Shown one piece after another: positions 1 to 64,000 of a stretch of 64,000 nt of DNA; position 1 is the first letter of the stretch, and each line of letters opens with the position of its first letter. The stretch spans positions 1 through 64,000 of the forward strand of contig NZ_JANUCS010000007.1 in the NCBI RefSeq assembly GCF_024808815.1, written 5' to 3'. The notes under the pieces were generated by a model. It was not told the DNA's origin. It saw nothing but the letters and a program-made list of their open reading frames with translations, and made no database searches. The translations under genes and the position numbers were made by a program. This DNA comes from Methanosalsum natronophilum (GTDB lineage Archaea; Halobacteriota; Methanosarcinia; Methanosarcinales; Methanosarcinaceae).

Positions 1-77
1 TGTTCACGAAGAACATTTGACTCGCATGGCTTAGTCGAACACCGATAGCAGTGATCTCTGGCAGGATCAACCAGAAT
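1..77 (-). rRNA. 16S rRNA, 5' end only
   Basis: Read on the minus strand, the segment begins ATTCTGGTTGATCCTGCCAG and continues with the block CACTGCTATCGGTGTTCGAC, the canonical 5' end of archaeal 16S rRNA. Only about 77 nt lie inside the window; the rest of the rRNA operon is beyond position 1. The 5' boundary is placed by homology to the universal start and could be off by one or two bases. Confidence 0.95.
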
Positions 78-643
78 TATTTGCACACCTTTTTTTGGTT
101 TGAATTTGGTTTGAATTGGTGGGAGAACTCAATCACTTTGTTGAGTTCAATGCACAATTCAGTCAATTTTGGTTTAGTGTATTTTATTCCACATTACCTG
201 ACTGATAGTTTAGTACACATTCATGTTTTAGTATTATCCGTTATGCTCATTTCTGTACTCAAGTCTTAAATTTAAGGCTTAGAACAGTAAGTGTCATTGA
301 ATAATATACAACTATCAGCCGAAATTAACTGAACTGCCAGATCTAGCGTCAGGCAAGAAATAACTCCTGCCTCCATATAAGATGATTATAAGAACGTTTC
401 GTGCATTAATTTAAACTTATTCGCACGAAGCATCTCTACAACAACTTACATATATATATAATTTTTCTTTCATGCTTAAAGGGTGGTATTCTTTATAGTA
501 CTAATATCTAATTTTTAAAAAAAAACAGCTGTGGAATAGCCATAATTTCTTTAATTATCTAAAGGTTTAAATAATTTTAAAACTATTGTTATTTTTACAT
601 TTACTTCTTAATACCATATTTATCAAAATTAAAAGAGGGATCA
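78..643. other. 16S leader and divergent promoter region
   Basis: This gene-free stretch separates the 16S start (leftward) from the LeuA-family gene (rightward). An 11-bp tandem repeat (TTTGGTTTGAA at 94-104 and 105-115) sits next to the 16S end. Inverted repeats occur at 125-132/141-148 (8 bp, 8-nt loop) and 398-404/423-429 (7 bp, 18-nt loop), with a weaker 5-bp one at 351-355/368-372. A TATA-like run of alternating TA lies at about 447-462 and could serve the rRNA operon; TTTAAATA near 565 could serve leuA. The hairpins are probably leader structures; promoter assignments are inference. Confidence 0.5.
447..462 (-). promoter_or_regulatory. candidate rRNA operon TATA box
   Basis: An alternating TA tract is the strongest TATA-like element between 16S and the LeuA gene. 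On the minus strand a start about 25 nt downstream would fall in the 423-430 arm of the inverted repeat, giving a leader of roughly 350 nt before mature 16S. The tract is symmetrical, so it could equally face the plus-strand gene. Confidence 0.3.
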
Positions 644-2158
644 ATTTTTTACGACATTGACAGCAACAGGAACAGAAAGGTAAGCATTTTTGATACCACA
701 TTGAGAGATGGAGAGCAAACACCGGGTGTTTCACTTACTATTCAACAAAAGCTTGAAATAGCACAACAAATAGATAAATTAGGTGTAGATAGCATAGAAT
801 CGGGATTCCCCATTTCTTCTAAAGGAGATATGGAAGCCGTTAAAACAATAGCTTCTTCTGGCCTAAACACCAACGTTTGTGGGCTGGCTCGTGTACTAAA
901 AAAAGATATAGATGCTTGTATTGATGCAAATGTTGATATGATTCATACTTTTGTATCCACATCTGATGTTCAAAGAATCCATACAATAAAAAAGAGCAGA
1001 GAAGAAGTTCTTGACATGGCATGCGAGGCTGTATCATACATCAAAGATCATGGAATTAAGTGCATGTTTTCTGCAATGGATGCTACTAGGACAGATACAG
1101 ATTACCTTATAGAGATATATCAAGCTGTTGAAGACAATAAATGTGATATAATTAACGTACCAGATACCGTTGGAGTGATGTCTCCTTCAAGAATGTATAA
1201 TTTAATAAAACTAGTCGATTCTAAAATAAATATTCCTATTGATGTACATTGCCACAATGATTTTGGTTTAGCAGTAGCTAATAGCTTAATGGCATTTGAA
1301 GCAGGTGCCTCTCAAATTCAAGTCACAATAAATGGGTTAGGAGAGAGAGCTGGGAATGCGGATCTTGGTGAAGCTGTAATGAGTTTGCAGTCTATTTACG
1401 GTGCTATCACTAATATAAATACAGAATACATTGTTGAAACATCAAGACTTGTTGAAAGATTTACTGGAGTTAAAATGCCTCCTACTATGCCTATAGTTGG
1501 GGAAAACGCATTTGCGCATGAATCTGGTATCCACACACATGGTGTGCTAGAACAATCGGACACCTTTGAGCCGGGTATAATGACGCCAGAAATGGTGGGA
1601 CATACTAGAAGAATTGTATTAGGTAAACATGCAGGCAAACATGCAATAAAAAAATCACTTGAAACAGCCGGATTAAATCCTACAGATGACCAATTAAATG
1701 AGATTGTAAGTCGTGTGAAAGCTATTGCAGATAAGGGTAAAAGAATTACAGATGCAGACCTCAATGCGGTAACACTTACTGTGATGGGAAAGCCTGCTGG
1801 AGAAGAATTAATCAAGCTAAAAGAACTTTCTGTAATGACTGGGAACATAATTACACCAACTGCTGTGGTAAAAGCAAGTGTTGATCGAGAAGAGCTAATA
1901 ATGTCAAATACTGGAGTTGGACCTGTTGATGCAGCTTTAAAAGCTGTTGAAGAAATGATAGGTGAGCACACTAAGGTTAAAATCCATGATTTCAGAATAG
2001 AAGCTATCTCAGGTGGATCTGACGCTTTAGCCGAAGTAATAATTGGTGTTGAAGATGAAAATGGAAAGATAGTTACTGCAAGGTCTGCTAGTGCTGATAT
2101 AGTCATGGCTTCAGTTGATGCATTAATCACAGCAATCAATACTCTACTCAATAAATAA
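644..2158 (+). CDS. leuA: 2-isopropylmalate synthase family (LeuA/CimA type)
   Basis: It condenses acetyl-CoA with a 2-oxoacid; 2-isopropylmalate synthase is the likeliest role, with citramalate synthase (CimA) as the alternative. The catalytic TIM barrel shows FDTTLRDGEQTPG, the HCHND metal motif near residue 200 and GLGERAGNA, and the C-terminal third is a LeuA-type allosteric domain. The start is problematic. The frame is open back to a TAA at 578 but has no ATG, GTG or TTG before the TTG at 701, which lies inside the catalytic FDTTLRDGEQ motif. A start at 701 would remove the metal-binding Asp. An ATT at 644, 5 nt after a GAGG, is used here provisionally; an indel or another non-canonical start is possible. 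tatD follows after 2 nt. Confidence 0.75.
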   Translation: MFYDIDSNRNRKVSIFDTTLRDGEQTPGVSLTIQQKLEIAQQIDKLGVDSIESGFPISSKGDMEAVKTIASSGLNTNVCGLARVLKKDIDACIDANVDMIHTFVSTSDVQRIHTIKKSREEVLDMACEAVSYIKDHGIKCMFSAMDATRTDTDYLIEIYQAVEDNKCDIINVPDTVGVMSPSRMYNLIKLVDSKINIPIDVHCHNDFGLAVANSLMAFEAGASQIQVTINGLGERAGNADLGEAVMSLQSIYGAITNINTEYIVETSRLVERFTGVKMPPTMPIVGENAFAHESGIHTHGVLEQSDTFEPGIMTPEMVGHTRRIVLGKHAGKHAIKKSLETAGLNPTDDQLNEIVSRVKAIADKGKRITDADLNAVTLTVMGKPAGEELIKLKELSVMTGNIITPTAVVKASVDREELIMSNTGVGPVDAALKAVEEMIGEHTKVKIHDFRIEAISGGSDALAEVIIGVEDENGKIVTARSASADIVMASVDALITAINTLLNK

Positions 2159-2160
2159 AT

Positions 2161-2925
2161 ATGGATTTCCAAATAGTTGATACCCATTGTCACTTAGACT
2201 TTGACAAGTTTAATCGAGACAGAGATGAAGTAATATCTCGTGCACTTGAGAATAATATTTCACATATTGTTAATTCAGGTGTTAGTTATAATACTAATAT
2301 ATCAACACTTGAATTATCTGCTAAGTTTGAACAAGTACATCCAACTATGGGTTTAAGCCCACATCTTGCTGCTAGGCCAGACAAGTATGATATTGATGCT
2401 GTTATCTCTCAAATTATGCAAAACGTGAATAATATCAAGGCAATTGGAGAAGCTGGAGTAGATTACCACTATTACAGTGACACTATATATAAAAGAAAAC
2501 AGCTTGATGCATTTAAAAAAATAATTGATATTTCAAAATCTACCGATTTACCACTAGTAGTACATGCAAGAAAAGGTGAAAGAGAAGTATTCGAAATGGT
2601 ACATGATTTAAAATGTGTTGTTTTTCACTGTTATAGCGGACCAATAGATCTTTTAGAAGAAATTATCAGTAACGGTCACTTTATTTCTATTTCAAGTCTA
2701 GTTTGTTTTTCAAGTCATCATAAAAAAATAGCTGAGGAGACCCCACTTGATAGTATGGTATTGGAAACAGACAGCCCATACTTATCACCTAGAAAAAACA
2801 AGCGCAATGAGCCTGTATATATTATAGACTCATTAAAGCTAATTTCTAGGTTACATGATCAAGATGAAAAAAACGTAGCTTTAAAAACAACTAGAAATGC
2901 TTGTGATATTTTTAACATAAAATAA
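2161..2925 (+). CDS. TatD family metal-dependent hydrolase
   Basis: This is a TatD-type amidohydrolase-fold protein of 254 residues, the usual family length. The N-terminal DTHCHLDFDKF carries the HxH metal pair, GEAGVDYHY and VVHARKGE lie mid-protein, and ETDSPYLSP near the C-terminus holds the conserved Asp. Characterised relatives are 3'-5' exonucleases or deoxyribonucleases with two divalent metals; the archaeal substrate is not established. It starts 2 nt after the upstream LeuA-family stop without a clear Shine-Dalgarno sequence, so translational coupling is likely. Confidence 0.85.
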   Translation: MDFQIVDTHCHLDFDKFNRDRDEVISRALENNISHIVNSGVSYNTNISTLELSAKFEQVHPTMGLSPHLAARPDKYDIDAVISQIMQNVNNIKAIGEAGVDYHYYSDTIYKRKQLDAFKKIIDISKSTDLPLVVHARKGEREVFEMVHDLKCVVFHCYSGPIDLLEEIISNGHFISISSLVCFSSHHKKIAEETPLDSMVLETDSPYLSPRKNKRNEPVYIIDSLKLISRLHDQDEKNVALKTTRNACDIFNIK

Positions 2926-2942
2926 AATAGAGGTTCTTTTTA

Positions 2943-3572
2943 ATGGAAGTACAAATATTTAATTCTTCATCGTATGACTCAAATACATATGTAGTTAATA
3001 GAAATACCTTAATAGACCCTGGGATGAATTTACAATATATTCTAGATAAGTTAGAACATAAAAATCTCCTTAAGGATATTGAACTTATTATACTTACACA
3101 TGCTCATTATGACCACACAGGCGCAGCAAAATCATTAGCTGAGATTACAAACTCAAATATTGGGATTCATAGTGATGATGTCCAACTACTTACAGATAAT
3201 ATTTCAAGCGCTGCACACCTATTTGGTCAAAAAGCACCGGACATAATACCAGATATATTTTACAAAGATGGTGATTTTGTCCAAATTAATGATACTAATT
3301 TAAAAGTTATACATACTCCTGGACATACCCCTGGTAGTATATGCTTATATGAACCAGCTACAAAATCTCTTTTTTCAGGAGATACAATTTTCCCCAATGG
3401 AAGTTTTGGTCGAACAGACTTTTTAGGTGGTTCTTCAGAAAATTTATCAAAATCTATAGAAAAAATCACCAAATTTGATATAAAAACATTATATCCAGGT
3501 CATGGATCAATTACAGATATAGATGTAAACCATCAAGTAATGTTATCTTTTAAAGCATCAAAAACGATTTAA
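2943..3572 (+). CDS. metallo-beta-lactamase fold hydrolase
   Basis: It is a 209-residue glyoxalase II-like MBL protein. The zinc motif HAHYDH is followed by HTPGHTPGS, GDTIFPNGSFGRTD and YPGHG, giving the full dinuclear-site ligand set. The short length, close to the minimal MBL core, argues against the larger RNase J or flavo-diiron classes. Such proteins in archaea are annotated as hydroxyacylglutathione hydrolase-like, but the thiol substrate is unknown. GAGG precedes the ATG by about 9 nt. It lies 17 nt after tatD and 8 nt before the YgiQ gene in the same apparent operon. Confidence 0.85.
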   Translation: MEVQIFNSSSYDSNTYVVNRNTLIDPGMNLQYILDKLEHKNLLKDIELIILTHAHYDHTGAAKSLAEITNSNIGIHSDDVQLLTDNISSAAHLFGQKAPDIIPDIFYKDGDFVQINDTNLKVIHTPGHTPGSICLYEPATKSLFSGDTIFPNGSFGRTDFLGGSSENLSKSIEKITKFDIKTLYPGHGSITDIDVNHQVMLSFKASKTI

Positions 3573-3580
3573 GTGAATTC

Positions 3581-5404
3581 ATGTCTTCAATAAACTCATT
3601 TCTACCTACTACTAAGCATGAATTGAAAAAAAGAAGTTGGAACCAAGTAGACGTTATTATAATCACTGGGGATGCATATGTTGATCATCCTTCATTTGGT
3701 GCTGCAATTATTGGAAGATTACTTGAAAAAAATAACTTTAAGGTCGCAATTATATCGCAACCGAAATGGAATAATATTAATGATTTCACAGAACTAGGAG
3801 CTCCTAATTTATTTTTTGCAATTACTGCTGGAAATACAGACTCAATGGTGAGCAACTATACACCAAATTTCAGACCTAGAAAGAAAGATAGCTATTCACC
3901 CGGTGGAAATGTAGGATTAAGACCAGATAGAGCTGTAATCGTATATGCTAATAAAGTTAAAGAAGCCTACCCTAATACTCCGATAATAATAAGTGGAATT
4001 GAAAGCTCACTGCGCAGATTTGCTCATTATGACTATTGGTCAAATCGAGTTAGAAAATCTATACTTGCTGATGCCCCTGCTGATATTTTAATTTATGGAA
4101 TGGGAGAGTTGCAAACTATTGAAATTGCCACTAAGTTAAGTGCAGGATATAATATTAGCAGCCTGTCTGATATTGATGGCATAGTATGGAAATGCAGCAT
4201 TAAAAAATGGAAAGAAATGAACTTTCTAGAACAAAACAAAGCGATTGAACTCCCAAGTTATCAAGATGTTTCAAATGATAAAAAAAAGTTCCTTAAAGCT
4301 TTTAAAATAATTCATGAGAATCAAAACCCCATAATGGGAAAAGTACTAGTTCAAAAGCATCCTAAAACAATTATTATTCAAAATAAACCAGCTAGGGTTC
4401 TTACAGAAAATGAATTAGATTCCTTATATGAATTACCATTTTTAAGGGCCTCTCACCCATCTTACGATAAACCAGTGCCTGCTTTAGAGCCTGTTAAGTT
4501 TTCAATAACAACTCACAGAGGATGTATTGGAGGATGTTCGTTCTGTTCAATCAATGCTCACCAAGGACGAATGATTGTAAGTAGAAGTTTAAAGTCTATT
4601 CTAAATGAAGCAAGTAGTTTAACTAAAATGAAAGATTTTAAAGGGATAATTAATGGAGTTGGTGGCCCAACTTCTAACATGTATTCTATAAAATGTCCTA
4701 AATGGGCAAAAGATGGACCTTGTAATAACAAATTGTGTCTATTCCCTGTCCCTTGCAAGAATTTAGAATATGACACTACTAAAATCCTAGAAATGCTCAG
4801 GGAACTTAGAAAAATTGAAGGTGTATCTAAAGTTTTTGTTGGATATGGAATTAGATATGATTTAGCTGTCCTTGATGAAAACTATATTAAAGAATTATGT
4901 GAACATCACATTAGTGGCCAACTATTAGTTGCACCTGAGCACTATTCGGAAAAAGTTACTAAAATAATGCGAAAACCAAGTAATGATGTTTTTGAAAGTT
5001 TTGTTGAGAAATTCAATGAAATTAATAAAAATATTAACAAAAAGCAGTTTTTAATAACTTATCTAATGTCAGGTCATCCAGGTTGTACAATAGAAGATAT
5101 GGTTAATACTGCTGAATATATACATGAAAAAAATCGATATACAGAACAAGTACAGGAATTCACTCCAACTCCTATGACACTTTCAACGTGTATTTACCAC
5201 ACCGGAATTGATCCATTTACAGGGAAAGAAGTGCATGTCCCACGCTCTAATAAAGAAAAAAGAATACAAAGAGCACTCCTTCATTATAAAAATCCACGTA
5301 ATCATCAATATATATACGAAGGACTTAAGGCCGCAAAAAGACTTGACTTGGTTGGTAACTCTTGGAAATGTCTAATTTCAAGGGTCAATAAAAGAAAAAA
5401 ATAA
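3581..5404 (+). CDS. YgiQ family radical SAM protein
   Basis: This 607-residue protein has the three-part YgiQ layout: an N-terminal region with VDHPSFGAAIIGRLLE, a radical SAM core with RGCIGGCSFC (CxxxCxxC, residues about 314-321) that would bind a [4Fe-4S] cluster and SAM, and a C-terminal region with EFTPTPMTLSTC. The reaction of the family is unknown. It ends 3 nt before the convergent stop of the Fe-S oxidoreductase gene, so transcripts must terminate over coding sequence. Confidence 0.9.
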   Translation: MSSINSFLPTTKHELKKRSWNQVDVIIITGDAYVDHPSFGAAIIGRLLEKNNFKVAIISQPKWNNINDFTELGAPNLFFAITAGNTDSMVSNYTPNFRPRKKDSYSPGGNVGLRPDRAVIVYANKVKEAYPNTPIIISGIESSLRRFAHYDYWSNRVRKSILADAPADILIYGMGELQTIEIATKLSAGYNISSLSDIDGIVWKCSIKKWKEMNFLEQNKAIELPSYQDVSNDKKKFLKAFKIIHENQNPIMGKVLVQKHPKTIIIQNKPARVLTENELDSLYELPFLRASHPSYDKPVPALEPVKFSITTHRGCIGGCSFCSINAHQGRMIVSRSLKSILNEASSLTKMKDFKGIINGVGGPTSNMYSIKCPKWAKDGPCNNKLCLFPVPCKNLEYDTTKILEMLRELRKIEGVSKVFVGYGIRYDLAVLDENYIKELCEHHISGQLLVAPEHYSEKVTKIMRKPSNDVFESFVEKFNEINKNINKKQFLITYLMSGHPGCTIEDMVNTAEYIHEKNRYTEQVQEFTPTPMTLSTCIYHTGIDPFTGKEVHVPRSNKEKRIQRALLHYKNPRNHQYIYEGLKAAKRLDLVGNSWKCLISRVNKRKK

Positions 5405-5407
5405 TAA

Positions 5408-6484
5408 TTAGTCTGCAATTGATAAACAAATTAAATCCACAATATCAATCACTTCGATTTCAGATCCCCCTTCAATTAAATTATTACGACACAAGTGACA
5501 AGCTGTAACGACATAATCAATGTTTCTAGGAAAATCATCAACCCTTTTTTTTGCTAAGTTCATAGAAAGATTGGGGTAGGCCATTCGTACGCCTCCGCCT
5601 CCTCCACAGCACCTGGCTTGGTCTTTTGATCTTTTCATTTCAATCAATGTGCAAATTGATTTTATGATGTTTCTGGGTGAATCGTATATTCCTTGTGATC
5701 GACCAAGGTGGCACGGATCATGGTAAGTTACTATAATGTCAAGGGGTTTCAGGTTTAATCTAGATAAGTTTTCTTCAAGGAATTCTGACACGTGCATAAC
5801 TCTAAATTCATCAGGATAGTTTTTCTTAAAAGTGTTATAGCACCCAGCACAACTACTAATTATAGTATGTGCTCCTACTTGTTTAATTTGTTCTAAGTTA
5901 TGCGAAACTAATTTATCAGCATTAAACCCAGTTCTCATTATTGGAGATCCGCAACATTTTTCATCTTTTAAAAGAGCAACTCCAAGTTTTCTAAGTATAC
6001 TATATGTTTTCCTAGCAAGCTTTGGGTATCTATAAGCTCCAAGACACCCAACAAAATATACATAATCTGACTTGAGAGTATTTTCTGCTGGTTGTAAACC
6101 TACTGCCCATTCATTCCTATCACTAGCCTCAGCTAAGGAATTTCCATATTCCATAGTATTATTGTAAAGTTTTTCTTGAGAATTTGTATGATGGCCTTTA
6201 TCTACTAGCATTTGTCTTGCAGTCTCCACGATTTTAGGAGGAGCTGCACCTGCTGGGCATTTTTCTTCACATATTCCACATGTTGTACACATATTAAGGC
6301 TTTCAAGCAGTTCTTCATCAACTTCTAATTCATTTTCTATGAGGCCTTGGCCTAGAAGCATCCTACCTCTTGCAGTCTTAGATTCCCATCCTATTTCTTC
6401 AAATACTGGACAAACTGATCTACACGTCCCACATCGAACACATTTTAATATAGAACTACTTTCAAGCTTTTCTTGTTGAGACAT
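5408..6484 (-). CDS. GlcF/LldE-type (Fe-S)-binding subunit with CCG domains
   Basis: The protein of 358 residues has two N-terminal [4Fe-4S] motifs (CVRCGTCRSVC and CTTCGICEEKC) followed by two cysteine-rich CCG domains (DEKCCGSP and CCGGGGGVR), the layout of GlcF and HdrD-like electron carriers. It starts 2 nt after the FAD-oxidase stop, so the two are almost certainly co-transcribed as a dehydrogenase in which electrons pass from flavin to the Fe-S subunit. In related archaea such pairs oxidise D-lactate or glycolate. The electron acceptor cannot be read from the sequence. Confidence 0.85.
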   Translation of the reverse strand: MSQQEKLESSSILKCVRCGTCRSVCPVFEEIGWESKTARGRMLLGQGLIENELEVDEELLESLNMCTTCGICEEKCPAGAAPPKIVETARQMLVDKGHHTNSQEKLYNNTMEYGNSLAEASDRNEWAVGLQPAENTLKSDYVYFVGCLGAYRYPKLARKTYSILRKLGVALLKDEKCCGSPIMRTGFNADKLVSHNLEQIKQVGAHTIISSCAGCYNTFKKNYPDEFRVMHVSEFLEENLSRLNLKPLDIIVTYHDPCHLGRSQGIYDSPRNIIKSICTLIEMKRSKDQARCCGGGGGVRMAYPNLSMNLAKKRVDDFPRNIDYVVTACHLCRNNLIEGGSEIEVIDIVDLICLSIAD

Positions 6485-6486
6485 TT

Positions 6487-7860
6487 TTAGACCCCCATTT
6501 TTCCGGGATTTAGTATGTTTTTTGGATCAAGAGACTTTTTTATAGAACTCATTACTTTTAATGCATTGCCCTTTTCTGCCTCAACATATTCTGCCCTTGC
6601 AGCACCAATTCCATGCTCAGCGCTTACTGTTCCTCCCAAGGATATCGCTTTTTTGTGAATACAGTCTGCTATTTTTTTTACTCTTTCAATCTGTTCACTG
6701 TTTAATAAATCAATTGCCATTCCGGTGTGTAAATTTCCATCACCTATATGTCCATAGGTCATTATAGGTGTATCAAATTCACTTGAAAGCTTATGTATGT
6801 ACGATAGCATTTGAGGTATTTCTTTTATTGGAACACCTATATCCTCTCCCATGTAAACCCTTGTAAGCTTTGGATCTATTCTAGATATGGATGCACCAAC
6901 CAGTCTTCTGGATCTCCAAATCTTTTGTGCTTCAGCCTCATCTGAAGCCGTTTTTATTTCAAATGCAATAGAAGAACAAACATCCCTAATAGTCTCAATA
7001 CCATCATTTACTGCATTTGGAGTTCCGTCAACCTCGAAGAGCAAAATTGCACCTGCGTCGCTTATCTCGAGCCCTGGGTCATATGCCTTTAAGGCTTTAA
7101 TTGTAGTCTCATCTAGTATTTCACAAGCTGAAGGAATAATGCCATTCGCTAGGATTTTAACAACTGCTTCACCAGCAAGTTCTGCGTCCTCAAAAGATGC
7201 TAACATAACAGATCGCATTTTTGGCAGAGGATGGATTTTTAATAATGCCTTAGTAATGATTCCCAATGTCCCTTCTGATCCAACGATGAGATTGGTTAAG
7301 TCATATCCAGTAATTGATTTTAACGTTTTTGAACCGGTATTTATAACCATACCATCAGCCATTACAACTTCTAAATCTAAAACGTAGTTTTTTGTGGTAC
7401 CATATTTGACTGAGCGCATTCCACTCCCATTATTGCCAATAAGCCCACCTATTGTACACATTTCAGAACTTCCGGGATCAGGTGGAAAGAAAAAACCATA
7501 TGGTTCTAAAGCTTCATTAAGTTTTGAATGAACTATACCAGGTTCTACAAACGCCTGTAAATTCTCAGGTTCTATTGACATTATTTTTTTCATACCTGAC
7601 ATATCAAGTAAAATGCCGCCTTTTATAGGAACTGCCCCTCCGGCCATACCTGTGCCTGCACCCCTAGTAACGATTGGAATATCATATTTATTAGCTAACT
7701 TTACAATTTCAACTACTTCATCTGTAGTACTTGGTTTTGCTATATATTCGGGCATGCCTTTAACCTGAGATGCATCCCTACAATAACAGTACAATTGTGA
7801 TTTTGAGGATGTAGCATTATTTGAGCCTACAATATTTTGAAGTTCTTGAATGATTTTCAT
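6487..7860 (-). CDS. FAD-linked oxidase, GlcD / D-lactate dehydrogenase type
   Basis: It is a 457-residue VAO-type flavoprotein. The PP-loop FAD site is RGAGTGMAGGAVP at about residues 60-72, with the second FAD contact around GLIGNNGSGMRSVKYG. The C-terminal FAD-oxidase cap carries GHIGDGNLH and SAEHGIG, whose histidines form the metal and substrate site in D-2-hydroxyacid dehydrogenases. The length matches GlcD and D-lactate dehydrogenases. It is the first gene of a two-gene minus-strand unit, with the CCG Fe-S protein 2 nt downstream. D-lactate is the best guess for substrate; glycolate or another 2-hydroxyacid is possible. Confidence 0.85.
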   Translation of the reverse strand: MKIIQELQNIVGSNNATSSKSQLYCYCRDASQVKGMPEYIAKPSTTDEVVEIVKLANKYDIPIVTRGAGTGMAGGAVPIKGGILLDMSGMKKIMSIEPENLQAFVEPGIVHSKLNEALEPYGFFFPPDPGSSEMCTIGGLIGNNGSGMRSVKYGTTKNYVLDLEVVMADGMVINTGSKTLKSITGYDLTNLIVGSEGTLGIITKALLKIHPLPKMRSVMLASFEDAELAGEAVVKILANGIIPSACEILDETTIKALKAYDPGLEISDAGAILLFEVDGTPNAVNDGIETIRDVCSSIAFEIKTASDEAEAQKIWRSRRLVGASISRIDPKLTRVYMGEDIGVPIKEIPQMLSYIHKLSSEFDTPIMTYGHIGDGNLHTGMAIDLLNSEQIERVKKIADCIHKKAISLGGTVSAEHGIGAARAEYVEAEKGNALKVMSSIKKSLDPKNILNPGKMGV

Positions 7861-7947
7861 CTCACATTCTTGTGCAAATAGTTACTTTTATAGTTTACGC
7901 CAACAAACCGAATATTTTACATTTAACTAGAGGTATTAGATAACATA

Positions 7948-9783
7948 ATGACCAAATATTTTGAAATTATAGACAAAAATGGATCTGCAAGATTAGGAAA
8001 TCTAAAGCTTAAACAAAATATCCGTACACCTGCTCTAATTGACACTCCCGGAATTAAAGATTTTGAATCTTTATTCATTGATTTAGGATCAATGTGGAAT
8101 AGTTCAAATGATGAGTTAATTAAAATCATCAAGCACATTCAGGAAAAAGGCAGTTGTGAGAATCTAGTTATTGTTCCCCACCAAATATTTACGCCTACTG
8201 TTGGAAATATAAAATCCTCTTTTTTAGATGATATAAGTAACAGCATACCCATTGGATTGGTGTATGATGGTTACAAAAAAGATAACGTAGATATGTACAT
8301 AATTAGTGGTTCTGGTATATATAGCAAAAATGCAAGACGATTTTTTGAACAAATATTAGAAATAAAAAGTAACGTCCCATTTGATACAGCCATTTATGCT
8401 CCAGCAGTTGCATTACCACAAAATATAGCAACTCTAACATATTTGGGAGTGGATTTATTTGATTCTACTGCTGTTTTAATAGCCTCATCTCAGGACATGT
8501 ATCTAACCACTTATGGTTTTTACGATATTAATCAATTATCAGAACTTCCATGCATGTGTCAAGATTGTTCCTCCTTATCCCACCAAAATGTAATGTCAAT
8601 GACCAGAAAAGAACGATTTTCATTTCTAAAAAAGCATAACATAAACGTGATTAAAGCCGAGTTAGCTAATGTTAGACAAAAAATAAAAGATGGGTGTCTA
8701 AGAGAATATGTTGAAAGCCAGTCAAGTAGTTCTCCATTACTAACATCCCTGTTGAGGCACTCTGACAATAACCCTACATATATGGAAAAGATTACAGAAA
8801 TAGTCAGATCTAGAACTTTAATAGCTAATACATCAGACTCATTACATCGAATTGAATTTTCAAGATTTTCACAGCGAACATTGGATAGATATAGTCCCCC
8901 CGATAACAGCGTTTGCTTAATTTTACCTTGTTCTGCAAGAAAGCCATATTCCTTTTCGCAGTCACATCAGAAATATATTAAGGCATTAGGTAAATATAGA
9001 AAATATATTCATGAGATAATTCTTTCATCGCCACTTGGTGTTATACCAAGAGAATTAGAACTTACTTACCCTGCGGCACATTATGATATTGCAGTTACTG
9101 GACACTGGAGTGAGGACGAGAAAAAAATTGTGGCCGATAGACTATCTAGCTATTTAAAATACAAGTCTGGATCCAAAAAAATCGTGGCCCATGTAGAGGG
9201 AGTCTATAGAGAAATATGTGAAAGAGTATCTTTAGAACTTAACATCGATATAATCTACACAGCGACAGGGAAAACAACCTCAAAAGACTCGCTTTCAAAC
9301 CTGAGAAAAACGGTTTCTTTGTTGTTAGATGAATCGTCTAATTTTAGAAATTTAGAGCCTAGAAAAATGTTAAAATCTATTGCAGATTATCAGTTTGGAT
9401 CTAAAATTGGAGAAATATTAGTACCTAATAATTCAATAATCAAAGGCCCTTACCCAAAATACCAAGTATATATTGATCAAGATCAAATAGCAACTTTAAT
9501 TCCACAATATGGGATTCTGGCATTAACAATAGAGGGAGCTAAATTGATTGCTGATGAAAATAAGTATACAGTATATATTGATGATTTTATACCTAAAGGA
9601 TCAATTCTTGTTCCAGGAATAATAAATGTTGACCCTGATATTCGCCCAAAGGATGAAGTGATTGTAAAAGGACCAAGAGTAATATGTGTTGGAAGGGCAG
9701 TAATGAGTGCTTATGAAATGATGAATTCCTCATATGGAATAGCAGTAGATATTAGACACGTTCAAAAGTTGGACAACAGTTAA
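7948..9783 (+). CDS. arcS: archaeosine synthase ArcS (TgtA2)
   Basis: ArcS converts preQ0 at position 15 of tRNA to archaeosine or its lysine adduct. The protein has 611 residues. A degenerate TGT-like half occupies the N-terminus, where the transglycosylase catalytic residues are no longer obvious. The ArcS core motif PCxxxKPYxxSxxH appears intact as PCSARKPYSFSQSH around residue 326, and a C-terminal PUA domain (about 530-608) should bind the tRNA acceptor. The start is the ATG at 7948, 87 bp from the divergent GlcD-type gene. A GNAT gene follows after 9 nt. A radical SAM partner (RaSEA) is not in the window. Confidence 0.93.
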   Translation: MTKYFEIIDKNGSARLGNLKLKQNIRTPALIDTPGIKDFESLFIDLGSMWNSSNDELIKIIKHIQEKGSCENLVIVPHQIFTPTVGNIKSSFLDDISNSIPIGLVYDGYKKDNVDMYIISGSGIYSKNARRFFEQILEIKSNVPFDTAIYAPAVALPQNIATLTYLGVDLFDSTAVLIASSQDMYLTTYGFYDINQLSELPCMCQDCSSLSHQNVMSMTRKERFSFLKKHNINVIKAELANVRQKIKDGCLREYVESQSSSSPLLTSLLRHSDNNPTYMEKITEIVRSRTLIANTSDSLHRIEFSRFSQRTLDRYSPPDNSVCLILPCSARKPYSFSQSHQKYIKALGKYRKYIHEIILSSPLGVIPRELELTYPAAHYDIAVTGHWSEDEKKIVADRLSSYLKYKSGSKKIVAHVEGVYREICERVSLELNIDIIYTATGKTTSKDSLSNLRKTVSLLLDESSNFRNLEPRKMLKSIADYQFGSKIGEILVPNNSIIKGPYPKYQVYIDQDQIATLIPQYGILALTIEGAKLIADENKYTVYIDDFIPKGSILVPGIINVDPDIRPKDEVIVKGPRVICVGRAVMSAYEMMNSSYGIAVDIRHVQKLDNS

Positions 9784-9792
9784 AATAAGACT

Positions 9793-10242
9793 ATGATAAT
9801 TAGAACTGTAGAAGCAAACGATATCAAAGATGTTATTTCAGTTTCAACTGAAGTTTTTGCAAAATGGGATTCTGATTATTATGTATCATTTTATGAAGTG
9901 CCAGAAATTTTTTTTCTGGTAGCAATAGTAGATGAAACTCTTGTGGGTTATATAATAAGTATCCCGCTATCATCACATGAACATGTGATACATTCATTGG
10001 TTATTTCAAGGGATTTTCAAAATAAAGGATTTGGCACTATGTTGCTGAAATCACTATTCTCAAAATGCAAAACCTTTCACGTAAAATATCTAAGTCTTAA
10101 CGTAAATATCAAAAACAAACCAGCTTATAAACTATATTTAAAGCATGGCTTTGTTCCTTGTTGGATAGAGAAATGCTATTATTCAAAATATGAAGATGCA
10201 ATATATATGAAAAAAATGATAGGTTCCATATACTATTTTTGA
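9793..10242 (+). CDS. GNAT family N-acetyltransferase (RimI-like)
   Basis: This 149-residue single-domain GNAT protein has the acetyl-CoA motif A as VISRDFQNKGFGTMLLKSL (residues about 75-93), with the QxxGxG/A signature as QNKGFG. The following beta-strand LSLNVNIKNKPAYKLYLKHGF is typical of RimI-like N-terminal acetyltransferases. A protein N-terminus is the likely acceptor, but substrate specificity cannot be read. It sits 9 nt after arcS on the same strand and is probably co-transcribed, although no functional link is known. Confidence 0.8.
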   Translation: MIIRTVEANDIKDVISVSTEVFAKWDSDYYVSFYEVPEIFFLVAIVDETLVGYIISIPLSSHEHVIHSLVISRDFQNKGFGTMLLKSLFSKCKTFHVKYLSLNVNIKNKPAYKLYLKHGFVPCWIEKCYYSKYEDAIYMKKMIGSIYYF

Positions 10243-10274
10243 TATTGAATAGTAATTAATTTATTTCAAAATCT

Positions 10275-10559
10275 TTAATTGCTATGTACAATTTCATCTC
10301 CTGATTTAGAAGCAAGTTCTTGCATTCTAGAAGTTGTTTGATTAAAGTTTGAGGGTTCATCTTCAGTAATTATTGATGCAAGATGATTACCCAGTACAAA
10401 TATTGCATGCTTATGTTCAGCCTTACTGCGGTGAATATGCATAGGGCTTATTGAAAGAGATTGATATTCTTCAAACTCGTGTTCTATTCCCTGACTTTCA
10501 AAATATCTCTTAATCTGAGCCATTAATGTATGTAATTGAATTAGTTCATCTTTGTGCAT
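10275..10559 (-). CDS. UPF0058 family protein
   Basis: It is a small protein of 94 residues recognised as UPF0058 from MHKDELIQLH at the start and SISPMHIHRSKAEHKHAIF in the middle, the family's His-rich signature. The family is widespread in methanogens and has no established function. The frame also has an ATG four codons upstream (10571), but the internal ATG matches the usual family start. The C-terminal tail from about residue 70 is polar and probably flexible. It converges on the GNAT gene with 32 bp between stops. Confidence 0.8.
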   Translation of the reverse strand: MHKDELIQLHTLMAQIKRYFESQGIEHEFEEYQSLSISPMHIHRSKAEHKHAIFVLGNHLASIITEDEPSNFNQTTSRMQELASKSGDEIVHSN

Positions 10560-10744
10560 GATAATCAACATATCCTTTTTTTGTATTAGAATGACTGGAG
10601 ATTATTAGTTAGTAGAATACTTATTTAAATCAAATAAAACAATTATTGGCGGAAATTTCTTTCTGAGTTATCCTATATAACAATTTCTATTTATTCTTTA
10701 CTAATAATCATTATGTTCCCAGCAGTTGGAGTTAGCTCAGATGT

Positions 10745-12094
10745 TTAGTTAATCAGATTATTTGAGCTAATAACATTTACTGTAGCTGGAGTTTTTGCGA
10801 TATTCCCTACTTTAGCACCTACAAGGTTTTCAATTCCTTTGTCTGCGGCTATATCTAAAATTCTTTGCGTAATTACTCCATCAAATATTATACTCTTTAT
10901 ATTACCACTATGTTCTTTAAGTGTGTTCACCAAATCACGTACAGGCATTTCGATAATTATATCTTCTTTATCGTCAAGTAGCCTTGCAGTAAGAGTCCCT
11001 GAAAGATCCGATACGTGAGCATTAAAAGTATCGTTAAGTGCCAAAGCTTGGTTTTTAGATGAAGCTTCTGTAGGCTTCTGGTCTTTTTGTTGATTATCAA
11101 TTGCCTTTTTTGTTGCTGGCTTTATCGGAGCCTTTACAGGTTTTTTTACAGTTACTGCTTCTCTAGGGTTTCTTTTACTCACCTTTGCAGAAGAAAGTCT
11201 TTTTGTATCTGCTTGCTTTTTTTCTTTCCTTTTAGAACTATCTCCTGCATTTGAAGAATTGTCTCTTAAAGAATACATATCAACTGCTTGTTCAGTTGGT
11301 ACTTTTTGCCTTAGAGCTCTAACAATTTCTCTTTGAACTAAGTCTTCAACTGTTTTACCATCAGGAGCACGTGCAATATAGTCTATATCAGCTACCTGTA
11401 ATAGTTCTTTTACAATTAGTTCGCCACCCCTGTCTCCATCAGTAAATGCTGTAACTGTTTTTTTTCGAGTTAGTTCACTTATTTCAGGTGGAACATTTGT
11501 TCCACCGACACAAACAGCATTTTTTATACCATACCTCAACAGATTTAGCACGTCTGCTCTACCTTCTACAACAATAATGGCATCTGAGTCAACAACGTTT
11601 GGGCCACAAGGAATTTTGTTCTTCCCATAATATTGCATTTCTTCAATTCGAACCGATTCTCTAACCTCATCACTGATTTCTTGAGATTCAGGTAGATTCT
11701 CATCAAACATTGTAGTTAAAATCAGTTTTGCCCGGTCAACAATATGTTTCCTTTTAGTTGCACGAACATCTTCAATTTGAGTGATTTCTATTTTTGCATT
11801 ACATGGACCAACCCTGTCAATTGTTTCCATAGCTGCAGCAAGTATTGAGCTTTCTACTCGATCCAAACTGGATGGAATAAATATATTACCTTTAGTTTTT
11901 CCAGATTTTGAATTTACAACTACTTCAATTCGACCAATTCTACCAGTTTTTTGCAAATCTCTTAAATCTAAATCTGCTCCCAGTAGTCCTTCAGTCTGAC
12001 CAAAAATAGCGCCAACAATATCAGGTTTTTCTATGACACCATCGGCATTGATTTTCCCATGAATAATATATTTTGTAGTATCAGTATTTTGCAT
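10745..12094 (-). CDS. dnaG: archaeal DnaG-type primase / exosome subunit
   Basis: Archaeal DnaG is a Toprim protein associated with the RNA exosome and able to make short primers. The Toprim core is visible as [15 protein letters not shown] and [10 protein letters not shown] (acidic metal site) at residues about 170-240. A Lys/Ser/Ala-rich linker (about 285-355) separates it from the C-terminal domain, which binds the exosome in related proteins. The frame extends to an ATG at 12112, but the ATG at 12094 beginning [15 protein letters not shown] matches the Methanosarcina-type start. It is monocistronic, with a 0.6 kb gene-free stretch upstream. Confidence 0.93.
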
Positions 12095-12112
12095 CGGTGG
12101 TTCTCTCCACAT

Positions 12113-12722
12113 TAGTTTTAATTACCTAACTACAGAGAACTCACTGCAAATCAAAATTTATTTACATTTTTTAAGAACTTTTACCAGTAGTAATTCATTA
12201 GTGCACCTTCTTTATCTAATAGTCATCAGGTTTCCCCACAAATCACTAATCTTGCTCTTTTGGTGGAGTTTATATCGTTCTCATCTAAATCTAAATGTGT
12301 ATGTTATATCACCCTTTATCTAGATTTTGGGGTTATTGCTACTCAATTTACCCAATGATACAAGCTTATTATTTTATTATATCTACAACTATATAATATA
12401 ACCATTAGGTTCACATATTTTTGTATTAATTATGTCTAAATTATAAGTAACCTCAAGTTCTGTCGTTGTAAATTAATTATGTGATTATTTTGATTTTGCT
12501 GTGATTCTCAGTAGATAGGATTGTTATATCCATTATTATGAAGTAATCATTTAATTTATGATTACTAATTTACTAAGCTTATATTAGAAATAGTTATTTA
12601 ATAAACTTATGGTTTCTGTGAGTAAGTATAAGTCAAAAAGTCAAAGTTTGAATTGATTATATGGCCTCAAAATCACCATTTCAACCACATTTACTTAGGC
12701 ATTAGGTATTTCTTATTAAGTT
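12113..12722. other. 610-bp gene-free region
   Basis: No ORF of convincing length, tRNA or clear repeat was found here. The sequence is very AT-rich with several TATA-like stretches, for example around 12396-12402. It separates the 5' end of dnaG from the 3' end of kptA, which share orientation, so only a dnaG promoter is required at the left edge. Its length is unusual in this compact window. A small RNA cannot be excluded by eye. Confidence 0.5.
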
Positions 12723-13346
12723 TCATTCATTTGCCATGTAAATATACTTTGTTGGAACTTTTTCCATTAAAGCAATATCTTTATTTACACCCATTACTGT
12801 AATGCCATCATTTCTAGCTTTATTACAATCTATCCCTAAGATAATAGGATTTTCTGTGTGTATTTGAGCCACTTGATTCGCTTTATCATAAGATGTACTT
12901 AGATGAACATAAGTTTGCCTTATAGGAAATATTCCATTTTCAAAAACCATGTCAACTTCTTCTTGGCTCACTCCATAATATAGTGTTGATAAATTATTGT
13001 CTGAATAGTTTAAATCAACATTTACAGAATGGCCGTATCTTGCTCTTATTTTGTTCGAAATGATCTCATATCGCTGTTTTTCATCGGATTCAACTAATGA
13101 TATCAACGATTCTTTTTTTGCCCATTTATATCTTTTTTTTGTTGCATCTAAAAAACCATCAAAATCAACCCATCCTTCTTTATCCATTGAAAGGCCTACA
13201 TCATTTGGAAAATGTCGAAGTACACCCGATACAAATTTACCAATGCGTTGCTCTTTTTCACTATCTAGAACGAATTTTCCCTTATTTTTACAATATGGGC
13301 ACACTTCTCCTCTGAAGTAGCCATCATCTGAACATTTGCGAATCAT
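12723..13346 (-). CDS. kptA: RNA 2'-phosphotransferase, Tpt1/KptA family
   Basis: KptA transfers an internal RNA 2'-phosphate to NAD+, the last step of fungal tRNA splicing; its archaeal role is less clear. The 207-residue protein has an N-terminal zinc-ribbon-like extension (KCSDDGYF with CPYC) as in archaeal members. The family core follows: GKFVSGVLRHFP, KIRARYGHSV (the Arg-His catalytic segment) and YVHLSTSYDKA for NAD+ binding. The ATG at 13346 includes the cysteine extension, so no earlier start is needed. It stands alone on the minus strand. Confidence 0.9.
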   Translation of the reverse strand: MIRKCSDDGYFRGEVCPYCKNKGKFVLDSEKEQRIGKFVSGVLRHFPNDVGLSMDKEGWVDFDGFLDATKKRYKWAKKESLISLVESDEKQRYEIISNKIRARYGHSVNVDLNYSDNNLSTLYYGVSQEEVDMVFENGIFPIRQTYVHLSTSYDKANQVAQIHTENPIILGIDCNKARNDGITVMGVNKDIALMEKVPTKYIYMANE

Positions 13347-13537
13347 ACTATTCTTTACCCATATAAGTCTATATTAATATATTTTCTCCATTAGCCCAAC
13401 TCATCACAAAGTTTTAATCAAAAGAATATCACATAACACAACTTGATACATCTTCCTAACTAAAAAGAAAGTGATTTAAAAAAGATGGATTCAATACTTG
13501 AAATAATAAAAGACTAGTTTCAGATATTGGTGCAAAT

Positions 13538-14674
13538 ATGGAATATCAATCAGAATTAGATAGTATATATAAAAAAGTTAGTAATCTTTTAACTAAAGAT
13601 GAATTTATAGAACAAGTAACTGAAAAAGTTAACCAAATGAATGGTCTATGTGATGAAAAAACAGCTGCTATGCTTGTTGCAAACGACTTAGGTGTACATA
13701 GTGATGACCAAAATATTGTAAATATATCTGATATTTCATCTAATAACAGTAATGTAAATTTCATGGGAAAAGTCATCTCAGTATTTGATACTAAAGAATT
13801 TCAAAGAAATGACGGTACTAATGGTAAGGTTGGAAATATTATTATTAGTGATTCTACTGGTTCTATTAAGGTAACGCTTTGGGACGAAAAAGCTGATTTA
13901 ATTGATAACAACAGTATCAAAGTAGGCACATGTCTAGTGGGTAATGGATATCCAAAAGAAGGATATAGTGGACTGGAGGTTAATATTGGAAATAACAATA
14001 CAATAAAAGAGGCTTCTGAAGACATTGATATCAATATTAAACATCAGAAAATAAAGGAAATTAAAGATGGAGATAAAGATATTAATCTTGTTGGAAAAGT
14101 ATTAGATAGTTCAGATATCCGTGAATTCAAAAGAAAAGATGGATCTATTGGAAAAGTCTGTAATTTATTGATTGGCGATGATTCCGGTAAAATCCGTGTG
14201 ACTTTGTGGGATGAAAAAACTGATTTTTGCAAAGAAATTGATCTAGATAGTTCTTTGGAAATAATTAATGCCTATGCCCGTACCAATAATTTTACCAATG
14301 AGGTTGAAGTGCAAACTGGCTTTTATGGATTAATAAGGAAAGTGGACAAAGATATAGAGTTTAAAGAAAATTTCAACCTCATTGAAACAATAACTCCAAA
14401 TCAGGCATGTTCGATCAAAGGCCAGATTTCAGGTTTAGATGATATTAAAGAATTTACACGTAAGGATGGTACAGAAGATTTGGTTGCTAACATATATGTG
14501 TCTGATAGGAGTGGTAGAATCAGGCTTGTATTATGGGGAGACAATGCAAATAAAATCAATGAAATGGATATCGGTTCAAATATTGAAGTCATAGATGCAT
14601 ATGTAAAAGATGGATTGCGCGATGAAATAGAAGCTCATGTAGGCAATAGAAGTCAAATCTACATACTCAAGTAA
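13538..14674 (+). CDS. RPA-like single-stranded DNA-binding protein with three OB folds
   Basis: It is a 378-residue replication protein A homologue. After an N-terminal helical segment (about 1-60), three OB folds follow at about 70-160, 180-275 and 290-375. Each contains a VTLWDE or LVLWGD strand preceded by a conserved FxRxDG turn. The near-repetition of FKRKDGSIGKVCNLLIGDDSG-like segments points to internal duplication. No zinc finger is present, unlike some euryarchaeal RPA subunits. It would coat ssDNA in replication and repair. It is a single gene followed by the promoter of the CBS array. Confidence 0.9.
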   Translation: MEYQSELDSIYKKVSNLLTKDEFIEQVTEKVNQMNGLCDEKTAAMLVANDLGVHSDDQNIVNISDISSNNSNVNFMGKVISVFDTKEFQRNDGTNGKVGNIIISDSTGSIKVTLWDEKADLIDNNSIKVGTCLVGNGYPKEGYSGLEVNIGNNNTIKEASEDIDINIKHQKIKEIKDGDKDINLVGKVLDSSDIREFKRKDGSIGKVCNLLIGDDSGKIRVTLWDEKTDFCKEIDLDSSLEIINAYARTNNFTNEVEVQTGFYGLIRKVDKDIEFKENFNLIETITPNQACSIKGQISGLDDIKEFTRKDGTEDLVANIYVSDRSGRIRLVLWGDNANKINEMDIGSNIEVIDAYVKDGLRDEIEAHVGNRSQIYILK

Positions 14675-14717
14675 CAATTTGACAATCCAGTCTTTAACAT
14701 TATCATCAAAAAAAGAA

Positions 14718-14727
14718 GTTATATATA
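14718..14727 (+). promoter_or_regulatory. TATA box of the CBS-domain array
   Basis: TTATATATA lies about 95 nt before the ATG of the first CBS gene. Transcription about 25 nt downstream would start inside the perfect inverted repeat at 14736-14755. It is the only good TATA element found immediately before the seven-gene run to 21335. Confidence 0.5.
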
Positions 14728-14735
14728 GCATAAAA

Positions 14736-14755
14736 ACCCACATTTACATGTGGGT
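14736..14755. promoter_or_regulatory. palindromic operator or leader hairpin before the CBS array
   Basis: ACCCACAT and ATGTGGGT form a perfect 8-bp inverted repeat separated by TTAC. It lies where transcription from the TATA box at 14718 should begin. A DNA operator is one reading; a stable hairpin at the very 5' end of the mRNA is the other. GC-rich arms stand out in this AT-rich context. Confidence 0.55.
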
Positions 14756-14817
14756 ATGACTAACAAAAAAGAGTCAGTGCAGATATTTTGGTAAATATAA
14801 ATAAAGCAGGGATTTAC

Positions 14818-15435
14818 ATGCTTCTTGGAACTGATGATGACGATTTTAAAGAAGATAAAGGTTTTTCTATGAGAAACTTAGACAAAGGCGTTTCAGTCCA
14901 CTCAGTGATGTCTAAAAAAATATTTTCTCTAGACACTAATGAGAGCTCTCTAAAAGCTGCTAAAATTATGAACGAGCATAATATAGGAAGCATAATAGTA
15001 ACTAAAAACAGCAATGTTACGGGAATAATAACTGAAAGAGACCTTGTTAAAAAAGTTCTTGCATCTGAATTGAATCCTGGTGATGTTACAGTTGAAGAAA
15101 TGATGTCTTCTCCAATTATTTCAATAAGGCCATCTGCAAGCACTATAGAGGCTGCAAAGGTTATGTTGAAGTTTAATATTAGAAGACTTGCTGTAATGGA
15201 AAATAAAACATTAGTTGGTATAGTTACTGATAGAGATATAATAGCAATAGCGCCTGAATTAGACACTATTTTGAATAATTTAATTGAGATGAATCGTGAG
15301 ACTTCAATTGAAAAAGAAGCAGATATTTATACAGGAATATGTACAAATTGTGAATCATTTTCTAGGGATTTACAATACTTCAATGGAATGACTATCTGTG
15401 AAAGCTGTAGAGATAGTTTAGACTACTATGATTGA
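14818..15435 (+). CDS. two-CBS-domain protein with C-terminal zinc ribbon
   Basis: First of five consecutive CBS genes. It has two CBS modules (about residues 22-75 and 88-140), each ending in the typical GI(I/V)T-x-RD motif. A C-terminal CxxC...CxxC unit (CTNC and CESC, residues about 175-200) looks like a small zinc ribbon. CBS pairs commonly bind adenosine nucleotides; the zinc ribbon suggests contact with nucleic acid or protein. The frame begins at a TTG at 14788, but the ATG at 14818 has an AGGG about 8 nt upstream and is preferred. Its target is unknown. Confidence 0.85.
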   Translation: MLLGTDDDDFKEDKGFSMRNLDKGVSVHSVMSKKIFSLDTNESSLKAAKIMNEHNIGSIIVTKNSNVTGIITERDLVKKVLASELNPGDVTVEEMMSSPIISIRPSASTIEAAKVMLKFNIRRLAVMENKTLVGIVTDRDIIAIAPELDTILNNLIEMNRETSIEKEADIYTGICTNCESFSRDLQYFNGMTICESCRDSLDYYD

Positions 15436-15480
15436 GATCCCTCAATAACAATTTTTATGAACTTTAAAGGAGTGAGAACA

Positions 15481-16260
15481 GTGAACGTTGAGACTATAAT
15501 GTCAAAAAATCCTTTATGTGTAAATGATAATGAGTATATTACACATGCAAGGCAACTAATGAGAGATAATTTTTTAAGAGGGCTCCCCGTTGTGGATGAT
15601 TCTAATAGGGTATTAGGTATTATTACTGATCAAGACATATTAAATGTAAGAGCCAATAAGTCAAATGTTACGGTAAAAGGATATACTAGAGAATGTCCTA
15701 TAATTACACCAGAAATGGATATTCTTAAAGCTTCAAAATTATTACTTAAAGCCAAAGAGAACCGTGTCCCAGTCGTAACATCTTCTACAGAAAAAAAAAT
15801 ATCAGGAATATTAAGTGATGTTGATATCTTAAAAAATATTCCTGATTCTAAGATACCATCTAAATGTGTCTCTGAAATAATGACAACAGATGTTATGACT
15901 ATAAACCCTGAGGAAACTGTAGCTAAGCTTTGGGCTAACATGATTGATTGGAACTATACTGGAGTTCCCGTAGTAGACAATAAAGGAGAGGTCTATGGTA
16001 TTGTAACACGTAGGGATATTATCAAATCAGGCCATGCAAGAATTGGTGCAAGTGACACTCATGGTAAAAGCTCAGGTAACTCTCCAAAAGTAGAAAAAAT
16101 AATGTCTACACCTTTATACACAATAACTCCAGAAACTAAAATTGAACAGGCAATTGCTAAATTATTAGACAATAATATAGGAAGAATATGTGTATCAGAA
16201 AAAGATGAGCTTATAGGCATAGTCGATAGGTATGATCTTCTGTTAGCTTGTGTTAAATAA
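15481..16260 (+). CDS. four-CBS-domain protein (array gene 2)
   Basis: The 260-residue protein consists almost entirely of four CBS modules. Characteristic ends are GIITDQDIL, GILSDVDIL, GIVTRRDII and GIVDRYDLL. There is no catalytic or DNA-binding domain. The start is taken as GTG at 15481, which has AGGAG 8 nt upstream; an upstream in-frame ATG at 15457 would place the ribosome-binding site inside the gene. Four-CBS proteins form disc-like assemblies that bind AMP, ATP or SAM in known cases. The ligand here is unknown. Gene 3 follows after 44 bp. Confidence 0.85.
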   Translation: MNVETIMSKNPLCVNDNEYITHARQLMRDNFLRGLPVVDDSNRVLGIITDQDILNVRANKSNVTVKGYTRECPIITPEMDILKASKLLLKAKENRVPVVTSSTEKKISGILSDVDILKNIPDSKIPSKCVSEIMTTDVMTINPEETVAKLWANMIDWNYTGVPVVDNKGEVYGIVTRRDIIKSGHARIGASDTHGKSSGNSPKVEKIMSTPLYTITPETKIEQAIAKLLDNNIGRICVSEKDELIGIVDRYDLLLACVK

Positions 16261-16304
16261 AAATTGACTTTTAAGGAAATAATAATTACTTATGGTGATT
16301 CAGC

Positions 16305-17306
16305 TTGAGCATACATAACAAAAAGAAATCAGCAACGCAAATGAATATGAAAGTAAGAGAAAGACTAAATTCGCACACAAAAAACGTTCAAAAGAAAAAT
16401 CCCCATCTATTTAGTAGTGATGGTTTATTAGATGTGGGTCCAGTTGATTTTGACGCTAAGGAAGCAAAGCACCCAGGTGAAATTTTAACTCTTGCAACAG
16501 GCGATGTAGTTTCAATTCCACCTACTACTACAATTATGGGTTCTATAAAAACAATGACTTCAAAGGGATTTAGGAGAGTACCTGTTACAGATGCTGGAAC
16601 AAAAAGATTGGAAGGTATTGTGACTTCAACTGATATTATTGATTTTCTAGGAGGTGGTGAAAGAAATCGTCTAGTTCAAGAACATTACAAAGGAAATCTA
16701 CTCGCTGCAATAAATGCCGAAGTGCGTGAAATCATGCAGCATAATGTAGCCTGTGCTGATTTTAGCGCAGGCATAGATGAAGTTATAACGACAATGCTTG
16801 ATGATAAGACTGGTGGGGTACCTATAGTAAATAAAGATAGGCGTTTAATAGGCATTTGTACAGAAAAAGATTTTCTTAGATTCATTGCTGGGATTTTTAC
16901 CAATAAAACTGTTGGAGATTATATGAGTACTAATGTAACAACCATATCACCCGATGCAACTATAGTGGATGCCGCAAGAATCATGGTTAAACGAGGATTT
17001 AGAAGGCTCCCTATCGTTAGAGACGGTGTATTGCTTGGAATAGTTACTGCATCTAATATAGTACAGTTTATTGGAAATGGAGATGCATTTGAAAAATTGA
17101 TAACAGGAAACATAAATGAAGCATTCGATGAGCCCATAAGTGCACTAATTTCAAAGGATTTAGTTTGGACAAGTGCTGAAATGGATTTAGGTGATGCTGC
17201 AAATCTAATGATTGACAAAAATGTGGGTTCTTTGCCCATATTTGATGATGGGAAGCTATGTGGTATAATTACCGAAAGAGATTTTCTAAAAGCAATGATT
17301 GATTGA
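16305..17306 (+). CDS. four-CBS-domain protein with basic N-terminal extension (array gene 3)
   Basis: This is the longest array member, 333 residues. A Lys/Asn-rich N-terminal tail of about 60 residues precedes four CBS modules ending in GIVTSTDII, GICTEKDFL, GIVTASNIV and GIITERDFL. The start is TTG at 16305; GGTGAT at 16294-16299, complementary to the 16S 3' end, lies 5 nt upstream and supports it. The basic tail could contact nucleic acid or membrane. There is no recognisable enzymatic domain. Confidence 0.85.
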   Translation: MSIHNKKKSATQMNMKVRERLNSHTKNVQKKNPHLFSSDGLLDVGPVDFDAKEAKHPGEILTLATGDVVSIPPTTTIMGSIKTMTSKGFRRVPVTDAGTKRLEGIVTSTDIIDFLGGGERNRLVQEHYKGNLLAAINAEVREIMQHNVACADFSAGIDEVITTMLDDKTGGVPIVNKDRRLIGICTEKDFLRFIAGIFTNKTVGDYMSTNVTTISPDATIVDAARIMVKRGFRRLPIVRDGVLLGIVTASNIVQFIGNGDAFEKLITGNINEAFDEPISALISKDLVWTSAEMDLGDAANLMIDKNVGSLPIFDDGKLCGIITERDFLKAMID

Positions 17307-17353
17307 AAATTGAAGTTTTAGATATATAAAAATAAGGCTCAAGAGGAATTTGT

Positions 17354-18199
17354 ATGAAAGTTGAAAATATAATGAGTTCTCCAGTATATACTATATCTCC
17401 AGAAGATCCACTTTCACATGCTAGGAACTTAATGTTAAAACACAAAATTAGTACCCTCGTGGTTGTAAATGATAATGATGAAATGGTTGGAATAATTAGT
17501 AAATCGGATATGGGTACTAGATTATCACAAGCTGGACCAATATGGAGACGACGACCAATTGATAGAATTCCAGTAAATATGGTTATGCAAGAAAATCCAA
17601 TTACAATTTCACCTGATGTTGACATTAAACATGCAGTAGAAGTAATGCTTGATAATTCAATTAACAACCTTCCTGTAGTTAACAACAAGGTTGTTGGGAT
17701 TGTCACAAGAACAGATATCGTTCGTCATGTATCTAACTTAGACGTAAATGTCAAAGTTTCAACTGTAATGACAGAGGAAGCACATACGGTTCATCGTCAC
17801 CATACAATTAACCATATAGTAGATGTTATGCAAAAAAACAACATCAGTAGAGTTATTGTTATGAACAATACAGGTGATGCCGCAGGAATTATTTCTACAA
17901 GTAACCTAGCCTTTAATTCAATGACAGATAATGAAGGAAAACTTTCTACAAAAAATATTAAAATGGGGAGAAGGCCTGTAGCTGGTGGTGATAAGATATA
18001 TCGTTATGTGAAAGAAGTACCTTTAGTTGCAGAAGATATTATGACAGAGCCGCTAAACACAATAAATCTCGAAGCAAAGGTTGTTGATGCTGCCAGTATA
18101 ATGCTCAAAAACGATGTTACAGGATTACCTGTAGAAGATAATAAGGAAGTAATAGGGATATTGAGTAGAAGTGATATTATCAAAGTTTTACTTAATTAA
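17354..18199 (+). CDS. four-CBS-domain protein (array gene 4)
   Basis: The 281-residue protein has four CBS modules opening with VENIMSSPVYTISPEDPL and ending in GIISKSDMG, GIVTRTDIV, GIISTSNLA and GILSRSDII. A basic insertion (RRRPIDRIP) lies after the first module and a second basic linker (GRRPVAGGDK) before the fourth. GAGG lies about 8 nt before the ATG. The repeated arginine-rich linkers are shared only loosely with the other array members, so the copies are old duplicates. Function unknown. Confidence 0.85.
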   Translation: MKVENIMSSPVYTISPEDPLSHARNLMLKHKISTLVVVNDNDEMVGIISKSDMGTRLSQAGPIWRRRPIDRIPVNMVMQENPITISPDVDIKHAVEVMLDNSINNLPVVNNKVVGIVTRTDIVRHVSNLDVNVKVSTVMTEEAHTVHRHHTINHIVDVMQKNNISRVIVMNNTGDAAGIISTSNLAFNSMTDNEGKLSTKNIKMGRRPVAGGDKIYRYVKEVPLVAEDIMTEPLNTINLEAKVVDAASIMLKNDVTGLPVEDNKEVIGILSRSDIIKVLLN

Positions 18200-18258
18200 A
18201 GGCTTCAAATAGCCTTTGAGTTAGATTTAGATGAAATAATTAATATGGAGTGAAATTT

Positions 18259-19035
18259 ATGCAAGTTAAAGATATTGTGGTGGAGCCACCAACTATTGAT
18301 AAAGCAGATACTATATCCAACGCACTTGAAGTGATGGAAAAAAAGAAAGTGCGTCGCTTACTTGTAACTCATAATGATGAAATCATTGGCATTTTAACAA
18401 TGAGGAACTTAACTAAAGAATTAGGAACGCGTAAAAAATCTAGCATGCCTGCATCTTCCCTGCATGTAGCAACAGCAGTTAGTGATAATTTTGTAAAGGT
18501 ATTTCCTGAAACAGAATTAGATGATGCTGTAACTTTAATGACCAAAAAAAATGAAATTATAATAGTTGCAGACAAAGATGAGCTTCTTGGATGGATAACT
18601 CCTACTGAATTATTAAAGAGTTGTTATTTCAATGGATACGCAGGAGAGGTCATGGAGCCTAAACCAATACTTGCAGCACCCAGCGATAGAGTCGTCCATA
18701 TAAGAAGATTGATATTAGATCATAATATTGGAAGACTCCCAGTTGTAGAAAACGGTGAACTTGTCGGGATAGTTACAGAAAGGGATATCGCAAAAGCTAT
18801 GAAAGCATTCAGAGACCTAGTAGCTGGTAATCAGCAAGACTCTAGAATAAAAAATTTGATTGTAGAAGATATCATGTCATTAGGAGTTAAAACCGTTTAT
18901 ACAAATACCGAATTACAAGACGTTGTAAATACAATGATTGAAGAGAATATTGGAGGTTTACCTGTATTAAATCTTGAGGATGAGTTTGTTGGATTCATCA
19001 CTCGTAGAAACATTGTGAACACCTTAGTACAATAA
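18259..19035 (+). CDS. four-CBS-domain protein (array gene 5)
   Basis: The last array member has 258 residues and four CBS modules, with ends [27 protein letters not shown] and GFITRRNIV. The second is the most degraded. The frame is open from a GTG at 18250, but that codon lies within the Shine-Dalgarno GGAGTGA, so the ATG at 18259, 5 nt after it, is chosen. The RNA ligase gene begins 36 bp later with its own AAAGGAT site, consistent with one transcript. Ligand and partner unknown. Confidence 0.85.
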
Positions 19036-19071
19036 TATCAACTGATTTTAGCCTAAAGGATTTTTTTATAT

Positions 19072-20244
19072 ATGAATGGTGAAGTGGATGAAGAAAGCAG
19101 TTTGGTTGACATAAATGAAACTGCCATCTTCCTTAATTTATCAAAAGCTAAAGTAAGAAAGCTTATTGAAAGAAATATTATAAGAAACAATTGGGGCCAA
19201 TATACTAATTTAATCAGGTTCACTAAAAAGGTTTCACATATTGAGGAGGGCAGTGTTCTCAACTATTCAGACGCTAATTTAGAAATTATCAGAGGTTTTC
19301 CGAAAATAAGAAGGTGCTTACTACTAGAACCAGCTCTAAAAAAGAATTTCTCTTCAGTTGATGAAGTTGCTGTTGAAGAAAAAATGAATGGTTATAATGT
19401 CCGAGCAGCTCAAATAAATGGTGATATTATAGCTTTCACACGTGGAGGACTTGTATGCCCCTATACAACAGAAAAAGTAAATGAGCTTATCGATCCCACT
19501 TTCTTTGAAGATTACCCAAATTTAATCTTATGCGCTGAGATGGTAGGACCTGATAACCCATATGTTGCTAAAACTTGCTATGATGTAAATTCACTTGATT
19601 TTTTTGTTTTCGATATTCGAGAAAAAAATTCTGGTGAGCCTTATCCTGTAAAAAAAAGAAGAGAAACCTTAGAGGCATATAAAATAAAACAAGTCAATTT
19701 ATTTGGCTACTTTAAGCCTAAAGATGCCCATAAAGAAATTACTAAAATTATCAATGAAATTGGTAGTGAAGAAAGAGAAGGAGTAGTTGTTAAAGATCCT
19801 GAGATGATATTGCAACCAATGAAATACACTACTTCAAATAGTAATTGTAAAGATTTAGAGTTTGGTTTTAAATTCTATAATGATATTGGAAGAGACTATT
19901 TGTTTTCAAGAGTCATTAGAGAGGGTTTCCAAGCTGCAGAATGGAATGAAAATAATCAAAAACTAAAAGATAGATGCTATAGGGTTGGATCTAGCATTCT
20001 TTACCCAATGGTCAATACAATAAATTCAGTTGGCAAAAATAAAAAGGTTACAGAGGATGCACAAATTAAAGTAACAAGATTAGAAGTTTTAGATCTCTTC
20101 AAACAACATCTGAATAGATCAGGTATAGAAGTTCTTTTTGAAGAGCCCATTCCAGAAGAAGATGGTTACATAGTTAAAATGAAAAAGCTTAACAAGAGCA
20201 CCAATGATAAAACCGAATCAATATGGTTAGGGGATTATTGGTGA
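19072..20244 (+). CDS. archaeal ATP-dependent RNA ligase (Rnl3 / Pab1020-like)
   Basis: It is a 390-residue nucleotidyltransferase-fold ligase. Motif I is EEKMNGYNVR with the adenylated Lys at about residue 104, followed by AFTRGG, FFVFDIRE, EGVVVKDP (motif IV) and MKYTT with a lysine in the position expected for motif V. An N-terminal extension of about 90 residues and an alpha-helical C-terminal region match the archaeal homodimeric RNA ligases that circularise RNA in vitro; the cellular role is unsettled. It sits between the CBS array and the GTPase on the same strand. DNA ligase is unlikely because no OB-fold domain follows. Confidence 0.85.
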   Translation: MNGEVDEESSLVDINETAIFLNLSKAKVRKLIERNIIRNNWGQYTNLIRFTKKVSHIEEGSVLNYSDANLEIIRGFPKIRRCLLLEPALKKNFSSVDEVAVEEKMNGYNVRAAQINGDIIAFTRGGLVCPYTTEKVNELIDPTFFEDYPNLILCAEMVGPDNPYVAKTCYDVNSLDFFVFDIREKNSGEPYPVKKRRETLEAYKIKQVNLFGYFKPKDAHKEITKIINEIGSEEREGVVVKDPEMILQPMKYTTSNSNCKDLEFGFKFYNDIGRDYLFSRVIREGFQAAEWNENNQKLKDRCYRVGSSILYPMVNTINSVGKNKKVTEDAQIKVTRLEVLDLFKQHLNRSGIEVLFEEPIPEEDGYIVKMKKLNKSTNDKTESIWLGDYW

Positions 20245-20297
20245 TACTTTTAAAATAAAGAGTAAGAATTTTAGAATTAGATGGAGTTATTAAAACC

Positions 20298-21335
20298 ATG
20301 GCAAAAATAGCTATTATAGGAAATCAGAGCTCGGGTAAATCTACAATTGCAACAAATCTTGGAAAAAAAACTAACTCATCTGATATTGTAACATATGAAT
20401 CAAAAAAAAACAACGATGTCATCACAACAATAGATCCAGTTGGTTATCCAAAATCAATAAAACCTCTTATTGTAGCTATTGAGCTATCTGACATAATTTT
20501 AATATGCATTCCCCCAGAAGGACCTGACTCTTTTACAGGTGAATGTATAGTTCTCTTAGACTTGCTAAAACATGACCGTGGAATTTTCGTTTTAACTAAA
20601 GCAGATACAAGCTATGATTATGCACAAGAGCAGTTAAAAAATAAAATAAAACAAATTATAAAAGACACATCACTAAATAATTGGGAATTTATCAATGTTT
20701 CAAGTGAAACACATGAAGGAATGAACGAATTACGTGATTTGATTTCAAGCTTGAACAAAAAAGTAGAAATTGAAAATAGAAAATTAGATGAAAAAGAGCC
20801 AAGAGTCATAATTGATCAATGTTTTAATGTTACAGGAATAGGTTGTGTTGCACTTGGAATTGTAAAACAAGGACAAATTAAGTTGAAAGATAAATTAAAT
20901 GTATACCCTATTAACAAAAATGTTGAATTGAGATCAATTCAAGTGCATGATGTTAACGAGCAAGAAGCTAGTACTGGAAATAGAGTGGGTCTTGCACTTA
21001 AAAATATTCAGGCAAAAGAGATTGAGAGAGGCTTTATTTTATCAAAAAAAGAAAATGTTTCTTCAGAATTTAGTTTAAACTTTTATACATCTAAGTTCAC
21101 AAAAAGTGTATGTATAGGTGATGTTTTACATGTGTTTAACAAGCTTCAAACATCGCCAGTTAGAGTTAAAGGAATTAAAGTAAACGGTTCAGAACAAAAT
21201 AGCTTAAGCCCTGGGAGTGAGTGTATTTTAGATATCACTGCTGAAAAAGAAATCGCTTTTACAAAAAGTGACATGTTTATACTATCCAACCTTGATGAAA
21301 AACAACGGATTGTAGGAGTGGGACAAGTTGTTTAA
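20298..21335 (+). CDS. divergent EF-Tu/SelB-like translational GTPase
   Basis: The 345-residue protein has a P-loop GNQSSGKST (residues 8-16) where true elongation factors have GHVDHGKT. DPVG near residue 47 is in the position of DxxG, and TKAD near 98-101 replaces NKxD. After the G domain (to about 160), beta-barrel segments (VTGIGCVALGIVKQGQIKLKD) correspond to EF-Tu domain II, and a shorter third domain follows. The missing switch His and altered G4 suggest changed nucleotide handling. Related EF-Tu-like paralogues occur in methanogens without assigned function. It is the last gene of the apparent CBS/RNA-ligase unit. Confidence 0.75.
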   Translation: MAKIAIIGNQSSGKSTIATNLGKKTNSSDIVTYESKKNNDVITTIDPVGYPKSIKPLIVAIELSDIILICIPPEGPDSFTGECIVLLDLLKHDRGIFVLTKADTSYDYAQEQLKNKIKQIIKDTSLNNWEFINVSSETHEGMNELRDLISSLNKKVEIENRKLDEKEPRVIIDQCFNVTGIGCVALGIVKQGQIKLKDKLNVYPINKNVELRSIQVHDVNEQEASTGNRVGLALKNIQAKEIERGFILSKKENVSSEFSLNFYTSKFTKSVCIGDVLHVFNKLQTSPVRVKGIKVNGSEQNSLSPGSECILDITAEKEIAFTKSDMFILSNLDEKQRIVGVGQVV

Positions 21336-21340
21336 TTTCT

Positions 21341-21838
21341 TTATTTTTTTCTCGAAGTTAAATTTAGGAGTTTAAAGCCATCAATTTGCGATGGTTTCTG
21401 AATTATCTTTGCAAGAGAAGTTCTTTTAGGTAAATTTAGCATGTAAGGTTTATTGGTTATACAATAGCCAAGGCCAAAAGAATTAGTGATATTATTATCT
21501 TCTAGACTTTCAAATTGATTAGATACATTAATTTGTTCATTGGTGCTTTTATTTGTGACTTTTGACGAAGTATTGAATAAACCTTTTGCTAAATCTCTTT
21601 CTCTTGAAACAAGGCCTTGTTGCTTTCCATTATTATAATTATTTCTTATAATTTTTTCGTGGCTGTTAGTATGAACATGTTTATATAATTGATTTAAATC
21701 AGCTTTTACCCAGCCAATCTCAGAATGTTTATGGTACCCAACTTCAAAACCCAAAGAATAAGCATTTTTTTTTAAATCTTCAAGCTCTTTTTTAGAACAT
21801 AAATGTTGAGATGTTTTTTTCCGAAATAAACGAACCAT
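21341..21838 (-). CDS. uncharacterised protein downstream of the KaiC-like ATPase
   Basis: I do not recognise this 165-residue protein. Its N-terminal half has a structured look (GFEVGYHKHSEIGWVKADLN, residues about 30-49), while the middle (90-120) is Ser/Asn/Thr-rich and probably disordered. It has no signal peptide, membrane segment or metal motif, and is basic at both ends. It begins 15 nt after the RadA/KaiC-like gene on the same strand, so a role as partner of that ATPase is the best contextual guess. Its stop lies 5 nt from the stop of the convergent GTPase gene. Confidence 0.65.
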   Translation of the reverse strand: MVRLFRKKTSQHLCSKKELEDLKKNAYSLGFEVGYHKHSEIGWVKADLNQLYKHVHTNSHEKIIRNNYNNGKQQGLVSRERDLAKGLFNTSSKVTNKSTNEQINVSNQFESLEDNNITNSFGLGYCITNKPYMLNLPKRTSLAKIIQKPSQIDGFKLLNLTSRKK

Positions 21839-21853
21839 AATTTTATCACCAAT

Positions 21854-22597
21854 TCATTCTAATTTATTAGAAACTTTCAAGCCTGATTTATTAAATTCCA
21901 CGGTTCTCATATCACAATCATGTTTAGTGCCTCTCATTTTTATTACCTGAAGAGCACGAACCATACTTTTACCATATAGAAAGTTATGTAAAAAAATGAC
22001 TCCATGGGAAGCAAATTGCTCAGTAGTATATGATTGTGGATCTGTCATCTCTGATATTAGAACAGTTGTGCACCCAAGTTTTTTTAAATGGCGAACAAAT
22101 CTACTCATCTCTTTTTCTTCAAGAGATATATCTTTTGCAGTGAATCTAATTGCTGATAATGAATCAATTACAAGCCTTTTTACATTATATTCATTTACAT
22201 AATTTGCAATCTCTTTGTAAACCAGAGCAGGCGAGGGGGCTTCATTTTCAATAGAAGCAGTTCCTATTTCATATTCAGGAGTAATTATTTCATTGAAGTT
22301 ATTTACACTACTATATTCTAATCTAGGCCCAAGATCTGCGAAAAGAACTTTCCTTGACTTGATGTAAGATTGAAGATTCAATGAGTAGTTAGAAATATCA
22401 TCAATAATATTTTGAGGGCTTTCTAGTAAAGTAACGTAAAGTCCAACATCATCCGTTTTTGCACCTTGAAGCAAGAATTGCATTCCAAAAGTAGTTTTCC
22501 CACAACCTGGCGGTCCACTCACCAAGTATACACGTTCATCTAAAAAACCACCTTCAATTAGTTCATCAAATCCATCAATACCGGTTGCTATCCGCAT
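21854..22597 (-). CDS. KaiC/RadA-like RecA-fold ATPase (RAD55 family)
   Basis: This is a single RecA domain of 247 residues. MRIATGIDGFDELIEGGF leads into Walker A GPPGCGKTT (about 28-36), and Walker B is RLVIDSLSAI at about 140-149. The TGIDGFDELxxGG opening is the KaiC/RAD55 signature. Only one KaiC domain is present, unlike two-domain clock KaiC. Archaeal single-domain members are proposed signalling or recombination ATPases. The unknown 165-residue protein is 15 nt downstream. Confidence 0.85.
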   Translation of the reverse strand: MRIATGIDGFDELIEGGFLDERVYLVSGPPGCGKTTFGMQFLLQGAKTDDVGLYVTLLESPQNIIDDISNYSLNLQSYIKSRKVLFADLGPRLEYSSVNNFNEIITPEYEIGTASIENEAPSPALVYKEIANYVNEYNVKRLVIDSLSAIRFTAKDISLEEKEMSRFVRHLKKLGCTTVLISEMTDPQSYTTEQFASHGVIFLHNFLYGKSMVRALQVIKMRGTKHDCDMRTVEFNKSGLKVSNKLE

Positions 22598-22742
22598 ATT
22601 CTTTCCTCTTTTTAAATGTAAATATTAATTAATATTCTAAGTGAATTAAACATTTCTAAAATCTAATTACTCTTATAAAGTATTTGGTTAATACTCATAA
22701 AGCTTCTGCTATCAGGTATATAAGATAATTCGCCAAAATCAA

Positions 22743-23774
22743 TCATATGTCTTCAAAATCAATTATACCTCTAGATACATTATACAATAGATTTCTAGCC
22801 ATTTCTTGAGATGGCCATGAGCCAAGACCACAGTCTGGTCCAGCATATTTAACTCTATCACCAAATAATAATTTAGCCCTTTTAAGCCTCTTAGATATAA
22901 TTTTAGGAGTTTCTATATCAGTAACAATTTCATTTAAAAGGATGGGGTTTTTCCAGACATTTATATTATGCATTTCATTTAAATAGGCACCTAAATTTGA
23001 AATATCTGTTCTAGCAATACCTACTCTCAAATATGAATCCCATGACTCTAAAATAGATTTATCAATAAGCTCTAAGTAAGAAGGGTTCGCTGCTGATTCT
23101 ACCCCTATAATATTTATTGATTCAGATTGACATGCCAATTCATAATGCAAAGGAGAATGTAAATGAATCTCTACATCAGCATCATTTTTCCTAGCATAGT
23201 CCCCGGCTATTGAAAGTGATTCGATTATATGTTCATCTTCAAACATTATTTGGGGGTTAATTCCTATACTTGGTTCATCAATAGAAATCGTACTTATTTT
23301 AAAGTCTTTTGCTTTTTTAAATGAATTTTTAATAAATGAATTAGTACTTTTAGCTAGCTGTTTGAGAACATCCTCATAAGCAGTACTACCAAATTCATGC
23401 AGATATAGTTCTACAGGGCCAGTAATACACACGCGGATCCCTAACTCTTCACCCGTAGTTTTTTTATATTCACTACATGTTTTCCCAATAATATCAATCT
23501 CAGGTATTATTGCTTCTTCTTCTTTAACATTAAAAGGTTCTTCATAGTTTTCAGGGTTTCTAATGATAGATAGAAACTGTTCATTCATATCTCTTAATTG
23601 GGGATAAGTTGGAACATGAACACCTGATTCTATTTTTTGCTGAAAAATATTATTTAAAAGTACAATGAGATTCTCATTCTTTTGATCTTCATTGAGTGCA
23701 TAATCAACCCATTCTTTTTCGGTGTCTTTTGGAATAGGAAAACTTCCAACATCATCATAAATTACATTGCTCAT
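22743..23774 (-). CDS. core methionine synthase, MetE C-terminal-domain family
   Basis: The 343-residue protein matches the catalytic C-terminal barrel of cobalamin-independent methionine synthase without the folate-binding half. Such core enzymes in anaerobes take methyl groups from a corrinoid protein or methylcobalamin. Candidate zinc ligands are His in IHLHSPLH (about 200-207), Glu in GVESAA (about 225) and Cys in GPDCGLGSW (about 314). The Cys two residues after the first His in MetE is not present. An ATG at 23798 exists, but the TATA box at 23798-23806 would start transcription right at the ATG at 23774, favouring a leaderless mRNA from that start. Confidence 0.85.
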   Translation of the reverse strand: MSNVIYDDVGSFPIPKDTEKEWVDYALNEDQKNENLIVLLNNIFQQKIESGVHVPTYPQLRDMNEQFLSIIRNPENYEEPFNVKEEEAIIPEIDIIGKTCSEYKKTTGEELGIRVCITGPVELYLHEFGSTAYEDVLKQLAKSTNSFIKNSFKKAKDFKISTISIDEPSIGINPQIMFEDEHIIESLSIAGDYARKNDADVEIHLHSPLHYELACQSESINIIGVESAANPSYLELIDKSILESWDSYLRVGIARTDISNLGAYLNEMHNINVWKNPILLNEIVTDIETPKIISKRLKRAKLLFGDRVKYAGPDCGLGSWPSQEMARNLLYNVSRGIIDFEDI

Positions 23775-23797
23775 GTATAGTATTTTGGTATATGTCA

Positions 23798-23806
23798 TTT
23801 ATATAG
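23798..23806 (-). promoter_or_regulatory. TATA box for a leaderless methionine synthase mRNA
   Basis: Minus-strand CTATATAAA lies 24-32 nt before the ATG at 23774. Archaeal initiation about 25 nt downstream of TATA would start the mRNA at or within a few bases of that ATG. This decides the start codon over the upstream in-frame ATG at 23798, which overlaps the box itself. Confidence 0.5.
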
Positions 23807-24057
23807 ATGGTGTAAAAATAAATAAATATCATAAATAATTTTACTAAAAAATCTGAATCTAAATAAAAACTAGACATTATATTAGATTAATTAATTCCTA
23901 AACCAATCCAATGTAGCAAAAAGTGCAATTTACTTTTAAAGCTAAAAGGTAAGCTATTATAGTTTAAGCGAAATAGAGTGCTTAATTTTCTATACAAAAC
24001 AAAAACATTTACAATTATTACATCCAGATAAAGATACAATAACACTTGGTGATTAAA

Positions 24058-25116
24058 ATGAAGATAGCAATTATTGGAGGATTTCTAGGAAGTGGAAAAA
24101 CAACATCCATTATTGAACTTGGAAGATATTTAAGTGAAAATAACCATAAGATTGCTATTTTAGTAAACGAAATTGGTGAAATTGGGCTTGATGGTGATAC
24201 AATCTCAGGTTCAGGTATTCAAACTAAAGAGCTCACTAGCGGTTGCATTTGCTGTTCTCTAAAAATCGATCTAGAAATTACATTAAATTCACTTATAGAG
24301 GATTTTTCTCCTGACATCGTACTTATTGAACCTACAGGAATTGCTTTTCCTGGCCAAATAAAAGAAGATATATCATCAATGGATTGTTCCACAAATTTCA
24401 GCTTTGCTCCTATTATTTGTCTTGTGGATGGAAACAGATTTAGCACTGAATTTAGCCAAATTCCAAAGTTTGTTGTTACTCAGTTAGAAGAGTCAGAAGT
24501 AATTGGAATTAATAAGATTGACGTTACACCTATAGATAAAATACAAGAAACCATTGAAAGAATTGCTGATATTAATAGCACTGCCAAAATAATTCCTTTT
24601 ACAGCTAGAAAGAATGATGATAAGTTCAAGCTTGTGTTTAACAATATATTTGAAGAAAGTGATCAAAGAAAAGAACTTGAATCTCTTAATTCTATTGAAA
24701 TGTCGAAGATATCTACTTTTTCTGTGAATTTAGCTCTAGATGATTTTTCTATGAATGAAAGTGACTGCAAAGAGCTATTAGGTGAAATTCTTATTTCAGT
24801 TAAAGAGAAAGTAGTTAGTGTTAGCCCATACTTCATTGGTCATATAAAAGCAGTTATTAGTCTACCTGGTAGCATTATAAAGGTGAGCCTTACATCATTT
24901 GAAGAAGAACCAGAAATTTCAATATTTGAAAGTAATGAGGATAAAAGCCAAAATTTAAAGATTTTAGTAGCAGTAACAGGTATAAAGCCTGAAGAACTAA
25001 AAAATTTAGCTGAAGACACCATACACAAAACTTTGAACTATAATTCAATTGGCTTTCATCAAGTTGAAAGTCATCTAGATAGGAGTAACTTTACACCAAA
25101 ATCAGAGTTTAAATAG
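24058..25116 (+). CDS. CobW/COG0523 family P-loop GTPase
   Basis: The 353-residue G3E GTPase has Walker A GGFLGSGKTT (residues 7-16), the metal-binding GCICC motif (CxCC, about 62-66) and EPTGIAFPGQI around switch II, with NKID as the G4 motif. Family members act as metallochaperones for Zn, Co or other metals. It is divergent from the core methionine synthase, a zinc enzyme tied to corrinoid chemistry, so delivery of Zn or Co in that context is a reasonable inference. GGTGAT lies 4 nt before the ATG at 24058; a TTG at 24046 overlaps that site and is less likely. Confidence 0.85.
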   Translation: MKIAIIGGFLGSGKTTSIIELGRYLSENNHKIAILVNEIGEIGLDGDTISGSGIQTKELTSGCICCSLKIDLEITLNSLIEDFSPDIVLIEPTGIAFPGQIKEDISSMDCSTNFSFAPIICLVDGNRFSTEFSQIPKFVVTQLEESEVIGINKIDVTPIDKIQETIERIADINSTAKIIPFTARKNDDKFKLVFNNIFEESDQRKELESLNSIEMSKISTFSVNLALDDFSMNESDCKELLGEILISVKEKVVSVSPYFIGHIKAVISLPGSIIKVSLTSFEEEPEISIFESNEDKSQNLKILVAVTGIKPEELKNLAEDTIHKTLNYNSIGFHQVESHLDRSNFTPKSEFK

Positions 25117-25454
25117 AGTAACTTTGTTACTTTAAAACCTTTTCAATAGGAAGTAGAAATATTTTTTGTAAATAGTTAGCTAAGCCTGGCATAAAAAAAC
25201 TATAAAGGGGTCTTATTTGGTAAAAAATTCAATTGTTTAGAAGAAATTCATTCCTTTTTTACTTATTTTAAGCAAAAAAGGTTTAAGAAATGAACTATAA
25301 ATATAACAGTAAGAGCCAACAAGGTTGGAGTGGTATAGAAGCATAATAAAAGTGACGTGTGTTTTAAATATAATTAGTTCGTATATAGTAAAACAATCAG
25401 TTTAGAGAAATTTCATCAAAATTGATTAAATTAAAATTCTAAGGAACTGGTATT
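25117..25454. other. 338-bp intergenic region upstream of hsp20
   Basis: No coding region or RNA gene is recognised. TATA-like sequences occur at about 25290-25300 (CTATAAATATA) and 25361-25370 (TTAAATATAA), either of which could drive the small heat-shock gene. The long upstream region is compatible with heat-shock regulation, but no operator palindrome was found. Confidence 0.4.
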
Positions 25455-25961
25455 ATGGTAGATAAAAGACGCAGACCTTTTGACGAAAATGGCAATAATT
25501 TTGGTGGAGAACATATTGAAAATATTGAACAATTAATTAACTACATTTCCACTATCTTTGAAGATAATTCAAATGGACCACCAGATAAACCTTTAGTATA
25601 TGGATTTACAATTATACAAACTCCAGGGAAAAAGCCAGAAATACTCGGGTTTAAAGGAGCATTACCTGATTTAACTAAAATTCAAGGAAGTCAGCAGATT
25701 TGGATAGGTCAAAAAGAGCCTTATGTTGACATAATCGAAGATGATAATAATCTATATGTACTGATAGATATTGGAACAGAAGAACTTAATTTAGATTATT
25801 CTCTTAATGAGGATAGAATTGAATTAGTTTCATTTGAAGAACATTCCAATTATAGAAAAGAAATAGAGTTACCTAGAAAAATAAATCCTGACAGCTTATC
25901 TGAAACCTTCAAAAATGGGGTGCTAGAGATTACTCTTGAAATTAGTGAGAATACCTATTAG
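25455..25961 (+). CDS. Hsp20/alpha-crystallin family protein
   Basis: The 168-residue protein has an alpha-crystallin-like beta-sandwich in its C-terminal half (about 90-165): EPYVDIIEDDNNLYVLIDI opens it and FKNGVLEITLEI closes it, the latter matching the family's GVL motif. The N-terminal half with PLVYGFTIIQTPGKKPEI is typical of an archaeal sHSP-like group rather than classic Hsp20, and there is no clear C-terminal IxI tail. It probably prevents aggregation of unfolded protein. AAGGAA lies just before the ATG. Confidence 0.8.
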   Translation: MVDKRRRPFDENGNNFGGEHIENIEQLINYISTIFEDNSNGPPDKPLVYGFTIIQTPGKKPEILGFKGALPDLTKIQGSQQIWIGQKEPYVDIIEDDNNLYVLIDIGTEELNLDYSLNEDRIELVSFEEHSNYRKEIELPRKINPDSLSETFKNGVLEITLEISENTY

Positions 25962-26018
25962 CTTTTTTACTAAAAGTATTTTAGTTTGTAATAGGAGCAT
26001 ATATCAATATCAATATAT

Positions 26019-27722
26019 TTACATAGATTCAGGTGCTTCTATTCCCAACATTTCTAAGGATATAAACAAAACGGTTTTCGCAGAATCAACTAATATAAGT
26101 CTATTGATTCTAATTTGTTCATTTTCTTCTGCAATAACAGGTACAAATCTATAAAACTGATTAAATGCATCAGCTATTTCTCTTGCATATATTGCTATAA
26201 TATTAGGCTTTAGTTCGATCGAAGACTTTTCTATATAGTAATCAAGCATAGACATTTTCTTTATGAGTTCTATTTCAGAGTCTTCAACTATCAGTGAAGG
26301 GTCTAAGTTTCCACTATGTATCAAAAAACCCTCATTTCTAGCTTTTTTAAGTATGTTACATGCACGGGCATAAGAATATTGTACATATGGACCACCTTGT
26401 TTTTCAAAGTCTAAAGATGATTTCCAATCAAAAACTGTAGATTTTTCTGGTGATACTTTTACAATATCATATCTTATTGCAGCAATACTTACCATCCTGG
26501 AAACATTGTTTTTGAACTCTTTTGACATATTAGGTCTTCTTTTTTCAACTTCTTTGTAGGCTTGCTCTTGAACCTTTTCTATTAAATCATCAGCTGTTAT
26601 GAATTTTCCTTTTCTAGTACTCATAGAGCCTTCTGGTAAAGAAACAAACTCAAAAATAATAATCTCTGGTTCAGGTTCTTTAATTAATTTTAAAGTTCTT
26701 TGTAATTGAGAAGAAATAAGCTTATGGTCAGCACCTAGTACATCAATCATCCTATCAGAATCTTTTCCTTTCCATGAATGATATGCTAAATCCCTAGTTG
26801 TATAAAGTGAAGTGCCATCTGAACGTTGTATAACTAAGTTTTTATCAAAACCAAATTCTTCAAGATTGAGAATTAAAGCTCCATTTTCAGTGAAGGTCTT
26901 ACCACAATCCTTTATTTTACTAACAATATCATTTACGCTTCCTGATCTGACAAATAAAGCCTCTTTAACATATTCATCATGCCAAATATTCATTAATGAC
27001 AAAGTTTCTGTTATACCTTTTATTGCATGATCAACCGCAGTATCAAATTCATTAATTGTTCTGATATCTCCTTTTTCAACAGATTGCATCAATTCATCTA
27101 TTTCTTTTCTTTTTTCTAAATCAGCTTCAATTTCTGAATTAGCCTTTATATAAATATCTGCAATTGCATGGTCTGATTTTTTAGAATGATCTAGCTCAAA
27201 TCTTGACAAACCCCATGAAACAATAGCAATTTGTCTACCCATATCATTCACATAATAGTGAGTTGTAACATCATATCCAGCATGTACCAATATTCTTTTT
27301 AAAGTATCACCTATAATTGAATTTCTAATATGACCAACATGGAGAGGACCATTCGGATTTGCTGAAGTATGTTCTAAAACTATTCTACCGTTAAAAAAAC
27401 CTCCACCAAAAGAATTGCTATTATCTTTTATACTAGATATTGTGTCATTTAAATATTTTGTACCTACAAATGCGTTGATATAGGGACCTTCACATTCAAT
27501 CTTTTCAACATAAGAATCATTAGGAATGGTACACCTATCAACAATACTTGATGCTATTTCATTGGGATTCTTTTTTAGAATAGAGGATAACTTGAACGAT
27601 AAATTTGAAGAAATATCAGCATGTTGAGATGGGATGAAATCATATTCATCGATATTAATTTCATAAGATCTCAGTGCTGTATCAATTATAGACTTTACTT
27701 GTTCTCTAAATGTTAAAAACAA
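26019..27722 (-). CDS. argS: arginyl-tRNA synthetase
   Basis: This class I synthetase of 567 residues charges tRNA-Arg. The HIGH motif appears as HVGH within ANPNGPLHVGHIRNS (about 118-132), and MSTRKGK stands in the KMSKS position (about 365). The N-terminal additional domain recognising the tRNA D-loop (1-100) and the C-terminal DALR anticodon-binding domain (about 445-567) are both present. Length is normal for the archaeal enzyme. The start lies 23 nt after the stop of aRF1 on the same strand, suggesting co-transcription of two translation genes. Confidence 0.95.
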   Translation of the reverse strand: MFLTFREQVKSIIDTALRSYEINIDEYDFIPSQHADISSNLSFKLSSILKKNPNEIASSIVDRCTIPNDSYVEKIECEGPYINAFVGTKYLNDTISSIKDNSNSFGGGFFNGRIVLEHTSANPNGPLHVGHIRNSIIGDTLKRILVHAGYDVTTHYYVNDMGRQIAIVSWGLSRFELDHSKKSDHAIADIYIKANSEIEADLEKRKEIDELMQSVEKGDIRTINEFDTAVDHAIKGITETLSLMNIWHDEYVKEALFVRSGSVNDIVSKIKDCGKTFTENGALILNLEEFGFDKNLVIQRSDGTSLYTTRDLAYHSWKGKDSDRMIDVLGADHKLISSQLQRTLKLIKEPEPEIIIFEFVSLPEGSMSTRKGKFITADDLIEKVQEQAYKEVEKRRPNMSKEFKNNVSRMVSIAAIRYDIVKVSPEKSTVFDWKSSLDFEKQGGPYVQYSYARACNILKKARNEGFLIHSGNLDPSLIVEDSEIELIKKMSMLDYYIEKSSIELKPNIIAIYAREIADAFNQFYRFVPVIAEENEQIRINRLILVDSAKTVLFISLEMLGIEAPESM

Positions 27723-27745
27723 AAAATCACCTGGTTTTAATAAAT

Positions 27746-29005
27746 TTAAATACCGGTACTAAATCTCAAGATGGCAGCTAGGCCACCAAATGCATTCATA
27801 AGTTGAGATCCTTCCTCAAACTCAGTGGAAATGAATTTTACTTCTGTGCCCATTTGATCAGCTAAGTTAGAAAGTTCTTCAACAATGTCGACTTTTTCTC
27901 TAATTTCAATAGGTGATCCGCAGTTTGGACAATTATTACTGGCATCTGATTCTTGTGATGTGAGCTCACCCGCACGAAGTTGTAATGTGTACTTATTTTG
28001 GTAGCTACAGGAACTGCAATTGACTACAATTCGTTCGGCTCTTAAATCTTCAGAAATTAGTAAAGTTTCAACTGAGCCTATCTCAAGATTTTTCCTGACG
28101 TTTTCTTCTCCATATGCTGCTTTTTCTGATTCAGATACGAGTTCTGCAAAAAATTTTTCCATTGCTCTTTTTTCTTCCATTAAGTCAATGTCGTAAAGAC
28201 GTTCACTAGCCGCATTTACAAGTTCTGATAATCCTGACTCATCTGTGTAAGCAACATCAAAAAGGCCTGCTTTTTTCTTTTCTAATTCATGGTGGAGGTA
28301 TTCGCCTGAATCAAACTCTTCTTTTGTAGGAGAGGGACCTCCTATAAGAATTCCAGCCAGATCACTTAACTCCACCGACATAAAGATTTCGCTTGCAGCT
28401 TCGCCTATTTTCTTATAAAAATCATTTATAGCAATTAATCTTAACTGCTGGAATCGTTGAGCACTTTGACCCCCTTTTCTTTGCTTACCAGGAACTGTTG
28501 AAGTTAAATGTCTATAAGGTTCTATTCTTTTTCCTACTAATAATCCAATAGTTGCTTCTCTCCTATCAAGAACTAAAAGACCATATGTTTTAGTCTCTTT
28601 CAGCATAGCTTCGAGCGGTTCTAAGAAAAATCTTGAATCACAATGATACCTATATGTGATAATTTGTTGAGGTGGTTCTATTATAGTAGTTTCCATATTG
28701 GTCTTATTGGCTCCAATATCAACAGCTCCAGTAAAATATACAATACCATTTTCTGGAACTTCTTCTAAATATTTCAACCTTGATAGGAGAGAATCTAATG
28801 CACCTTGAACATTAGTCTTTGTCACTTTTGATTTAATATTTGAAGCTTGTCCATGCTCTACTTTAAGTTGTGAAACTACATCTGAAATTTGTTTATCAGG
28901 AGGGATATATAAAGAAACTAATTCAGTGCCTCTACCTTTTTTTGACTTTAGTTGCTCTAATTTTCTTTTGAACTCATACTTCTTCTGTGCAGATTGTTCT
29001 GACAT
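27746..29005 (-). CDS. prf1: peptide chain release factor aRF1
   Basis: Archaeal RF1 decodes all three stop codons. The stop-codon motif NIKS is at about residue 57 and the peptidyl-hydrolysis motif GGQ in KQRKGGQSAQRF at about 180. The C-terminal domain carries zinc-ribbon cysteines (CSSCSYQ and CPNCGSP). The frame extends to an ATG at 29026, but MSEQSAQKKYEFK beginning at 29005 matches the family start. The 419-residue length is normal. It lies directly upstream of argS. Confidence 0.95.
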   Translation of the reverse strand: MSEQSAQKKYEFKRKLEQLKSKKGRGTELVSLYIPPDKQISDVVSQLKVEHGQASNIKSKVTKTNVQGALDSLLSRLKYLEEVPENGIVYFTGAVDIGANKTNMETTIIEPPQQIITYRYHCDSRFFLEPLEAMLKETKTYGLLVLDRREATIGLLVGKRIEPYRHLTSTVPGKQRKGGQSAQRFQQLRLIAINDFYKKIGEAASEIFMSVELSDLAGILIGGPSPTKEEFDSGEYLHHELEKKKAGLFDVAYTDESGLSELVNAASERLYDIDLMEEKRAMEKFFAELVSESEKAAYGEENVRKNLEIGSVETLLISEDLRAERIVVNCSSCSYQNKYTLQLRAGELTSQESDASNNCPNCGSPIEIREKVDIVEELSNLADQMGTEVKFISTEFEEGSQLMNAFGGLAAILRFSTGI

Positions 29006-29165
29006 TTTAATAGTACTCCATAGCAAAAATCTTCATATAAAAACACTTCATAGATTCACAGTACAATTTCTTTAGGACTCTAAACTTAAATTTTATCTAT
29101 ACATATTAGTTTCTAGTTTATAATAGTAGCGTCAAATGTTACATATAATGTTCAAAAATAACTCT

Positions 29166-30107
29166 TTAAATAAAAAAATTATTTATTTGAGTATTTCCAT
29201 TTTTTGCTAGTAGTACAACCCTACTTGTTTCAACGTTATCTATAACAATATAATCTAACTGATTGGCTAATTCTTTTGAAAAATTAAGGATTTCTTCATT
29301 ACTAGGCATAGATTCTCTAGGCAGCCTCTTTCTAGAAAAACCAAGATGCATATATGCCTTTACCTCAACGTAATCAGGATCTGCTTGGGAAATCAATTTA
29401 GCATATAAAGAAGGATTAAACATATTCAAATTTTTAATTAATGTTAATCTTATAGCTTTTCTACCTTTCTTTTTTTTCATCTTAGCAAGAGATTCATTTA
29501 TTTTATCCCAAAATCCATTTGAACAAGGGGAACAAACTTTATGATAAGTACTCACATCAGGAGCATCCAAACTCATATACAATTGAGTTGGGTTTAACTC
29601 ATCTATCATATCTGGGTTTGTTCCATTTGTGACTACAAAAGTAGTTATTTTTCTTTGTTTAAACTCTTCTACCAATTGAGGTAAATATGGATAAATAGTT
29701 GGTTCACCGGCTAATGATATAGCCACGTGTTTTGGAGTATTAGCTTCTACCCACAAATTTCTCTTACCCGATCCCCCATAACCTGATATAAGTTTGCGAT
29801 GTGAAGCTATGGATTTTTCAACTATATCTAATGGAGAATCCCATTTTTTAGGATATTCAATTTTGGTTTCAGTTGGTCTCCAGCAATGAAGACACTTTTG
29901 ATTACAAATGAGAGTCGGACTCATTTGCATGCATTGATGCGATTGTATTCCATAAAATTTAGATTTATAGCAATCCCCTTCACCTTTAATACTACGGCCT
30001 ACCCAAAGACATGTCTTTACAGCTGAATGAGTTCCAGCAAGTAAGTATCCTTGTTTTTTCAAAAGTAAATTAAAGTCTAAGTCTGAAGATTTATCTGTTT
30101 TTTCCAT
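29166..30107 (-). CDS. taw1: tRNA 4-demethylwyosine synthase Taw1
   Basis: Taw1 is the radical SAM enzyme that joins pyruvate carbons to N1-methylguanosine-37 of tRNA-Phe to make the wyosine tricycle. It has 313 residues, the archaeal flavodoxin-less form. The radical SAM motif CNQKCLHCW lies at about 68-76, preceded by cysteines near 33, 46 and 59 that bind the second cluster. VAISLAGEPTIYPYL and YMSLDAPD are conserved around the active site. Archaeal Taw1 needs electrons from an external donor not identified here. It follows the DP1 gene on the same strand with a 35-bp gap. Confidence 0.93.
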   Translation of the reverse strand: MEKTDKSSDLDFNLLLKKQGYLLAGTHSAVKTCLWVGRSIKGEGDCYKSKFYGIQSHQCMQMSPTLICNQKCLHCWRPTETKIEYPKKWDSPLDIVEKSIASHRKLISGYGGSGKRNLWVEANTPKHVAISLAGEPTIYPYLPQLVEEFKQRKITTFVVTNGTNPDMIDELNPTQLYMSLDAPDVSTYHKVCSPCSNGFWDKINESLAKMKKKKGRKAIRLTLIKNLNMFNPSLYAKLISQADPDYVEVKAYMHLGFSRKRLPRESMPSNEEILNFSKELANQLDYIVIDNVETSRVVLLAKNGNTQINNFFI

Positions 30108-30142
30108 TAAGATTCAACTGCTTAAATTTGAATTATGTTAAT

Positions 30143-31681
30143 TTAATTAAAGTTTAATATACTGGTTTTAAAACTAGATAGGTCCACAATTGGAACTTTA
30201 GCGGGATCTGGTACAAGATTAACTCTCTTTTGAAACTCAGTTTGATCCTGCCATGTTCCCGAATTTATTAATAGTACATTTCGGTATACTTCTGCACCTA
30301 TTGTATGTACATGGCCACAATGCACTATGTCAGGAACATGATCAATTACAAAGTGGTCATTTTTTTCAGGAGCTATTGAAACGCGACTGCCATATATCGG
30401 AGATATATGTCTCCGTCTCATCATTTCAACCATTGCTTTTGTAGGTTCTTGATATGAAACCCCTGGAATCGATGCCACTAAGTCATCAATAGAACGTCCA
30501 TGATACATAAGTACTTTTACACCCTCAAGACTTAAGTATGCAGGATTACCAACAAACAATATCTTTTCTGGAAAATATTGTCTAATTTTTTCTGGTAACT
30601 TTGGTTGGGGTTCAGCCTGTCTAACAGCATCATGATTACCTGGGCTAATTATTATTTGAATATGTTCCGGAATTTGGCTAAAATATTCTCCTGCTTTTTT
30701 ATACTGATCATAAACATCTTTTATTGAAAGTTCATTTTCTTGTCCTGGATAAATGCCAATACCATCTACTACATCCCCAGCTACTAACACATATCTTATG
30801 CTATTTGATATCTGCCGTAATTTTGGGTCATTTGATTCACCTTTTAAAAAAGATAAGAACTTTTCCCATTGGTGCTCAAGAAATGTAGAACTCCCAACAT
30901 GTACATCTGAAATAAAAACTGCTTTCCCAGTAGTCCAATTATTTGAACAGATAACATTTGGCAAGTCAGGAAACATTAATTTATTAGCTATAAGCAAATT
31001 ACCGTCATTAGTCAAGACACCAGTAACAGCTATTACTTCATCTAATATTAGCTTGCAAGATAAGTCAAATAACTCTTTGTCCTTATTACTAACTAAAAAT
31101 AAAAAAGTGCCTGTAGTATCTTCAATTTCCACTAATTTATGTCCATTTGAAGTTGTTTTTATAGATGAAACCATACCAATTAGAGATATTTCTTCATATT
31201 GTGAATTCCTTAAAGACCCCGATTTGTATTTTAGTAAACTTTCAATTGGTCTCGAATTCACCCTTCCCCTTATAATATCACTTAATTTATTATATCTATC
31301 TCTAAAATACTGAACAAATTCCATATATTCTCCAATACACGTAGATTTATCACTAATATCAAAAAGAACTTCAACTGAATTAGTATGACCATTATTTTCT
31401 ATTGGTAACTTCATATCACGAGTAGGGGATTTTTTAAATTCTATATATTTAGTTTCAATTTGTAACTTATCAGAAAGAAGGTCACTATCTTTATCACATA
31501 TATGTTCACATTCTTTCAGGTTCAAATGCTCCACATCAATAACTAGAACGGATTTATCTATTTTTGATAATATGTGCTTGGTAAGTTTCTCAGGTTGTTC
31601 ATGAGAAGCAATTAAATCAAGCGCTTCTGGAGTAATCTGGTAACCAGCTTCTATTATTTCTGTCAAAAGTTTTATTTTCAT
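30143..31681 (-). CDS. polB: DNA polymerase D small subunit DP1 (3'-5' exonuclease)
   Basis: DP1 is the proofreading subunit of the archaeal replicative polymerase D. The 512-residue protein has an N-terminal helical region (1-120), an OB fold (about 150-240) and a C-terminal metallophosphoesterase domain. The Mn-binding motifs FISDVHVGS, AGDVVDG, SPGNHDAVR and HCGHVHTIG are all intact, so the nuclease should be active. The large catalytic subunit DP2 is not in the window. The gene lies about 2 kb from the origin, with the signal peptidase and cdc6 between. Confidence 0.95.
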   Translation of the reverse strand: MKIKLLTEIIEAGYQITPEALDLIASHEQPEKLTKHILSKIDKSVLVIDVEHLNLKECEHICDKDSDLLSDKLQIETKYIEFKKSPTRDMKLPIENNGHTNSVEVLFDISDKSTCIGEYMEFVQYFRDRYNKLSDIIRGRVNSRPIESLLKYKSGSLRNSQYEEISLIGMVSSIKTTSNGHKLVEIEDTTGTFLFLVSNKDKELFDLSCKLILDEVIAVTGVLTNDGNLLIANKLMFPDLPNVICSNNWTTGKAVFISDVHVGSSTFLEHQWEKFLSFLKGESNDPKLRQISNSIRYVLVAGDVVDGIGIYPGQENELSIKDVYDQYKKAGEYFSQIPEHIQIIISPGNHDAVRQAEPQPKLPEKIRQYFPEKILFVGNPAYLSLEGVKVLMYHGRSIDDLVASIPGVSYQEPTKAMVEMMRRRHISPIYGSRVSIAPEKNDHFVIDHVPDIVHCGHVHTIGAEVYRNVLLINSGTWQDQTEFQKRVNLVPDPAKVPIVDLSSFKTSILNFN

Positions 31682-31908
31682 TTTAAAACCAAAGAAATAG
31701 TTAGTAAAACATTATTTATCCATTTATTATTCAAACGATTTGTATACTAAAACAAACAATGTTTAGTACAGATATCTTTCAACTTTAAAATCATAAAACT
31801 ATAAGTTGAATTGTATCCTTTTTAAAATACTCATACATTGATTCTAATTAAGTAAAATAAGATTTAAGTTTTTGGTTCATAATAAAATTGAATCATTTAT
31901 ATTTAAAG

Positions 31909-31922
31909 AATATATATATATA
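31909..31922 (+). promoter_or_regulatory. candidate TATA box of signal peptidase gene
   Basis: A run of alternating TA 30-43 nt before the ATG at 31952 would place the transcript start about 10 nt before the start codon, giving a very short leader. This also favours the ATG over the TTG at 31943. Confidence 0.4.
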
Positions 31923-31951
31923 ATGAATAGGTCTATTATATTTTGCATTTC

Positions 31952-32500
31952 ATGTCTATAAAAAAATTATTAAGAGATTATTTTAACAGCGAAAATTTTT
32001 GGATTTCTTTGAGTAGAGATTTAATTTCAATTCTATTGTTAATTGGATTATTCTTAATTTTATCTCAAATCATATTTGGCATGTGGACACCCATGGTAGC
32101 AGTTGAATCAGGAAGCATGGAACCAAACTTAAATGTAGGAGATATTGTTTTTATACAAAGTATAGATAGAGTTGAAATTGAAACAAAATACGACGAAAAC
32201 TATCAATCTTTTAATGAATATGGGCATATTATTTTGTATAAACCTTTTGGAAAGGAAGAGAAAACACCAATAATACACCGTGCAATGTATCATGTTGAAA
32301 AAGGTGAACCAATGTGGGAAAATGGTCCAGAAGCGCCACATAATGGATATATAACAAAAGGCGATAACCCAATAACAAATAGACACCTAGATCAACAAGG
32401 AAGTATTAGTTATAATGAGCCTATAAAGGAAGAATGGATTATAGGTGTAGCTAAATATCGTATTCCATATATTGGTCACATTAGACTTTTATTTAATTGA
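31952..32500 (+). CDS. signal peptidase I (archaeal/ER type)
   Basis: This membrane-bound serine peptidase removes signal peptides from exported proteins. One N-terminal membrane span (about 23-45, DLISILLLIGLFLILSQIIF) is followed by the nucleophile box ESGSMEPN, IIHRAM with the His general base, and TKGDNP with the conserved Asp. The Ser-His arrangement instead of Ser-Lys marks it as the archaeal/eukaryotic S26B class. At 182 residues it ends soon after a final hydrophobic stretch. The ATG at 31952 fits MSIKKLL better than the upstream TTG. It converges on cdc6 with 32 bp between. Confidence 0.92.
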   Translation: MSIKKLLRDYFNSENFWISLSRDLISILLLIGLFLILSQIIFGMWTPMVAVESGSMEPNLNVGDIVFIQSIDRVEIETKYDENYQSFNEYGHIILYKPFGKEEKTPIIHRAMYHVEKGEPMWENGPEAPHNGYITKGDNPITNRHLDQQGSISYNEPIKEEWIIGVAKYRIPYIGHIRLLFN

Positions 32501-32532
32501 AGTTTAATACAATACAAATCCATTATTTTAAT

Positions 32533-33768
32533 TTATAATCTCATTTGAGATGTAATCGTTGGTTTGAACCCCGCCAAACCTTTTAACCTATAATCATCAA
32601 GTAAAACATTAATTGTACTTTCAATTGGTACACTCAAAGATATTTCTTTTGTCCTACCATACCTTCCTTTGCTAACAACCAAAGCATTCAAAATACCAAG
32701 CATATCTAGTTCTGACATTAAGTCAGTTACTCTTCTTTGTGTTAAAATATCTAAATCAATATTATAGCACAATTGCTTGTAAACATTATAAACTTCACCT
32801 GTAGTCACATTTTGATAACCATTATTTCTTAAAAGAACAATACTGTACAAGACTAGTTTGGATTGAGTTGGTAAAGTTCTTACAACTTCAACTACTCTAT
32901 CGATTTCAATTCTTTCTTGAGCTTTTCTTACATGTTCTTCTTCAACAATTTGCTTATTATCTCTTTCAGCAAGTTCTCCAGCAACTCTTAACAAATCAAG
33001 AGCTCTTCTAGCATCACCATGTTCTTGGGCCGCAAAAGCTGAACAAAGTGGTATAACCATTGAGTTAAGAACTCCTTCTTTATATGCTATCTCAGCTCTT
33101 TCAATTAAAATATCACTTATCTGTTCAGCGTCATAAGGTGGAAATATAATTTCTTCCTCACCTAATGAGCTTTTAACCCTTGGATCTAAAAATTCTGTGA
33201 ATTTAAGGTCATTAGATACGCCTATCATACTTACTTTAGCTTTTTTTAATTCAATATTAATACGAGATAAGTTGTAAAGAACATCATCACCTTTCTTGAC
33301 AAGTTTATCAATCTCATCTAAAACAATAATAACAACTTGATCCTTAGAGTCTATAGCTTCCTTAAATTTAGTAAATACTTGATCTGTAGGCCATCCTGTC
33401 ATCGGTATATCTTCACCAAAATGCCTTGCCAAATTAGCAAGTAGACGATATTGTGTGTCAATGACTTCACAATTTATATATAAAACAGAACAAAAACAAT
33501 TTAGATTTTCACTCATTCTTTCAAGTTCAATTCCTACATGGCGAGTACTTGCTGTTTTACCTGTACCAGTTTTACCATAAATCAAAATGTTTGAAGGAGT
33601 ATGTCCCCTTAAAGCAGAAACTAAAATTGTAGCTAGATTATTAATCTGATCATCACGATGAAGCAAAGAATCAGGAGTATAAGATGGTCTTAATACTTCT
33701 TTATTGTTAAAGATTGAATCTTCGTTAAGTAATTTTTTAAATAAGCCATCGAGTGATTTGTTATTCAT
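32533..33768 (-). CDS. cdc6: Orc1/Cdc6 replication initiator
   Basis: This AAA+ origin-binding protein recognises ORB elements and helps load MCM. It has 411 residues. Walker A GKTGTGKTAS (about 65-74), Walker B IIVLDEIDKL (about 147-156), sensor 1 near GVSNDL and sensor 2 around HGDARRALDLL are all present. The C-terminal winged-helix domain (about 310-400) includes TQRRVTDLMSELDMLGIL. The gene is transcribed away from the adjacent origin with three ORB sites just upstream of its start, so its own promoter is embedded in its binding sites and autoregulation is likely. Confidence 0.95.
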   Translation of the reverse strand: MNNKSLDGLFKKLLNEDSIFNNKEVLRPSYTPDSLLHRDDQINNLATILVSALRGHTPSNILIYGKTGTGKTASTRHVGIELERMSENLNCFCSVLYINCEVIDTQYRLLANLARHFGEDIPMTGWPTDQVFTKFKEAIDSKDQVVIIVLDEIDKLVKKGDDVLYNLSRINIELKKAKVSMIGVSNDLKFTEFLDPRVKSSLGEEEIIFPPYDAEQISDILIERAEIAYKEGVLNSMVIPLCSAFAAQEHGDARRALDLLRVAGELAERDNKQIVEEEHVRKAQERIEIDRVVEVVRTLPTQSKLVLYSIVLLRNNGYQNVTTGEVYNVYKQLCYNIDLDILTQRRVTDLMSELDMLGILNALVVSKGRYGRTKEISLSVPIESTINVLLDDYRLKGLAGFKPTITSQMRL

Positions 33769-33886
33769 TTTAACCAGCCCTATATTTATAATAGTAAAAG
33801 TGATAATTTTTAGTACAAATTCTATGAATATAATTTAGATTTAATGCATTGATTGGAAGTATTTGTAATTAAATGTTCGGTTAACA

Positions 33887-33906
33887 CCCCTTTATTTCCA
33901 CTGGAA
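33887..33906 (-). promoter_or_regulatory. origin recognition box 1
   Basis: On the minus strand the site reads TTCCAGTGGAAATAAAGGGG, a strong match to the archaeal ORB: dyad TTCCAGTGGAA followed by an A-rich gap and a G-string. It is the best conserved of the four and the farthest from the AT-rich element. Confidence 0.88.
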
Positions 33907-33925
33907 GGAAATGATATATGGTAAA

Positions 33926-33945
33926 CCCCTTTATTTCAGGTGGAG
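33926..33945 (-). promoter_or_regulatory. origin recognition box 2
   Basis: On the minus strand it reads CTCCACCTGAAATAAAGGGG. The G-string half is identical to box 1 over AAATAAAGGGG, while the dyad is degenerate. It starts exactly 39 bp after box 1. Confidence 0.82.
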
Positions 33946-33964
33946 AATATATATACCAGAGAGA

Positions 33965-33984
33965 CCCCATAATTTCTATTGGAA
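33965..33984 (-). promoter_or_regulatory. origin recognition box 3 (degenerate)
   Basis: On the minus strand it reads TTCCAATAGAAATTATGGGG. The outer TTCC and GGGG are kept and the centre is altered. It starts exactly 39 bp after box 2 and borders the AT-rich tract, which supports it despite the weaker match. Confidence 0.7.
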
Positions 33985-34103
33985 AATCTAAAAAATAAAT
34001 ATCATTAGATATTTAAAATTAATAAAAAATATAGCAGTGTAAGTATAGATATTTTAATATATAAAACTATCTCCGATTTTATTTCATTTTATCTTTTTTT
34101 TCG
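33985..34103. other. AT-rich duplex unwinding element
   Basis: This tract between boxes 3 and 4 is almost free of G and C and contains several ATTTAAAA- and AATATATAAAA-like runs. Its position between inward-facing ORBs matches the unwinding element of known archaeal origins. Confidence 0.7.
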
Positions 34104-34123
34104 TTCCAGTGGAAAACATGGGG
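34104..34123 (+). promoter_or_regulatory. origin recognition box 4, inverted
   Basis: On the plus strand it reads TTCCAGTGGAAAACATGGGG. Its dyad is identical to that of box 1 and its orientation is opposite to boxes 1-3, so the two sets flank the AT-rich element as inverted ORBs. Confidence 0.85.
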
Positions 34124-34174
34124 TTGGTGTCTTTGAAGCATAATTTTTTAAACCATTGACTAAATGCTACACGT

Positions 34175-35311
34175 ATGAAACACAAAGGACTTGAAGAATC
34201 TAATATAATTAAGTTATTAAAACAAAAAAAAAAAAGTGATATTGGATTTAATAAAGTTTTAAGTACAATGTGCACAAAACCCCATCCTATTGCTATTAAA
34301 GCTCATTTAATGTTCATAGAATCAAATATTGGAGATTCAGGATTATTCCCAGGTACTTCTTCAATGGAGAATACTGTAATAACTTCTCTCTCCCAATTGT
34401 TAAACAATAAAAATGCTTATGGTTACATAACAACTGGTGGTACTGAATCTAATATACAAGCCCTTAGATCAATAAAAAATATATCTGATTCTACAAATCC
34501 AAATATAATAGTTCCAGAGTCAGCTCATTTTTCATTTGATAAAATAAGTAATCTATTAGATATTGAAATTAAAAAAGCATCATTAGATAATTCATTTAAA
34601 GTTGATTTAAAATCTGTTAAAAAACTAATAGATCATAATACTATAGCCTTAGTAGGGATAGCTGGTACTACTGAATTCGGGCAAATAGATCCAATTGAAA
34701 GTTTGTCTGAAATAGCTATAAAAAACAAATTATTTCTTCATATTGATGCTGCATTTGGTGGATTTGTGATACCTTTTCTAGACAAAAAATATATTTTTGA
34801 TTTTCTAGTTCCAGGAGTAACATCGATATCATTGGATCCTCACAAAATGGGTTTTTCAACAATTCCTTCAGGTGTAATACTCTTTAGAAATAAGATGTTT
34901 TTAGATAACTTAGAAACTTCTACTCCTTACTTAACTTCAAAATCACAATATTCTCTAACTGGAACTCGAACTGGCGCTACAGTTGCAGCAACATTTGCTG
35001 TGTTAAAGTATTTAGGTCAAGAAGGCTATTCAAAATACGTTGAATATTGTATGTATTTGACAAACAAATTGATATCTGGAGCTCATAAAATACAAATATA
35101 TCCACTAATTGATCCTGTAATGAATGTTGTTGTACTTCAAGTAAATAAACCTGAAGAGGTAAGAAACTACTTAAGAGAAAAATATGGTTGGTATGTTTCT
35201 ATAACAAGGAACCCAAAATGTCTAAGGATAATTTTAATGCCTCATATAACTGAAAATGATGTTGAACATTTTTTAATTGATTTAGAAAAAACTGTTGAAT
35301 ATTTAAAATAA
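34175..35311 (+). CDS. mfnA: L-tyrosine/L-aspartate decarboxylase MfnA
   Basis: MfnA is a PLP enzyme that makes tyramine for methanofuran (and in some archaea beta-alanine for CoA). The 378-residue protein has TTGGTESN near residue 86, HIDAAFGGF with the PLP-pyridine Asp, and SLDPHKMG with the Schiff-base Lys at about residue 228. Length and order match group II decarboxylases of methanogens. The ATG is at 34175, about 50 nt from ORB box 4. A run of 12 A lies in codons 17-20 (34224-34235), a potential slippage site in an otherwise normal gene. Confidence 0.92.
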   Translation: MKHKGLEESNIIKLLKQKKKSDIGFNKVLSTMCTKPHPIAIKAHLMFIESNIGDSGLFPGTSSMENTVITSLSQLLNNKNAYGYITTGGTESNIQALRSIKNISDSTNPNIIVPESAHFSFDKISNLLDIEIKKASLDNSFKVDLKSVKKLIDHNTIALVGIAGTTEFGQIDPIESLSEIAIKNKLFLHIDAAFGGFVIPFLDKKYIFDFLVPGVTSISLDPHKMGFSTIPSGVILFRNKMFLDNLETSTPYLTSKSQYSLTGTRTGATVAATFAVLKYLGQEGYSKYVEYCMYLTNKLISGAHKIQIYPLIDPVMNVVVLQVNKPEEVRNYLREKYGWYVSITRNPKCLRIILMPHITENDVEHFLIDLEKTVEYLK

Positions 35312-35403
35312 TAAAAAAAAGATATTAATTTTTTTATCACAATTAATCTATTAATTTATTCTTTAACAACACTAAAGTATTATTACAAATATAGTAAGAC
35401 CCC

Positions 35404-36495
35404 ATGAAAGCATCCATCAAAGTAGCTACAATATTGGGAATTCCTATAAAAATTCATATATCTTTTCTTTTAATATTACCTTTATTTGTGTTTGTATTTT
35501 CAATAAATCCTTATCCTCTTGGTTTTAGTGAAATAACTCCAAATATTCTTAATTATGTTTTATCTTTTTTAACAGCTATCTTTCTTTTTATATGCGTGTT
35601 ATTACATGAACTAGCTCACTCATATGTAGCAATGAAATATGGGGTGAAAATATCTGATATAACTCTGTTGCTCATAGGTGGAGTGTCTTCAATGGAAGAA
35701 GTTCCTCGTGAGCCTTCTCAAGAAGCTGCCATGGCATTTGCGGGACCTCTTGTAAGTATAATTATTGGTTTTACTTTACTTTTGTTGAATTGGATACTTG
35801 TTACTTTGATCCCTAGCATTGAAGGTGGAGCATTATACACCTTTTTATTTATACTTGGTTTTATTAATGTAATATTGGGTATTTTTAATTTAATACCTGC
35901 TTTTCCAATGGATGGAGGAAGACTTCTTAGAGCTTGGTATGCTAATAAAATGAATTATGTAAAGGCTACTGAACAAGCGGCTTCCGTAGGAAAAATGTTT
36001 GCAATATTTATGGGATTATTTGGTTTGCTTATCAACCCTTGGTTAATTATAATTGCTTTATTTGTATATATTGGAGCTTCAGAAGAAGCTAAATCTACAA
36101 CTACCTCTATAAGTTTGGAGAATATTAAGGCTAAAGATATAATGTCTGAAAACCTAATTTCAGTTCCTTCATCTTTTAATTTAGAAGAGCTACAAAAATT
36201 TATGCTTGAAAAAAAACATATGGGGTATCTAGTAAGTGAAAATAATGAATTTATCGGGGTAGTAACTTTAACAGATGTAAAAAAAATACATCCAACGGAA
36301 AGAATTGCTTTTAAAGTTATTGATATAATGACTCCTGATGTTATTACAATTCCTTCAGATGCTAATGCTTCTGAAGCCATAAAATTAATGTCATCTAAGC
36401 AAATAGGAAGAGTGTTTGTTGTTGAAGATGGAAGTATAGTGGGAGTTCTTTCGAGGACAGATCTTATTAGAGCTTTGACATTCTTAAAGGAATAA
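35404..36495 (+). CDS. site-2 protease (M50) with C-terminal CBS pair
   Basis: This is a 363-residue intramembrane zinc protease. HELAH on a transmembrane segment (about 68-72) and FPMDGGR (about 166-172) supply the zinc ligands, and five or six hydrophobic spans cover residues 5-225. Two CBS domains (about 240-290 and 300-360) face the cytoplasm and could gate access by nucleotide binding, as proposed for SpoIVFB-like members. Substrates are unknown. A TraB gene follows after 22 bp on the same strand. Confidence 0.9.
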   Translation: MKASIKVATILGIPIKIHISFLLILPLFVFVFSINPYPLGFSEITPNILNYVLSFLTAIFLFICVLLHELAHSYVAMKYGVKISDITLLLIGGVSSMEEVPREPSQEAAMAFAGPLVSIIIGFTLLLLNWILVTLIPSIEGGALYTFLFILGFINVILGIFNLIPAFPMDGGRLLRAWYANKMNYVKATEQAASVGKMFAIFMGLFGLLINPWLIIIALFVYIGASEEAKSTTTSISLENIKAKDIMSENLISVPSSFNLEELQKFMLEKKHMGYLVSENNEFIGVVTLTDVKKIHPTERIAFKVIDIMTPDVITIPSDANASEAIKLMSSKQIGRVFVVEDGSIVGVLSRTDLIRALTFLKE

Positions 36496-36517
36496 AAAAT
36501 TCATTCAAGGTATTTTA

Positions 36518-37834
36518 ATGACACATGATAAAACTCACAACTTAGATGAATTGCCTGAAAGTTATATGAGAAAGACTTCAATTGAAAAAAGAGAATCCGA
36601 AACTTATTCTCATATAGAATCAGAAGAGTCTAAGATAATTATAATTGGAACTGCACACGTTTCAAAAAAAAGTGTAGATGAAGTTGTGGAAACTATTGAG
36701 AAAGAGAATCCCGATGTTGTTGCAGTTGAGTTATGCAAATCAAGATATGATAATCTTAAAGGCTCAAAAATTGAAAATTCAGAACTATCAGTTAAAAAGA
36801 TACTAAGCGGAAATAATTTTTATTTAATGCTTATCCATTGGTTGCTTGCTTATGTGCAGAAAAAAATTGGAGCTGAAATGGGTATACAGCCTGGAGCTGA
36901 AATGATTAGCGCAATAGATACAGCTGAGAAATCAGGAGCTAAATTATTTTTGGTTGACAGGGATGTTCAGATAACTCTTACTAGACTATGGTCTAAGATG
37001 GGGTTCTTTGAAAAAATAAAAATGTTTGGTTCTTTGATGATGGCAGCTATTGGAATAGGTGGAAAAAATGAAAAAATGAAAGAAATTGATATGGGTGAAA
37101 TCACTAATGAAAAAAATGTTAGAATGTTAATAGAGGAACTTAGAAAAATCTCACCGACTACAGCAAAGGTACTAATTGACGAAAGAGATGCGTACATTGC
37201 ATCGAATCTGTTAAATATAAAAAACAGTGGAGCTAATAAGATTGTAGCAGTTGTAGGAGCCGGCCATAGAGCTGGTATTGAACGCTATTTAGAGAATCCC
37301 GAATCTCTTCCACCAATACAAGATTTAAGAAGTGTAGGAAAAAAAAAAATTAACATAACTAAATTATTTGGATTTTTTTTCGCTTTAATTGCTATTTCTG
37401 CTTTTTTATTGATTATCCTCTCTGGGACACCTTTAGACATCCTTATACTTGCATTTTTTTGGTGGTTTATTATCAACGGTTCTTTAAGTGCTATTGGAGC
37501 AATTATAGCACGTGCACACCCTTACTCTGTGTTAACCGCATTTTCAGTTGCATGGCTAACTTCACTAAATCCAATGATGGCTGCAGGTTGGTTTGCAGGA
37601 ATTGTTGAAGCAAAAAAAAGAACACCTAGTGCGGCGGATTTCAAAAATATCATGAACATCCAAACCACACAGGAAATGATGACAAATAACCTTTTTAGAG
37701 TTATACTTGTAGCAGCTTTAGCTAACTTAGGGAGTGTTGCAGGAACTTTTTTGGGTGCATATATGATGCTACTAATTTCTGGAATAGACCCTCGAGAAAT
37801 CATTTCTGCTGGTCTTATGTCTCTTGGACTATGA
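36518..37834 (+). CDS. TraB/PrgY family membrane protein
   Basis: The 438-residue protein has an N-terminal TraB domain (about 40-245) with IIIGTAHVSKKSVDEV and VVAVELCKSRYD, followed by GAGHRAGIERYL. The C-terminal half (about 285-435) has four or five hydrophobic spans. The GTAH and GAGH pieces resemble the metal-binding motifs proposed for the TraB/ChaN/Tiki superfamily; function in archaea is unknown. An 11-A tract (37339-37349) sits between the two halves. Close spacing suggests co-transcription with the S2P gene. Confidence 0.85.
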   Translation: MTHDKTHNLDELPESYMRKTSIEKRESETYSHIESEESKIIIIGTAHVSKKSVDEVVETIEKENPDVVAVELCKSRYDNLKGSKIENSELSVKKILSGNNFYLMLIHWLLAYVQKKIGAEMGIQPGAEMISAIDTAEKSGAKLFLVDRDVQITLTRLWSKMGFFEKIKMFGSLMMAAIGIGGKNEKMKEIDMGEITNEKNVRMLIEELRKISPTTAKVLIDERDAYIASNLLNIKNSGANKIVAVVGAGHRAGIERYLENPESLPPIQDLRSVGKKKINITKLFGFFFALIAISAFLLIILSGTPLDILILAFFWWFIINGSLSAIGAIIARAHPYSVLTAFSVAWLTSLNPMMAAGWFAGIVEAKKRTPSAADFKNIMNIQTTQEMMTNNLFRVILVAALANLGSVAGTFLGAYMMLLISGIDPREIISAGLMSLGL

Positions 37835-37862
37835 ATTTACTTTATAGATGCAAGAGATACGA

Positions 37863-38756
37863 TCAAATTATATCTTGCAAGTTAAATTTGTAAGGTCCAA
37901 GATTTCCTCCATAATTCCCTGCAGTTATTTTTTTGACACCTGGAATTGTAATTGCTGCATTTATTCCACTTGAAATCGCATTGCTAATATCCTTTTCACT
38001 TAGTCCATTAATGACTATTTCATATATTGCATTTACATTATCTGGTACTTGACTGTTTTCTACTTTATCTTTTATTGAAGGACAAAATTTCTCGTTTGCA
38101 GTAGCTTTTAAGAATTTATATTTATTAGCTCCAGGCTTTGATCCACTTGATACAATACCACCAGGGAATGGTGTAATTGATCCTTCTAATTCTTGTATAG
38201 CTTCAGTTGCAGCTTCAGCAGCAATCAATGCACTCATTTGAGAATCTCCCATTATAAAGAAATTACCACCAGCAATTCCTTCTACTCCTCCAATTGAGTG
38301 CTCAGTGATGAAATCACCTTCCATTAGTGGAATTTTATATATTTTCCTTGATCCTATTTTATCTTCTGATTCCATTCCATCAGCAAAGAATTTAAGCTTA
38401 AATCCTGTATCAAATTGCTTTTCAGAATCAGGTAACCCGTTAAAGACTGCTGTTGTAGGGGCAGTTAAGATGCATTGTCCGATTCTTTCAAGAAGTTGTT
38501 CTTCAAGTGATTTGTATCCAAAAGTACATATTTGAATATATGCTCCCGGCCTACCGTCAGGTGTCTCTTTTGGACTAACAAACTTTTCAATTCCAGCTTC
38601 TGCTGGACACATGATTACTGAAGTTCCAAATCCAGTTGCTTCTTGTGCTGCTATATTAACCCATTTTCTTGTTGCAGCTGTTACTAATATACGTCCAATC
38701 TTAATTGGAAATGCCTCAGCAAATGTATCTTCAATTTCTACTCCATTTAGTTCCAT
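37863..38756 (-). CDS. ftr: formylmethanofuran:tetrahydromethanopterin formyltransferase
   Basis: Ftr transfers the formyl group between formylmethanofuran and tetrahydro(methano/sarcina)pterin, the second step of CO2-reducing methanogenesis, reversed in methyl oxidation. The 297-residue protein shows MELNGVEIEDTFAEAFPIK, GFGTSVIMCPAEAG, TPDGRPG and FPGGIVSSGSKPG, all family-specific. The frame is open to 38816, but MELNGVEIED at 38756 is the family start and GGATGG lies 6 nt upstream. It stands alone, as in Methanosarcina, away from other C1 genes. It is the strongest evidence in the window for a methanogenic or methanotrophic lifestyle. Confidence 0.97.
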   Translation of the reverse strand: MELNGVEIEDTFAEAFPIKIGRILVTAATRKWVNIAAQEATGFGTSVIMCPAEAGIEKFVSPKETPDGRPGAYIQICTFGYKSLEEQLLERIGQCILTAPTTAVFNGLPDSEKQFDTGFKLKFFADGMESEDKIGSRKIYKIPLMEGDFITEHSIGGVEGIAGGNFFIMGDSQMSALIAAEAATEAIQELEGSITPFPGGIVSSGSKPGANKYKFLKATANEKFCPSIKDKVENSQVPDNVNAIYEIVINGLSEKDISNAISSGINAAITIPGVKKITAGNYGGNLGPYKFNLQDII

Positions 38757-38869
38757 AAACATCCATCCAAATCTTATTTTTTTGAAAACTGTTATTAGTA
38801 TGAAAATAAGGTACATATATGCTTCGAATCTATTCTATATAGATTGAATCTAAACAAAATTTGATAGAT

Positions 38870-39958
38870 TCAGAAACTATCTAGCTTTAATTGGCCTTTA
38901 TGTTCCCTTAAATCATCAATTTTAAGACCAATTCTTTTTATTTCGATCTTATTTTCTTTTAATAAAGTGGAAACTAACTCTTTTGAAATTTCAATCAAAA
39001 TGTCTTTATTATTAACAGGATGATTTATTTTTTTACTTTTAGTGTAAGTTTTTAAGTTAGCTGTAATGGCTATAAAAGTAATTCTCTTAAAGGTTATATT
39101 TAGACTGCTAGATTTTGTATATATACGTTCAGCTAATTCTTCTATAAATGGGATAATATCGATTGATTCATTTGAATTTTTTGGTAGTGTAATAATTTTG
39201 CTGATTTGATTGGAAAGACCTCTATTCTTTACAGGTGCATTATCTATACCTAAAGACGCATTTTTGAGCCAAATAGCTTTATTTTTGCCAAAATTATCGA
39301 TAAGGTATGTTATTTCAGAACGTGAAATTTGTCCAATATTTTGAATTCCTAATTCAAGGAGTTTTTTTTCAGTAACTTTTCCAATGCCCCAAAGTTTTTT
39401 AACCTCCATTTTATCTAAAAAAGAAATTGTATCCTCAGGAGTTATGACTGTAATATCATTAGGCTTTTTGAAGTCAGAAGCCATTTTTGCTAACAATTTA
39501 TTAGGCCCTATGCCTATTGAACAGGTTAGTTTTTCCTTATTTCCTATTAATTGTTTTAAAGTTAAAGCTGTCTTGAAAGCAGATTCAAAATTATTATTTG
39601 ATGTTTTTGTAATATCTAAAAAGCATTCATCAACGCTTACCTGTTCAAATTTGCTTTTTTCATCTGCATATGGCTCAATTAGACTCATCAAACTATCAGA
39701 AACAAGAGTGTAATACTCTTTGTTCATAGGTAGAAATTCAGCATCTTCTAACTTACTTTTTGCATTCTTACATGACATTCCTGCCCGAATACCCTTTTCT
39801 CGAGCAATATAATTACATGTACTCACTGCGCCGCTATCTTTATTTCTTCCAGAATACACACAAATAACAATAGGTTTGTTTTTTAGTTTTGGATTATCTC
39901 TTTCTTCGATAGCAGCATAAAAATAATCCATATCTACATGAAGAATAACTCTTGACAT
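38870..39958 (-). CDS. dinB: DNA polymerase IV (Y-family, DinB)
   Basis: This 362-residue lesion-bypass polymerase has catalytic acids in HVDMDYFYA (Asp 6 and 8) and SVDECFLDI (about 107), a thumb HhH region around KLWGIGKVTEKKL, and the little-finger domain (about 240-345). The C-terminus ends GQLKLDSF, which fits a PCNA-interacting QxxLxxF peptide, so recruitment by the sliding clamp is expected. It lies downstream of the serine acetyltransferase with a 23-bp gap on the same strand. Confidence 0.93.
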   Translation of the reverse strand: MSRVILHVDMDYFYAAIEERDNPKLKNKPIVICVYSGRNKDSGAVSTCNYIAREKGIRAGMSCKNAKSKLEDAEFLPMNKEYYTLVSDSLMSLIEPYADEKSKFEQVSVDECFLDITKTSNNNFESAFKTALTLKQLIGNKEKLTCSIGIGPNKLLAKMASDFKKPNDITVITPEDTISFLDKMEVKKLWGIGKVTEKKLLELGIQNIGQISRSEITYLIDNFGKNKAIWLKNASLGIDNAPVKNRGLSNQISKIITLPKNSNESIDIIPFIEELAERIYTKSSSLNITFKRITFIAITANLKTYTKSKKINHPVNNKDILIEISKELVSTLLKENKIEIKRIGLKIDDLREHKGQLKLDSF

Positions 39959-39981
39959 CTTTATCTTTGTTAGAAATCAAA

Positions 39982-40950
39982 TCATTTGTTGTTACAGTTT
40001 TTGTAGATTAAATTTGGTTTTTCAATCATTACTTTAGTGCCTACAGGTACTGACTCGGTAATCCAAACATTTCCCCCTATAACTGATTTTTCTCCAATTA
40101 CTGTATTACCACCTAATATAGTTGCACCAGAATATATTATAACGTCATTTTCAATTGTAGGATGTCTTTTTTGTCCTTTTACTAATGCACCATCTTCATC
40201 TTTTTGAAAACTAAGAGCACCTAGTGTAACTCCTTGATAGAGTCTGACATTATCACCTATACTGCATGTTTCACCAATAACAACACCAGTACCATGATCT
40301 ATAAAGAAACCTTTTCCAATTTTTGAAGCTGGGTGTATGTCTATCCCCACCATACTATGTGCATATTCTGTCATCATGCGTGGTAGCAGGGTAATATCTT
40401 GTTGATACAACTCATGAGCAATTCTATAAATAGTGATAGCAAAAAGACCTGGATAACTAAATATTATTTCATCATAACTTTGTGCAGCAGGGTCTCCATT
40501 ATAAGCTGCAATTATATCAAAAGCTAATATTTTTCTGATCTCGGGTATTTTTTTAAGGAAAATAATGGTTTCTTCCTGCCCTTTAATAAAACATTCTTTA
40601 CAATCTTTGCTATAACGCTGGCACTCATGAACTATACTATTGGTAATTTGCCGGGACAATTTTTCAAATATATCAGTAACTGCGTTTCCAATATGGTAAT
40701 CTAGATTATTTCTGTCAAGAATATTTTTTTCAAAATAACCTGGATAAATTATTTTCCTAAGCAAATGTAAAATTTCAATAACCTCATCTCTAGAAGGGAT
40801 TATTGCGGTATCAATATGATCGAAACATTTTTTATTTGAACATGAATTCGTAATTATTTGTACAACATCTGGTATTTGTGATCTAAAATGATTTTCTATT
40901 TCCCTGCTTATTATTTCACATTTTTGAGACTTGGAACCTTGTTGATCCAT
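39982..40950 (-). CDS. cysE: serine O-acetyltransferase
   Basis: It makes O-acetylserine for cysteine synthesis. The 322-residue protein has the long N-terminal helical domain (to about 185) and a C-terminal left-handed beta-helix built from hexapeptides: MVGIDIHPASKIG, FFIDHGTGVVIG and LYQGVTLGALSF. The catalytic His/Asp lie in IDHGTG. It belongs to the long EpsC-like class. No O-acetylserine sulfhydrylase lies nearby, so the partner is elsewhere or the acetylserine has another use. Four cysteines at about 113-120 and 43-48 are unusual in this region. Confidence 0.9.
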   Translation of the reverse strand: MDQQGSKSQKCEIISREIENHFRSQIPDVVQIITNSCSNKKCFDHIDTAIIPSRDEVIEILHLLRKIIYPGYFEKNILDRNNLDYHIGNAVTDIFEKLSRQITNSIVHECQRYSKDCKECFIKGQEETIIFLKKIPEIRKILAFDIIAAYNGDPAAQSYDEIIFSYPGLFAITIYRIAHELYQQDITLLPRMMTEYAHSMVGIDIHPASKIGKGFFIDHGTGVVIGETCSIGDNVRLYQGVTLGALSFQKDEDGALVKGQKRHPTIENDVIIYSGATILGGNTVIGEKSVIGGNVWITESVPVGTKVMIEKPNLIYKNCNNK

Positions 40951-41058
40951 TGCTTACACTCCAAATGATTACATTCTTAGTCTTATTTTAGTTTTTACCT
41001 TTCATATATTATTATGGTAATAATTATTTATTTATTCAAATAGGCAAAAACTCTTAGT

Positions 41059-41691
41059 TTAAGCTAGCTTTGAAGGACAATATTGATTAATTACACAGCT
41101 ATAACAATTAGGCTTTTTTGCATGACAAATTTGTCTTCCATGAAGAATAAAAGTCATAGAAAGCTTTTCCCACTCGCTTTCATCACATAATCCCATTAAC
41201 TCATTTTCAATTTTTGCAGGACTATTACTTGATGTAAGTAACAATCTTCTTGCTAATCTAGAAACATGTGTATCAACAGCAATGCCATAATTTTTATCAA
41301 ATCCTCTAGAAAGGATTATATTAGCAGTTTTTCTTCCAATGCCAGGCAGTATTAGCAAATCATCCATATTATTTGGAATAGTGCCATTAAATTCTTTTAT
41401 TATAATATCTGCAGTTTTTTTGATATTTTTAGCTTTATTATGATAAAAGCCAGTTGAAAAAACATCTTTTTCAAGCTCTTTTAAATCAGCATTTGAATAA
41501 TCTTCTAAAGATTTATATTTGTTAAAAAGGTACTTGGTAGTTTCATTTACCTGTGAATCTGTAGTTTGAGCAGATAAAATGGTTGCCACCAAAAGCTCTA
41601 GATTATTGTTGTAATTTAAAGCTGGCTTAGGGTCTGGATACTCTTTTTTCAACAAATTCCAAACTATTTCGAACCTTTGTTTTTTATTCAT
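41059..41691 (-). CDS. nth: endonuclease III (DNA glycosylase/AP lyase)
   Basis: Nth removes oxidised pyrimidines and cleaves at the abasic site. The 210-residue protein shows the helix-hairpin-helix LPGIGRKTANI with the catalytic Lys (about 118), the catalytic Asp in AVDTHVSRLARR, and the C-terminal [4Fe-4S] motif CHAKKPNCYSCVINQYC (C-x6-C-x2-C-x5-C). All key residues are present and the length is typical. It lies between cysE and the por operon on the minus strand with no close coupling. Confidence 0.95.
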   Translation of the reverse strand: MNKKQRFEIVWNLLKKEYPDPKPALNYNNNLELLVATILSAQTTDSQVNETTKYLFNKYKSLEDYSNADLKELEKDVFSTGFYHNKAKNIKKTADIIIKEFNGTIPNNMDDLLILPGIGRKTANIILSRGFDKNYGIAVDTHVSRLARRLLLTSSNSPAKIENELMGLCDESEWEKLSMTFILHGRQICHAKKPNCYSCVINQYCPSKLA

Positions 41692-41751
41692 CCCAGATTT
41701 CCCTTGAAAGTATCATGATGCAATCATGTCAAAGAAAAAGTATTAGGTTGC

Positions 41752-42627
41752 TTATTGCAACCCAAATATATCAATATTTTCATCAGCTATTTTTTGAATT
41801 TTTGCAATTTCTTCTTCTCCACCTTCTTTTGTGAAGAGATGCTTAAATCTTTTTTGCATTCTCAAGTACTCTTCTACTGGCTTTTTGTTTTTAACTTTTT
41901 TGACAGAAGTTATAGTACCATTTTCTATTTCATATAAAGGCCATAGAGCTGTTTGTACTGCCAACTTTCCAATTTCAACAGTCTTTGAAGTATCAAATCC
42001 CCACCCAGTTGTACAAGGAGCATGTGCATGGATGTAAGTTGGACCCTCAATAGAACCTGCTTTTTTAACTTTTTTCATAAAATCCTTTGGGTAAGCAAGA
42101 GTTGCAGTTGCTACATATGGTGCACCATGAGCATTCATAATAGCTGGCATATTTTTTTTGGGTAATGGGTTCCCAAATGAAACTTTACCTGATGGACTTG
42201 TAGTTGTTGTAGCATTAAATGGAGTAGCTCCACTTCTTTGCACACCTGTATTCATGTAAGCTTCATTATCAATGCAGATGTATATTATATCATGACCCCT
42301 TTCAAAAGCACCTGAGATACTTCTTATACCAATGTCGAGTGTTCCTCCATCTCCTGCAAGAACAACTACTTTTGTATCTTCTTTTTTGTTCATTGCTTTT
42401 AATGCAGCTTCAATACCAGATGCTACTGCACCAGCATTCTCAAATAATGAATGTATCCAGGGTACGTTCCAAGAACTTGTTGGAAATGCACTAGTTGTTA
42501 CTTCAAGACAACCTGTAGGACTAATTATTATGCAATCTTCACCTAAAGCTCTTAATGTAAATTTGGCAATCATTGTATCGCAGCATGCAGGACATGCTGT
42601 ATGGCCAGGGCTCAAAAGTTCTTTCAT
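41752..42627 (-). CDS. porB: pyruvate:ferredoxin oxidoreductase beta subunit
   Basis: PorB binds thiamine diphosphate and part of the Fe-S chain of the enzyme that interconverts pyruvate and acetyl-CoA plus CO2. The 291-residue protein has the TPP motif GDGGTLDIG...NEAYMNTG (about 93-130) and N-terminal CPACCDT with further cysteines (GCLE near 42 and a later Cys) for one [4Fe-4S] cluster. It overlaps porA by 4 bp and is last of the porC-porD-porA-porB unit. Confidence 0.95.
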
Positions 42628-43838
42628 ATTAAATCCTCCCTTAGGTCTACAAATTCACTTTCATGACTTATCCCTGATTTTATCACATTTTCAGCTTTTT
42701 GGACAATATCTTCAATAGTTTTTTCAGGTATGTCTCTACCCCCATGACCTATACTAAATCCTATAACAGGCATGTTTAAGTTAGTATTATAGAGGATTGA
42801 TTTCAGCTCTGTTAAAAGTGCTCCTTCGTTTAACCCGATTGATATATTTTTATCTAAGGCAACTATAACACTAGTATTACTAACTGCTTGTTTTATGGCT
42901 TCAGCTGGGAAGGGTCTAAAAGCACGTACTTTTAGCAATCCAACTTTTTTACCATTAGACCGCAGGTTATCAACTACATCTCTTAAGGTTCCAATTATAG
43001 ATCCCATTGCACAAAGAATGATATCAGCGTCTTCTGTCATATAGGTATCAATAACCCCTCCATAATATCTACCATATAATTCTTTAAACTCATCTGCAGC
43101 TTCTTCAACTTTGTTTATGGCTTTGTCCATTGCTTGTTGCTGTAAATATCTGAATTCGGTATAACTAGATGGATCTGCAAAAGCTCCAAAACTTAGGGGA
43201 TTTTTTGGATCAAGCTTGTAGTTAGTTTCATAAGGTTTTAAGTATTCGTTTGTCAAATCTTCTTCTAATAACACAAGTGGTTCATATACATGAGAAAGTA
43301 TGAATCCATCCATACAAACCATAGCAGGTAGGAGTACATCTTTGTCTTCTGAAATTTTATATGCTTGTGCTATCATATCAGAAGCTTCTTGAATATCTTC
43401 AGCATATAATTGAATCCAACCAGTGTCTCTTTGAGAGATAGAATCTTGTTGGTCATTCCATATGTTTATTGGTGCACTTAGAGCACGATTTACAATTGTC
43501 ATAACCATAGGTAGTCTCAATCCTGAGAAATTAAATAGCACTTCATGCATTAGAGCTAATCCTTGCGAAGTTGTTGCAGAGTAACACCTTGCACCAGTAG
43601 CTGCAGATCCAACAAGTGCAGAAAGTGCAGAAAATTCAGATTCTACATTCATATATGCACAATTAGGGATTTCACCATCTGCTATGAATTGAGATAATTC
43701 TTCAACAATATGTGTCTGTGGTGTGATAGGATAAGCTGAAATCACATGTGGACGACATACTTTTACTGCATGTGCGACTGCATATGATCCTTCAACAACT
43801 GTCATTTTATCTTTGTCAGCTTCTCTTAAAATAGCCAT
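42624..43838 (-). CDS. porA: pyruvate:ferredoxin oxidoreductase alpha subunit
   Basis: PorA, 404 residues, carries the pyrimidine-binding half of the TPP site. [13 protein letters not shown] near residue 37 is the family signature, and the transketolase-like C-terminal domain includes KVRAFRPFP. It forms the catalytic core with PorB. It starts 2 nt after porD and overlaps porB by 4 bp, so translation is coupled. In a methanogen it supplies pyruvate from acetyl-CoA for biosynthesis. Confidence 0.95.
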
Positions 43839-43840
43839 TA

Positions 43841-44101
43841 TTATTTTTCCTCCAATATCATTTCAATGGCGTCTACTGGGCATTCATTTGCGCACAATCC
43901 ACATCCTTTACAGTAATCATAGTCAAAATCATAGTATCCATCTTCTCTTTCAAGAACAGACATATCTGGGCAAAGTAGCTCACAAAGCTTGCACTTTGTA
44001 CATTTATCATAATCGTATATGGGTCTAAAATTCCTCCAGCCACCTGTCTTATTAGATATGGTAGTTCCTGGCTTACAAATGCCTCCTGGTGTGATGCTCA
44101 T
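43841..44101 (-). CDS. porD: pyruvate:ferredoxin oxidoreductase delta subunit
   Basis: PorD is an 86-residue ferredoxin-like subunit with two [4Fe-4S] motifs, [12 protein letters not shown] and [12 protein letters not shown], that pass electrons from the catalytic core to ferredoxin. Its start overlaps the porC stop by 4 bp, and porA begins 2 nt after its end. The order porC-porD-porA-porB matches many archaeal four-subunit enzymes. Confidence 0.95.
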
Positions 44102-44646
44102 ACAGTTGCCTCCATTGTAATGCTATATGCTTTTTCAATTGCTTCTGCATTTTTTTCTCCAATTTTACCCGGGAACCTATTTTTAACAGCGTTAGCAATA
44201 GATTCAGGTTTTATTTGTTTAGTTGCAGCGGAAAATGCTCCCATCAACACAGTATTTACAATCGGTCTTCCAATTATATCTAGAGCAATTTTAGTAGCAT
44301 CAACCGTCATAACTTTTGCATTTGAATCAAATTTAAAGTTTTCAGGGTTAAATTCACTATTAATTATAATAGTACCAGTGTCTTTGATACCGTATGCAAC
44401 ATCAACGACTTCAATCAAAGTTGGATCTTGGACAATTACATAATCTGGTTGATATACTTGACTTCTTAATCTAATTGGCTTGTCATTAAGTCTTGTAAAC
44501 GACTGAACAGGAGCACCTCGCCTTTCTACGCCAAATGCTGGAAATGCCTGGCTAAATTTCCCATCTGCGAAGGCAGCAACAGCAAGTAGTTCTGCAGCAG
44601 TTACAGAACCCTGACCACCTCTACCATGAATTCTTATTTCTTTCAT
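44098..44646 (-). CDS. porC: pyruvate:ferredoxin oxidoreductase gamma subunit
   Basis: PorC, 182 residues, is first in the operon. [21 protein letters not shown] is the hallmark of the gamma domain of 2-oxoacid oxidoreductases, with [13 protein letters not shown] shortly after. It helps close the CoA-binding face of the complex. GGAG lies a few nt before its ATG. A TATA-like element near 44749-44760 would give a leader of about 80 nt. Confidence 0.95.
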
Positions 44647-44748
44647 TTTTACTTCTCCTTGAACTGTGTGAATTATGTTTGAGCCATAATAGTCAGTAAC
44701 AATTAGTATTATGAATACACTCTGGATAAATCTCTAGAAGCTGCTTTT

Positions 44749-44760
44749 TTATATATTTAA
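44749..44760 (-). promoter_or_regulatory. candidate TATA box of the por operon
   Basis: Minus-strand TTAAATATATAA lies about 105 nt upstream of porC. It is the best TATA-like element between porC and the universal stress protein gene, whose stop lies on the far side in the same orientation. Confidence 0.4.
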
Positions 44761-44906
44761 AACTCGAATAAATTAACCGATGTATTTGCAATGTTTAATT
44801 GTGTAGGATTCAATATTGCATAACTATTATTTAGTCTTTCGGTAGAAAATAAAAAAAAGATATTTAAATAAAAAGTCAGTTACAAATTTAACCTAGACAT
44901 ATATTT

Positions 44907-45428
44907 TTATTCAGGGAACTTAACATGTTCACGTTTTTCCCTTAATTTTTCGTCTCTTAATGTTTCATCAGGAAGTGTTTTACTTTTATCATCAATACCA
45001 TTTTGTGTGAATTTTGATTGAACAACCATAACGGGTATACTTGAATGTCTCACAACTTTTTCAGCAACACTTCCAAGCATGAACTTTTTAATACCTGAAT
45101 GACCTTTAGTTCCTATAATAATCAACGAAATATCATTATTTTTTGAATAATCAATTATCTTTTCTGCAGGATCTCCTTTTAGTATAATTGGATTAAAGTC
45201 AAGATTATATTCTTGTCCACTTTTTATAACTTGATTTATTGCTTCTTTTGCATATGATTCATCAGACTCTATTTTTTTATCTGCTAACTTTTCATTTTCT
45301 ACATATAGTATGTATATAGAAGCTCCAAGACGTTTCGCAAGATCTATACCTGCTTCTATTGCATCCATTGAATTTATTGAACCATCTGTACATAGAGCTA
45401 ATTTTGAAAAAGATTTGTTTATTTCCAT
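44907..45428 (-). CDS. universal stress protein (UspA family)
   Basis: The 173-residue Usp domain has the ATP-binding signature G-x2-G-x9-G(S/T) as GTKGHSGIKKFMLGS (about 110-125) and the usual opening SKLALCTDGSINSMDAIEAG. A charged tail of about 30 residues (from about 148, DDKSKTLPDETLRDEKLREK) extends beyond the domain. The frame begins with a GTG at 45437, but the ATG at 45428 gives the standard N-terminus. Function is presumably nucleotide-dependent stress signalling; no partner is evident. Confidence 0.88.
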   Translation of the reverse strand: MEINKSFSKLALCTDGSINSMDAIEAGIDLAKRLGASIYILYVENEKLADKKIESDESYAKEAINQVIKSGQEYNLDFNPIILKGDPAEKIIDYSKNNDISLIIIGTKGHSGIKKFMLGSVAEKVVRHSSIPVMVVQSKFTQNGIDDKSKTLPDETLRDEKLREKREHVKFPE

Positions 45429-45543
45429 ACCACTCACTCAACTTTTCTTAAATATTAACCGATTCTAATTAATTATATGTTTTGTATAATATTTGAACGC
45501 TATTAACAACTTTTATATAATATATTTATAAGCATATTTATGC

Positions 45544-46077
45544 ATGAAAATTATAGCTTTTGTTGGGATGCCAGCCTCAGGTAAGTCAGAAGCATCAAAT
45601 GTAGCTTCAGATTATGATATAGATGTTATTGTTATGGGCGATATTATTAGAAACGAAATTAAAAAGAGAGGGCTTGAAATAGCTGATTCAAATGCTGGGA
45701 ATATAGCAAATGAGCTAAGATTAAATGAGGGGATGGATGCAATAGCTAAAAGATGTGCTCCAATAATAGATAACCTCAACAAAGATATTGTTGTGATTGA
45801 TGGAATTAGAGGAATTGCAGAAGTTGAATATTTCAAAACTATTTATGGTAATAATTTTAAGCTAATATCTATAGAAGCTCCTCAAGAGGATAGATTTAAA
45901 CGAATTGTGGATCGAAATAGGAATGATGATGTAAATAGTTTGAATGAACTTATTCGTCGTGATGAAAGAGAACTTAGATGGGGAATGGGGCAAGCAATGT
46001 CAGTTGCGGATATTGTTATAAATAATACATCAAGTTTAAGCGAGTTTAAAAAAGAAATAAGAAAAACATTGAGTTAG
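45544..46077 (+). CDS. UPF0200 family P-loop kinase-like protein
   Basis: The 177-residue NMP-kinase-fold protein has Walker A GMPASGKSE (residues 8-16), MGDIIRNE in the position of the nucleotide-monophosphate site, and RIVDRNRNDD as a possible lid. It resembles adenylate and dephospho-CoA kinases but belongs to UPF0200, whose substrate is not established. UPF0201 follows after 5 bp, a pairing that recurs in archaea. Confidence 0.85.
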   Translation: MKIIAFVGMPASGKSEASNVASDYDIDVIVMGDIIRNEIKKRGLEIADSNAGNIANELRLNEGMDAIAKRCAPIIDNLNKDIVVIDGIRGIAEVEYFKTIYGNNFKLISIEAPQEDRFKRIVDRNRNDDVNSLNELIRRDERELRWGMGQAMSVADIVINNTSSLSEFKKEIRKTLS

Positions 46078-46082
46078 TACAT

Positions 46083-46529
46083 ATGATAAAAATAGAAGTG
46101 ACTACAGTAGTAAATTCAACAGAAGACGTTTCCATAGTTAAAAGGGCTATTAACAATGTTTTTGTAGCTGTTAAAATAGAGGATTTTGTATCTGATGAGA
46201 AGCATGGAATTAAAGCTATAGGTAATTTAAGATCATTATTACCTTTGCATGATTTACTTAGAAAGCAAAAAGTACTTGATGCTACAAGAAAAGATCTTGA
46301 AAAAAATAAAAGCGAAGATGGGCTAGAAACATACTTGATGATTAGCAAACAAGTAGCTACAATAGGAAAAATTAATTTGTCTGATTTTAGCGAACCTCTT
46401 GGACCAATTATTATCAAAGTAATGTCATCAGTTAAAGAAGAAGTTGAACACTTGATTGACTGGCTTGCACCTATGACAGATAATGGAGTTCCTGTGACAG
46501 AAATAAGTATTGATGAAATTGAGACATAG
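46083..46529 (+). CDS. UPF0201 family protein
   Basis: The 148-residue protein opens MIKIEVTTVVNSTEDVSIVK and contains LRSLLPLHDLLRKQKVLDATR, the UPF0201 signature, and ends in an acidic tail. The fold has been compared with RNA-binding L5-like domains, but no activity is known. It follows the UPF0200 gene by 5 bp and is surely co-transcribed with it. The TIM-barrel gene 30 bp downstream may belong to the same unit. Confidence 0.85.
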   Translation: MIKIEVTTVVNSTEDVSIVKRAINNVFVAVKIEDFVSDEKHGIKAIGNLRSLLPLHDLLRKQKVLDATRKDLEKNKSEDGLETYLMISKQVATIGKINLSDFSEPLGPIIIKVMSSVKEEVEHLIDWLAPMTDNGVPVTEISIDEIET

Positions 46530-46559
46530 AACTCATACTATTAGATAAATGTAAATTCA

Positions 46560-47354
46560 ATGGATTTAAAGGTGTATTTTTTGAAATTAAAAAACATTAG
46601 TTTTTCTTCGAGAACAACTTTATATGATCCTTATTTGTGGGCATATGAATTGGAAGAACTTGGTTTTAAAGGCTGGGAAATTGTGCAAGAAGGCTTTCAA
46701 TGCTTGAGAAATGAAAATTTATCTAAGTTAAAAGATATTTATGAAACTACTGATTTGAAAATAACAATTCACCTTCCCTTTTCAGATATGAATCTTGCTT
46801 GTTTAAATGATAATATTCATGTTGCTATAATAGAACAATTAAAAACGTATCTTGAGATTGCATCTCCATTTGTAGAGTTGGCGGTAATTCATCCAGGGCA
46901 CTATTCTCCATACGGTTCACTGGTTCCTTCAAAAGCATGGAAACAAAACATAGAATCTTTGCAGATTATAGCAGATACTGCAGAAAACTATAATATCGAT
47001 TTAGCTTTAGAAAATATGCCAAATGTAATGCAAATAATGGGTACAACACCAAATGAAATACAGTCAATGTTAGAATCTGTTAACAGAGATAATATACACA
47101 TGACTTTTGATATTGGCCATGCAAATACTTCTGATAATATTGATGAATTTATAACCCATTGCAGTTCATTTTTTAAACACTTCCATATTCATGATAATCA
47201 TGGGAACTATGATGAACACCTACCAATAGGTAGAGGAAACATTAACTGGAAACCTATACTACATAAATTATCAAATACTAACTCCATGTTTGTGGCTGAA
47301 ATGAATAGCTTAGAAGAAGGTATTGATAGTATCAATTATATAAGAAAACTTTAA
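46560..47354 (+). CDS. sugar phosphate isomerase/epimerase-like TIM-barrel protein
   Basis: The 264-residue AP endonuclease family 2/xylose isomerase-like barrel shows metal-ligand motifs VIHPGHYSPYG, LALENMPN, FDIGHAN and HIHDNHG, the last with DEHLPIGRG typical of the family. These supply the His, Glu and Asp ligands of a divalent metal site. It could be an isomerase or an endonuclease-like protein; the length favours the isomerase/epimerase group. The stop lies 6 bp before the 3' end of the convergent tRNA gene. Confidence 0.82.
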   Translation: MDLKVYFLKLKNISFSSRTTLYDPYLWAYELEELGFKGWEIVQEGFQCLRNENLSKLKDIYETTDLKITIHLPFSDMNLACLNDNIHVAIIEQLKTYLEIASPFVELAVIHPGHYSPYGSLVPSKAWKQNIESLQIIADTAENYNIDLALENMPNVMQIMGTTPNEIQSMLESVNRDNIHMTFDIGHANTSDNIDEFITHCSSFFKHFHIHDNHGNYDEHLPIGRGNINWKPILHKLSNTNSMFVAEMNSLEEGIDSINYIRKL

Positions 47355-47360
47355 TAAAAA
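47351..47360 (-). terminator. T-rich terminator after tRNA-Lys
   Basis: Immediately after the tRNA 3' end the minus strand reads TTTTTATTAA. Archaeal RNA polymerase commonly terminates in such T-runs. It overlaps the stop of the convergent barrel gene. Confidence 0.4.
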
Positions 47361-47434
47361 CGGGCCGGAAGGGATTTGAACCCTCGGCCTATGGATTAAG
47401 AGTCCATCGCTCTGCCTGACTAAGCTACCGGCCC
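47361..47434 (-). tRNA. tRNA-Lys (CTT)
   Basis: The 74-nt minus-strand gene folds as a cloverleaf: acceptor GGGCCGG pairs with CCGGCCC, discriminator G; D-arm TAGCTTAGTCAGGCAGA; anticodon stem ATGGA/TCCAT with loop CTCTTAA, so the anticodon is CTT; T-arm with GGTTCAAATCC. The CCA is not encoded. No intron is present. Confidence 0.97.
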
Positions 47435-47468
47435 ATTTCTTAAATCGTAGTCAGTTTTAGTTGCTATC

Positions 47469-47480
47469 TTTATATATAAA
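47469..47480 (-). promoter_or_regulatory. TATA box of tRNA-Lys
   Basis: A perfect TTTATATATAAA lies 35-46 nt before the tRNA 5' end on the minus strand. Initiation about 25 nt downstream would leave a leader of roughly 15 nt for RNase P to remove. Confidence 0.65.
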
Positions 47481-47664
47481 ACTTCCTTATTATAACTACT
47501 TGTAATTAGTATAATGCACTGTAACATAAAATTAAAAAATAAGAATTGTCAAGTAATTTTTGACCTAGTGTTGTGATTTTAACTTATATTCTCAGTACTA
47601 GGATTATGACAATAATTTTTTGCTAATTTTATGTTTAGATTAGTGGTTACATATGAGTTTATTA

Positions 47665-49113
47665 TTAGTTGTTTAATATTCCATCTTCTTTAGCTATTTT
47701 CAGTAATTCTATAACTGAGTATGCAGCTCTAGTTATTCCCATACTCCTATTATCTGCATCTGTCCCAGCAACATATAGATTTTCTAGTGGAGTTCTTATA
47801 TCAGCAAAAGTACCATTTATTGTAACTGCGCCTTTTTCTGGTACTGAGATTTGTTCATGCTTCATTTCAATGTGATTTTTTACAGCTGGAACTGCAGAAA
47901 ATATTGTTGAATAAGCTTTTTCTATCTCTTCATTTTCGTCTTTGTTTTTATCTATTATAAAAGCAAACCCAATAAGCTGTTTTCCCTTAGGTGCAAGTGA
48001 TGAATCATAATTACTAATGGGCATTGCCCAATATGGAAAATCTTTAAACCAAATTTCAGAGCCAATATAGCTGAACTCATCTAAAATGGAATCAAGTCCT
48101 AACCAAATTGTGAGACTTTTACTTTGTTCAATATTATTTACTTTATCAATATAAGAGACTGGAAATTTGCTATAAAGTGTAGGTAATTTTTTTGCAAATC
48201 CAGTATAAATAACAGTTTTTGCTTCGTAGACTTCATTATCTGTTTTGACACCAACAACTTTTTTGCCTTCTGTAATAAAACTCTTAACTTCAGTATTTGT
48301 GATAATTTCTACACTATTTGGTAGAGATTGAAGTATTGAGTTCAATAACGCTTTCAACCCTTGCCGTGGATATCCTTGTGAACTACTCGATTGATTAGTT
48401 GCTAGTCGCCCTAATGATGTTAAAGGTACAGAAAAAGTACTCATTTTATTACTAAGTGGCTTATGAAGTTTAGACGGTATTACTGATTGCAGTATTGTGT
48501 CGGCTTGTTTCCCTTCAATTTTTCCTATATTTGCTTCAAATTGTTCTTGCGTTATACTGTCTCTAACAAATGCACTCCCAGTAAGTATTCTATGAACAGA
48601 TGTATACTCCATTGATTTTCCAGAGAGAAAATAACATATTGCATTAACGAAATCTTTAGTTGTTTTAGATAGATTTTCAGGCAAAGTGCTTTTAACTGAT
48701 TGCTGTGAAAGATTGATTCCAAATGTAGAAAGTGTTAAAGCTTTTGTGATCCCCTGTGCAATAATTAAACGATCTTTTTTTGGAATAGGCTCAAACCTGA
48801 TAAATTCTTTTAAATTCGAGGGAACTGGCCTGAAATCATTTTCAGTTCTCGAGTAGTAAGTGCCATAGTTTTCAAACACAGGGACATAATCAAAATAGTT
48901 GTCCATTAACCTTTTTAGAGGGCCTACCTCAAGATGGGTTATTGCATGCGGCCCGGTATCTACTTGGAATCCCTCTACCATATAACTATTGCACTGACCA
49001 CCTACAATTGAATCCTTTTCTAAAATAAGGACTTTTTTCCCATGTTTTGACAAAGTAAGTGCAGATAACAAGCCACTTATACCTGCGCCTACAACTATAG
49101 TGTCGTATTCCAT
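47665..49113 (-). CDS. CrtI-like FAD-dependent oxidoreductase
   Basis: The 482-residue phytoene-desaturase-like flavoprotein opens with dinucleotide-binding VVGAGISGLLSAL and LILEKDSIVGGQ, and closes with NLYVAGTDADNRSMGI contacting FAD. Phytoene desaturase homologues in Methanosarcina are reported to hydrate archaeal lipid chains to hydroxyarchaeol, so a lipid-chain enzyme is a reasonable candidate; geranylgeranyl reductase and carotenoid roles are alternatives. It lies 20 bp downstream of purC on the same strand. The substrate cannot be decided from sequence. Confidence 0.8.
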   Translation of the reverse strand: MEYDTIVVGAGISGLLSALTLSKHGKKVLILEKDSIVGGQCNSYMVEGFQVDTGPHAITHLEVGPLKRLMDNYFDYVPVFENYGTYYSRTENDFRPVPSNLKEFIRFEPIPKKDRLIIAQGITKALTLSTFGINLSQQSVKSTLPENLSKTTKDFVNAICYFLSGKSMEYTSVHRILTGSAFVRDSITQEQFEANIGKIEGKQADTILQSVIPSKLHKPLSNKMSTFSVPLTSLGRLATNQSSSSQGYPRQGLKALLNSILQSLPNSVEIITNTEVKSFITEGKKVVGVKTDNEVYEAKTVIYTGFAKKLPTLYSKFPVSYIDKVNNIEQSKSLTIWLGLDSILDEFSYIGSEIWFKDFPYWAMPISNYDSSLAPKGKQLIGFAFIIDKNKDENEEIEKAYSTIFSAVPAVKNHIEMKHEQISVPEKGAVTINGTFADIRTPLENLYVAGTDADNRSMGITRAAYSVIELLKIAKEDGILNN

Positions 49114-49133
49114 TTTTTAAATCCTTTATTTTA

Positions 49134-49844
49134 TTAAAATATTTCAGGAACAATTCTTCTAGCTACTTCTTCATATGCTTTAGAGAGATCCCCTTTATCA
49201 AATCTAAATAAATCCTTATCTAAAGAATCACCAGTCTCTTTATCCCAAAGTCTACATGTGTCACAAGATATTTCGTCTGCAACAACTATATTTCCATCAA
49301 CTCTTCCAAACTCTAACTTAAAATCAGGAAGAAGTAAGTTTTTTGTTCCAAGATAATCTACAAGTATTTTATTTATTTTAAGGGCCATATTTTTAAGCTG
49401 ATCTATTTCTTCACGAGTTGCAAGATTCATTGCTACTGCAATATCTTCATTAATCATAGGATCAGCATATTCATCACTTTTAAAATCCATTACTATTACA
49501 GGCTCTTGAAATTGAGTTCCAGGTTTAATAGGATATTTCTTAGTAATAGAACCTGCTGCTATGTTTCTAGGAATTACTTCAATCTTTATAATTTCAACAG
49601 CATCTACAAGCATTTCAGTGTCAGAAACCATTTTAATGAAATGTGTCTTGATTCCACTTTCTTCTAGCATTTCAAATATTTTTTTAGATATTTGCGCGTT
49701 AAAATACCCTTTACGTTTAACTTCATTTTTCTTTTTCCCATCAAAAGCCGTTAAACTATCTCTAAAATCCGCGATAAGTTCTTTTTGCTTATCGGTTTTA
49801 TAGATTGTTTTAGCTTTTCCTGAATAGAGTATTTCTTTCTTCAT
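49134..49844 (-). CDS. purC: SAICAR synthetase (purine biosynthesis)
   Basis: PurC joins CAIR with aspartate in de novo purine synthesis. The 236-residue protein begins [16 protein letters not shown] with the ATP-grip-like start, and contains [28 protein letters not shown] and [12 protein letters not shown], all family-conserved. Length is normal for single-domain PurC. No other purine gene is in the window. It is followed closely by the CrtI-like gene. Confidence 0.96.
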
Positions 49845-50185
49845 TTGCCTTCACCATATAAGTGGATTTAATTTTAATGTAAATAGAACTTAAGATTAAT
49901 AAAAGTATCACTTGTTTCTTTATAAGCAAAATTGATTGCCTTTAATTATGGATTTGTATATAAAGAAATTCATTAGTTTGTACAACTACATGACTTTTGT
50001 TAGTTTAAATTTTACTTTAAGTTAACTTTACCTTGTCATACTATAGAAAATTCAATTCAATTAGCTAGAATTAAATGATAGTTTATAATGGAATATAATA
50101 TATAATACTTCAAGCATTAAACAATTAATATTAAAATACTAAAAAATAGTATATATCTACCAATATTTTTTAAGTAGGTGGTAAT
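49845..50185. other. 341-bp intergenic region between purC and nikR
   Basis: Divergent promoters for purC (leftward) and nikR (rightward) must lie here. TATA-like elements are near 50092-50108 and 50147-50156; the latter would give nikR a leader of only about 10 nt. A 10-bp palindrome AAGTTAACTT occurs at 50019-50028. No gene is seen. Confidence 0.4.
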
Positions 50186-50608
50186 ATGTCAAAAGAACTT
50201 ATGAGAATAGGAGTTTCTTTACCTGAAAATCTTCTCACCAAATTTGATAAAATCATTGAAAAAAGGGGCTATTCGTCACGCTCTGAAGGAATAAGGGATT
50301 CAATTCGCAATTATATAGCTCATTATGAATGGATGGGTGATATTAAAGGTAGAAGAGTGGGCACAGTATCACTTATCTATGAACACACACAAAAAGGGCT
50401 ATCTAATTCTTTAACAGACATTCAACATGACTTTTCATTTATTATCAAATCATCTATTCATATACATCTTGATGAAAGCAATTGTTTAGAAGTTATAGTG
50501 TTAGATGGAGATGGGGTTCAAATAAAGTCGTTTGCTGAAAAGTTGATGGCACTCAAAGGTGTCAATTTTGTAAAATTACATACAGCCCCCCCGGGTGATA
50601 AACTTTAA
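50186..50608 (+). CDS. nikR: nickel-responsive regulator NikR
   Basis: NikR is a ribbon-helix-helix DNA-binding regulator that senses Ni(II). The 140-residue protein has the RHH domain (1-46, [16 protein letters not shown]) and a C-terminal ACT-like metal domain. The Ni ligands are all present: His81, His92, His94 and Cys100, with spacings equal to E. coli His76, His87, His89 and Cys95. AGGTGG sits 4 nt before the ATG. Methanogens need Ni for F430, hydrogenase and CODH. A cobalt/nickel transporter lies 10 kb away, a plausible target. Confidence 0.93.
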
Positions 50609-50620
50609 GTAGAAATCATA

Positions 50621-50908
50621 TCAGATATTAATCCTTACATCTATCACCGAATCTTCATTAGCCTCAATTTTTTTTACTTTTAGGATATTGCCTATTCTAT
50701 TGATGAACTTTGTTTTAGTGACTTTAACTTGATGCCCATCATTTATGTGTTGACTAGTATGTATGACTAATATATCGAAATTATTGGAATTTTTTCCAAT
50801 TTGTGAGATTAAATTTTTTATTATTTGTTCAAAGTCGGAATATATTAGAATTTCTGAATAATTCCCAGTTTTCTTAATAGTTCCAATCGGTTCTAAACTA
50901 ATGCGCAT
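50621..50908 (-). CDS. uncharacterised small protein (95 aa)
   Basis: I do not recognise this family. The 95-residue protein begins MRISLEPIGTIKKTGNYS, which recalls the opening beta-strand of TrmO-type proteins, but the rest lacks their SAM-binding motifs. It has alternating hydrophobic strands (DILVIHTSQHI) and no cysteine, membrane span or signal. GAGGTG lies about 5 nt before the ATG, so the frame is likely real. It converges on nikR with 12 bp between stops. Confidence 0.6.
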   Translation of the reverse strand: MRISLEPIGTIKKTGNYSEILIYSDFEQIIKNLISQIGKNSNNFDILVIHTSQHINDGHQVKVTKTKFINRIGNILKVKKIEANEDSVIDVRINI

Positions 50909-51005
50909 AAACGCACCTCTTTAAGTAAAATATATATTGCAATTTATCATCTATGAAACACAACTATCCATATATGTATTTCGCTAAAGAATAAAATTGA
51001 TTTAT

Positions 51006-51344
51006 ATGGCAGATAAAAAAAAAAGCCGAGATATAAAAATAGTAAAACCATGCGTAGATGAACCTGATAGGTTTATTGCTGAATCAAGGCTGAAAAGTTC
51101 TGTTGTTATGGAGAAACTTTGTGCTGTTTTGGAAAAAAAAACAAAAGAAGGTACAATCTCAAATTTGAAATGTTCAATCAAACTAGGTGTAGCAAAATTT
51201 GAATTCGGTGGAAAAACTGTATTTATCTATAAGAATGGAAAAATTGACATAAGAAGAATAATTGATTTAAGTGATGCAACAAGTATTATTTCATTCTTAG
51301 AGGAAATGATTAAAACTGCATTTATCGATACATCCTTCTGTTAA
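51006..51344 (+). CDS. uncharacterised conserved-looking protein (112 aa)
   Basis: The protein begins MADKKKSRDIKIVKPCVDEPD and contains a central beta-rich segment (LKCSIKLGVAKFEFGGKTVFIYKNGKI split over about 55-80) ending in an amphipathic helix. No known domain is recognised. A TTG at 50997 would add three residues; the ATG is preferred. Its 3' end overlaps the convergent 107-residue gene by 23 bp. Confidence 0.6.
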   Translation: MADKKKSRDIKIVKPCVDEPDRFIAESRLKSSVVMEKLCAVLEKKTKEGTISNLKCSIKLGVAKFEFGGKTVFIYKNGKIDIRRIIDLSDATSIISFLEEMIKTAFIDTSFC

Positions 51345-51645
51345 ATGTTTCAACGGTTTCATCCATTTTATCAATTACACCATCCATTTTTTTCTCCATA
51401 TTATCTTCAACACTTTGAATGTTGATTCTTGTAGAGCGTTCCTTGTCATCTAGTTTTTTATCAATTCTTCTCAGTCTCATATCAACTGAAAGAATCATTG
51501 CAGCTAAAGATGCTACTAAAATAACAGCTGATAAAATGATAAGTGCATTTGAATACTCGGTGTGAAAACGACTTAACCATTCATATGTAAAGACAAAGGC
51601 AGAGACAACCATTAAAATCGAAAATACAATATCTCTAACTTCCAT
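51322..51645 (-). CDS. small membrane protein with coiled-coil tail (107 aa)
   Basis: Two hydrophobic spans (about 6-24 and 33-52) are followed by a charged helix with heptad-like pattern (MRLRRIDKKLDD onward) to the end. The likely topology is both termini in the cytoplasm with a cytoplasmic coiled coil. No family is recognised. GAGG precedes the ATG. The last 23 bp overlap the convergent gene, which is rare here. Confidence 0.6.
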   Translation of the reverse strand: MEVRDIVFSILMVVSAFVFTYEWLSRFHTEYSNALIILSAVILVASLAAMILSVDMRLRRIDKKLDDKERSTRINIQSVEDNMEKKMDGVIDKMDETVETFNRRMYR

Positions 51646-51916
51646 AATTTCCTCTCAATTTTATATAATCTAGTATATTATACTTTTCAGTTAAACTTAA
51701 TGATAAACATTGATTTCATATTATTTATTCTAAACGACTTAGTCATATTATTGTGATTATATATTGTATATTGCTTTTATTTGATCATTAATTGATTTAT
51801 TTTTATACTAAAGCTCCTTGAATGGCAAAATATAATATCTGATTAATATGTATTAGGATAGAATTCATATATGCTTAAACCCTTTATATTATCAGTTAAG
51901 AATTGGAGATTGGCCG

Positions 51917-52816
51917 TTGCTTTCAAAAGAAAAATTGTTTAAAGACTACGTTCCCATTTTAGTAATGATTATTTTTATATTAATTGTTCAATTATTAGCT
52001 CTATTTCTATCAATTCCTATGGAAGCTGGGGATATGCAAGCATTTGAAGATCCTGAATCTGCTGCAAATCCACTATATTATATTGTCTTGATTCTGCTTT
52101 TCACCGGGTTGATACTTCTTTCAATAAAGAAGAATATGCAATGGATCATACAGTCCATTGTATTGCTGGCTGTTATGGCAACTCTTTATTTTGTAGTTTT
52201 TGTAGTTTTAGAAAGCATAGGTTTTTCTTCAATTATTGGGTTATTAGCCGCAGCCTTGATTTCAGTAGGTTTAACTTCTATTTTATATGTTTATCCAGAA
52301 TGGTATATTATTAATTTCACTGGAATCATTATTGCAGCAGGTGCAAGTGCTATTTTTGGAATATCTCTTGCAATTGGGCCAGTAATACTGCTGCTAATTA
52401 TTTTAGCTATATACGATGCAATTTCAGTCTACAAAACAAAACATATGCTAAGTTTGGCAGATGGAGCTATAGATATGAAGCTACCAATATTGTTTGTGGT
52501 ACCAAAGAAATTAAACTATTCGTTCAAACAAACAAGTTCAAATAAACATAATAAAGATGAAGCGTTTTTAATGGGGCTAGGAGATGCTGTAATACCAACT
52601 ATTTTAGTTGTTTCTGCATATGTATTTGTTGACTATAATGGCTTAATTCCTTATCATGTTCTAGGTGCTATTTTAGGGACAATTATAGGGTATTTCACAT
52701 TAACAATGTTGGTGATGAAGGGAAAACCTCAAGCAGGACTTCCATTTTTAAATTCTGGGGTAATTCTTGGATATGTTGCTGGTTGCTTGATAGGTGGTAT
52801 CCCTATATTGGGCTGA
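51917..52816 (+). CDS. presenilin-type intramembrane aspartyl protease
   Basis: The 299-residue polytopic protein has the two catalytic aspartates in IYDAISVYKT (Asp near 166) and GLGDAVIPTIL (GxGD, Asp near 222), and GLPFLNSG near 274 in the position of the PAL motif. About nine hydrophobic spans are visible. It belongs to the archaeal presenilin/signal peptide peptidase homologues. The start is a TTG at 51917 supported by GGAGAT 6 nt upstream. Its substrates, possibly signal peptide remnants, are unknown. Confidence 0.9.
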   Translation: MLSKEKLFKDYVPILVMIIFILIVQLLALFLSIPMEAGDMQAFEDPESAANPLYYIVLILLFTGLILLSIKKNMQWIIQSIVLLAVMATLYFVVFVVLESIGFSSIIGLLAAALISVGLTSILYVYPEWYIINFTGIIIAAGASAIFGISLAIGPVILLLIILAIYDAISVYKTKHMLSLADGAIDMKLPILFVVPKKLNYSFKQTSSNKHNKDEAFLMGLGDAVIPTILVVSAYVFVDYNGLIPYHVLGAILGTIIGYFTLTMLVMKGKPQAGLPFLNSGVILGYVAGCLIGGIPILG

Positions 52817-53125
52817 TTTTTGGTGTTAAAATAAAAAAATATAGATATAAGAAATCAAAGTAATCTTTATTCTTATTAATAATACTTGTTAGCAAATTAA
52901 GTATATTTTAATAATCAATGAGACATTAATGCTTTCAATGTTGACATTTTAACTATTCGACAAGATAACGAACTTTGCAAAAAAATAGATCCTACAATTT
53001 TAAGTTAAAAAGTCATAAGAAGCAATAGATGTTAAGTTTTGTAACAATCTATTCTCTAAAAGTGGAAATGATTAGATTTTGTTAAACATGCATGCTAGAC
53101 AAAAAATTAGTGGTACTTGATTAAT
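52817..53125. other. 309-bp gene-free region
   Basis: No ORF, RNA or repeat is supported between the presenilin homologue and the ArsR-like regulator. Several TATA-like stretches occur; none is clearly preferred. Confidence 0.4.
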
Positions 53126-53656
53126 ATGGGAAATAATGCTAATATGGGTAATTCTGATGATTTATTTACAGCTTTAGGATGTGCTACAAGACTACGGATT
53201 TTACAGTTAATCTGTGATAAAGAAATGCACATTAGTGGCATTGCAAGAGAGTTAAATATATCGGTACCAGTAACCTTAAAACATATAAGGATATTGGAAA
53301 AAGCAGGTTTGGTTAATAGAGAAATTTTTGGAAATTCTCATATTCTTAAAGCAGATATAAAAGGCATTTACCATGCAATAGGCACATTTGCTCCAAAAAA
53401 AACCCTCGAAGTAGAATCAGGGACTAGTTTACTTGATGCCCTAAAAAAGATATCTTCAGTAAAATCTAAAAAAGTAGGTGATAAAGAAATTATTGTTTCA
53501 ATAAATGGGGAGGAGGGGTTTTTTGTATATGAGCTAAATGGACAACTAATTGATAAGACTGTTCAAGAGTGTTTTTTTGAAGAGAATGCTTTTGTTGAAT
53601 GGAAGAAGCTTGAACCAGTTACTAAAATCAAATTAAACATAATTGTAAAAAAGTAA
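53126..53656 (+). CDS. ArsR-like winged-helix transcription regulator
   Basis: The N-terminal winged helix-turn-helix is clear (LFTALGCATRLRILQLI, then ISGIARELNISVPVTLKHIRILEKAGLV, residues about 12-75). The C-terminal 90 residues form a separate beta-rich domain with VSINGEEGFFVYELNG that I do not recognise; it may sense a ligand. The frame begins with TTG at 53117, but the ATG at 53126 is likelier. It precedes mutS by 141 bp on the same strand; regulation of mutSL is possible but unproven. Confidence 0.8.
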   Translation: MGNNANMGNSDDLFTALGCATRLRILQLICDKEMHISGIARELNISVPVTLKHIRILEKAGLVNREIFGNSHILKADIKGIYHAIGTFAPKKTLEVESGTSLLDALKKISSVKSKKVGDKEIIVSINGEEGFFVYELNGQLIDKTVQECFFEENAFVEWKKLEPVTKIKLNIIVKK

Positions 53657-53797
53657 TAGTTATGCTATAATCTAATAATGTTTTTAAGTATGCTAATTAT
53701 TAGAAACCTGAATCTACTATCAAATGATATTGATGCTTTATCTATTGACAGCGAAATTTTCTTATGAAACCTTTTCAATCTAAACTTGGGTATTCAC

Positions 53798-56455
53798 ATG
53801 AGTAAATTAACACCTGCAATGAGCCAGTACTATCAATTCAAAAAAGAATATAGTGATAGCATTATTTTCTTTAGGATGGGTGATTTTTATGAAACTTTTG
53901 ATAATGATGCAAAAGTTGTTTCAAAAGAATTAGATATCACTCTTACTAATAGAGGTAAGAGCAAATATGGCGAAAAAATGCCATTAGCAGGAATACCTTA
54001 TCACTCGCTGGATAATTACTTACCACGTCTAATAAAAAAAGGATATAAAGTAGCCATATGTGAACAACTAGAGGATCCAAAGAAGTCAAAAGGTGTTGTG
54101 AAAAGAGGTGTTGTTAGAGTAGTTACACCTGGGACAGCAATTGATTCTTCAATGTTTGAAACACCTTCAAACAATTACTTAATGTCAATAGTGGGAGAAA
54201 AAAGTGAATTTGGCTTATCTTTTCTTGATATTTCTACTGGAGAATTTCTTACTACACAGTTTAAGGACAATCCACCATATGATAGAGTAGCTAATGAAAT
54301 TGCAAGAATGAACCCTTCTGAATGCATAATGTCACCTACAATTCAAGATAATGCCGAGCTGTATAGTCGAATTAACTCATTTTCATTACTTGTAAATACT
54401 TTAGATGAAAAATACTTTGATTTGTCCCTAGCTGAAAAAAGTCTAAAAGACCATTTTGGTGTGAACACTCTTGAAGGAATGGGTTGTAGTAATTTGGTAT
54501 ACTCTATTTCTGCGTCTGGAGCAACTATTCAATATGTTGAAGCCACCCAAAAAAGATCACTTTCTCATATCAATTCTCTTAGAATATATTCTGAATCGGA
54601 ATTCATGACACTTGACGCTATTACTTTAAGGAACCTTGAAGTTGTTAGTAACGTACGTGGTAGTGGGAAAGATTCGACCATTTTAGGTGTCCTTGATGAA
54701 ACTATGACCCCTATGGGAAGTAGAATGCTTAAAAAATGGCTCTCAAAACCACTTATTGTTACAAGCGAAATTAATCAAAGACTCGACTCAGTAGAAAATC
54801 TTGTTCAAAATACACTTGTTAGATACGATATCAGAGCTTACCTGTCTAAAGTTCGTGATATTGAAAGACTTACTGCCAGGATAGTTTACGGAAATTCAAA
54901 TGCCAGGGACCTAGTTGCATTAAAAAGGTCATTAGAAAACATCCCTCACATTGATATTTTATTAAAAGAGTTGGACTCTGACATCTTCTTAAAACTAAGA
55001 GAGCAAATTTCCAACTTCAAAGAAGTTGAATACCTTATTAACCTTATTGATAAAGCAATAGTTGATGAACCCCCTCTAAGCGTAAGAGAAGGCGGTTTGA
55101 TCAATATTGGGTACAATAAAGAACTAGATGATATTAGGACTATGTCAAAAAGCGGAAAAGAATGGATAGCTTCTTTCCAAAAAAAAGAAAGGGAAAGAAC
55201 TGGTATAAAATCACTTAAAGTAGGATACAATAAAGTTTTTGGATACTATATTGAAATTACAAAAGCTAACTCTTCAAATGTGCCCGATGATTATATAATA
55301 AAACAAACAATGTCTAACTCTGAGCGGTTTTACACACCAGAATTAAAAAAATGGGAAGAAACTATTATTTCAGCTGATGAAAAGATAAACACACTGGAAT
55401 ACGAAATTTTTTCAAGTATAAACCAGGAAATTGCAAACTATGCTGAAGATTTACAACATACCAGTATTACAATTTCAAAAATTGATATTTTTTCTACATT
55501 TGCAGAAATTGCTGTAAATAAAGGCTATACAAGACCGCTCATATCGAATAATTTTAGTATTACAATTAAAGATGGTAGACATCCAGTAGTTGAACATAAT
55601 GTTTTAGATGATTTTGTTCCAAATGATACAGAAATTGATTGCTTCAAAAATCAATTTTCTTTGATTACTGGCCCTAATATGGCAGGTAAATCCACTTATA
55701 TGAGGCAGGTAGCTTTAATAGTTATCATGGCCCAGGTAGGTTCTTTTGTGCCTGCATCATATGCATCAATTGGCATAGTGGATAGAGTATTTACAAGAGT
55801 TGGTGCATTTGATGACTTGGCTAGTGGTCAAAGTACATTTATGGTTGAAATGGTTGAACTAGCAAACATCTTAAATAATGCAAGTGAAAGAAGCTTGATT
55901 TTACTTGATGAAATTGGAAGGGGGACTAGTACATATGACGGCTATAGTATAGCAAAGGCAGTAGTTGAGTATATTCACAATAAAAATAAGGTAGGTGTAA
56001 GGTCATTGTTTGCTACACATTACCACCAACTAACAGACCTTGAGAATAATCTTGAAAGGGTAAAAAACTATCATATAGCTGTTAAAGAAGACGGAGAGAA
56101 ACTGGTTTTTTTGAGAAAAATAGTTCCAGGTTCAACAGATAAAAGCTATGGTATACAAGTAGCAAGACTTGCGGGTGTTCCTCGTAAAGTCACCCAAAGA
56201 GCAAAAGAAATTCTCTATAATATAGAAAAAGAAGATTATCTTGTTGAAAAGAAAAAATCAAATTTTAAGAGATTAGCAAAAAATGAACATAAACAATTAA
56301 TATTCGCTGTTGAGCAGGAAAACAATGAAAAAAATGATATTCACTCAACTATATTTAAAGAACTTAGTGAAATAAACATAAATGAACTGACCCCCTTAGA
56401 TGCACTCAATAAACTTAACAATATTCAAAAAAAGATAAAAGATCAAAGCGAGTGA
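53798..56455 (+). CDS. mutS: DNA mismatch repair protein MutS
   Basis: MutS recognises mismatches and signals to MutL. The 885-residue MutS1-type protein has the FxE mismatch motif in FRMGDFYETF (about 25-34), the clamp and core domains, Walker A GPNMAGKST at about 625, LLDEIGRGTS and ATHYHQLTDLE. MutS1/MutL in methanogens are generally viewed as acquired from bacteria. The ATG at 53798 (MSKLTPAMSQYYQFK) is chosen over a TTG at 53786. mutL starts 4 nt after its stop. Confidence 0.97.
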   Translation: MSKLTPAMSQYYQFKKEYSDSIIFFRMGDFYETFDNDAKVVSKELDITLTNRGKSKYGEKMPLAGIPYHSLDNYLPRLIKKGYKVAICEQLEDPKKSKGVVKRGVVRVVTPGTAIDSSMFETPSNNYLMSIVGEKSEFGLSFLDISTGEFLTTQFKDNPPYDRVANEIARMNPSECIMSPTIQDNAELYSRINSFSLLVNTLDEKYFDLSLAEKSLKDHFGVNTLEGMGCSNLVYSISASGATIQYVEATQKRSLSHINSLRIYSESEFMTLDAITLRNLEVVSNVRGSGKDSTILGVLDETMTPMGSRMLKKWLSKPLIVTSEINQRLDSVENLVQNTLVRYDIRAYLSKVRDIERLTARIVYGNSNARDLVALKRSLENIPHIDILLKELDSDIFLKLREQISNFKEVEYLINLIDKAIVDEPPLSVREGGLINIGYNKELDDIRTMSKSGKEWIASFQKKERERTGIKSLKVGYNKVFGYYIEITKANSSNVPDDYIIKQTMSNSERFYTPELKKWEETIISADEKINTLEYEIFSSINQEIANYAEDLQHTSITISKIDIFSTFAEIAVNKGYTRPLISNNFSITIKDGRHPVVEHNVLDDFVPNDTEIDCFKNQFSLITGPNMAGKSTYMRQVALIVIMAQVGSFVPASYASIGIVDRVFTRVGAFDDLASGQSTFMVEMVELANILNNASERSLILLDEIGRGTSTYDGYSIAKAVVEYIHNKNKVGVRSLFATHYHQLTDLENNLERVKNYHIAVKEDGEKLVFLRKIVPGSTDKSYGIQVARLAGVPRKVTQRAKEILYNIEKEDYLVEKKKSNFKRLAKNEHKQLIFAVEQENNEKNDIHSTIFKELSEININELTPLDALNKLNNIQKKIKDQSE

Positions 56456-56459
56456 TTTT

Positions 56460-58226
56460 TTGAAAAATAGCGTATCAAATATTAATCAACTTGATGAAGA
56501 TACCATAAATAAAATAGCTGCCGGTGAAGTAATAGAAAGACCTGCATCAGTTGTTAAAGAATTAATTGATAATTCTGTTGATGCAGAGGCATCAATAATT
56601 AATATCGAAATTGATAATGCAGGATCTGATACAATAGCAGTTATTGACAACGGTGTTGGCCTATCAAAGGCAGATGCTACTTTAGCCTTTAAGAAATACT
56701 CTACAAGCAAAATCAAAAATATAAAAGATCTAGATAAGCTAGCAACTTTTGGTTTTAGGGGAGAAGCATTAGCATCAATTGCCTCTGTATCTAATATTGA
56801 ACTCGTGACCCGTAAAAAAAGCATGCAATCAGGCCTTCATATTTTTATTGATAATGGCTCTTTTAATCAAATCTATGAAGTTGGAGCTAATGTGGGAACT
56901 AAGATAATTGTAAGAAATCTTTTTTATAACACACCAGTTAGAAAAAAATACTTAAAAAGTAAGCGCACTGAAAATTCACATATAGTAGATGTAATCACAA
57001 AACACTCTATTGGAAATCCAAGTATTTCTTTTAAATTAAAGAATGATGGAAAACAACTACTAAATTCACCAGGCTCCAAAAACTTATTAGATACTATAGT
57101 TCATTTGTTTGGAAGTGAACTTGCAAAGTCTTTGATTCCTTTGGAGGCTGAATTGGATGATATAAGGCTTACAGGCTATGTAGCAAAACCAAACTTTACC
57201 AGAAGTAACAATGATCAACAGTACATATATGTAAACAACAAGCCTGTCTCTTCATCATCTATAAGTAATGCTATCAAGCTAGGCTATTATACTAAAATTC
57301 CGAAAGGAAGGTATCCTATAGCTTTCATCAAGGTTGAGGTTAATCCAGAGCATGTAGACTTTAATGTTCATCCAACTAAAGCAAAGGTGCGGTTATTTAA
57401 TGAGAATAAAGTATTGGATTTCATAACCACCTCGGTTGAAAAGGCTCTATCAGAATCAAGTGATTTCTTATATATTTCTAAGAAAAAAAAGCAGCCTAAA
57501 AAGACACATGAAACAAATGACATAATTAATTCTAGTAATCATAAAAAAAATGTCTCTGCATCTTTTAGTTATACAGCAAAAGACACCCAAAAACGAATAA
57601 GGGACAGCGAAAAGAGACTGGCCAAAAATAGGTTGGAAGAAGATGAAAAATCAAATCTGACCAATATAGAAATAGTTGAACAGTTTGATGATACGTATAT
57701 ACTTGCAAAAATGAACGATTCTCTGGTAATTATTGATCAACATGCAGCACATGAAAGGATTATTTATGAGCAACTAAAGTTCAATGATAAAATAACATCT
57801 CAAGAACTAATTTCCCCTATTACATTAGATTTGACCCCAAAAGAAAAAGAAGTGATTGAAGAGTACATTCCTTATTTAGAAAAGGAAGGTTTTGAAATTA
57901 TTGAATTTGGTCCTTCTAGCTATGCTGTAAGTTCAGTACCACAGATATCATATGCTCTTGAAGATCCGAAATCTGTTCTTGATATTATATCTGATTTGAT
58001 TCAAGACGGCATTGTTAATGACGATACTACAATACGTGAAAGTATAATCAAAAAAATGGCATGTAGAGGAGCTATTAAGTCCGGAGCAAAGTGTAATTTT
58101 CAACAAATGAAGTCTTTATTATCTCAACTAGCACTAATGAGTGATCCTTTAACATGCCCTCATGGAAGACCAACGATCATAGCATTTGATCGTGATGAAA
58201 TAGATAAAATGTTTAAAAGAAAATAA
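56460..58226 (+). CDS. mutL: DNA mismatch repair protein MutL (with endonuclease motif)
   Basis: MutL links mismatch recognition to strand removal. The N-terminal GHKL ATPase shows IAAGEVIERPASVVKELIDN, DNGVGL and FRGEALASI. The C-terminal domain has DQHAAHERIIYE (about 426-437) and CPHGRP (about 566), so this MutL is a nicking endonuclease like that of bacteria lacking MutH. A polar linker covers about 340-395. The start is TTG at 56460, with GAGTGATT just upstream. Confidence 0.96.
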   Translation: MKNSVSNINQLDEDTINKIAAGEVIERPASVVKELIDNSVDAEASIINIEIDNAGSDTIAVIDNGVGLSKADATLAFKKYSTSKIKNIKDLDKLATFGFRGEALASIASVSNIELVTRKKSMQSGLHIFIDNGSFNQIYEVGANVGTKIIVRNLFYNTPVRKKYLKSKRTENSHIVDVITKHSIGNPSISFKLKNDGKQLLNSPGSKNLLDTIVHLFGSELAKSLIPLEAELDDIRLTGYVAKPNFTRSNNDQQYIYVNNKPVSSSSISNAIKLGYYTKIPKGRYPIAFIKVEVNPEHVDFNVHPTKAKVRLFNENKVLDFITTSVEKALSESSDFLYISKKKKQPKKTHETNDIINSSNHKKNVSASFSYTAKDTQKRIRDSEKRLAKNRLEEDEKSNLTNIEIVEQFDDTYILAKMNDSLVIIDQHAAHERIIYEQLKFNDKITSQELISPITLDLTPKEKEVIEEYIPYLEKEGFEIIEFGPSSYAVSSVPQISYALEDPKSVLDIISDLIQDGIVNDDTTIRESIIKKMACRGAIKSGAKCNFQQMKSLLSQLALMSDPLTCPHGRPTIIAFDRDEIDKMFKRK

Positions 58227-58270
58227 TTGAATACACTGCATTTATATCTTAAAAGAGGAAACTAGATAGC

Positions 58271-59287
58271 ATGATAGATCCAGTGAATAAATCTGAAATT
58301 CCAGATGAGTGGATAGAAATTTCTTCAATGGAGTCAACAAAATTGATTGAAGGTATTAATAAAGGTATTTATGTACTTCTGAGCAATGGTTCAATCTTGA
58401 ATAGAGGCTATACAACAGGAACCACGGCAGCTATTGCTGCGAAAGCAGCAGTCTTATCACTAAAAAGTGAAGTAAATCATGTATCAGTTCCTACTCCTGT
58501 AGGAATTAGAGCTTCTATGGCTGTAAAAAGCACAAATGGCTATGCATCTGTAAAAAAACCATTTAATGACCATGAATCAGACATAACAAAAGAATTGGAG
58601 TTTGAGGCTAGAGCCATAGAGACTGATGAGATTCAGGTAGATGCTGGACGTGGAATTGGAATTGTTTATCGTGATGGATTACAAATAGATAAGGGCAATC
58701 CTGCAATTAATCCAGTACCCATGAAACAAATAAAGGCTGCAATTAAAGAAGCTGTAGATGAAATTGGAATTTCAGGTGCAAAAGTGACAATTTCTCTTCC
58801 CAAAGGTGAAGAAATCGCTAAGAAAACCCTTAATTACAAAGTAGGAATCAAAGGCGGGATATCAATTGCAGGAACAACTGGATTTGTAGAACCATGGAAT
58901 GACCATTTAGGTGAAATGAAGGTAGATTTAATTAAAGAATCTTCAAAGGTTGTTTTGACTACAGGAAGACTTGGCATTCGCTATTCAAATATTTTATTTC
59001 CAGACCACACTGTAGTTTTAGCTGGTAATCGTATTTCTGAAGCGTTGAAAGTAGCCTCTGGCGATGTAATAATCTGCGGATTGCCTGGTTTGATTTTAAA
59101 ATGGGGGTATCCTGAGATTCTAGAGAATACGCAATATGCATCAGTAGCTGAAATGATTGCAAATGATTTAAAATCTGAACAAATATTAAAAGGATTTCAG
59201 CTAACAGCTAAGAAGGCAGAAAATGCTAGAGTTGTAATCGTTAATAGACAAGGAACCATTATATTAGATAGTGAGGAGCTAAAATGA
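58271..59287 (+). CDS. cbiD: cobalt-precorrin-5B C1-methyltransferase CbiD
   Basis: CbiD performs the C1 methylation in anaerobic cobalamin synthesis. The 338-residue protein has GYTTGTTAAIAAKAA near residue 43, VDAGRGIGIVYRDGL, KGGISIAGTTGFVEPW and TTGRLGIRYS, all family hallmarks. It overlaps cbiE by 4 bp, and the two catalyse nearby steps on the corrin ring. A methanogen needs corrinoids for methyltransferases such as Mtr. The unit converges on cbiQ, tying corrin synthesis to cobalt transport. Confidence 0.96.
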   Translation: MIDPVNKSEIPDEWIEISSMESTKLIEGINKGIYVLLSNGSILNRGYTTGTTAAIAAKAAVLSLKSEVNHVSVPTPVGIRASMAVKSTNGYASVKKPFNDHESDITKELEFEARAIETDEIQVDAGRGIGIVYRDGLQIDKGNPAINPVPMKQIKAAIKEAVDEIGISGAKVTISLPKGEEIAKKTLNYKVGIKGGISIAGTTGFVEPWNDHLGEMKVDLIKESSKVVLTTGRLGIRYSNILFPDHTVVLAGNRISEALKVASGDVIICGLPGLILKWGYPEILENTQYASVAEMIANDLKSEQILKGFQLTAKKAENARVVIVNRQGTIILDSEELK

Positions 59288-59871
59288 TTGTAGTGGGTAT
59301 TGGTGTGGGACCCGGTATGCTCACAGAAGAAGCCATAGATGCTATAAGAAATGCAAATATAATATATGGATCAAAGCGATCTATCGAAATGGTTCGAGAA
59401 TATATCACATGTGAATCAAAAGTGATAAAAAACTATAGAAACTTTGAGGATTTACCAAAGGATGCAGTAGTTTTATCTACTGGCGATCCTATGTTTTCAG
59501 GGCTTGGAAAATATGCATCTGAAAGTGACTATATAATTCCTGGAATTTCGTCACTTCAAATTACTTGCTGTAGATTAGGTGTAAGTATTGATCAAAAATT
59601 CGTTGCTATAACTTCCCATGGACGTAATCCAGCTGCTGCAAAAGAAGCTTTTATTCAAGAGCTAAATCTTGGGAAAACAATATTTTTATTACCTGCAGAT
59701 AATTTTGGGGTACCTGAGATTGTTAAGATAATTAAGGATTCATCCTCTGATGCAGCTATACATGTATGTGAAAATATTGGTTATACCGATGAAAGAATTG
59801 CCTCTGGAACTATAGAGCATCCTCCAGAAGTTAAATCTAAACTCTATAGTATTATGGTAATTCCTAAATAA
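59284..59871 (+). CDS. cbiE: cobalt-precorrin-7 C5-methyltransferase CbiE
   Basis: CbiE is a SAM-dependent methyltransferase with the TP-methylase fold. The 195-residue protein begins IVVGIGVGPGMLTEEAI (SAM-binding G-rich start), then STGDPMFSGLG (the GDP motif) and ITSHGRN. It lacks the CbiT decarboxylase domain found in CobL fusions, so CbiT must be separate. Start ATG overlaps the cbiD stop (ATGA). It converges on cbiQ with 35 bp between stops. Confidence 0.95.
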   Translation: MIVVGIGVGPGMLTEEAIDAIRNANIIYGSKRSIEMVREYITCESKVIKNYRNFEDLPKDAVVLSTGDPMFSGLGKYASESDYIIPGISSLQITCCRLGVSIDQKFVAITSHGRNPAAAKEAFIQELNLGKTIFLLPADNFGVPEIVKIIKDSSSDAAIHVCENIGYTDERIASGTIEHPPEVKSKLYSIMVIPK

Positions 59872-59906
59872 TTCCTCTTTAACTAGAAAAATCTTTTTAA
59901 CAATTA

Positions 59907-60668
59907 TTAGCTTATTACAGGAATTATTTGCACAATTAAAGCAAATATTAATAAAATAGTAGATATTAAGTAATCATTTCTATTCATACTAAAGGTAACA
60001 AATAAATTAGGATTTCCTGTGTAACCTCTAGCAATCATTGATCTATATACTCTTTCTCCTCTATCATAACTTTTTATCAATAACATTCCTATCATATTTC
60101 CAATAGCCGAGAAACTATACATGTCAAGTTTAAATTTAAATCCACGAGCATACATAGCAGTTCTAAGAGTTGATAGCTCATCTATTAAAACAAAGATATA
60201 TCTATAGGAAAAAGAGATAACTTGAACCATTACGTTTGGTATTTTAAGCATATACATTGCTTTTATTATTTCATCGAATTTGCTAGTTGATAACAATAAA
60301 AATGCAATCATTAAAGCTGCTAAAGCTCTTAAGAAGATAAGTGCACCTAACTCAACTCCTTGATTGGTAACATTAAGATATTTTAAATCAACAATAATAT
60401 TACCTTCAACTGTAAATGCCATCACAATAATTATTGTGAAAACAAAAAATGCTGGAAATTTTAAACACTTAGTGACAAAAGATAGGGGAATTCGTGAAAT
60501 AATCACCAAAAGTATAGAGAATATAACTGCAGTTATTGCTATAATAATTTCAGATATAAAAGCGAATGAAAAAATAAGGACTATTAGTGAAATAATTTTA
60601 GCTCGAGGATCAAATTGATGTAATGGAGTTTCTAAATATGAATATTTGTCAATCTTTGGATAACTCAT
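59907..60668 (-). CDS. cbiQ: cobalt/nickel ECF transporter T component CbiQ
   Basis: CbiQ is the transmembrane scaffold that couples the ATPases to the metal-binding subunit. The 253-residue protein has five or six hydrophobic spans, LHQFDPRAKI near the start, and the coupling motif AMYARGF with a second copy, SMIARGYTG (Ala-Arg-Gly boxes), near the C-terminal half. It lies 18 bp after the CbiN-like gene in the cbiM-orf-cbiQ unit. Its ATPase CbiO is encoded 2.6 kb away on the opposite strand. Confidence 0.93.
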   Translation of the reverse strand: MSYPKIDKYSYLETPLHQFDPRAKIISLIVLIFSFAFISEIIIAITAVIFSILLVIISRIPLSFVTKCLKFPAFFVFTIIIVMAFTVEGNIIVDLKYLNVTNQGVELGALIFLRALAALMIAFLLLSTSKFDEIIKAMYMLKIPNVMVQVISFSYRYIFVLIDELSTLRTAMYARGFKFKLDMYSFSAIGNMIGMLLIKSYDRGERVYRSMIARGYTGNPNLFVTFSMNRNDYLISTILLIFALIVQIIPVIS

Positions 60669-60686
60669 ATTTAGACTCCTTGAATC

Positions 60687-61145
60687 TCAATTATTTTTTC
60701 TTCTAGCAGATATTAACATTCCTACTCCTGCAAGGCCAATCAAATACCCAAAACCCGCGAAAACTGCAATAGGGGTTGAGAGTTGACTAGAACCTGGAGA
60801 AGTTCCTCCTTCTTTGACATTTATAGTAGCTTCTTCTTGATGTCCCCAATCGTCATATATTTTTATTCTATACTCTTCATAACCGTCTTTTGGGGTAAAG
60901 GTATACAAACCATCTTCATCAAGTGTATCTTCAATGTATAATAACTCTTCTCCATTTTCGTCGATTGCATAAACCACAATATTTTCATTTGAAAATATGT
61001 CAGTTTCACTATGGTAGCCAAATACTTCAATTTCAACATTTTGGGTTACATCCATATACACAGCATGTCCTGAAACTGGGGTTACAAACCCAATTATGAA
61101 TATTGAGATAAACAGGAATGTACAAAGTATATTGAATCTATTCAT
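60687..61145 (-). CDS. CbiN/NikL-like membrane-anchored extracytoplasmic protein
   Basis: The 152-residue protein has an N-terminal signal or anchor (about 7-27), an extracytoplasmic beta-rich domain (28-115) with DGLYTFTPKDGYEEYRIKIY resembling carboxypeptidase-regulatory-like or NikL domains, and a C-terminal span (about 122-145) ending SARRKNN. It occupies the place of cbiN between cbiM and cbiQ and shares its topology, but the sequence is not an obvious CbiN. It overlaps cbiM by 4 bp. A role as an accessory metal-transfer subunit is inferred. Confidence 0.75.
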   Translation of the reverse strand: MNRFNILCTFLFISIFIIGFVTPVSGHAVYMDVTQNVEIEVFGYHSETDIFSNENIVVYAIDENGEELLYIEDTLDEDGLYTFTPKDGYEEYRIKIYDDWGHQEEATINVKEGGTSPGSSQLSTPIAVFAGFGYLIGLAGVGMLISARRKNN

Positions 61146-61777
61146 TTAAGATCCTCCTTGATTTTTAATTTCATTGGTAAAAGTTCTGGTTTAACTCTAG
61201 CTATATACGCAACTATTGCTCCTGTAAGAATCCCTTCAATTACTATAAGGGGTAAATGTGCAACAAAGGCTACTTGGGCTAGACCATAGAAGTCTTGTCC
61301 GGTAGATACTAGCACGACTACTAGTAAAACTGCTGACATTGCTATAGCTAGCCCCCCACAAATGACAGCAAGAAGTTTTAAAGATATTCCTTTGCCATAC
61401 CCACCCTTAAAGATATAATAAACTATTATAGCTGGTATCCCAACCATTAAAGCATTTACTCCAATTGTAGTTATGCCACCGTGCTGGAACAAAAGCGCTT
61501 GCAAGATTAAACCAACAAACATAGAAGCATAAGCTATCGGCCCTAAGATTACACCTATCAATCCATTTAATATTGGGTGGACACTTGTAGGACCTATCGG
61601 TAAATGAATCAAAGAAGCAACAAAAAAAGCAGCAGTCATGATAGAAAATTTAGGAATCTCTTCTACAATATCAACTTCTTTCATTCTAATTCTAAAAGTT
61701 ACAAATATTAATATGATAGTAATAATCCATCCAGCTGCGATCACGGGCTCAGATAATACTCCATCTGATATATGCAT
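61142..61777 (-). CDS. cbiM: cobalt/nickel ECF transporter substrate-binding component CbiM
   Basis: CbiM captures Co(II) or Ni(II) with its N-terminus. MHISDGVLSEPV supplies Met1-His2 and the ligands of the N-terminal metal loop; HLPIGPTSVHPILNGL and FQHGGITTIGVNAL are the other conserved metal-site segments. The 211-residue protein has about seven spans. AAGGAG lies 9 nt before the ATG. Cobalt is favoured by the adjacent cbiDE genes, but CbiM and NikM cannot be separated by eye. A palindrome at 61851 lies just upstream of the likely TATA. Confidence 0.94.
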   Translation of the reverse strand: MHISDGVLSEPVIAAGWIITIILIFVTFRIRMKEVDIVEEIPKFSIMTAAFFVASLIHLPIGPTSVHPILNGLIGVILGPIAYASMFVGLILQALLFQHGGITTIGVNALMVGIPAIIVYYIFKGGYGKGISLKLLAVICGGLAIAMSAVLLVVVLVSTGQDFYGLAQVAFVAHLPLIVIEGILTGAIVAYIARVKPELLPMKLKIKEDLK

Positions 61778-61850
61778 ATTATTTTACTCCTTTTTAAAGC
61801 ATTACTGATATAACTAATAAAGTATAAAAAAGTAATATAAAGAGTAACAA

Positions 61851-61872
61851 ACATTACCTTAAAGGGTAATGT
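61851..61872. promoter_or_regulatory. palindromic operator upstream of cbiM
   Basis: ACATTACC-N6-GGTAATGT is a perfect 8-bp inverted repeat with spacer TTAAAG. It lies 74-95 bp before the cbiM ATG and upstream of a TATA-like TTTATATTAC/TTTATACTTT region. Its core resembles the palindrome at 63017-63036, so one metal regulator may bind both. Confidence 0.55.
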
Positions 61873-61892
61873 CTGAATTTAAAGGTTTACTT

Positions 61893-62921
61893 TTATTTTC
61901 TTCGTGCAAACAATGCAACTGCTAATATTCCAGCTAGAGCAAAAATAGTTTCAAATCCTGGAGCATCCTCTATATTCTCAAACTCAGGTTCAGGTTCAGG
62001 TTCAGGAGCGGGTTCAGGTTCTAGTTCATTTTTAATTGTCTCTGCATTATCTCTTATATTCTGTGCAAGATTACGCAGATCACTTCTTGAATCCATCCAT
62101 TCATCCCTTAAGGTCTCATCATCAGGGTTTTCCTTATATGCTTGGAATGCAGCTTCGAAGTTCTGGAATTCATCTTGCATATCGTGTAGATCGTCATGCA
62201 TTTCATCTGCAATTGCAGCATGTGATGCAGGTACATCGCCGTAAAGAACATGTACTGGATCACCGAGGTCAATGATATATCCTCTTAGACTTTCCATTCT
62301 TTCCTCAGCTTTATTGAAGTCATTTTCATCATCAATATCGTGTCTCATATCATGAGCAGCTCTATCTGCCTTATGAGCTAGTTCGTGAATGTTAGCAGCA
62401 ACTGACTTAATGTTTCCATCATCTGAATGGCTTGTTTCGTGTCCAAGTTCATCTTTAATTGTCTCTGCATTATCTCTTATATTCTGTGCAAGATTACGCA
62501 GATCACTTCTTGAATCCATCCATTCATCCCTTAAGGTCTCATCATCAGGGTTTTCCTTATATGCTTGGAATGCAGCTTCGAAGTTCTGGAATTCATCTTG
62601 CATATCGTGTAGATCGTCATGCATTTCATCTGCAATTGCAGCATGTGATGCAGGTACATCGCCGTAAAGAACATGTACTGGATCACCGAGGTCAATGATA
62701 TATCCTCTTAGACTTTCCATTCTTTCCTCAGCTTTATTGAAGTCATTTTCATCATCAATATCGTGTCTCATATCATGAGCAGCTCTATCAGCCAAATGAG
62801 CTAGTTCATGAACATTTCCAGCAACACTTTCAATATTATTATCGTGCGAATGTGCCATTGATGGGGTAGCTGCTAAGACTATCAAAATACAAGTAAATAT
62901 CAATATATTTCCAATTTTCAT
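61893..62921 (-). CDS. secreted His/Asp/Glu-rich two-repeat protein with PGF-CTERM tail
   Basis: I know no characterised homologue. The 342-residue protein has a signal peptide (1-23, cleaved before HSHD), two helical repeats of 141 residues (about 29-165 and 170-306) each with eight His and many Asp/Glu (HELAH, AAHDMRHDIDD, EMHDDLHDM), a Pro/Glu linker (about 308-318), and a C-terminal APGFETIFALAGILAV then FARRK, an archaeosortase-type PGF-CTERM signal. His-x3-His pairs on helices suggest divalent metal binding. GAGGTG precedes the ATG. It lies between cbiM and the divergent cbiO, so capture of Co or Ni at the cell surface is inferred. Confidence 0.82.
   Translation of the reverse strand: MKIGNILIFTCILIVLAATPSMAHSHDNNIESVAGNVHELAHLADRAAHDMRHDIDDENDFNKAEERMESLRGYIIDLGDPVHVLYGDVPASHAAIADEMHDDLHDMQDEFQNFEAAFQAYKENPDDETLRDEWMDSRSDLRNLAQNIRDNAETIKDELGHETSHSDDGNIKSVAANIHELAHKADRAAHDMRHDIDDENDFNKAEERMESLRGYIIDLGDPVHVLYGDVPASHAAIADEMHDDLHDMQDEFQNFEAAFQAYKENPDDETLRDEWMDSRSDLRNLAQNIRDNAETIKNELEPEPAPEPEPEPEFENIEDAPGFETIFALAGILAVALFARRK
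62031..62366. repeat. 336-bp intragenic direct repeat, copy 1
   Basis: This segment appears identical at every base to 62454-62789, offset 423 bp, the exact length of one 141-residue protein repeat. It encodes about residues 186-297, the C-terminal repeat. The remaining 87 bp of the unit differ between copies. Confidence 0.95.
62454..62789. repeat. 336-bp intragenic direct repeat, copy 2
   Basis: Identical by eye to 62031-62366. It encodes about residues 45-156, the N-terminal repeat. Perfect identity even at third codon positions means very recent duplication or ongoing gene conversion. Confidence 0.95.
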
Positions 62922-63250
62922 TTAGTTACACCTCATACAATTTTTGAATAAGAGCTCTATAGATTTCATTAGAGTAATTTTCCTTATTGTGTTACGGTAG
63001 CTAAAAATAATGTTATTAGTTACTTAAGGGTAACTATTTGAATAATACTCATTACCTTTTTAGTTAATAATACTTGATTTAAGGTAAACTTGTGTTGTTA
63101 AAAAAAGGATGTAAAATATGCTAAGTTAAATTACCACAATTGCTATATAATATTACAAATAATAATTTAATTTGCTCAAAAATCAAGTAAATTTGTTTAA
63201 TTTATCCTAAATTCAATTTAAAATTAACTCTGAACTCTAGAGGAAAACTC
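62922..63250. other. 329-bp divergent regulatory region of the metal locus
   Basis: The region lies between the leftward secreted-protein gene and rightward cbiO. It holds the palindrome at 63017-63036, a half-site-like TTTAAGGTAAAC at 63078-63089, a pair of AATAATACT direct repeats (63040-63048 and 63066-63074), and a TATA-like GCTATATAATAT near 63139-63150 that suits cbiO. No gene is seen. Confidence 0.5.
63017..63036. promoter_or_regulatory. palindromic operator upstream of the secreted metal-binding protein
   Basis: TAGTTAC-N6-GTAACTA is a perfect 7-bp inverted repeat with spacer TTAAGG, 96-115 bp before the ATG. It shares the TTAC...TTAA...GGGTAA core with the site upstream of cbiM. Confidence 0.55.
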
Positions 63251-64000
63251 ATGGCACTTTTAGAAACATCTCACCTAACTTATTCATATGCTGATGGTAG
63301 CTCTGGTGTTAATAACATCAATATCAAAATCAATAAAAGTAAAAAAGTAGCTTTTGTTGGACATAATGGCTCTGGGAAGTCGACATTGTTCTTGCTTTTA
63401 AATGGAACATTTAAACCTGAAAATGGTAATATTTACTATAAAGGAGAAAAAATCAATTATGACTCAAAAACCCTAAGAAACCTTAGAAAGGAAATTGGGA
63501 TTGTTTTTCAAAATTCAGATGATCAAATTTTTTCTCCATCTGTTTATGAGGATGTTGCTTTTGGGCCAGCAAATCTTGGTTTTTCCAAAGAAAAAACCGA
63601 GACTCTCGTAAAAGGGGCTTTAGAATATGTTGGACTAACAAATGTCAAAGATAAAGCACCACATCACTTGAGTGGGGGACAAAAGAAGAGAGTTGCTATC
63701 GCGGGTATAATTTCTATGGAGCCAGAGGTGATTATTTTGGATGAACCTCTATCAAATCTCGATCCAATGGGTGCGGATGAGATTATGGACTTGTTGAATG
63801 AAATTAATCAGGCAGGAAAAACAATCTTAATATCAACACATGATGTTGATCTTGCATATAGGTGGGCTGATTATGTTTACATTCTTTCTAAAGGAAATAT
63901 AATTGGAGAAGGTACTCCTCAGGATGTTTTTAATCAACCAGAACTTCTGAAAAAAGCACATTTACGTCAACCAGTTACTTTAGAGACATACCATGAATTA
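63251..64000 (+). CDS. cbiO: cobalt/nickel ECF transporter ATPase CbiO (3' end outside window)
   Basis: The frame is open for 250 codons to the end of the window. Walker A is GHNGSGKST (about 38-46), the Q-loop FQNSDDQIF, the ABC signature [13 protein letters not shown] and Walker [13 protein letters not shown]. The D-loop SNLD and ISTHDVD switch His follow. It powers CbiMQ transport. The ATG at 63251 has GAGGA about 8 nt upstream. It is divergent from cbiM-orf-cbiQ, an unusual split for an ECF operon; the missing part should be a short C-terminal tail. Confidence 0.95.

Follow-up and report, generated by a model that had tools for sequence, protein, structure and literature searches.

A candidate surface-anchored metal-capture protein built of four-helix repeats and encoded beside cobalt/nickel ECF importer genes in methanogens

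In the current view, metal ECF importers take up cobalt or nickel directly at the S component, and the roles of their partners, the small membrane proteins CbiN and NikN and the proteins NikK and NikL, are poorly understood. The locus described here raises the question of what an exported, histidine-rich repeat protein (REP) contributes to such an importer. It lies in a window of 64,000 nucleotides, the whole stretch of Methanosalsum natronophilum DNA that was analyzed.

Results

The importer locus

The genes around REP in the window are as follows.

58271-59287 (+): cbiD, corrin biosynthesis; identified from sequence, same gene order in loci L136 and L139
59284-59871 (+): cbiE, corrin biosynthesis; identified from sequence, with L136 and L139 showing this order too
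59907-60668 (-): cbiQ, T component; PF02361 at 1e-41, TIGR02454 above cut-off
60687-61145 (-): NikL-like membrane-anchored subunit; NF058648 (NikL family) at 1.1e-11, below cut-off, and phmmer relatives
61142-61777 (-): cbiM, S component of the ECF cobalt/nickel transporter; PF01891 at 1.4e-52, NF004905 above cut-off
61893-62921 (-): REP, 342 aa, two 141-aa four-helix repeats; from the ORF list, Pfam/NCBIfam anchor matches, AF2 models and repeat register
63251-64000 (+), continuing to contig position 64609 outside the window: cbiO, ATPase of 452 aa; ABC_tran at 7.4e-33, full ORF

REP lies between cbiM-NikL-cbiQ and the divergent cbiO, beside cbiD-cbiE. The initial annotation had correctly placed it between cbiM and cbiO, but left out the NikL-like gene (60687-61145), cbiD and cbiE. 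The NikL-like gene overlaps the end of cbiM by 4 nt and sits between cbiM and cbiQ, and in related genomes the cassettes carry phmmer relatives of its product at the corresponding position. By its predicted product, cbiD marks this as a cobalt locus. The order mutS-mutL-cbiD-cbiE stands beside a classical cbiMNQO in L136 and L139; at this site the window genus has REP-cbiM-NikL-cbiQ where its relatives keep cbiMNQO. An Rfam scan of positions 58000-64000 found no riboswitch and no other RNA. TTAC-N-GTAA palindromes occur upstream of REP and cbiM in the window genus (61854 and 63020; also L030, and REP only in L032). They are not claimed as a shared operator: taken singly, each is within chance (p 0.09 and 0.15 on shuffling), and they are missing from most other genera.

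Architecture and surface anchoring of REP

REP consists of a signal peptide, two nearly identical repeats of 141 aa, a Pro/Glu linker and a PGF-CTERM anchor, the order read from the sequence by the initial annotation and borne out by the ORF translation, the repeat register and the PF18204 and TIGR04126 matches.

62853-62921 (-): signal peptide, aa 1-23, probable cleavage PSMA|HSHD; from inspection of the translation only
62430-62834 (-): repeat 1, aa 30-164, helices H2-H3-H4-H1 (AF2 helices 30-56, 61-88, 91-123 and 128-164)
62025-62411 (-): repeat 2, aa 171-299, helices H2-H3-H4-H1 (AF2 helices 171-197, 202-229, 232-264 and 269-299)
61896-61964 (-), approximate: PGF-CTERM sorting signal, with the PGF motif, a hydrophobic helix and an RRK tail

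The repeats recur at a period of exactly 141 aa: at this offset 132 residues are identical, against 32 at the next best, and the two repeats are identical at 371 of 384 nt. An assembly error is an unlikely source of the repeats, since a paralogue on another contig has the same two (about 95% identity) and three are present in G001 and G002, relatives of the same genus. The protein is rich in His (5.8%), Asp (13.2%) and Glu (10.8%), as had been noted from the sequence, and its His content is the highest among the 59 long ORFs of the window. Part of the sequence is of low complexity.

The N-terminus, MKIGNILIFTCILIVLAATPSMA|HSHD, appears by eye to be a classical signal peptide. At the other end, PF18204 matches aa 320-341 with 31.6 bits (curated cut-off 18.8) and TIGR04126 matches aa 317-341 with 25.8 bits (curated cut-off 24.5). 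TIGR04281 also matches the anchor region, below its cut-off. The same genome (G000) encodes an archaeosortase A, ArtA (TIGR04125, 260.7 bits, at G000:C5:23426). REP therefore resembles the PGF-CTERM/archaeosortase A surface proteins in its PGF motif, hydrophobic helix, basic tail and the ArtA in the genome, which supports the earlier suggestion of surface anchoring; membership in this class speaks to anchoring only and is silent on the function of the repeat.

Predicted fold and conserved histidines

AlphaFold predicts the repeat as a confident four-helix bundle (pLDDT 92.5), in line with the helical repeats proposed from the sequence. Family searches of Pfam, NCBIfam and PDB found none that covers the repeat, and in particular no Pfam or NCBIfam solute-binding protein family matched it. 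Weak Pfam/NCBIfam matches (OmpH, dynein, SMC, FlgK and others) are below cut-offs and reflect coiled-coil composition; PDB profile matches to the coiled coils of chemoreceptors were likewise judged probably compositional. Foldseek with a single-repeat model gave no match with E below 1e-3, the best being the iron-binding protein 6n63 (E 0.11) and Csp (0.15). With the whole protein, vinculin, catenin and talin bundles were rejected for poor TM-scores, none having E below 1e-3, and a viral library fared no better.

The conserved His are at positions 38, 42, 83, 93, 101 and 105 in repeat 1 and 179, 183, 224, 234, 242 and 246 in repeat 2. HxxxH spacing is typical of metal ligation. The two His of the HxxxH on helix 2 are kept in 86/86 and 85/86 repeats of the family, and the motif is retained in copies outside ECF clusters. 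Helices 3 and 4 carry a second set of His, present in 36 of 42 ECF-linked repeats and in all eight repeats from cob or methylamine loci; in other copies helix 4 keeps its His in 3/19 and helix 3 in 7/23. This second set tracks linkage to cobalt/nickel genes. The family has, then, conserved and clustered potential metal ligands: the HxxxH throughout, and the helix 3/4 His in ECF-linked members. The conserved His fall within this confidently predicted bundle. Those of helices 2-4 mostly lie 110-160 degrees off the hydrophobic face, at helix edges and not in a buried core, so the metal sites could be weak, or helices could share them. The window REP has an Arg at a helix-1 position where most relatives have His.

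Distribution and gene neighborhoods

The REP family comprises 47 genes in 34 genomes. Had homologues lain mostly away from metal transport genes, a role in the importer would have been undermined; 26 of the 34 genomes (13 genera, 7 families) have a copy within a Cbi/Nik ECF cluster. In 23 genomes REP is immediately upstream of cbiM (17-376 bp) and in the same direction, followed by NikL and cbiQ. Carrier genera include Methanohalophilus, Methanococcoides and Methanolobus. The flanks of these cassettes differ, with RPA-like genes in L036, aroA-like genes in L071, and sugar-kinase-like and P-type-ATPase-like genes in L081. The G331 cassette lies within a cobalamin biosynthesis cluster. Elsewhere, one paralogue follows cobS-cobY, one is beside a CobW GTPase and some adjoin FeoAB; there are also fusions of the domain with secreted CbiX and FmdE domains. 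Orphan paralogues lie away from metal genes in L080, L088 and L089. Among the neighbors noted at these loci, import and corrin genes are the ones that recur.

REP is accessory and not essential, since within the order it is carried by 23 of 186 genomes and CbiM by 179. An apparent CbiM-NikL fusion in G327 is an artefact of the ORF caller, the real order being REP-cbiM-NikL-cbiQ. Two hits of the first protein search, a coiled-coil protein (G045) and a CobN-like protein (G011), were rejected, and neither was recovered by the profile.

Relation to known importers

By analogy, the closest precedent for REP is NikK of the nickel ECF transporter NikKMLQO. NikK is periplasmic and NikL is an integral membrane protein (PMC2868824). 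The archaeal nickel systems found in a 2009 comparative survey were of the NikMN type only (PMC2667541). Like REP, NikK (DUF4198, PF10670) is exported, and its gene precedes cbiM/nikM in a cluster that also has NikL, Q and O. REP takes this place before an M-L-Q-O cassette in the 23 genomes above, and G022 (L140) and G146 (L143) have NikK cassettes arranged in the same way. The proteins themselves differ: REP is made of all-helical repeats lacking a Pfam match, and PF10670 does not match the window REP, whereas the NikK neighbors in L082 and L083 match it at 1e-26 to 1e-28. The two are not strictly exclusive, since Methanolobus vulcani (L082/L155) has NikK and NikL just ahead of a REP cassette. 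The original reading of REP as a surface component of the importer is thus partly supported, by linkage, anchoring and conserved His; the NikK precedent was missing from it.

The cobalt transporter CbiMNQO shares its S, T and A components with the REP cassette and is found in relatives at the same site beside cbiD-cbiE. The REP cassette differs from it in lacking CbiN, in having NikL and REP, and in its CbiM, which is of the NikK/NikL-type branch. REP is also unlike the small membrane subunits CbiN and NikN, recognized by PF02553 or as two-helix membrane proteins encoded after cbiM, being itself a large exported protein with soluble domains. Four-helix metal proteins (the copper storage proteins Csp/Ccsp, 6n63, YtfE and CopM) recur among the weak Foldseek matches of the single repeat, but REP has neither a significant fold match (best E as above) nor a sequence relationship to them. 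Csp binds copper mainly via Cys, not His.

Discussion

REP (61893-62921, minus strand) is proposed to be a secreted, PGF-CTERM-anchored metal-capture subunit. All the support for a function comes from gene order, conserved sequence and the predicted fold; on this support it is reasonably probable that the protein is the extracytoplasmic, lipid-anchored capture component of an M-L-Q-O type cobalt/nickel importer, in the place of NikK. REP would be exported and then processed by archaeosortase, so that the Pro/Glu stalk would hold its two bundles (up to three in relatives) above the membrane. In each bundle, the universal HxxxH pair on one helix would bind Co(II) or Ni(II), with extra ligation in ECF-linked members by His of the two helices that follow. 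The metal may then be handed to NikL/CbiM, and CbiQ and CbiO would drive import for corrinoid and/or F430 synthesis.

REP could instead be a surface buffer or detoxification sponge for excess Co or Ni (or Fe or Zn), carried along as a metal-responsive protein that hands nothing to CbiM. Tandem repeats, an acidic and His-rich composition and paralogues outside the ECF operon suit storage, as does the faint similarity to Csp/Ccsp bundles (all E > 0.1). We consider this unlikely, since a co-directional gene directly before cbiM in 23 genomes, in the position that NikK has in L140 and L143, fits an uptake subunit better, and the recurring neighbors among those noted serve import and corrin synthesis. 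Somewhat less likely still is a sensor or scaffold that senses metal or keeps NikL and CbiM productive and carries none. Four-helix bundles are common as sensor and scaffold folds, complete clusters pair REP with a NikL-type subunit, and the chemoreceptor matches, though probably compositional, point the same way; the most conserved residues, however, are His in HxxxH spacing, kept even outside ECF clusters. S-layer glycoproteins also use PGF-CTERM, and with the orphan copies and the low-complexity stretches this would suit a generic spacer, on the surface or associated with the S-layer, whose link to the transporter comes from chance or common descent. Linkage that recurs in 13 genera and 7 families amid different flanking genes, together with selective His conservation, would be unexpected for a spacer, and we regard it as very improbable.

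Within the capture-subunit reading, the physiological metal may be nickel, or both metals, with the cobalt label from cbiD/cbiE misleading; this is a tentative but serious alternative. REP-linked CbiM proteins group with NikK-linked CbiM, far from CbiN-linked CbiM, and their partner is NikL. Most carriers keep a Co-type CbiMNQO beside the REP cassette, and G142 and G007 have CbiMNQO and the REP cassette with no third CbiM. Against nickel, the G331 cassette is inside a cobalamin cluster. CbiN is absent from all three window-genus genomes (G000, G001 and G002), and neither CbiN nor NikK/NikN-type CbiM clusters were found in this genus and G136, so there the REP cassette (with a solitary CbiM) is the sole candidate found for cobalt too. 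Within the family, CbiN absence correlates with REP (4/7 versus 14/105, Fisher p 0.012), but this is a weak indication, three of the four being one genus. The CbiX fusion does not discriminate, because chelatases of the CbiX family act on both Co and Ni.

Methylotrophic methanogens have a very high demand for corrinoids and F430 and live in sulfide-rich, metal-poor habitats. Encoded directly before cobalt/nickel import genes, the REP family of methanogens probably captures scarce metals outside the cell. With about even confidence, the His-bearing tandem repeats form a domain family not named before, which serves archaea as a mobile module for capturing metal outside the cell, acts mainly as a lipid-anchored ECF Co/Ni capture subunit able to stand in for CbiN and NikK, and is reused beside FeoAB and in secreted CbiX/FmdE fusions. 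This would give a testable function to a family unnamed in curated profile libraries beyond its PGF-CTERM anchor. If REP does capture metal, then in archaea uptake includes an additional step of capture outside the membrane, one that would bear on the cobalt and nickel supply of methylotrophic methanogens.

Locus organization and the REP protein

The window is the opening 64 kb of a 106-kb contig from the genus Methanosalsum. A repeat protein of 342 amino acids (REP, a name also used here for genes carrying the same repeat) is the first of a run of minus-strand genes, given below in transcription order.

61893-62921, minus strand: REP, repeat protein, first
61142-61777, minus strand: cbiM, second
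60687-61145, minus strand: NikL-like gene, third
59907-60668, minus strand: cbiQ, fourth
Directly past cbiQ: cbiD and cbiE
Start at 63251, divergent from REP: cbiO

REP has the architecture described in the initial annotation, with an exported start, two 141-aa repeats, a Pro/Glu linker and a PGF-CTERM anchor. The repeats differ at 13 of 384 nt, the anchor scores above the curated cut-off in both Pfam and NCBIfam, and archaeosortase A is encoded in the same genome (G000). An assembly error is an unlikely source of the repeats, because G000 has a second near-copy of REP on another contig (~95% per repeat) and the equivalent gene has three repeats in two same-genus relatives, G001 and G002. In this genus, TTAC-N-GTAA palindromes precede both REP and cbiM (window positions 61854 and 63020, and ahead of REP at loci L030 and L032); they are a possible metal-responsive operator, and singly they do not exceed chance.

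Family distribution and linkage to ECF transporters

A profile built from the repeat and searched against genomes of the order, the class and a phylum sample found it in 23/186, 25/238 and 19/295 genomes, respectively; of the 186 genomes from the order, 179 carry CbiM. When ~85,000 genomes of bacteria and archaea were scanned with a stringent pattern, which misses divergent members, the matches came from Methanosarcinaceae alone.

Gene surroundings were annotated for 47 REP family genes in 34 genomes. A copy lies within a Cbi/Nik ECF cluster in 26 of these, spanning 13 genera and seven families. REP is directly 5' of cbiM in 23 genomes (same strand, 17-376 bp apart), with NikL, cbiQ and usually cbiO in the cluster; the chance for a random gene to be this near a cbiM is ~0.5% by our estimate from a base count. 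The flanking genes vary from genus to genus, and the REP cassette therefore behaves as a unit. The initial annotation had proposed a surface metal sponge or chaperone that concentrates Co(II)/Ni(II) for CbiM, and this reading is partly supported: the comparison of gene neighbourhoods might have gone against it and instead made it stronger. In G016 the contig ends 94 bp past REP, so linkage is undecidable there. In G331, the cobalamin cluster that contains the REP cassette also has a second cbiM-NikL pair, preceded by an exported protein without a Pfam match (L128:3597-4610); this protein is possibly another kind of capture subunit.

Predicted fold and conserved histidines

AlphaFold2 predicts a confident four-helix bundle for a single repeat (pLDDT 92.5, pTM 0.87) and two bundles, one per repeat, for whole REP (pLDDT 84.4). 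Foldseek gave no significant match; metal-binding four-helix proteins are frequent among the weak matches of the single repeat (Csp/Ccsp copper storage proteins, an iron-binding protein, YtfE and CopM), which is suggestive only.

The two histidines of an HxxxH motif on helix 2 are present in 85 and 86 of 86 scored repeats (87 aligned, one gapped at the motif). The second set combines a single His close to the end of helix 3 with an HxxxH on helix 4 and occurs in 36 of 42 ECF-linked repeats (counting G016 as linked) and in all eight repeats of the cob/methylamine-locus paralogues; in other copies the helix 4 part is found in 3/19 and the helix 3 part in 7/23. By residue count, the helix-1 His, helix-2 His and second set lie at similar height in the bundle. 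On a helical wheel, the His of helices 2-4, except the one capping helix 4, fall at the edges of their helices, at 110-160 degrees to the hydrophobic face. The putative metal sites would thus sit at the surface between helices, not in a buried core.

A proposed NikK-like role

NikKMLQO is a nickel ECF system in which NikK is periplasmic and NikL is in the membrane (PMC2868824; PMC2667541). The NikK cassettes of G022 and G146 have the same layout as the REP cassette. REP has no match to PF10670 and so is not NikK by sequence, but its gene position is the same. We propose that REP acts like NikK, as an anchored capture protein that loads CbiM, perhaps via NikL. Gene order, anchoring signals, fold prediction and His conservation are the observed base of this proposal; metal binding, transfer and metal identity are inferred.

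Which metal

Relatives keep a classical cbiM-cbiN-cbiQ-cbiO beside mutL-cbiD-cbiE (L136, L139), and at this site the window, G001 and G002 have REP-cbiM-NikL-cbiQ; their cbiO is the long form that goes with CbiN. CbiN, present in 105 of 112 genomes of the family, was not found in G000, G001, G002 or G136, and no NicO-type transporter was found in G000. The sole other CbiQ of G000 belongs to a BioMNY-like cluster, and its sole other CbiM is solitary, as in G001 and G136. In these CbiN-less organisms, then, a search covering ECF-type importers (and NicO in G000) turned up no complete Co/Ni importer besides the REP cassette, which very probably imports cobalt. The solitary CbiM genes (L028:6065-6691 on contig 4 of G000, L164 in G001, L167 in G136) have no Q/O nearby and co-occur with the REP cassette; they perhaps encode an additional S component that uses the CbiQ and CbiO of the cassette to import the other metal.

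On the other side, G142 and G007 have the REP cassette together with CbiMNQO and lack a third CbiM, which would suit nickel, and in the CbiM tree REP-linked CbiM groups with NikK-linked CbiM, far from CbiN-linked CbiM. The cassette may therefore carry Co, Ni or both.

Copies outside ECF clusters

In the seven remaining genomes, REP is fused to FmdE or CbiX-FmdE domains (G057, G078, G236, G237) or to propeller-type repeats (G270), adjoins FeoAB (G426), or lies near FeoAB and a weakly NikK-like gene (G313). The G057 and G078 proteins (L086:7744-12297, L087:3-4355) are secreted, ~1500 aa long, and have an N-terminal REP domain, two CbiX (chelatase-family) domains and FmdE; that of L086 also carries a dockerin. 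At L121, L126 and L132 (G236, G313, G426), REP genes are next to genes for FeoA-like proteins and a split FeoB (GTPase/permease), and secreted FmdE- or CbiX-type proteins are encoded close by. The module may have a part in the uptake of ferrous iron as well.

Some Methanosalsum-type genomes have a second copy. The near-identical one in G000 (L029:5361-6419, contig 4) is separated by 0.8 kb from the divergent gene of a CobW-type GTPase and is near PAS-domain sensor kinases. The second copy in G136 is directly 3' of cobS-cobY (CobY by inspection; NTP_transf_3 in Pfam), and that in G001 is ~3.7 kb away from mtmB, which encodes the monomethylamine methyltransferase. No metal genes were recognised around the members of a third, divergent clade (L080, L088, L089); this clade keeps the helix-1 His and helix-2 HxxxH and lacks the helix-3/4 His, and at L089 REP adjoins a sodium:solute symporter-like gene.

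Each Pfam family matches at most three of 35 repeats, always through weak coiled-coil models, and NCBIfam recognises only the REP anchor above cut-off. No description of REP was found in the literature searched, which was covered in part. The transporter class itself is known; the novelty lies in a putative extracytoplasmic component of it and in a domain family that has no name yet.
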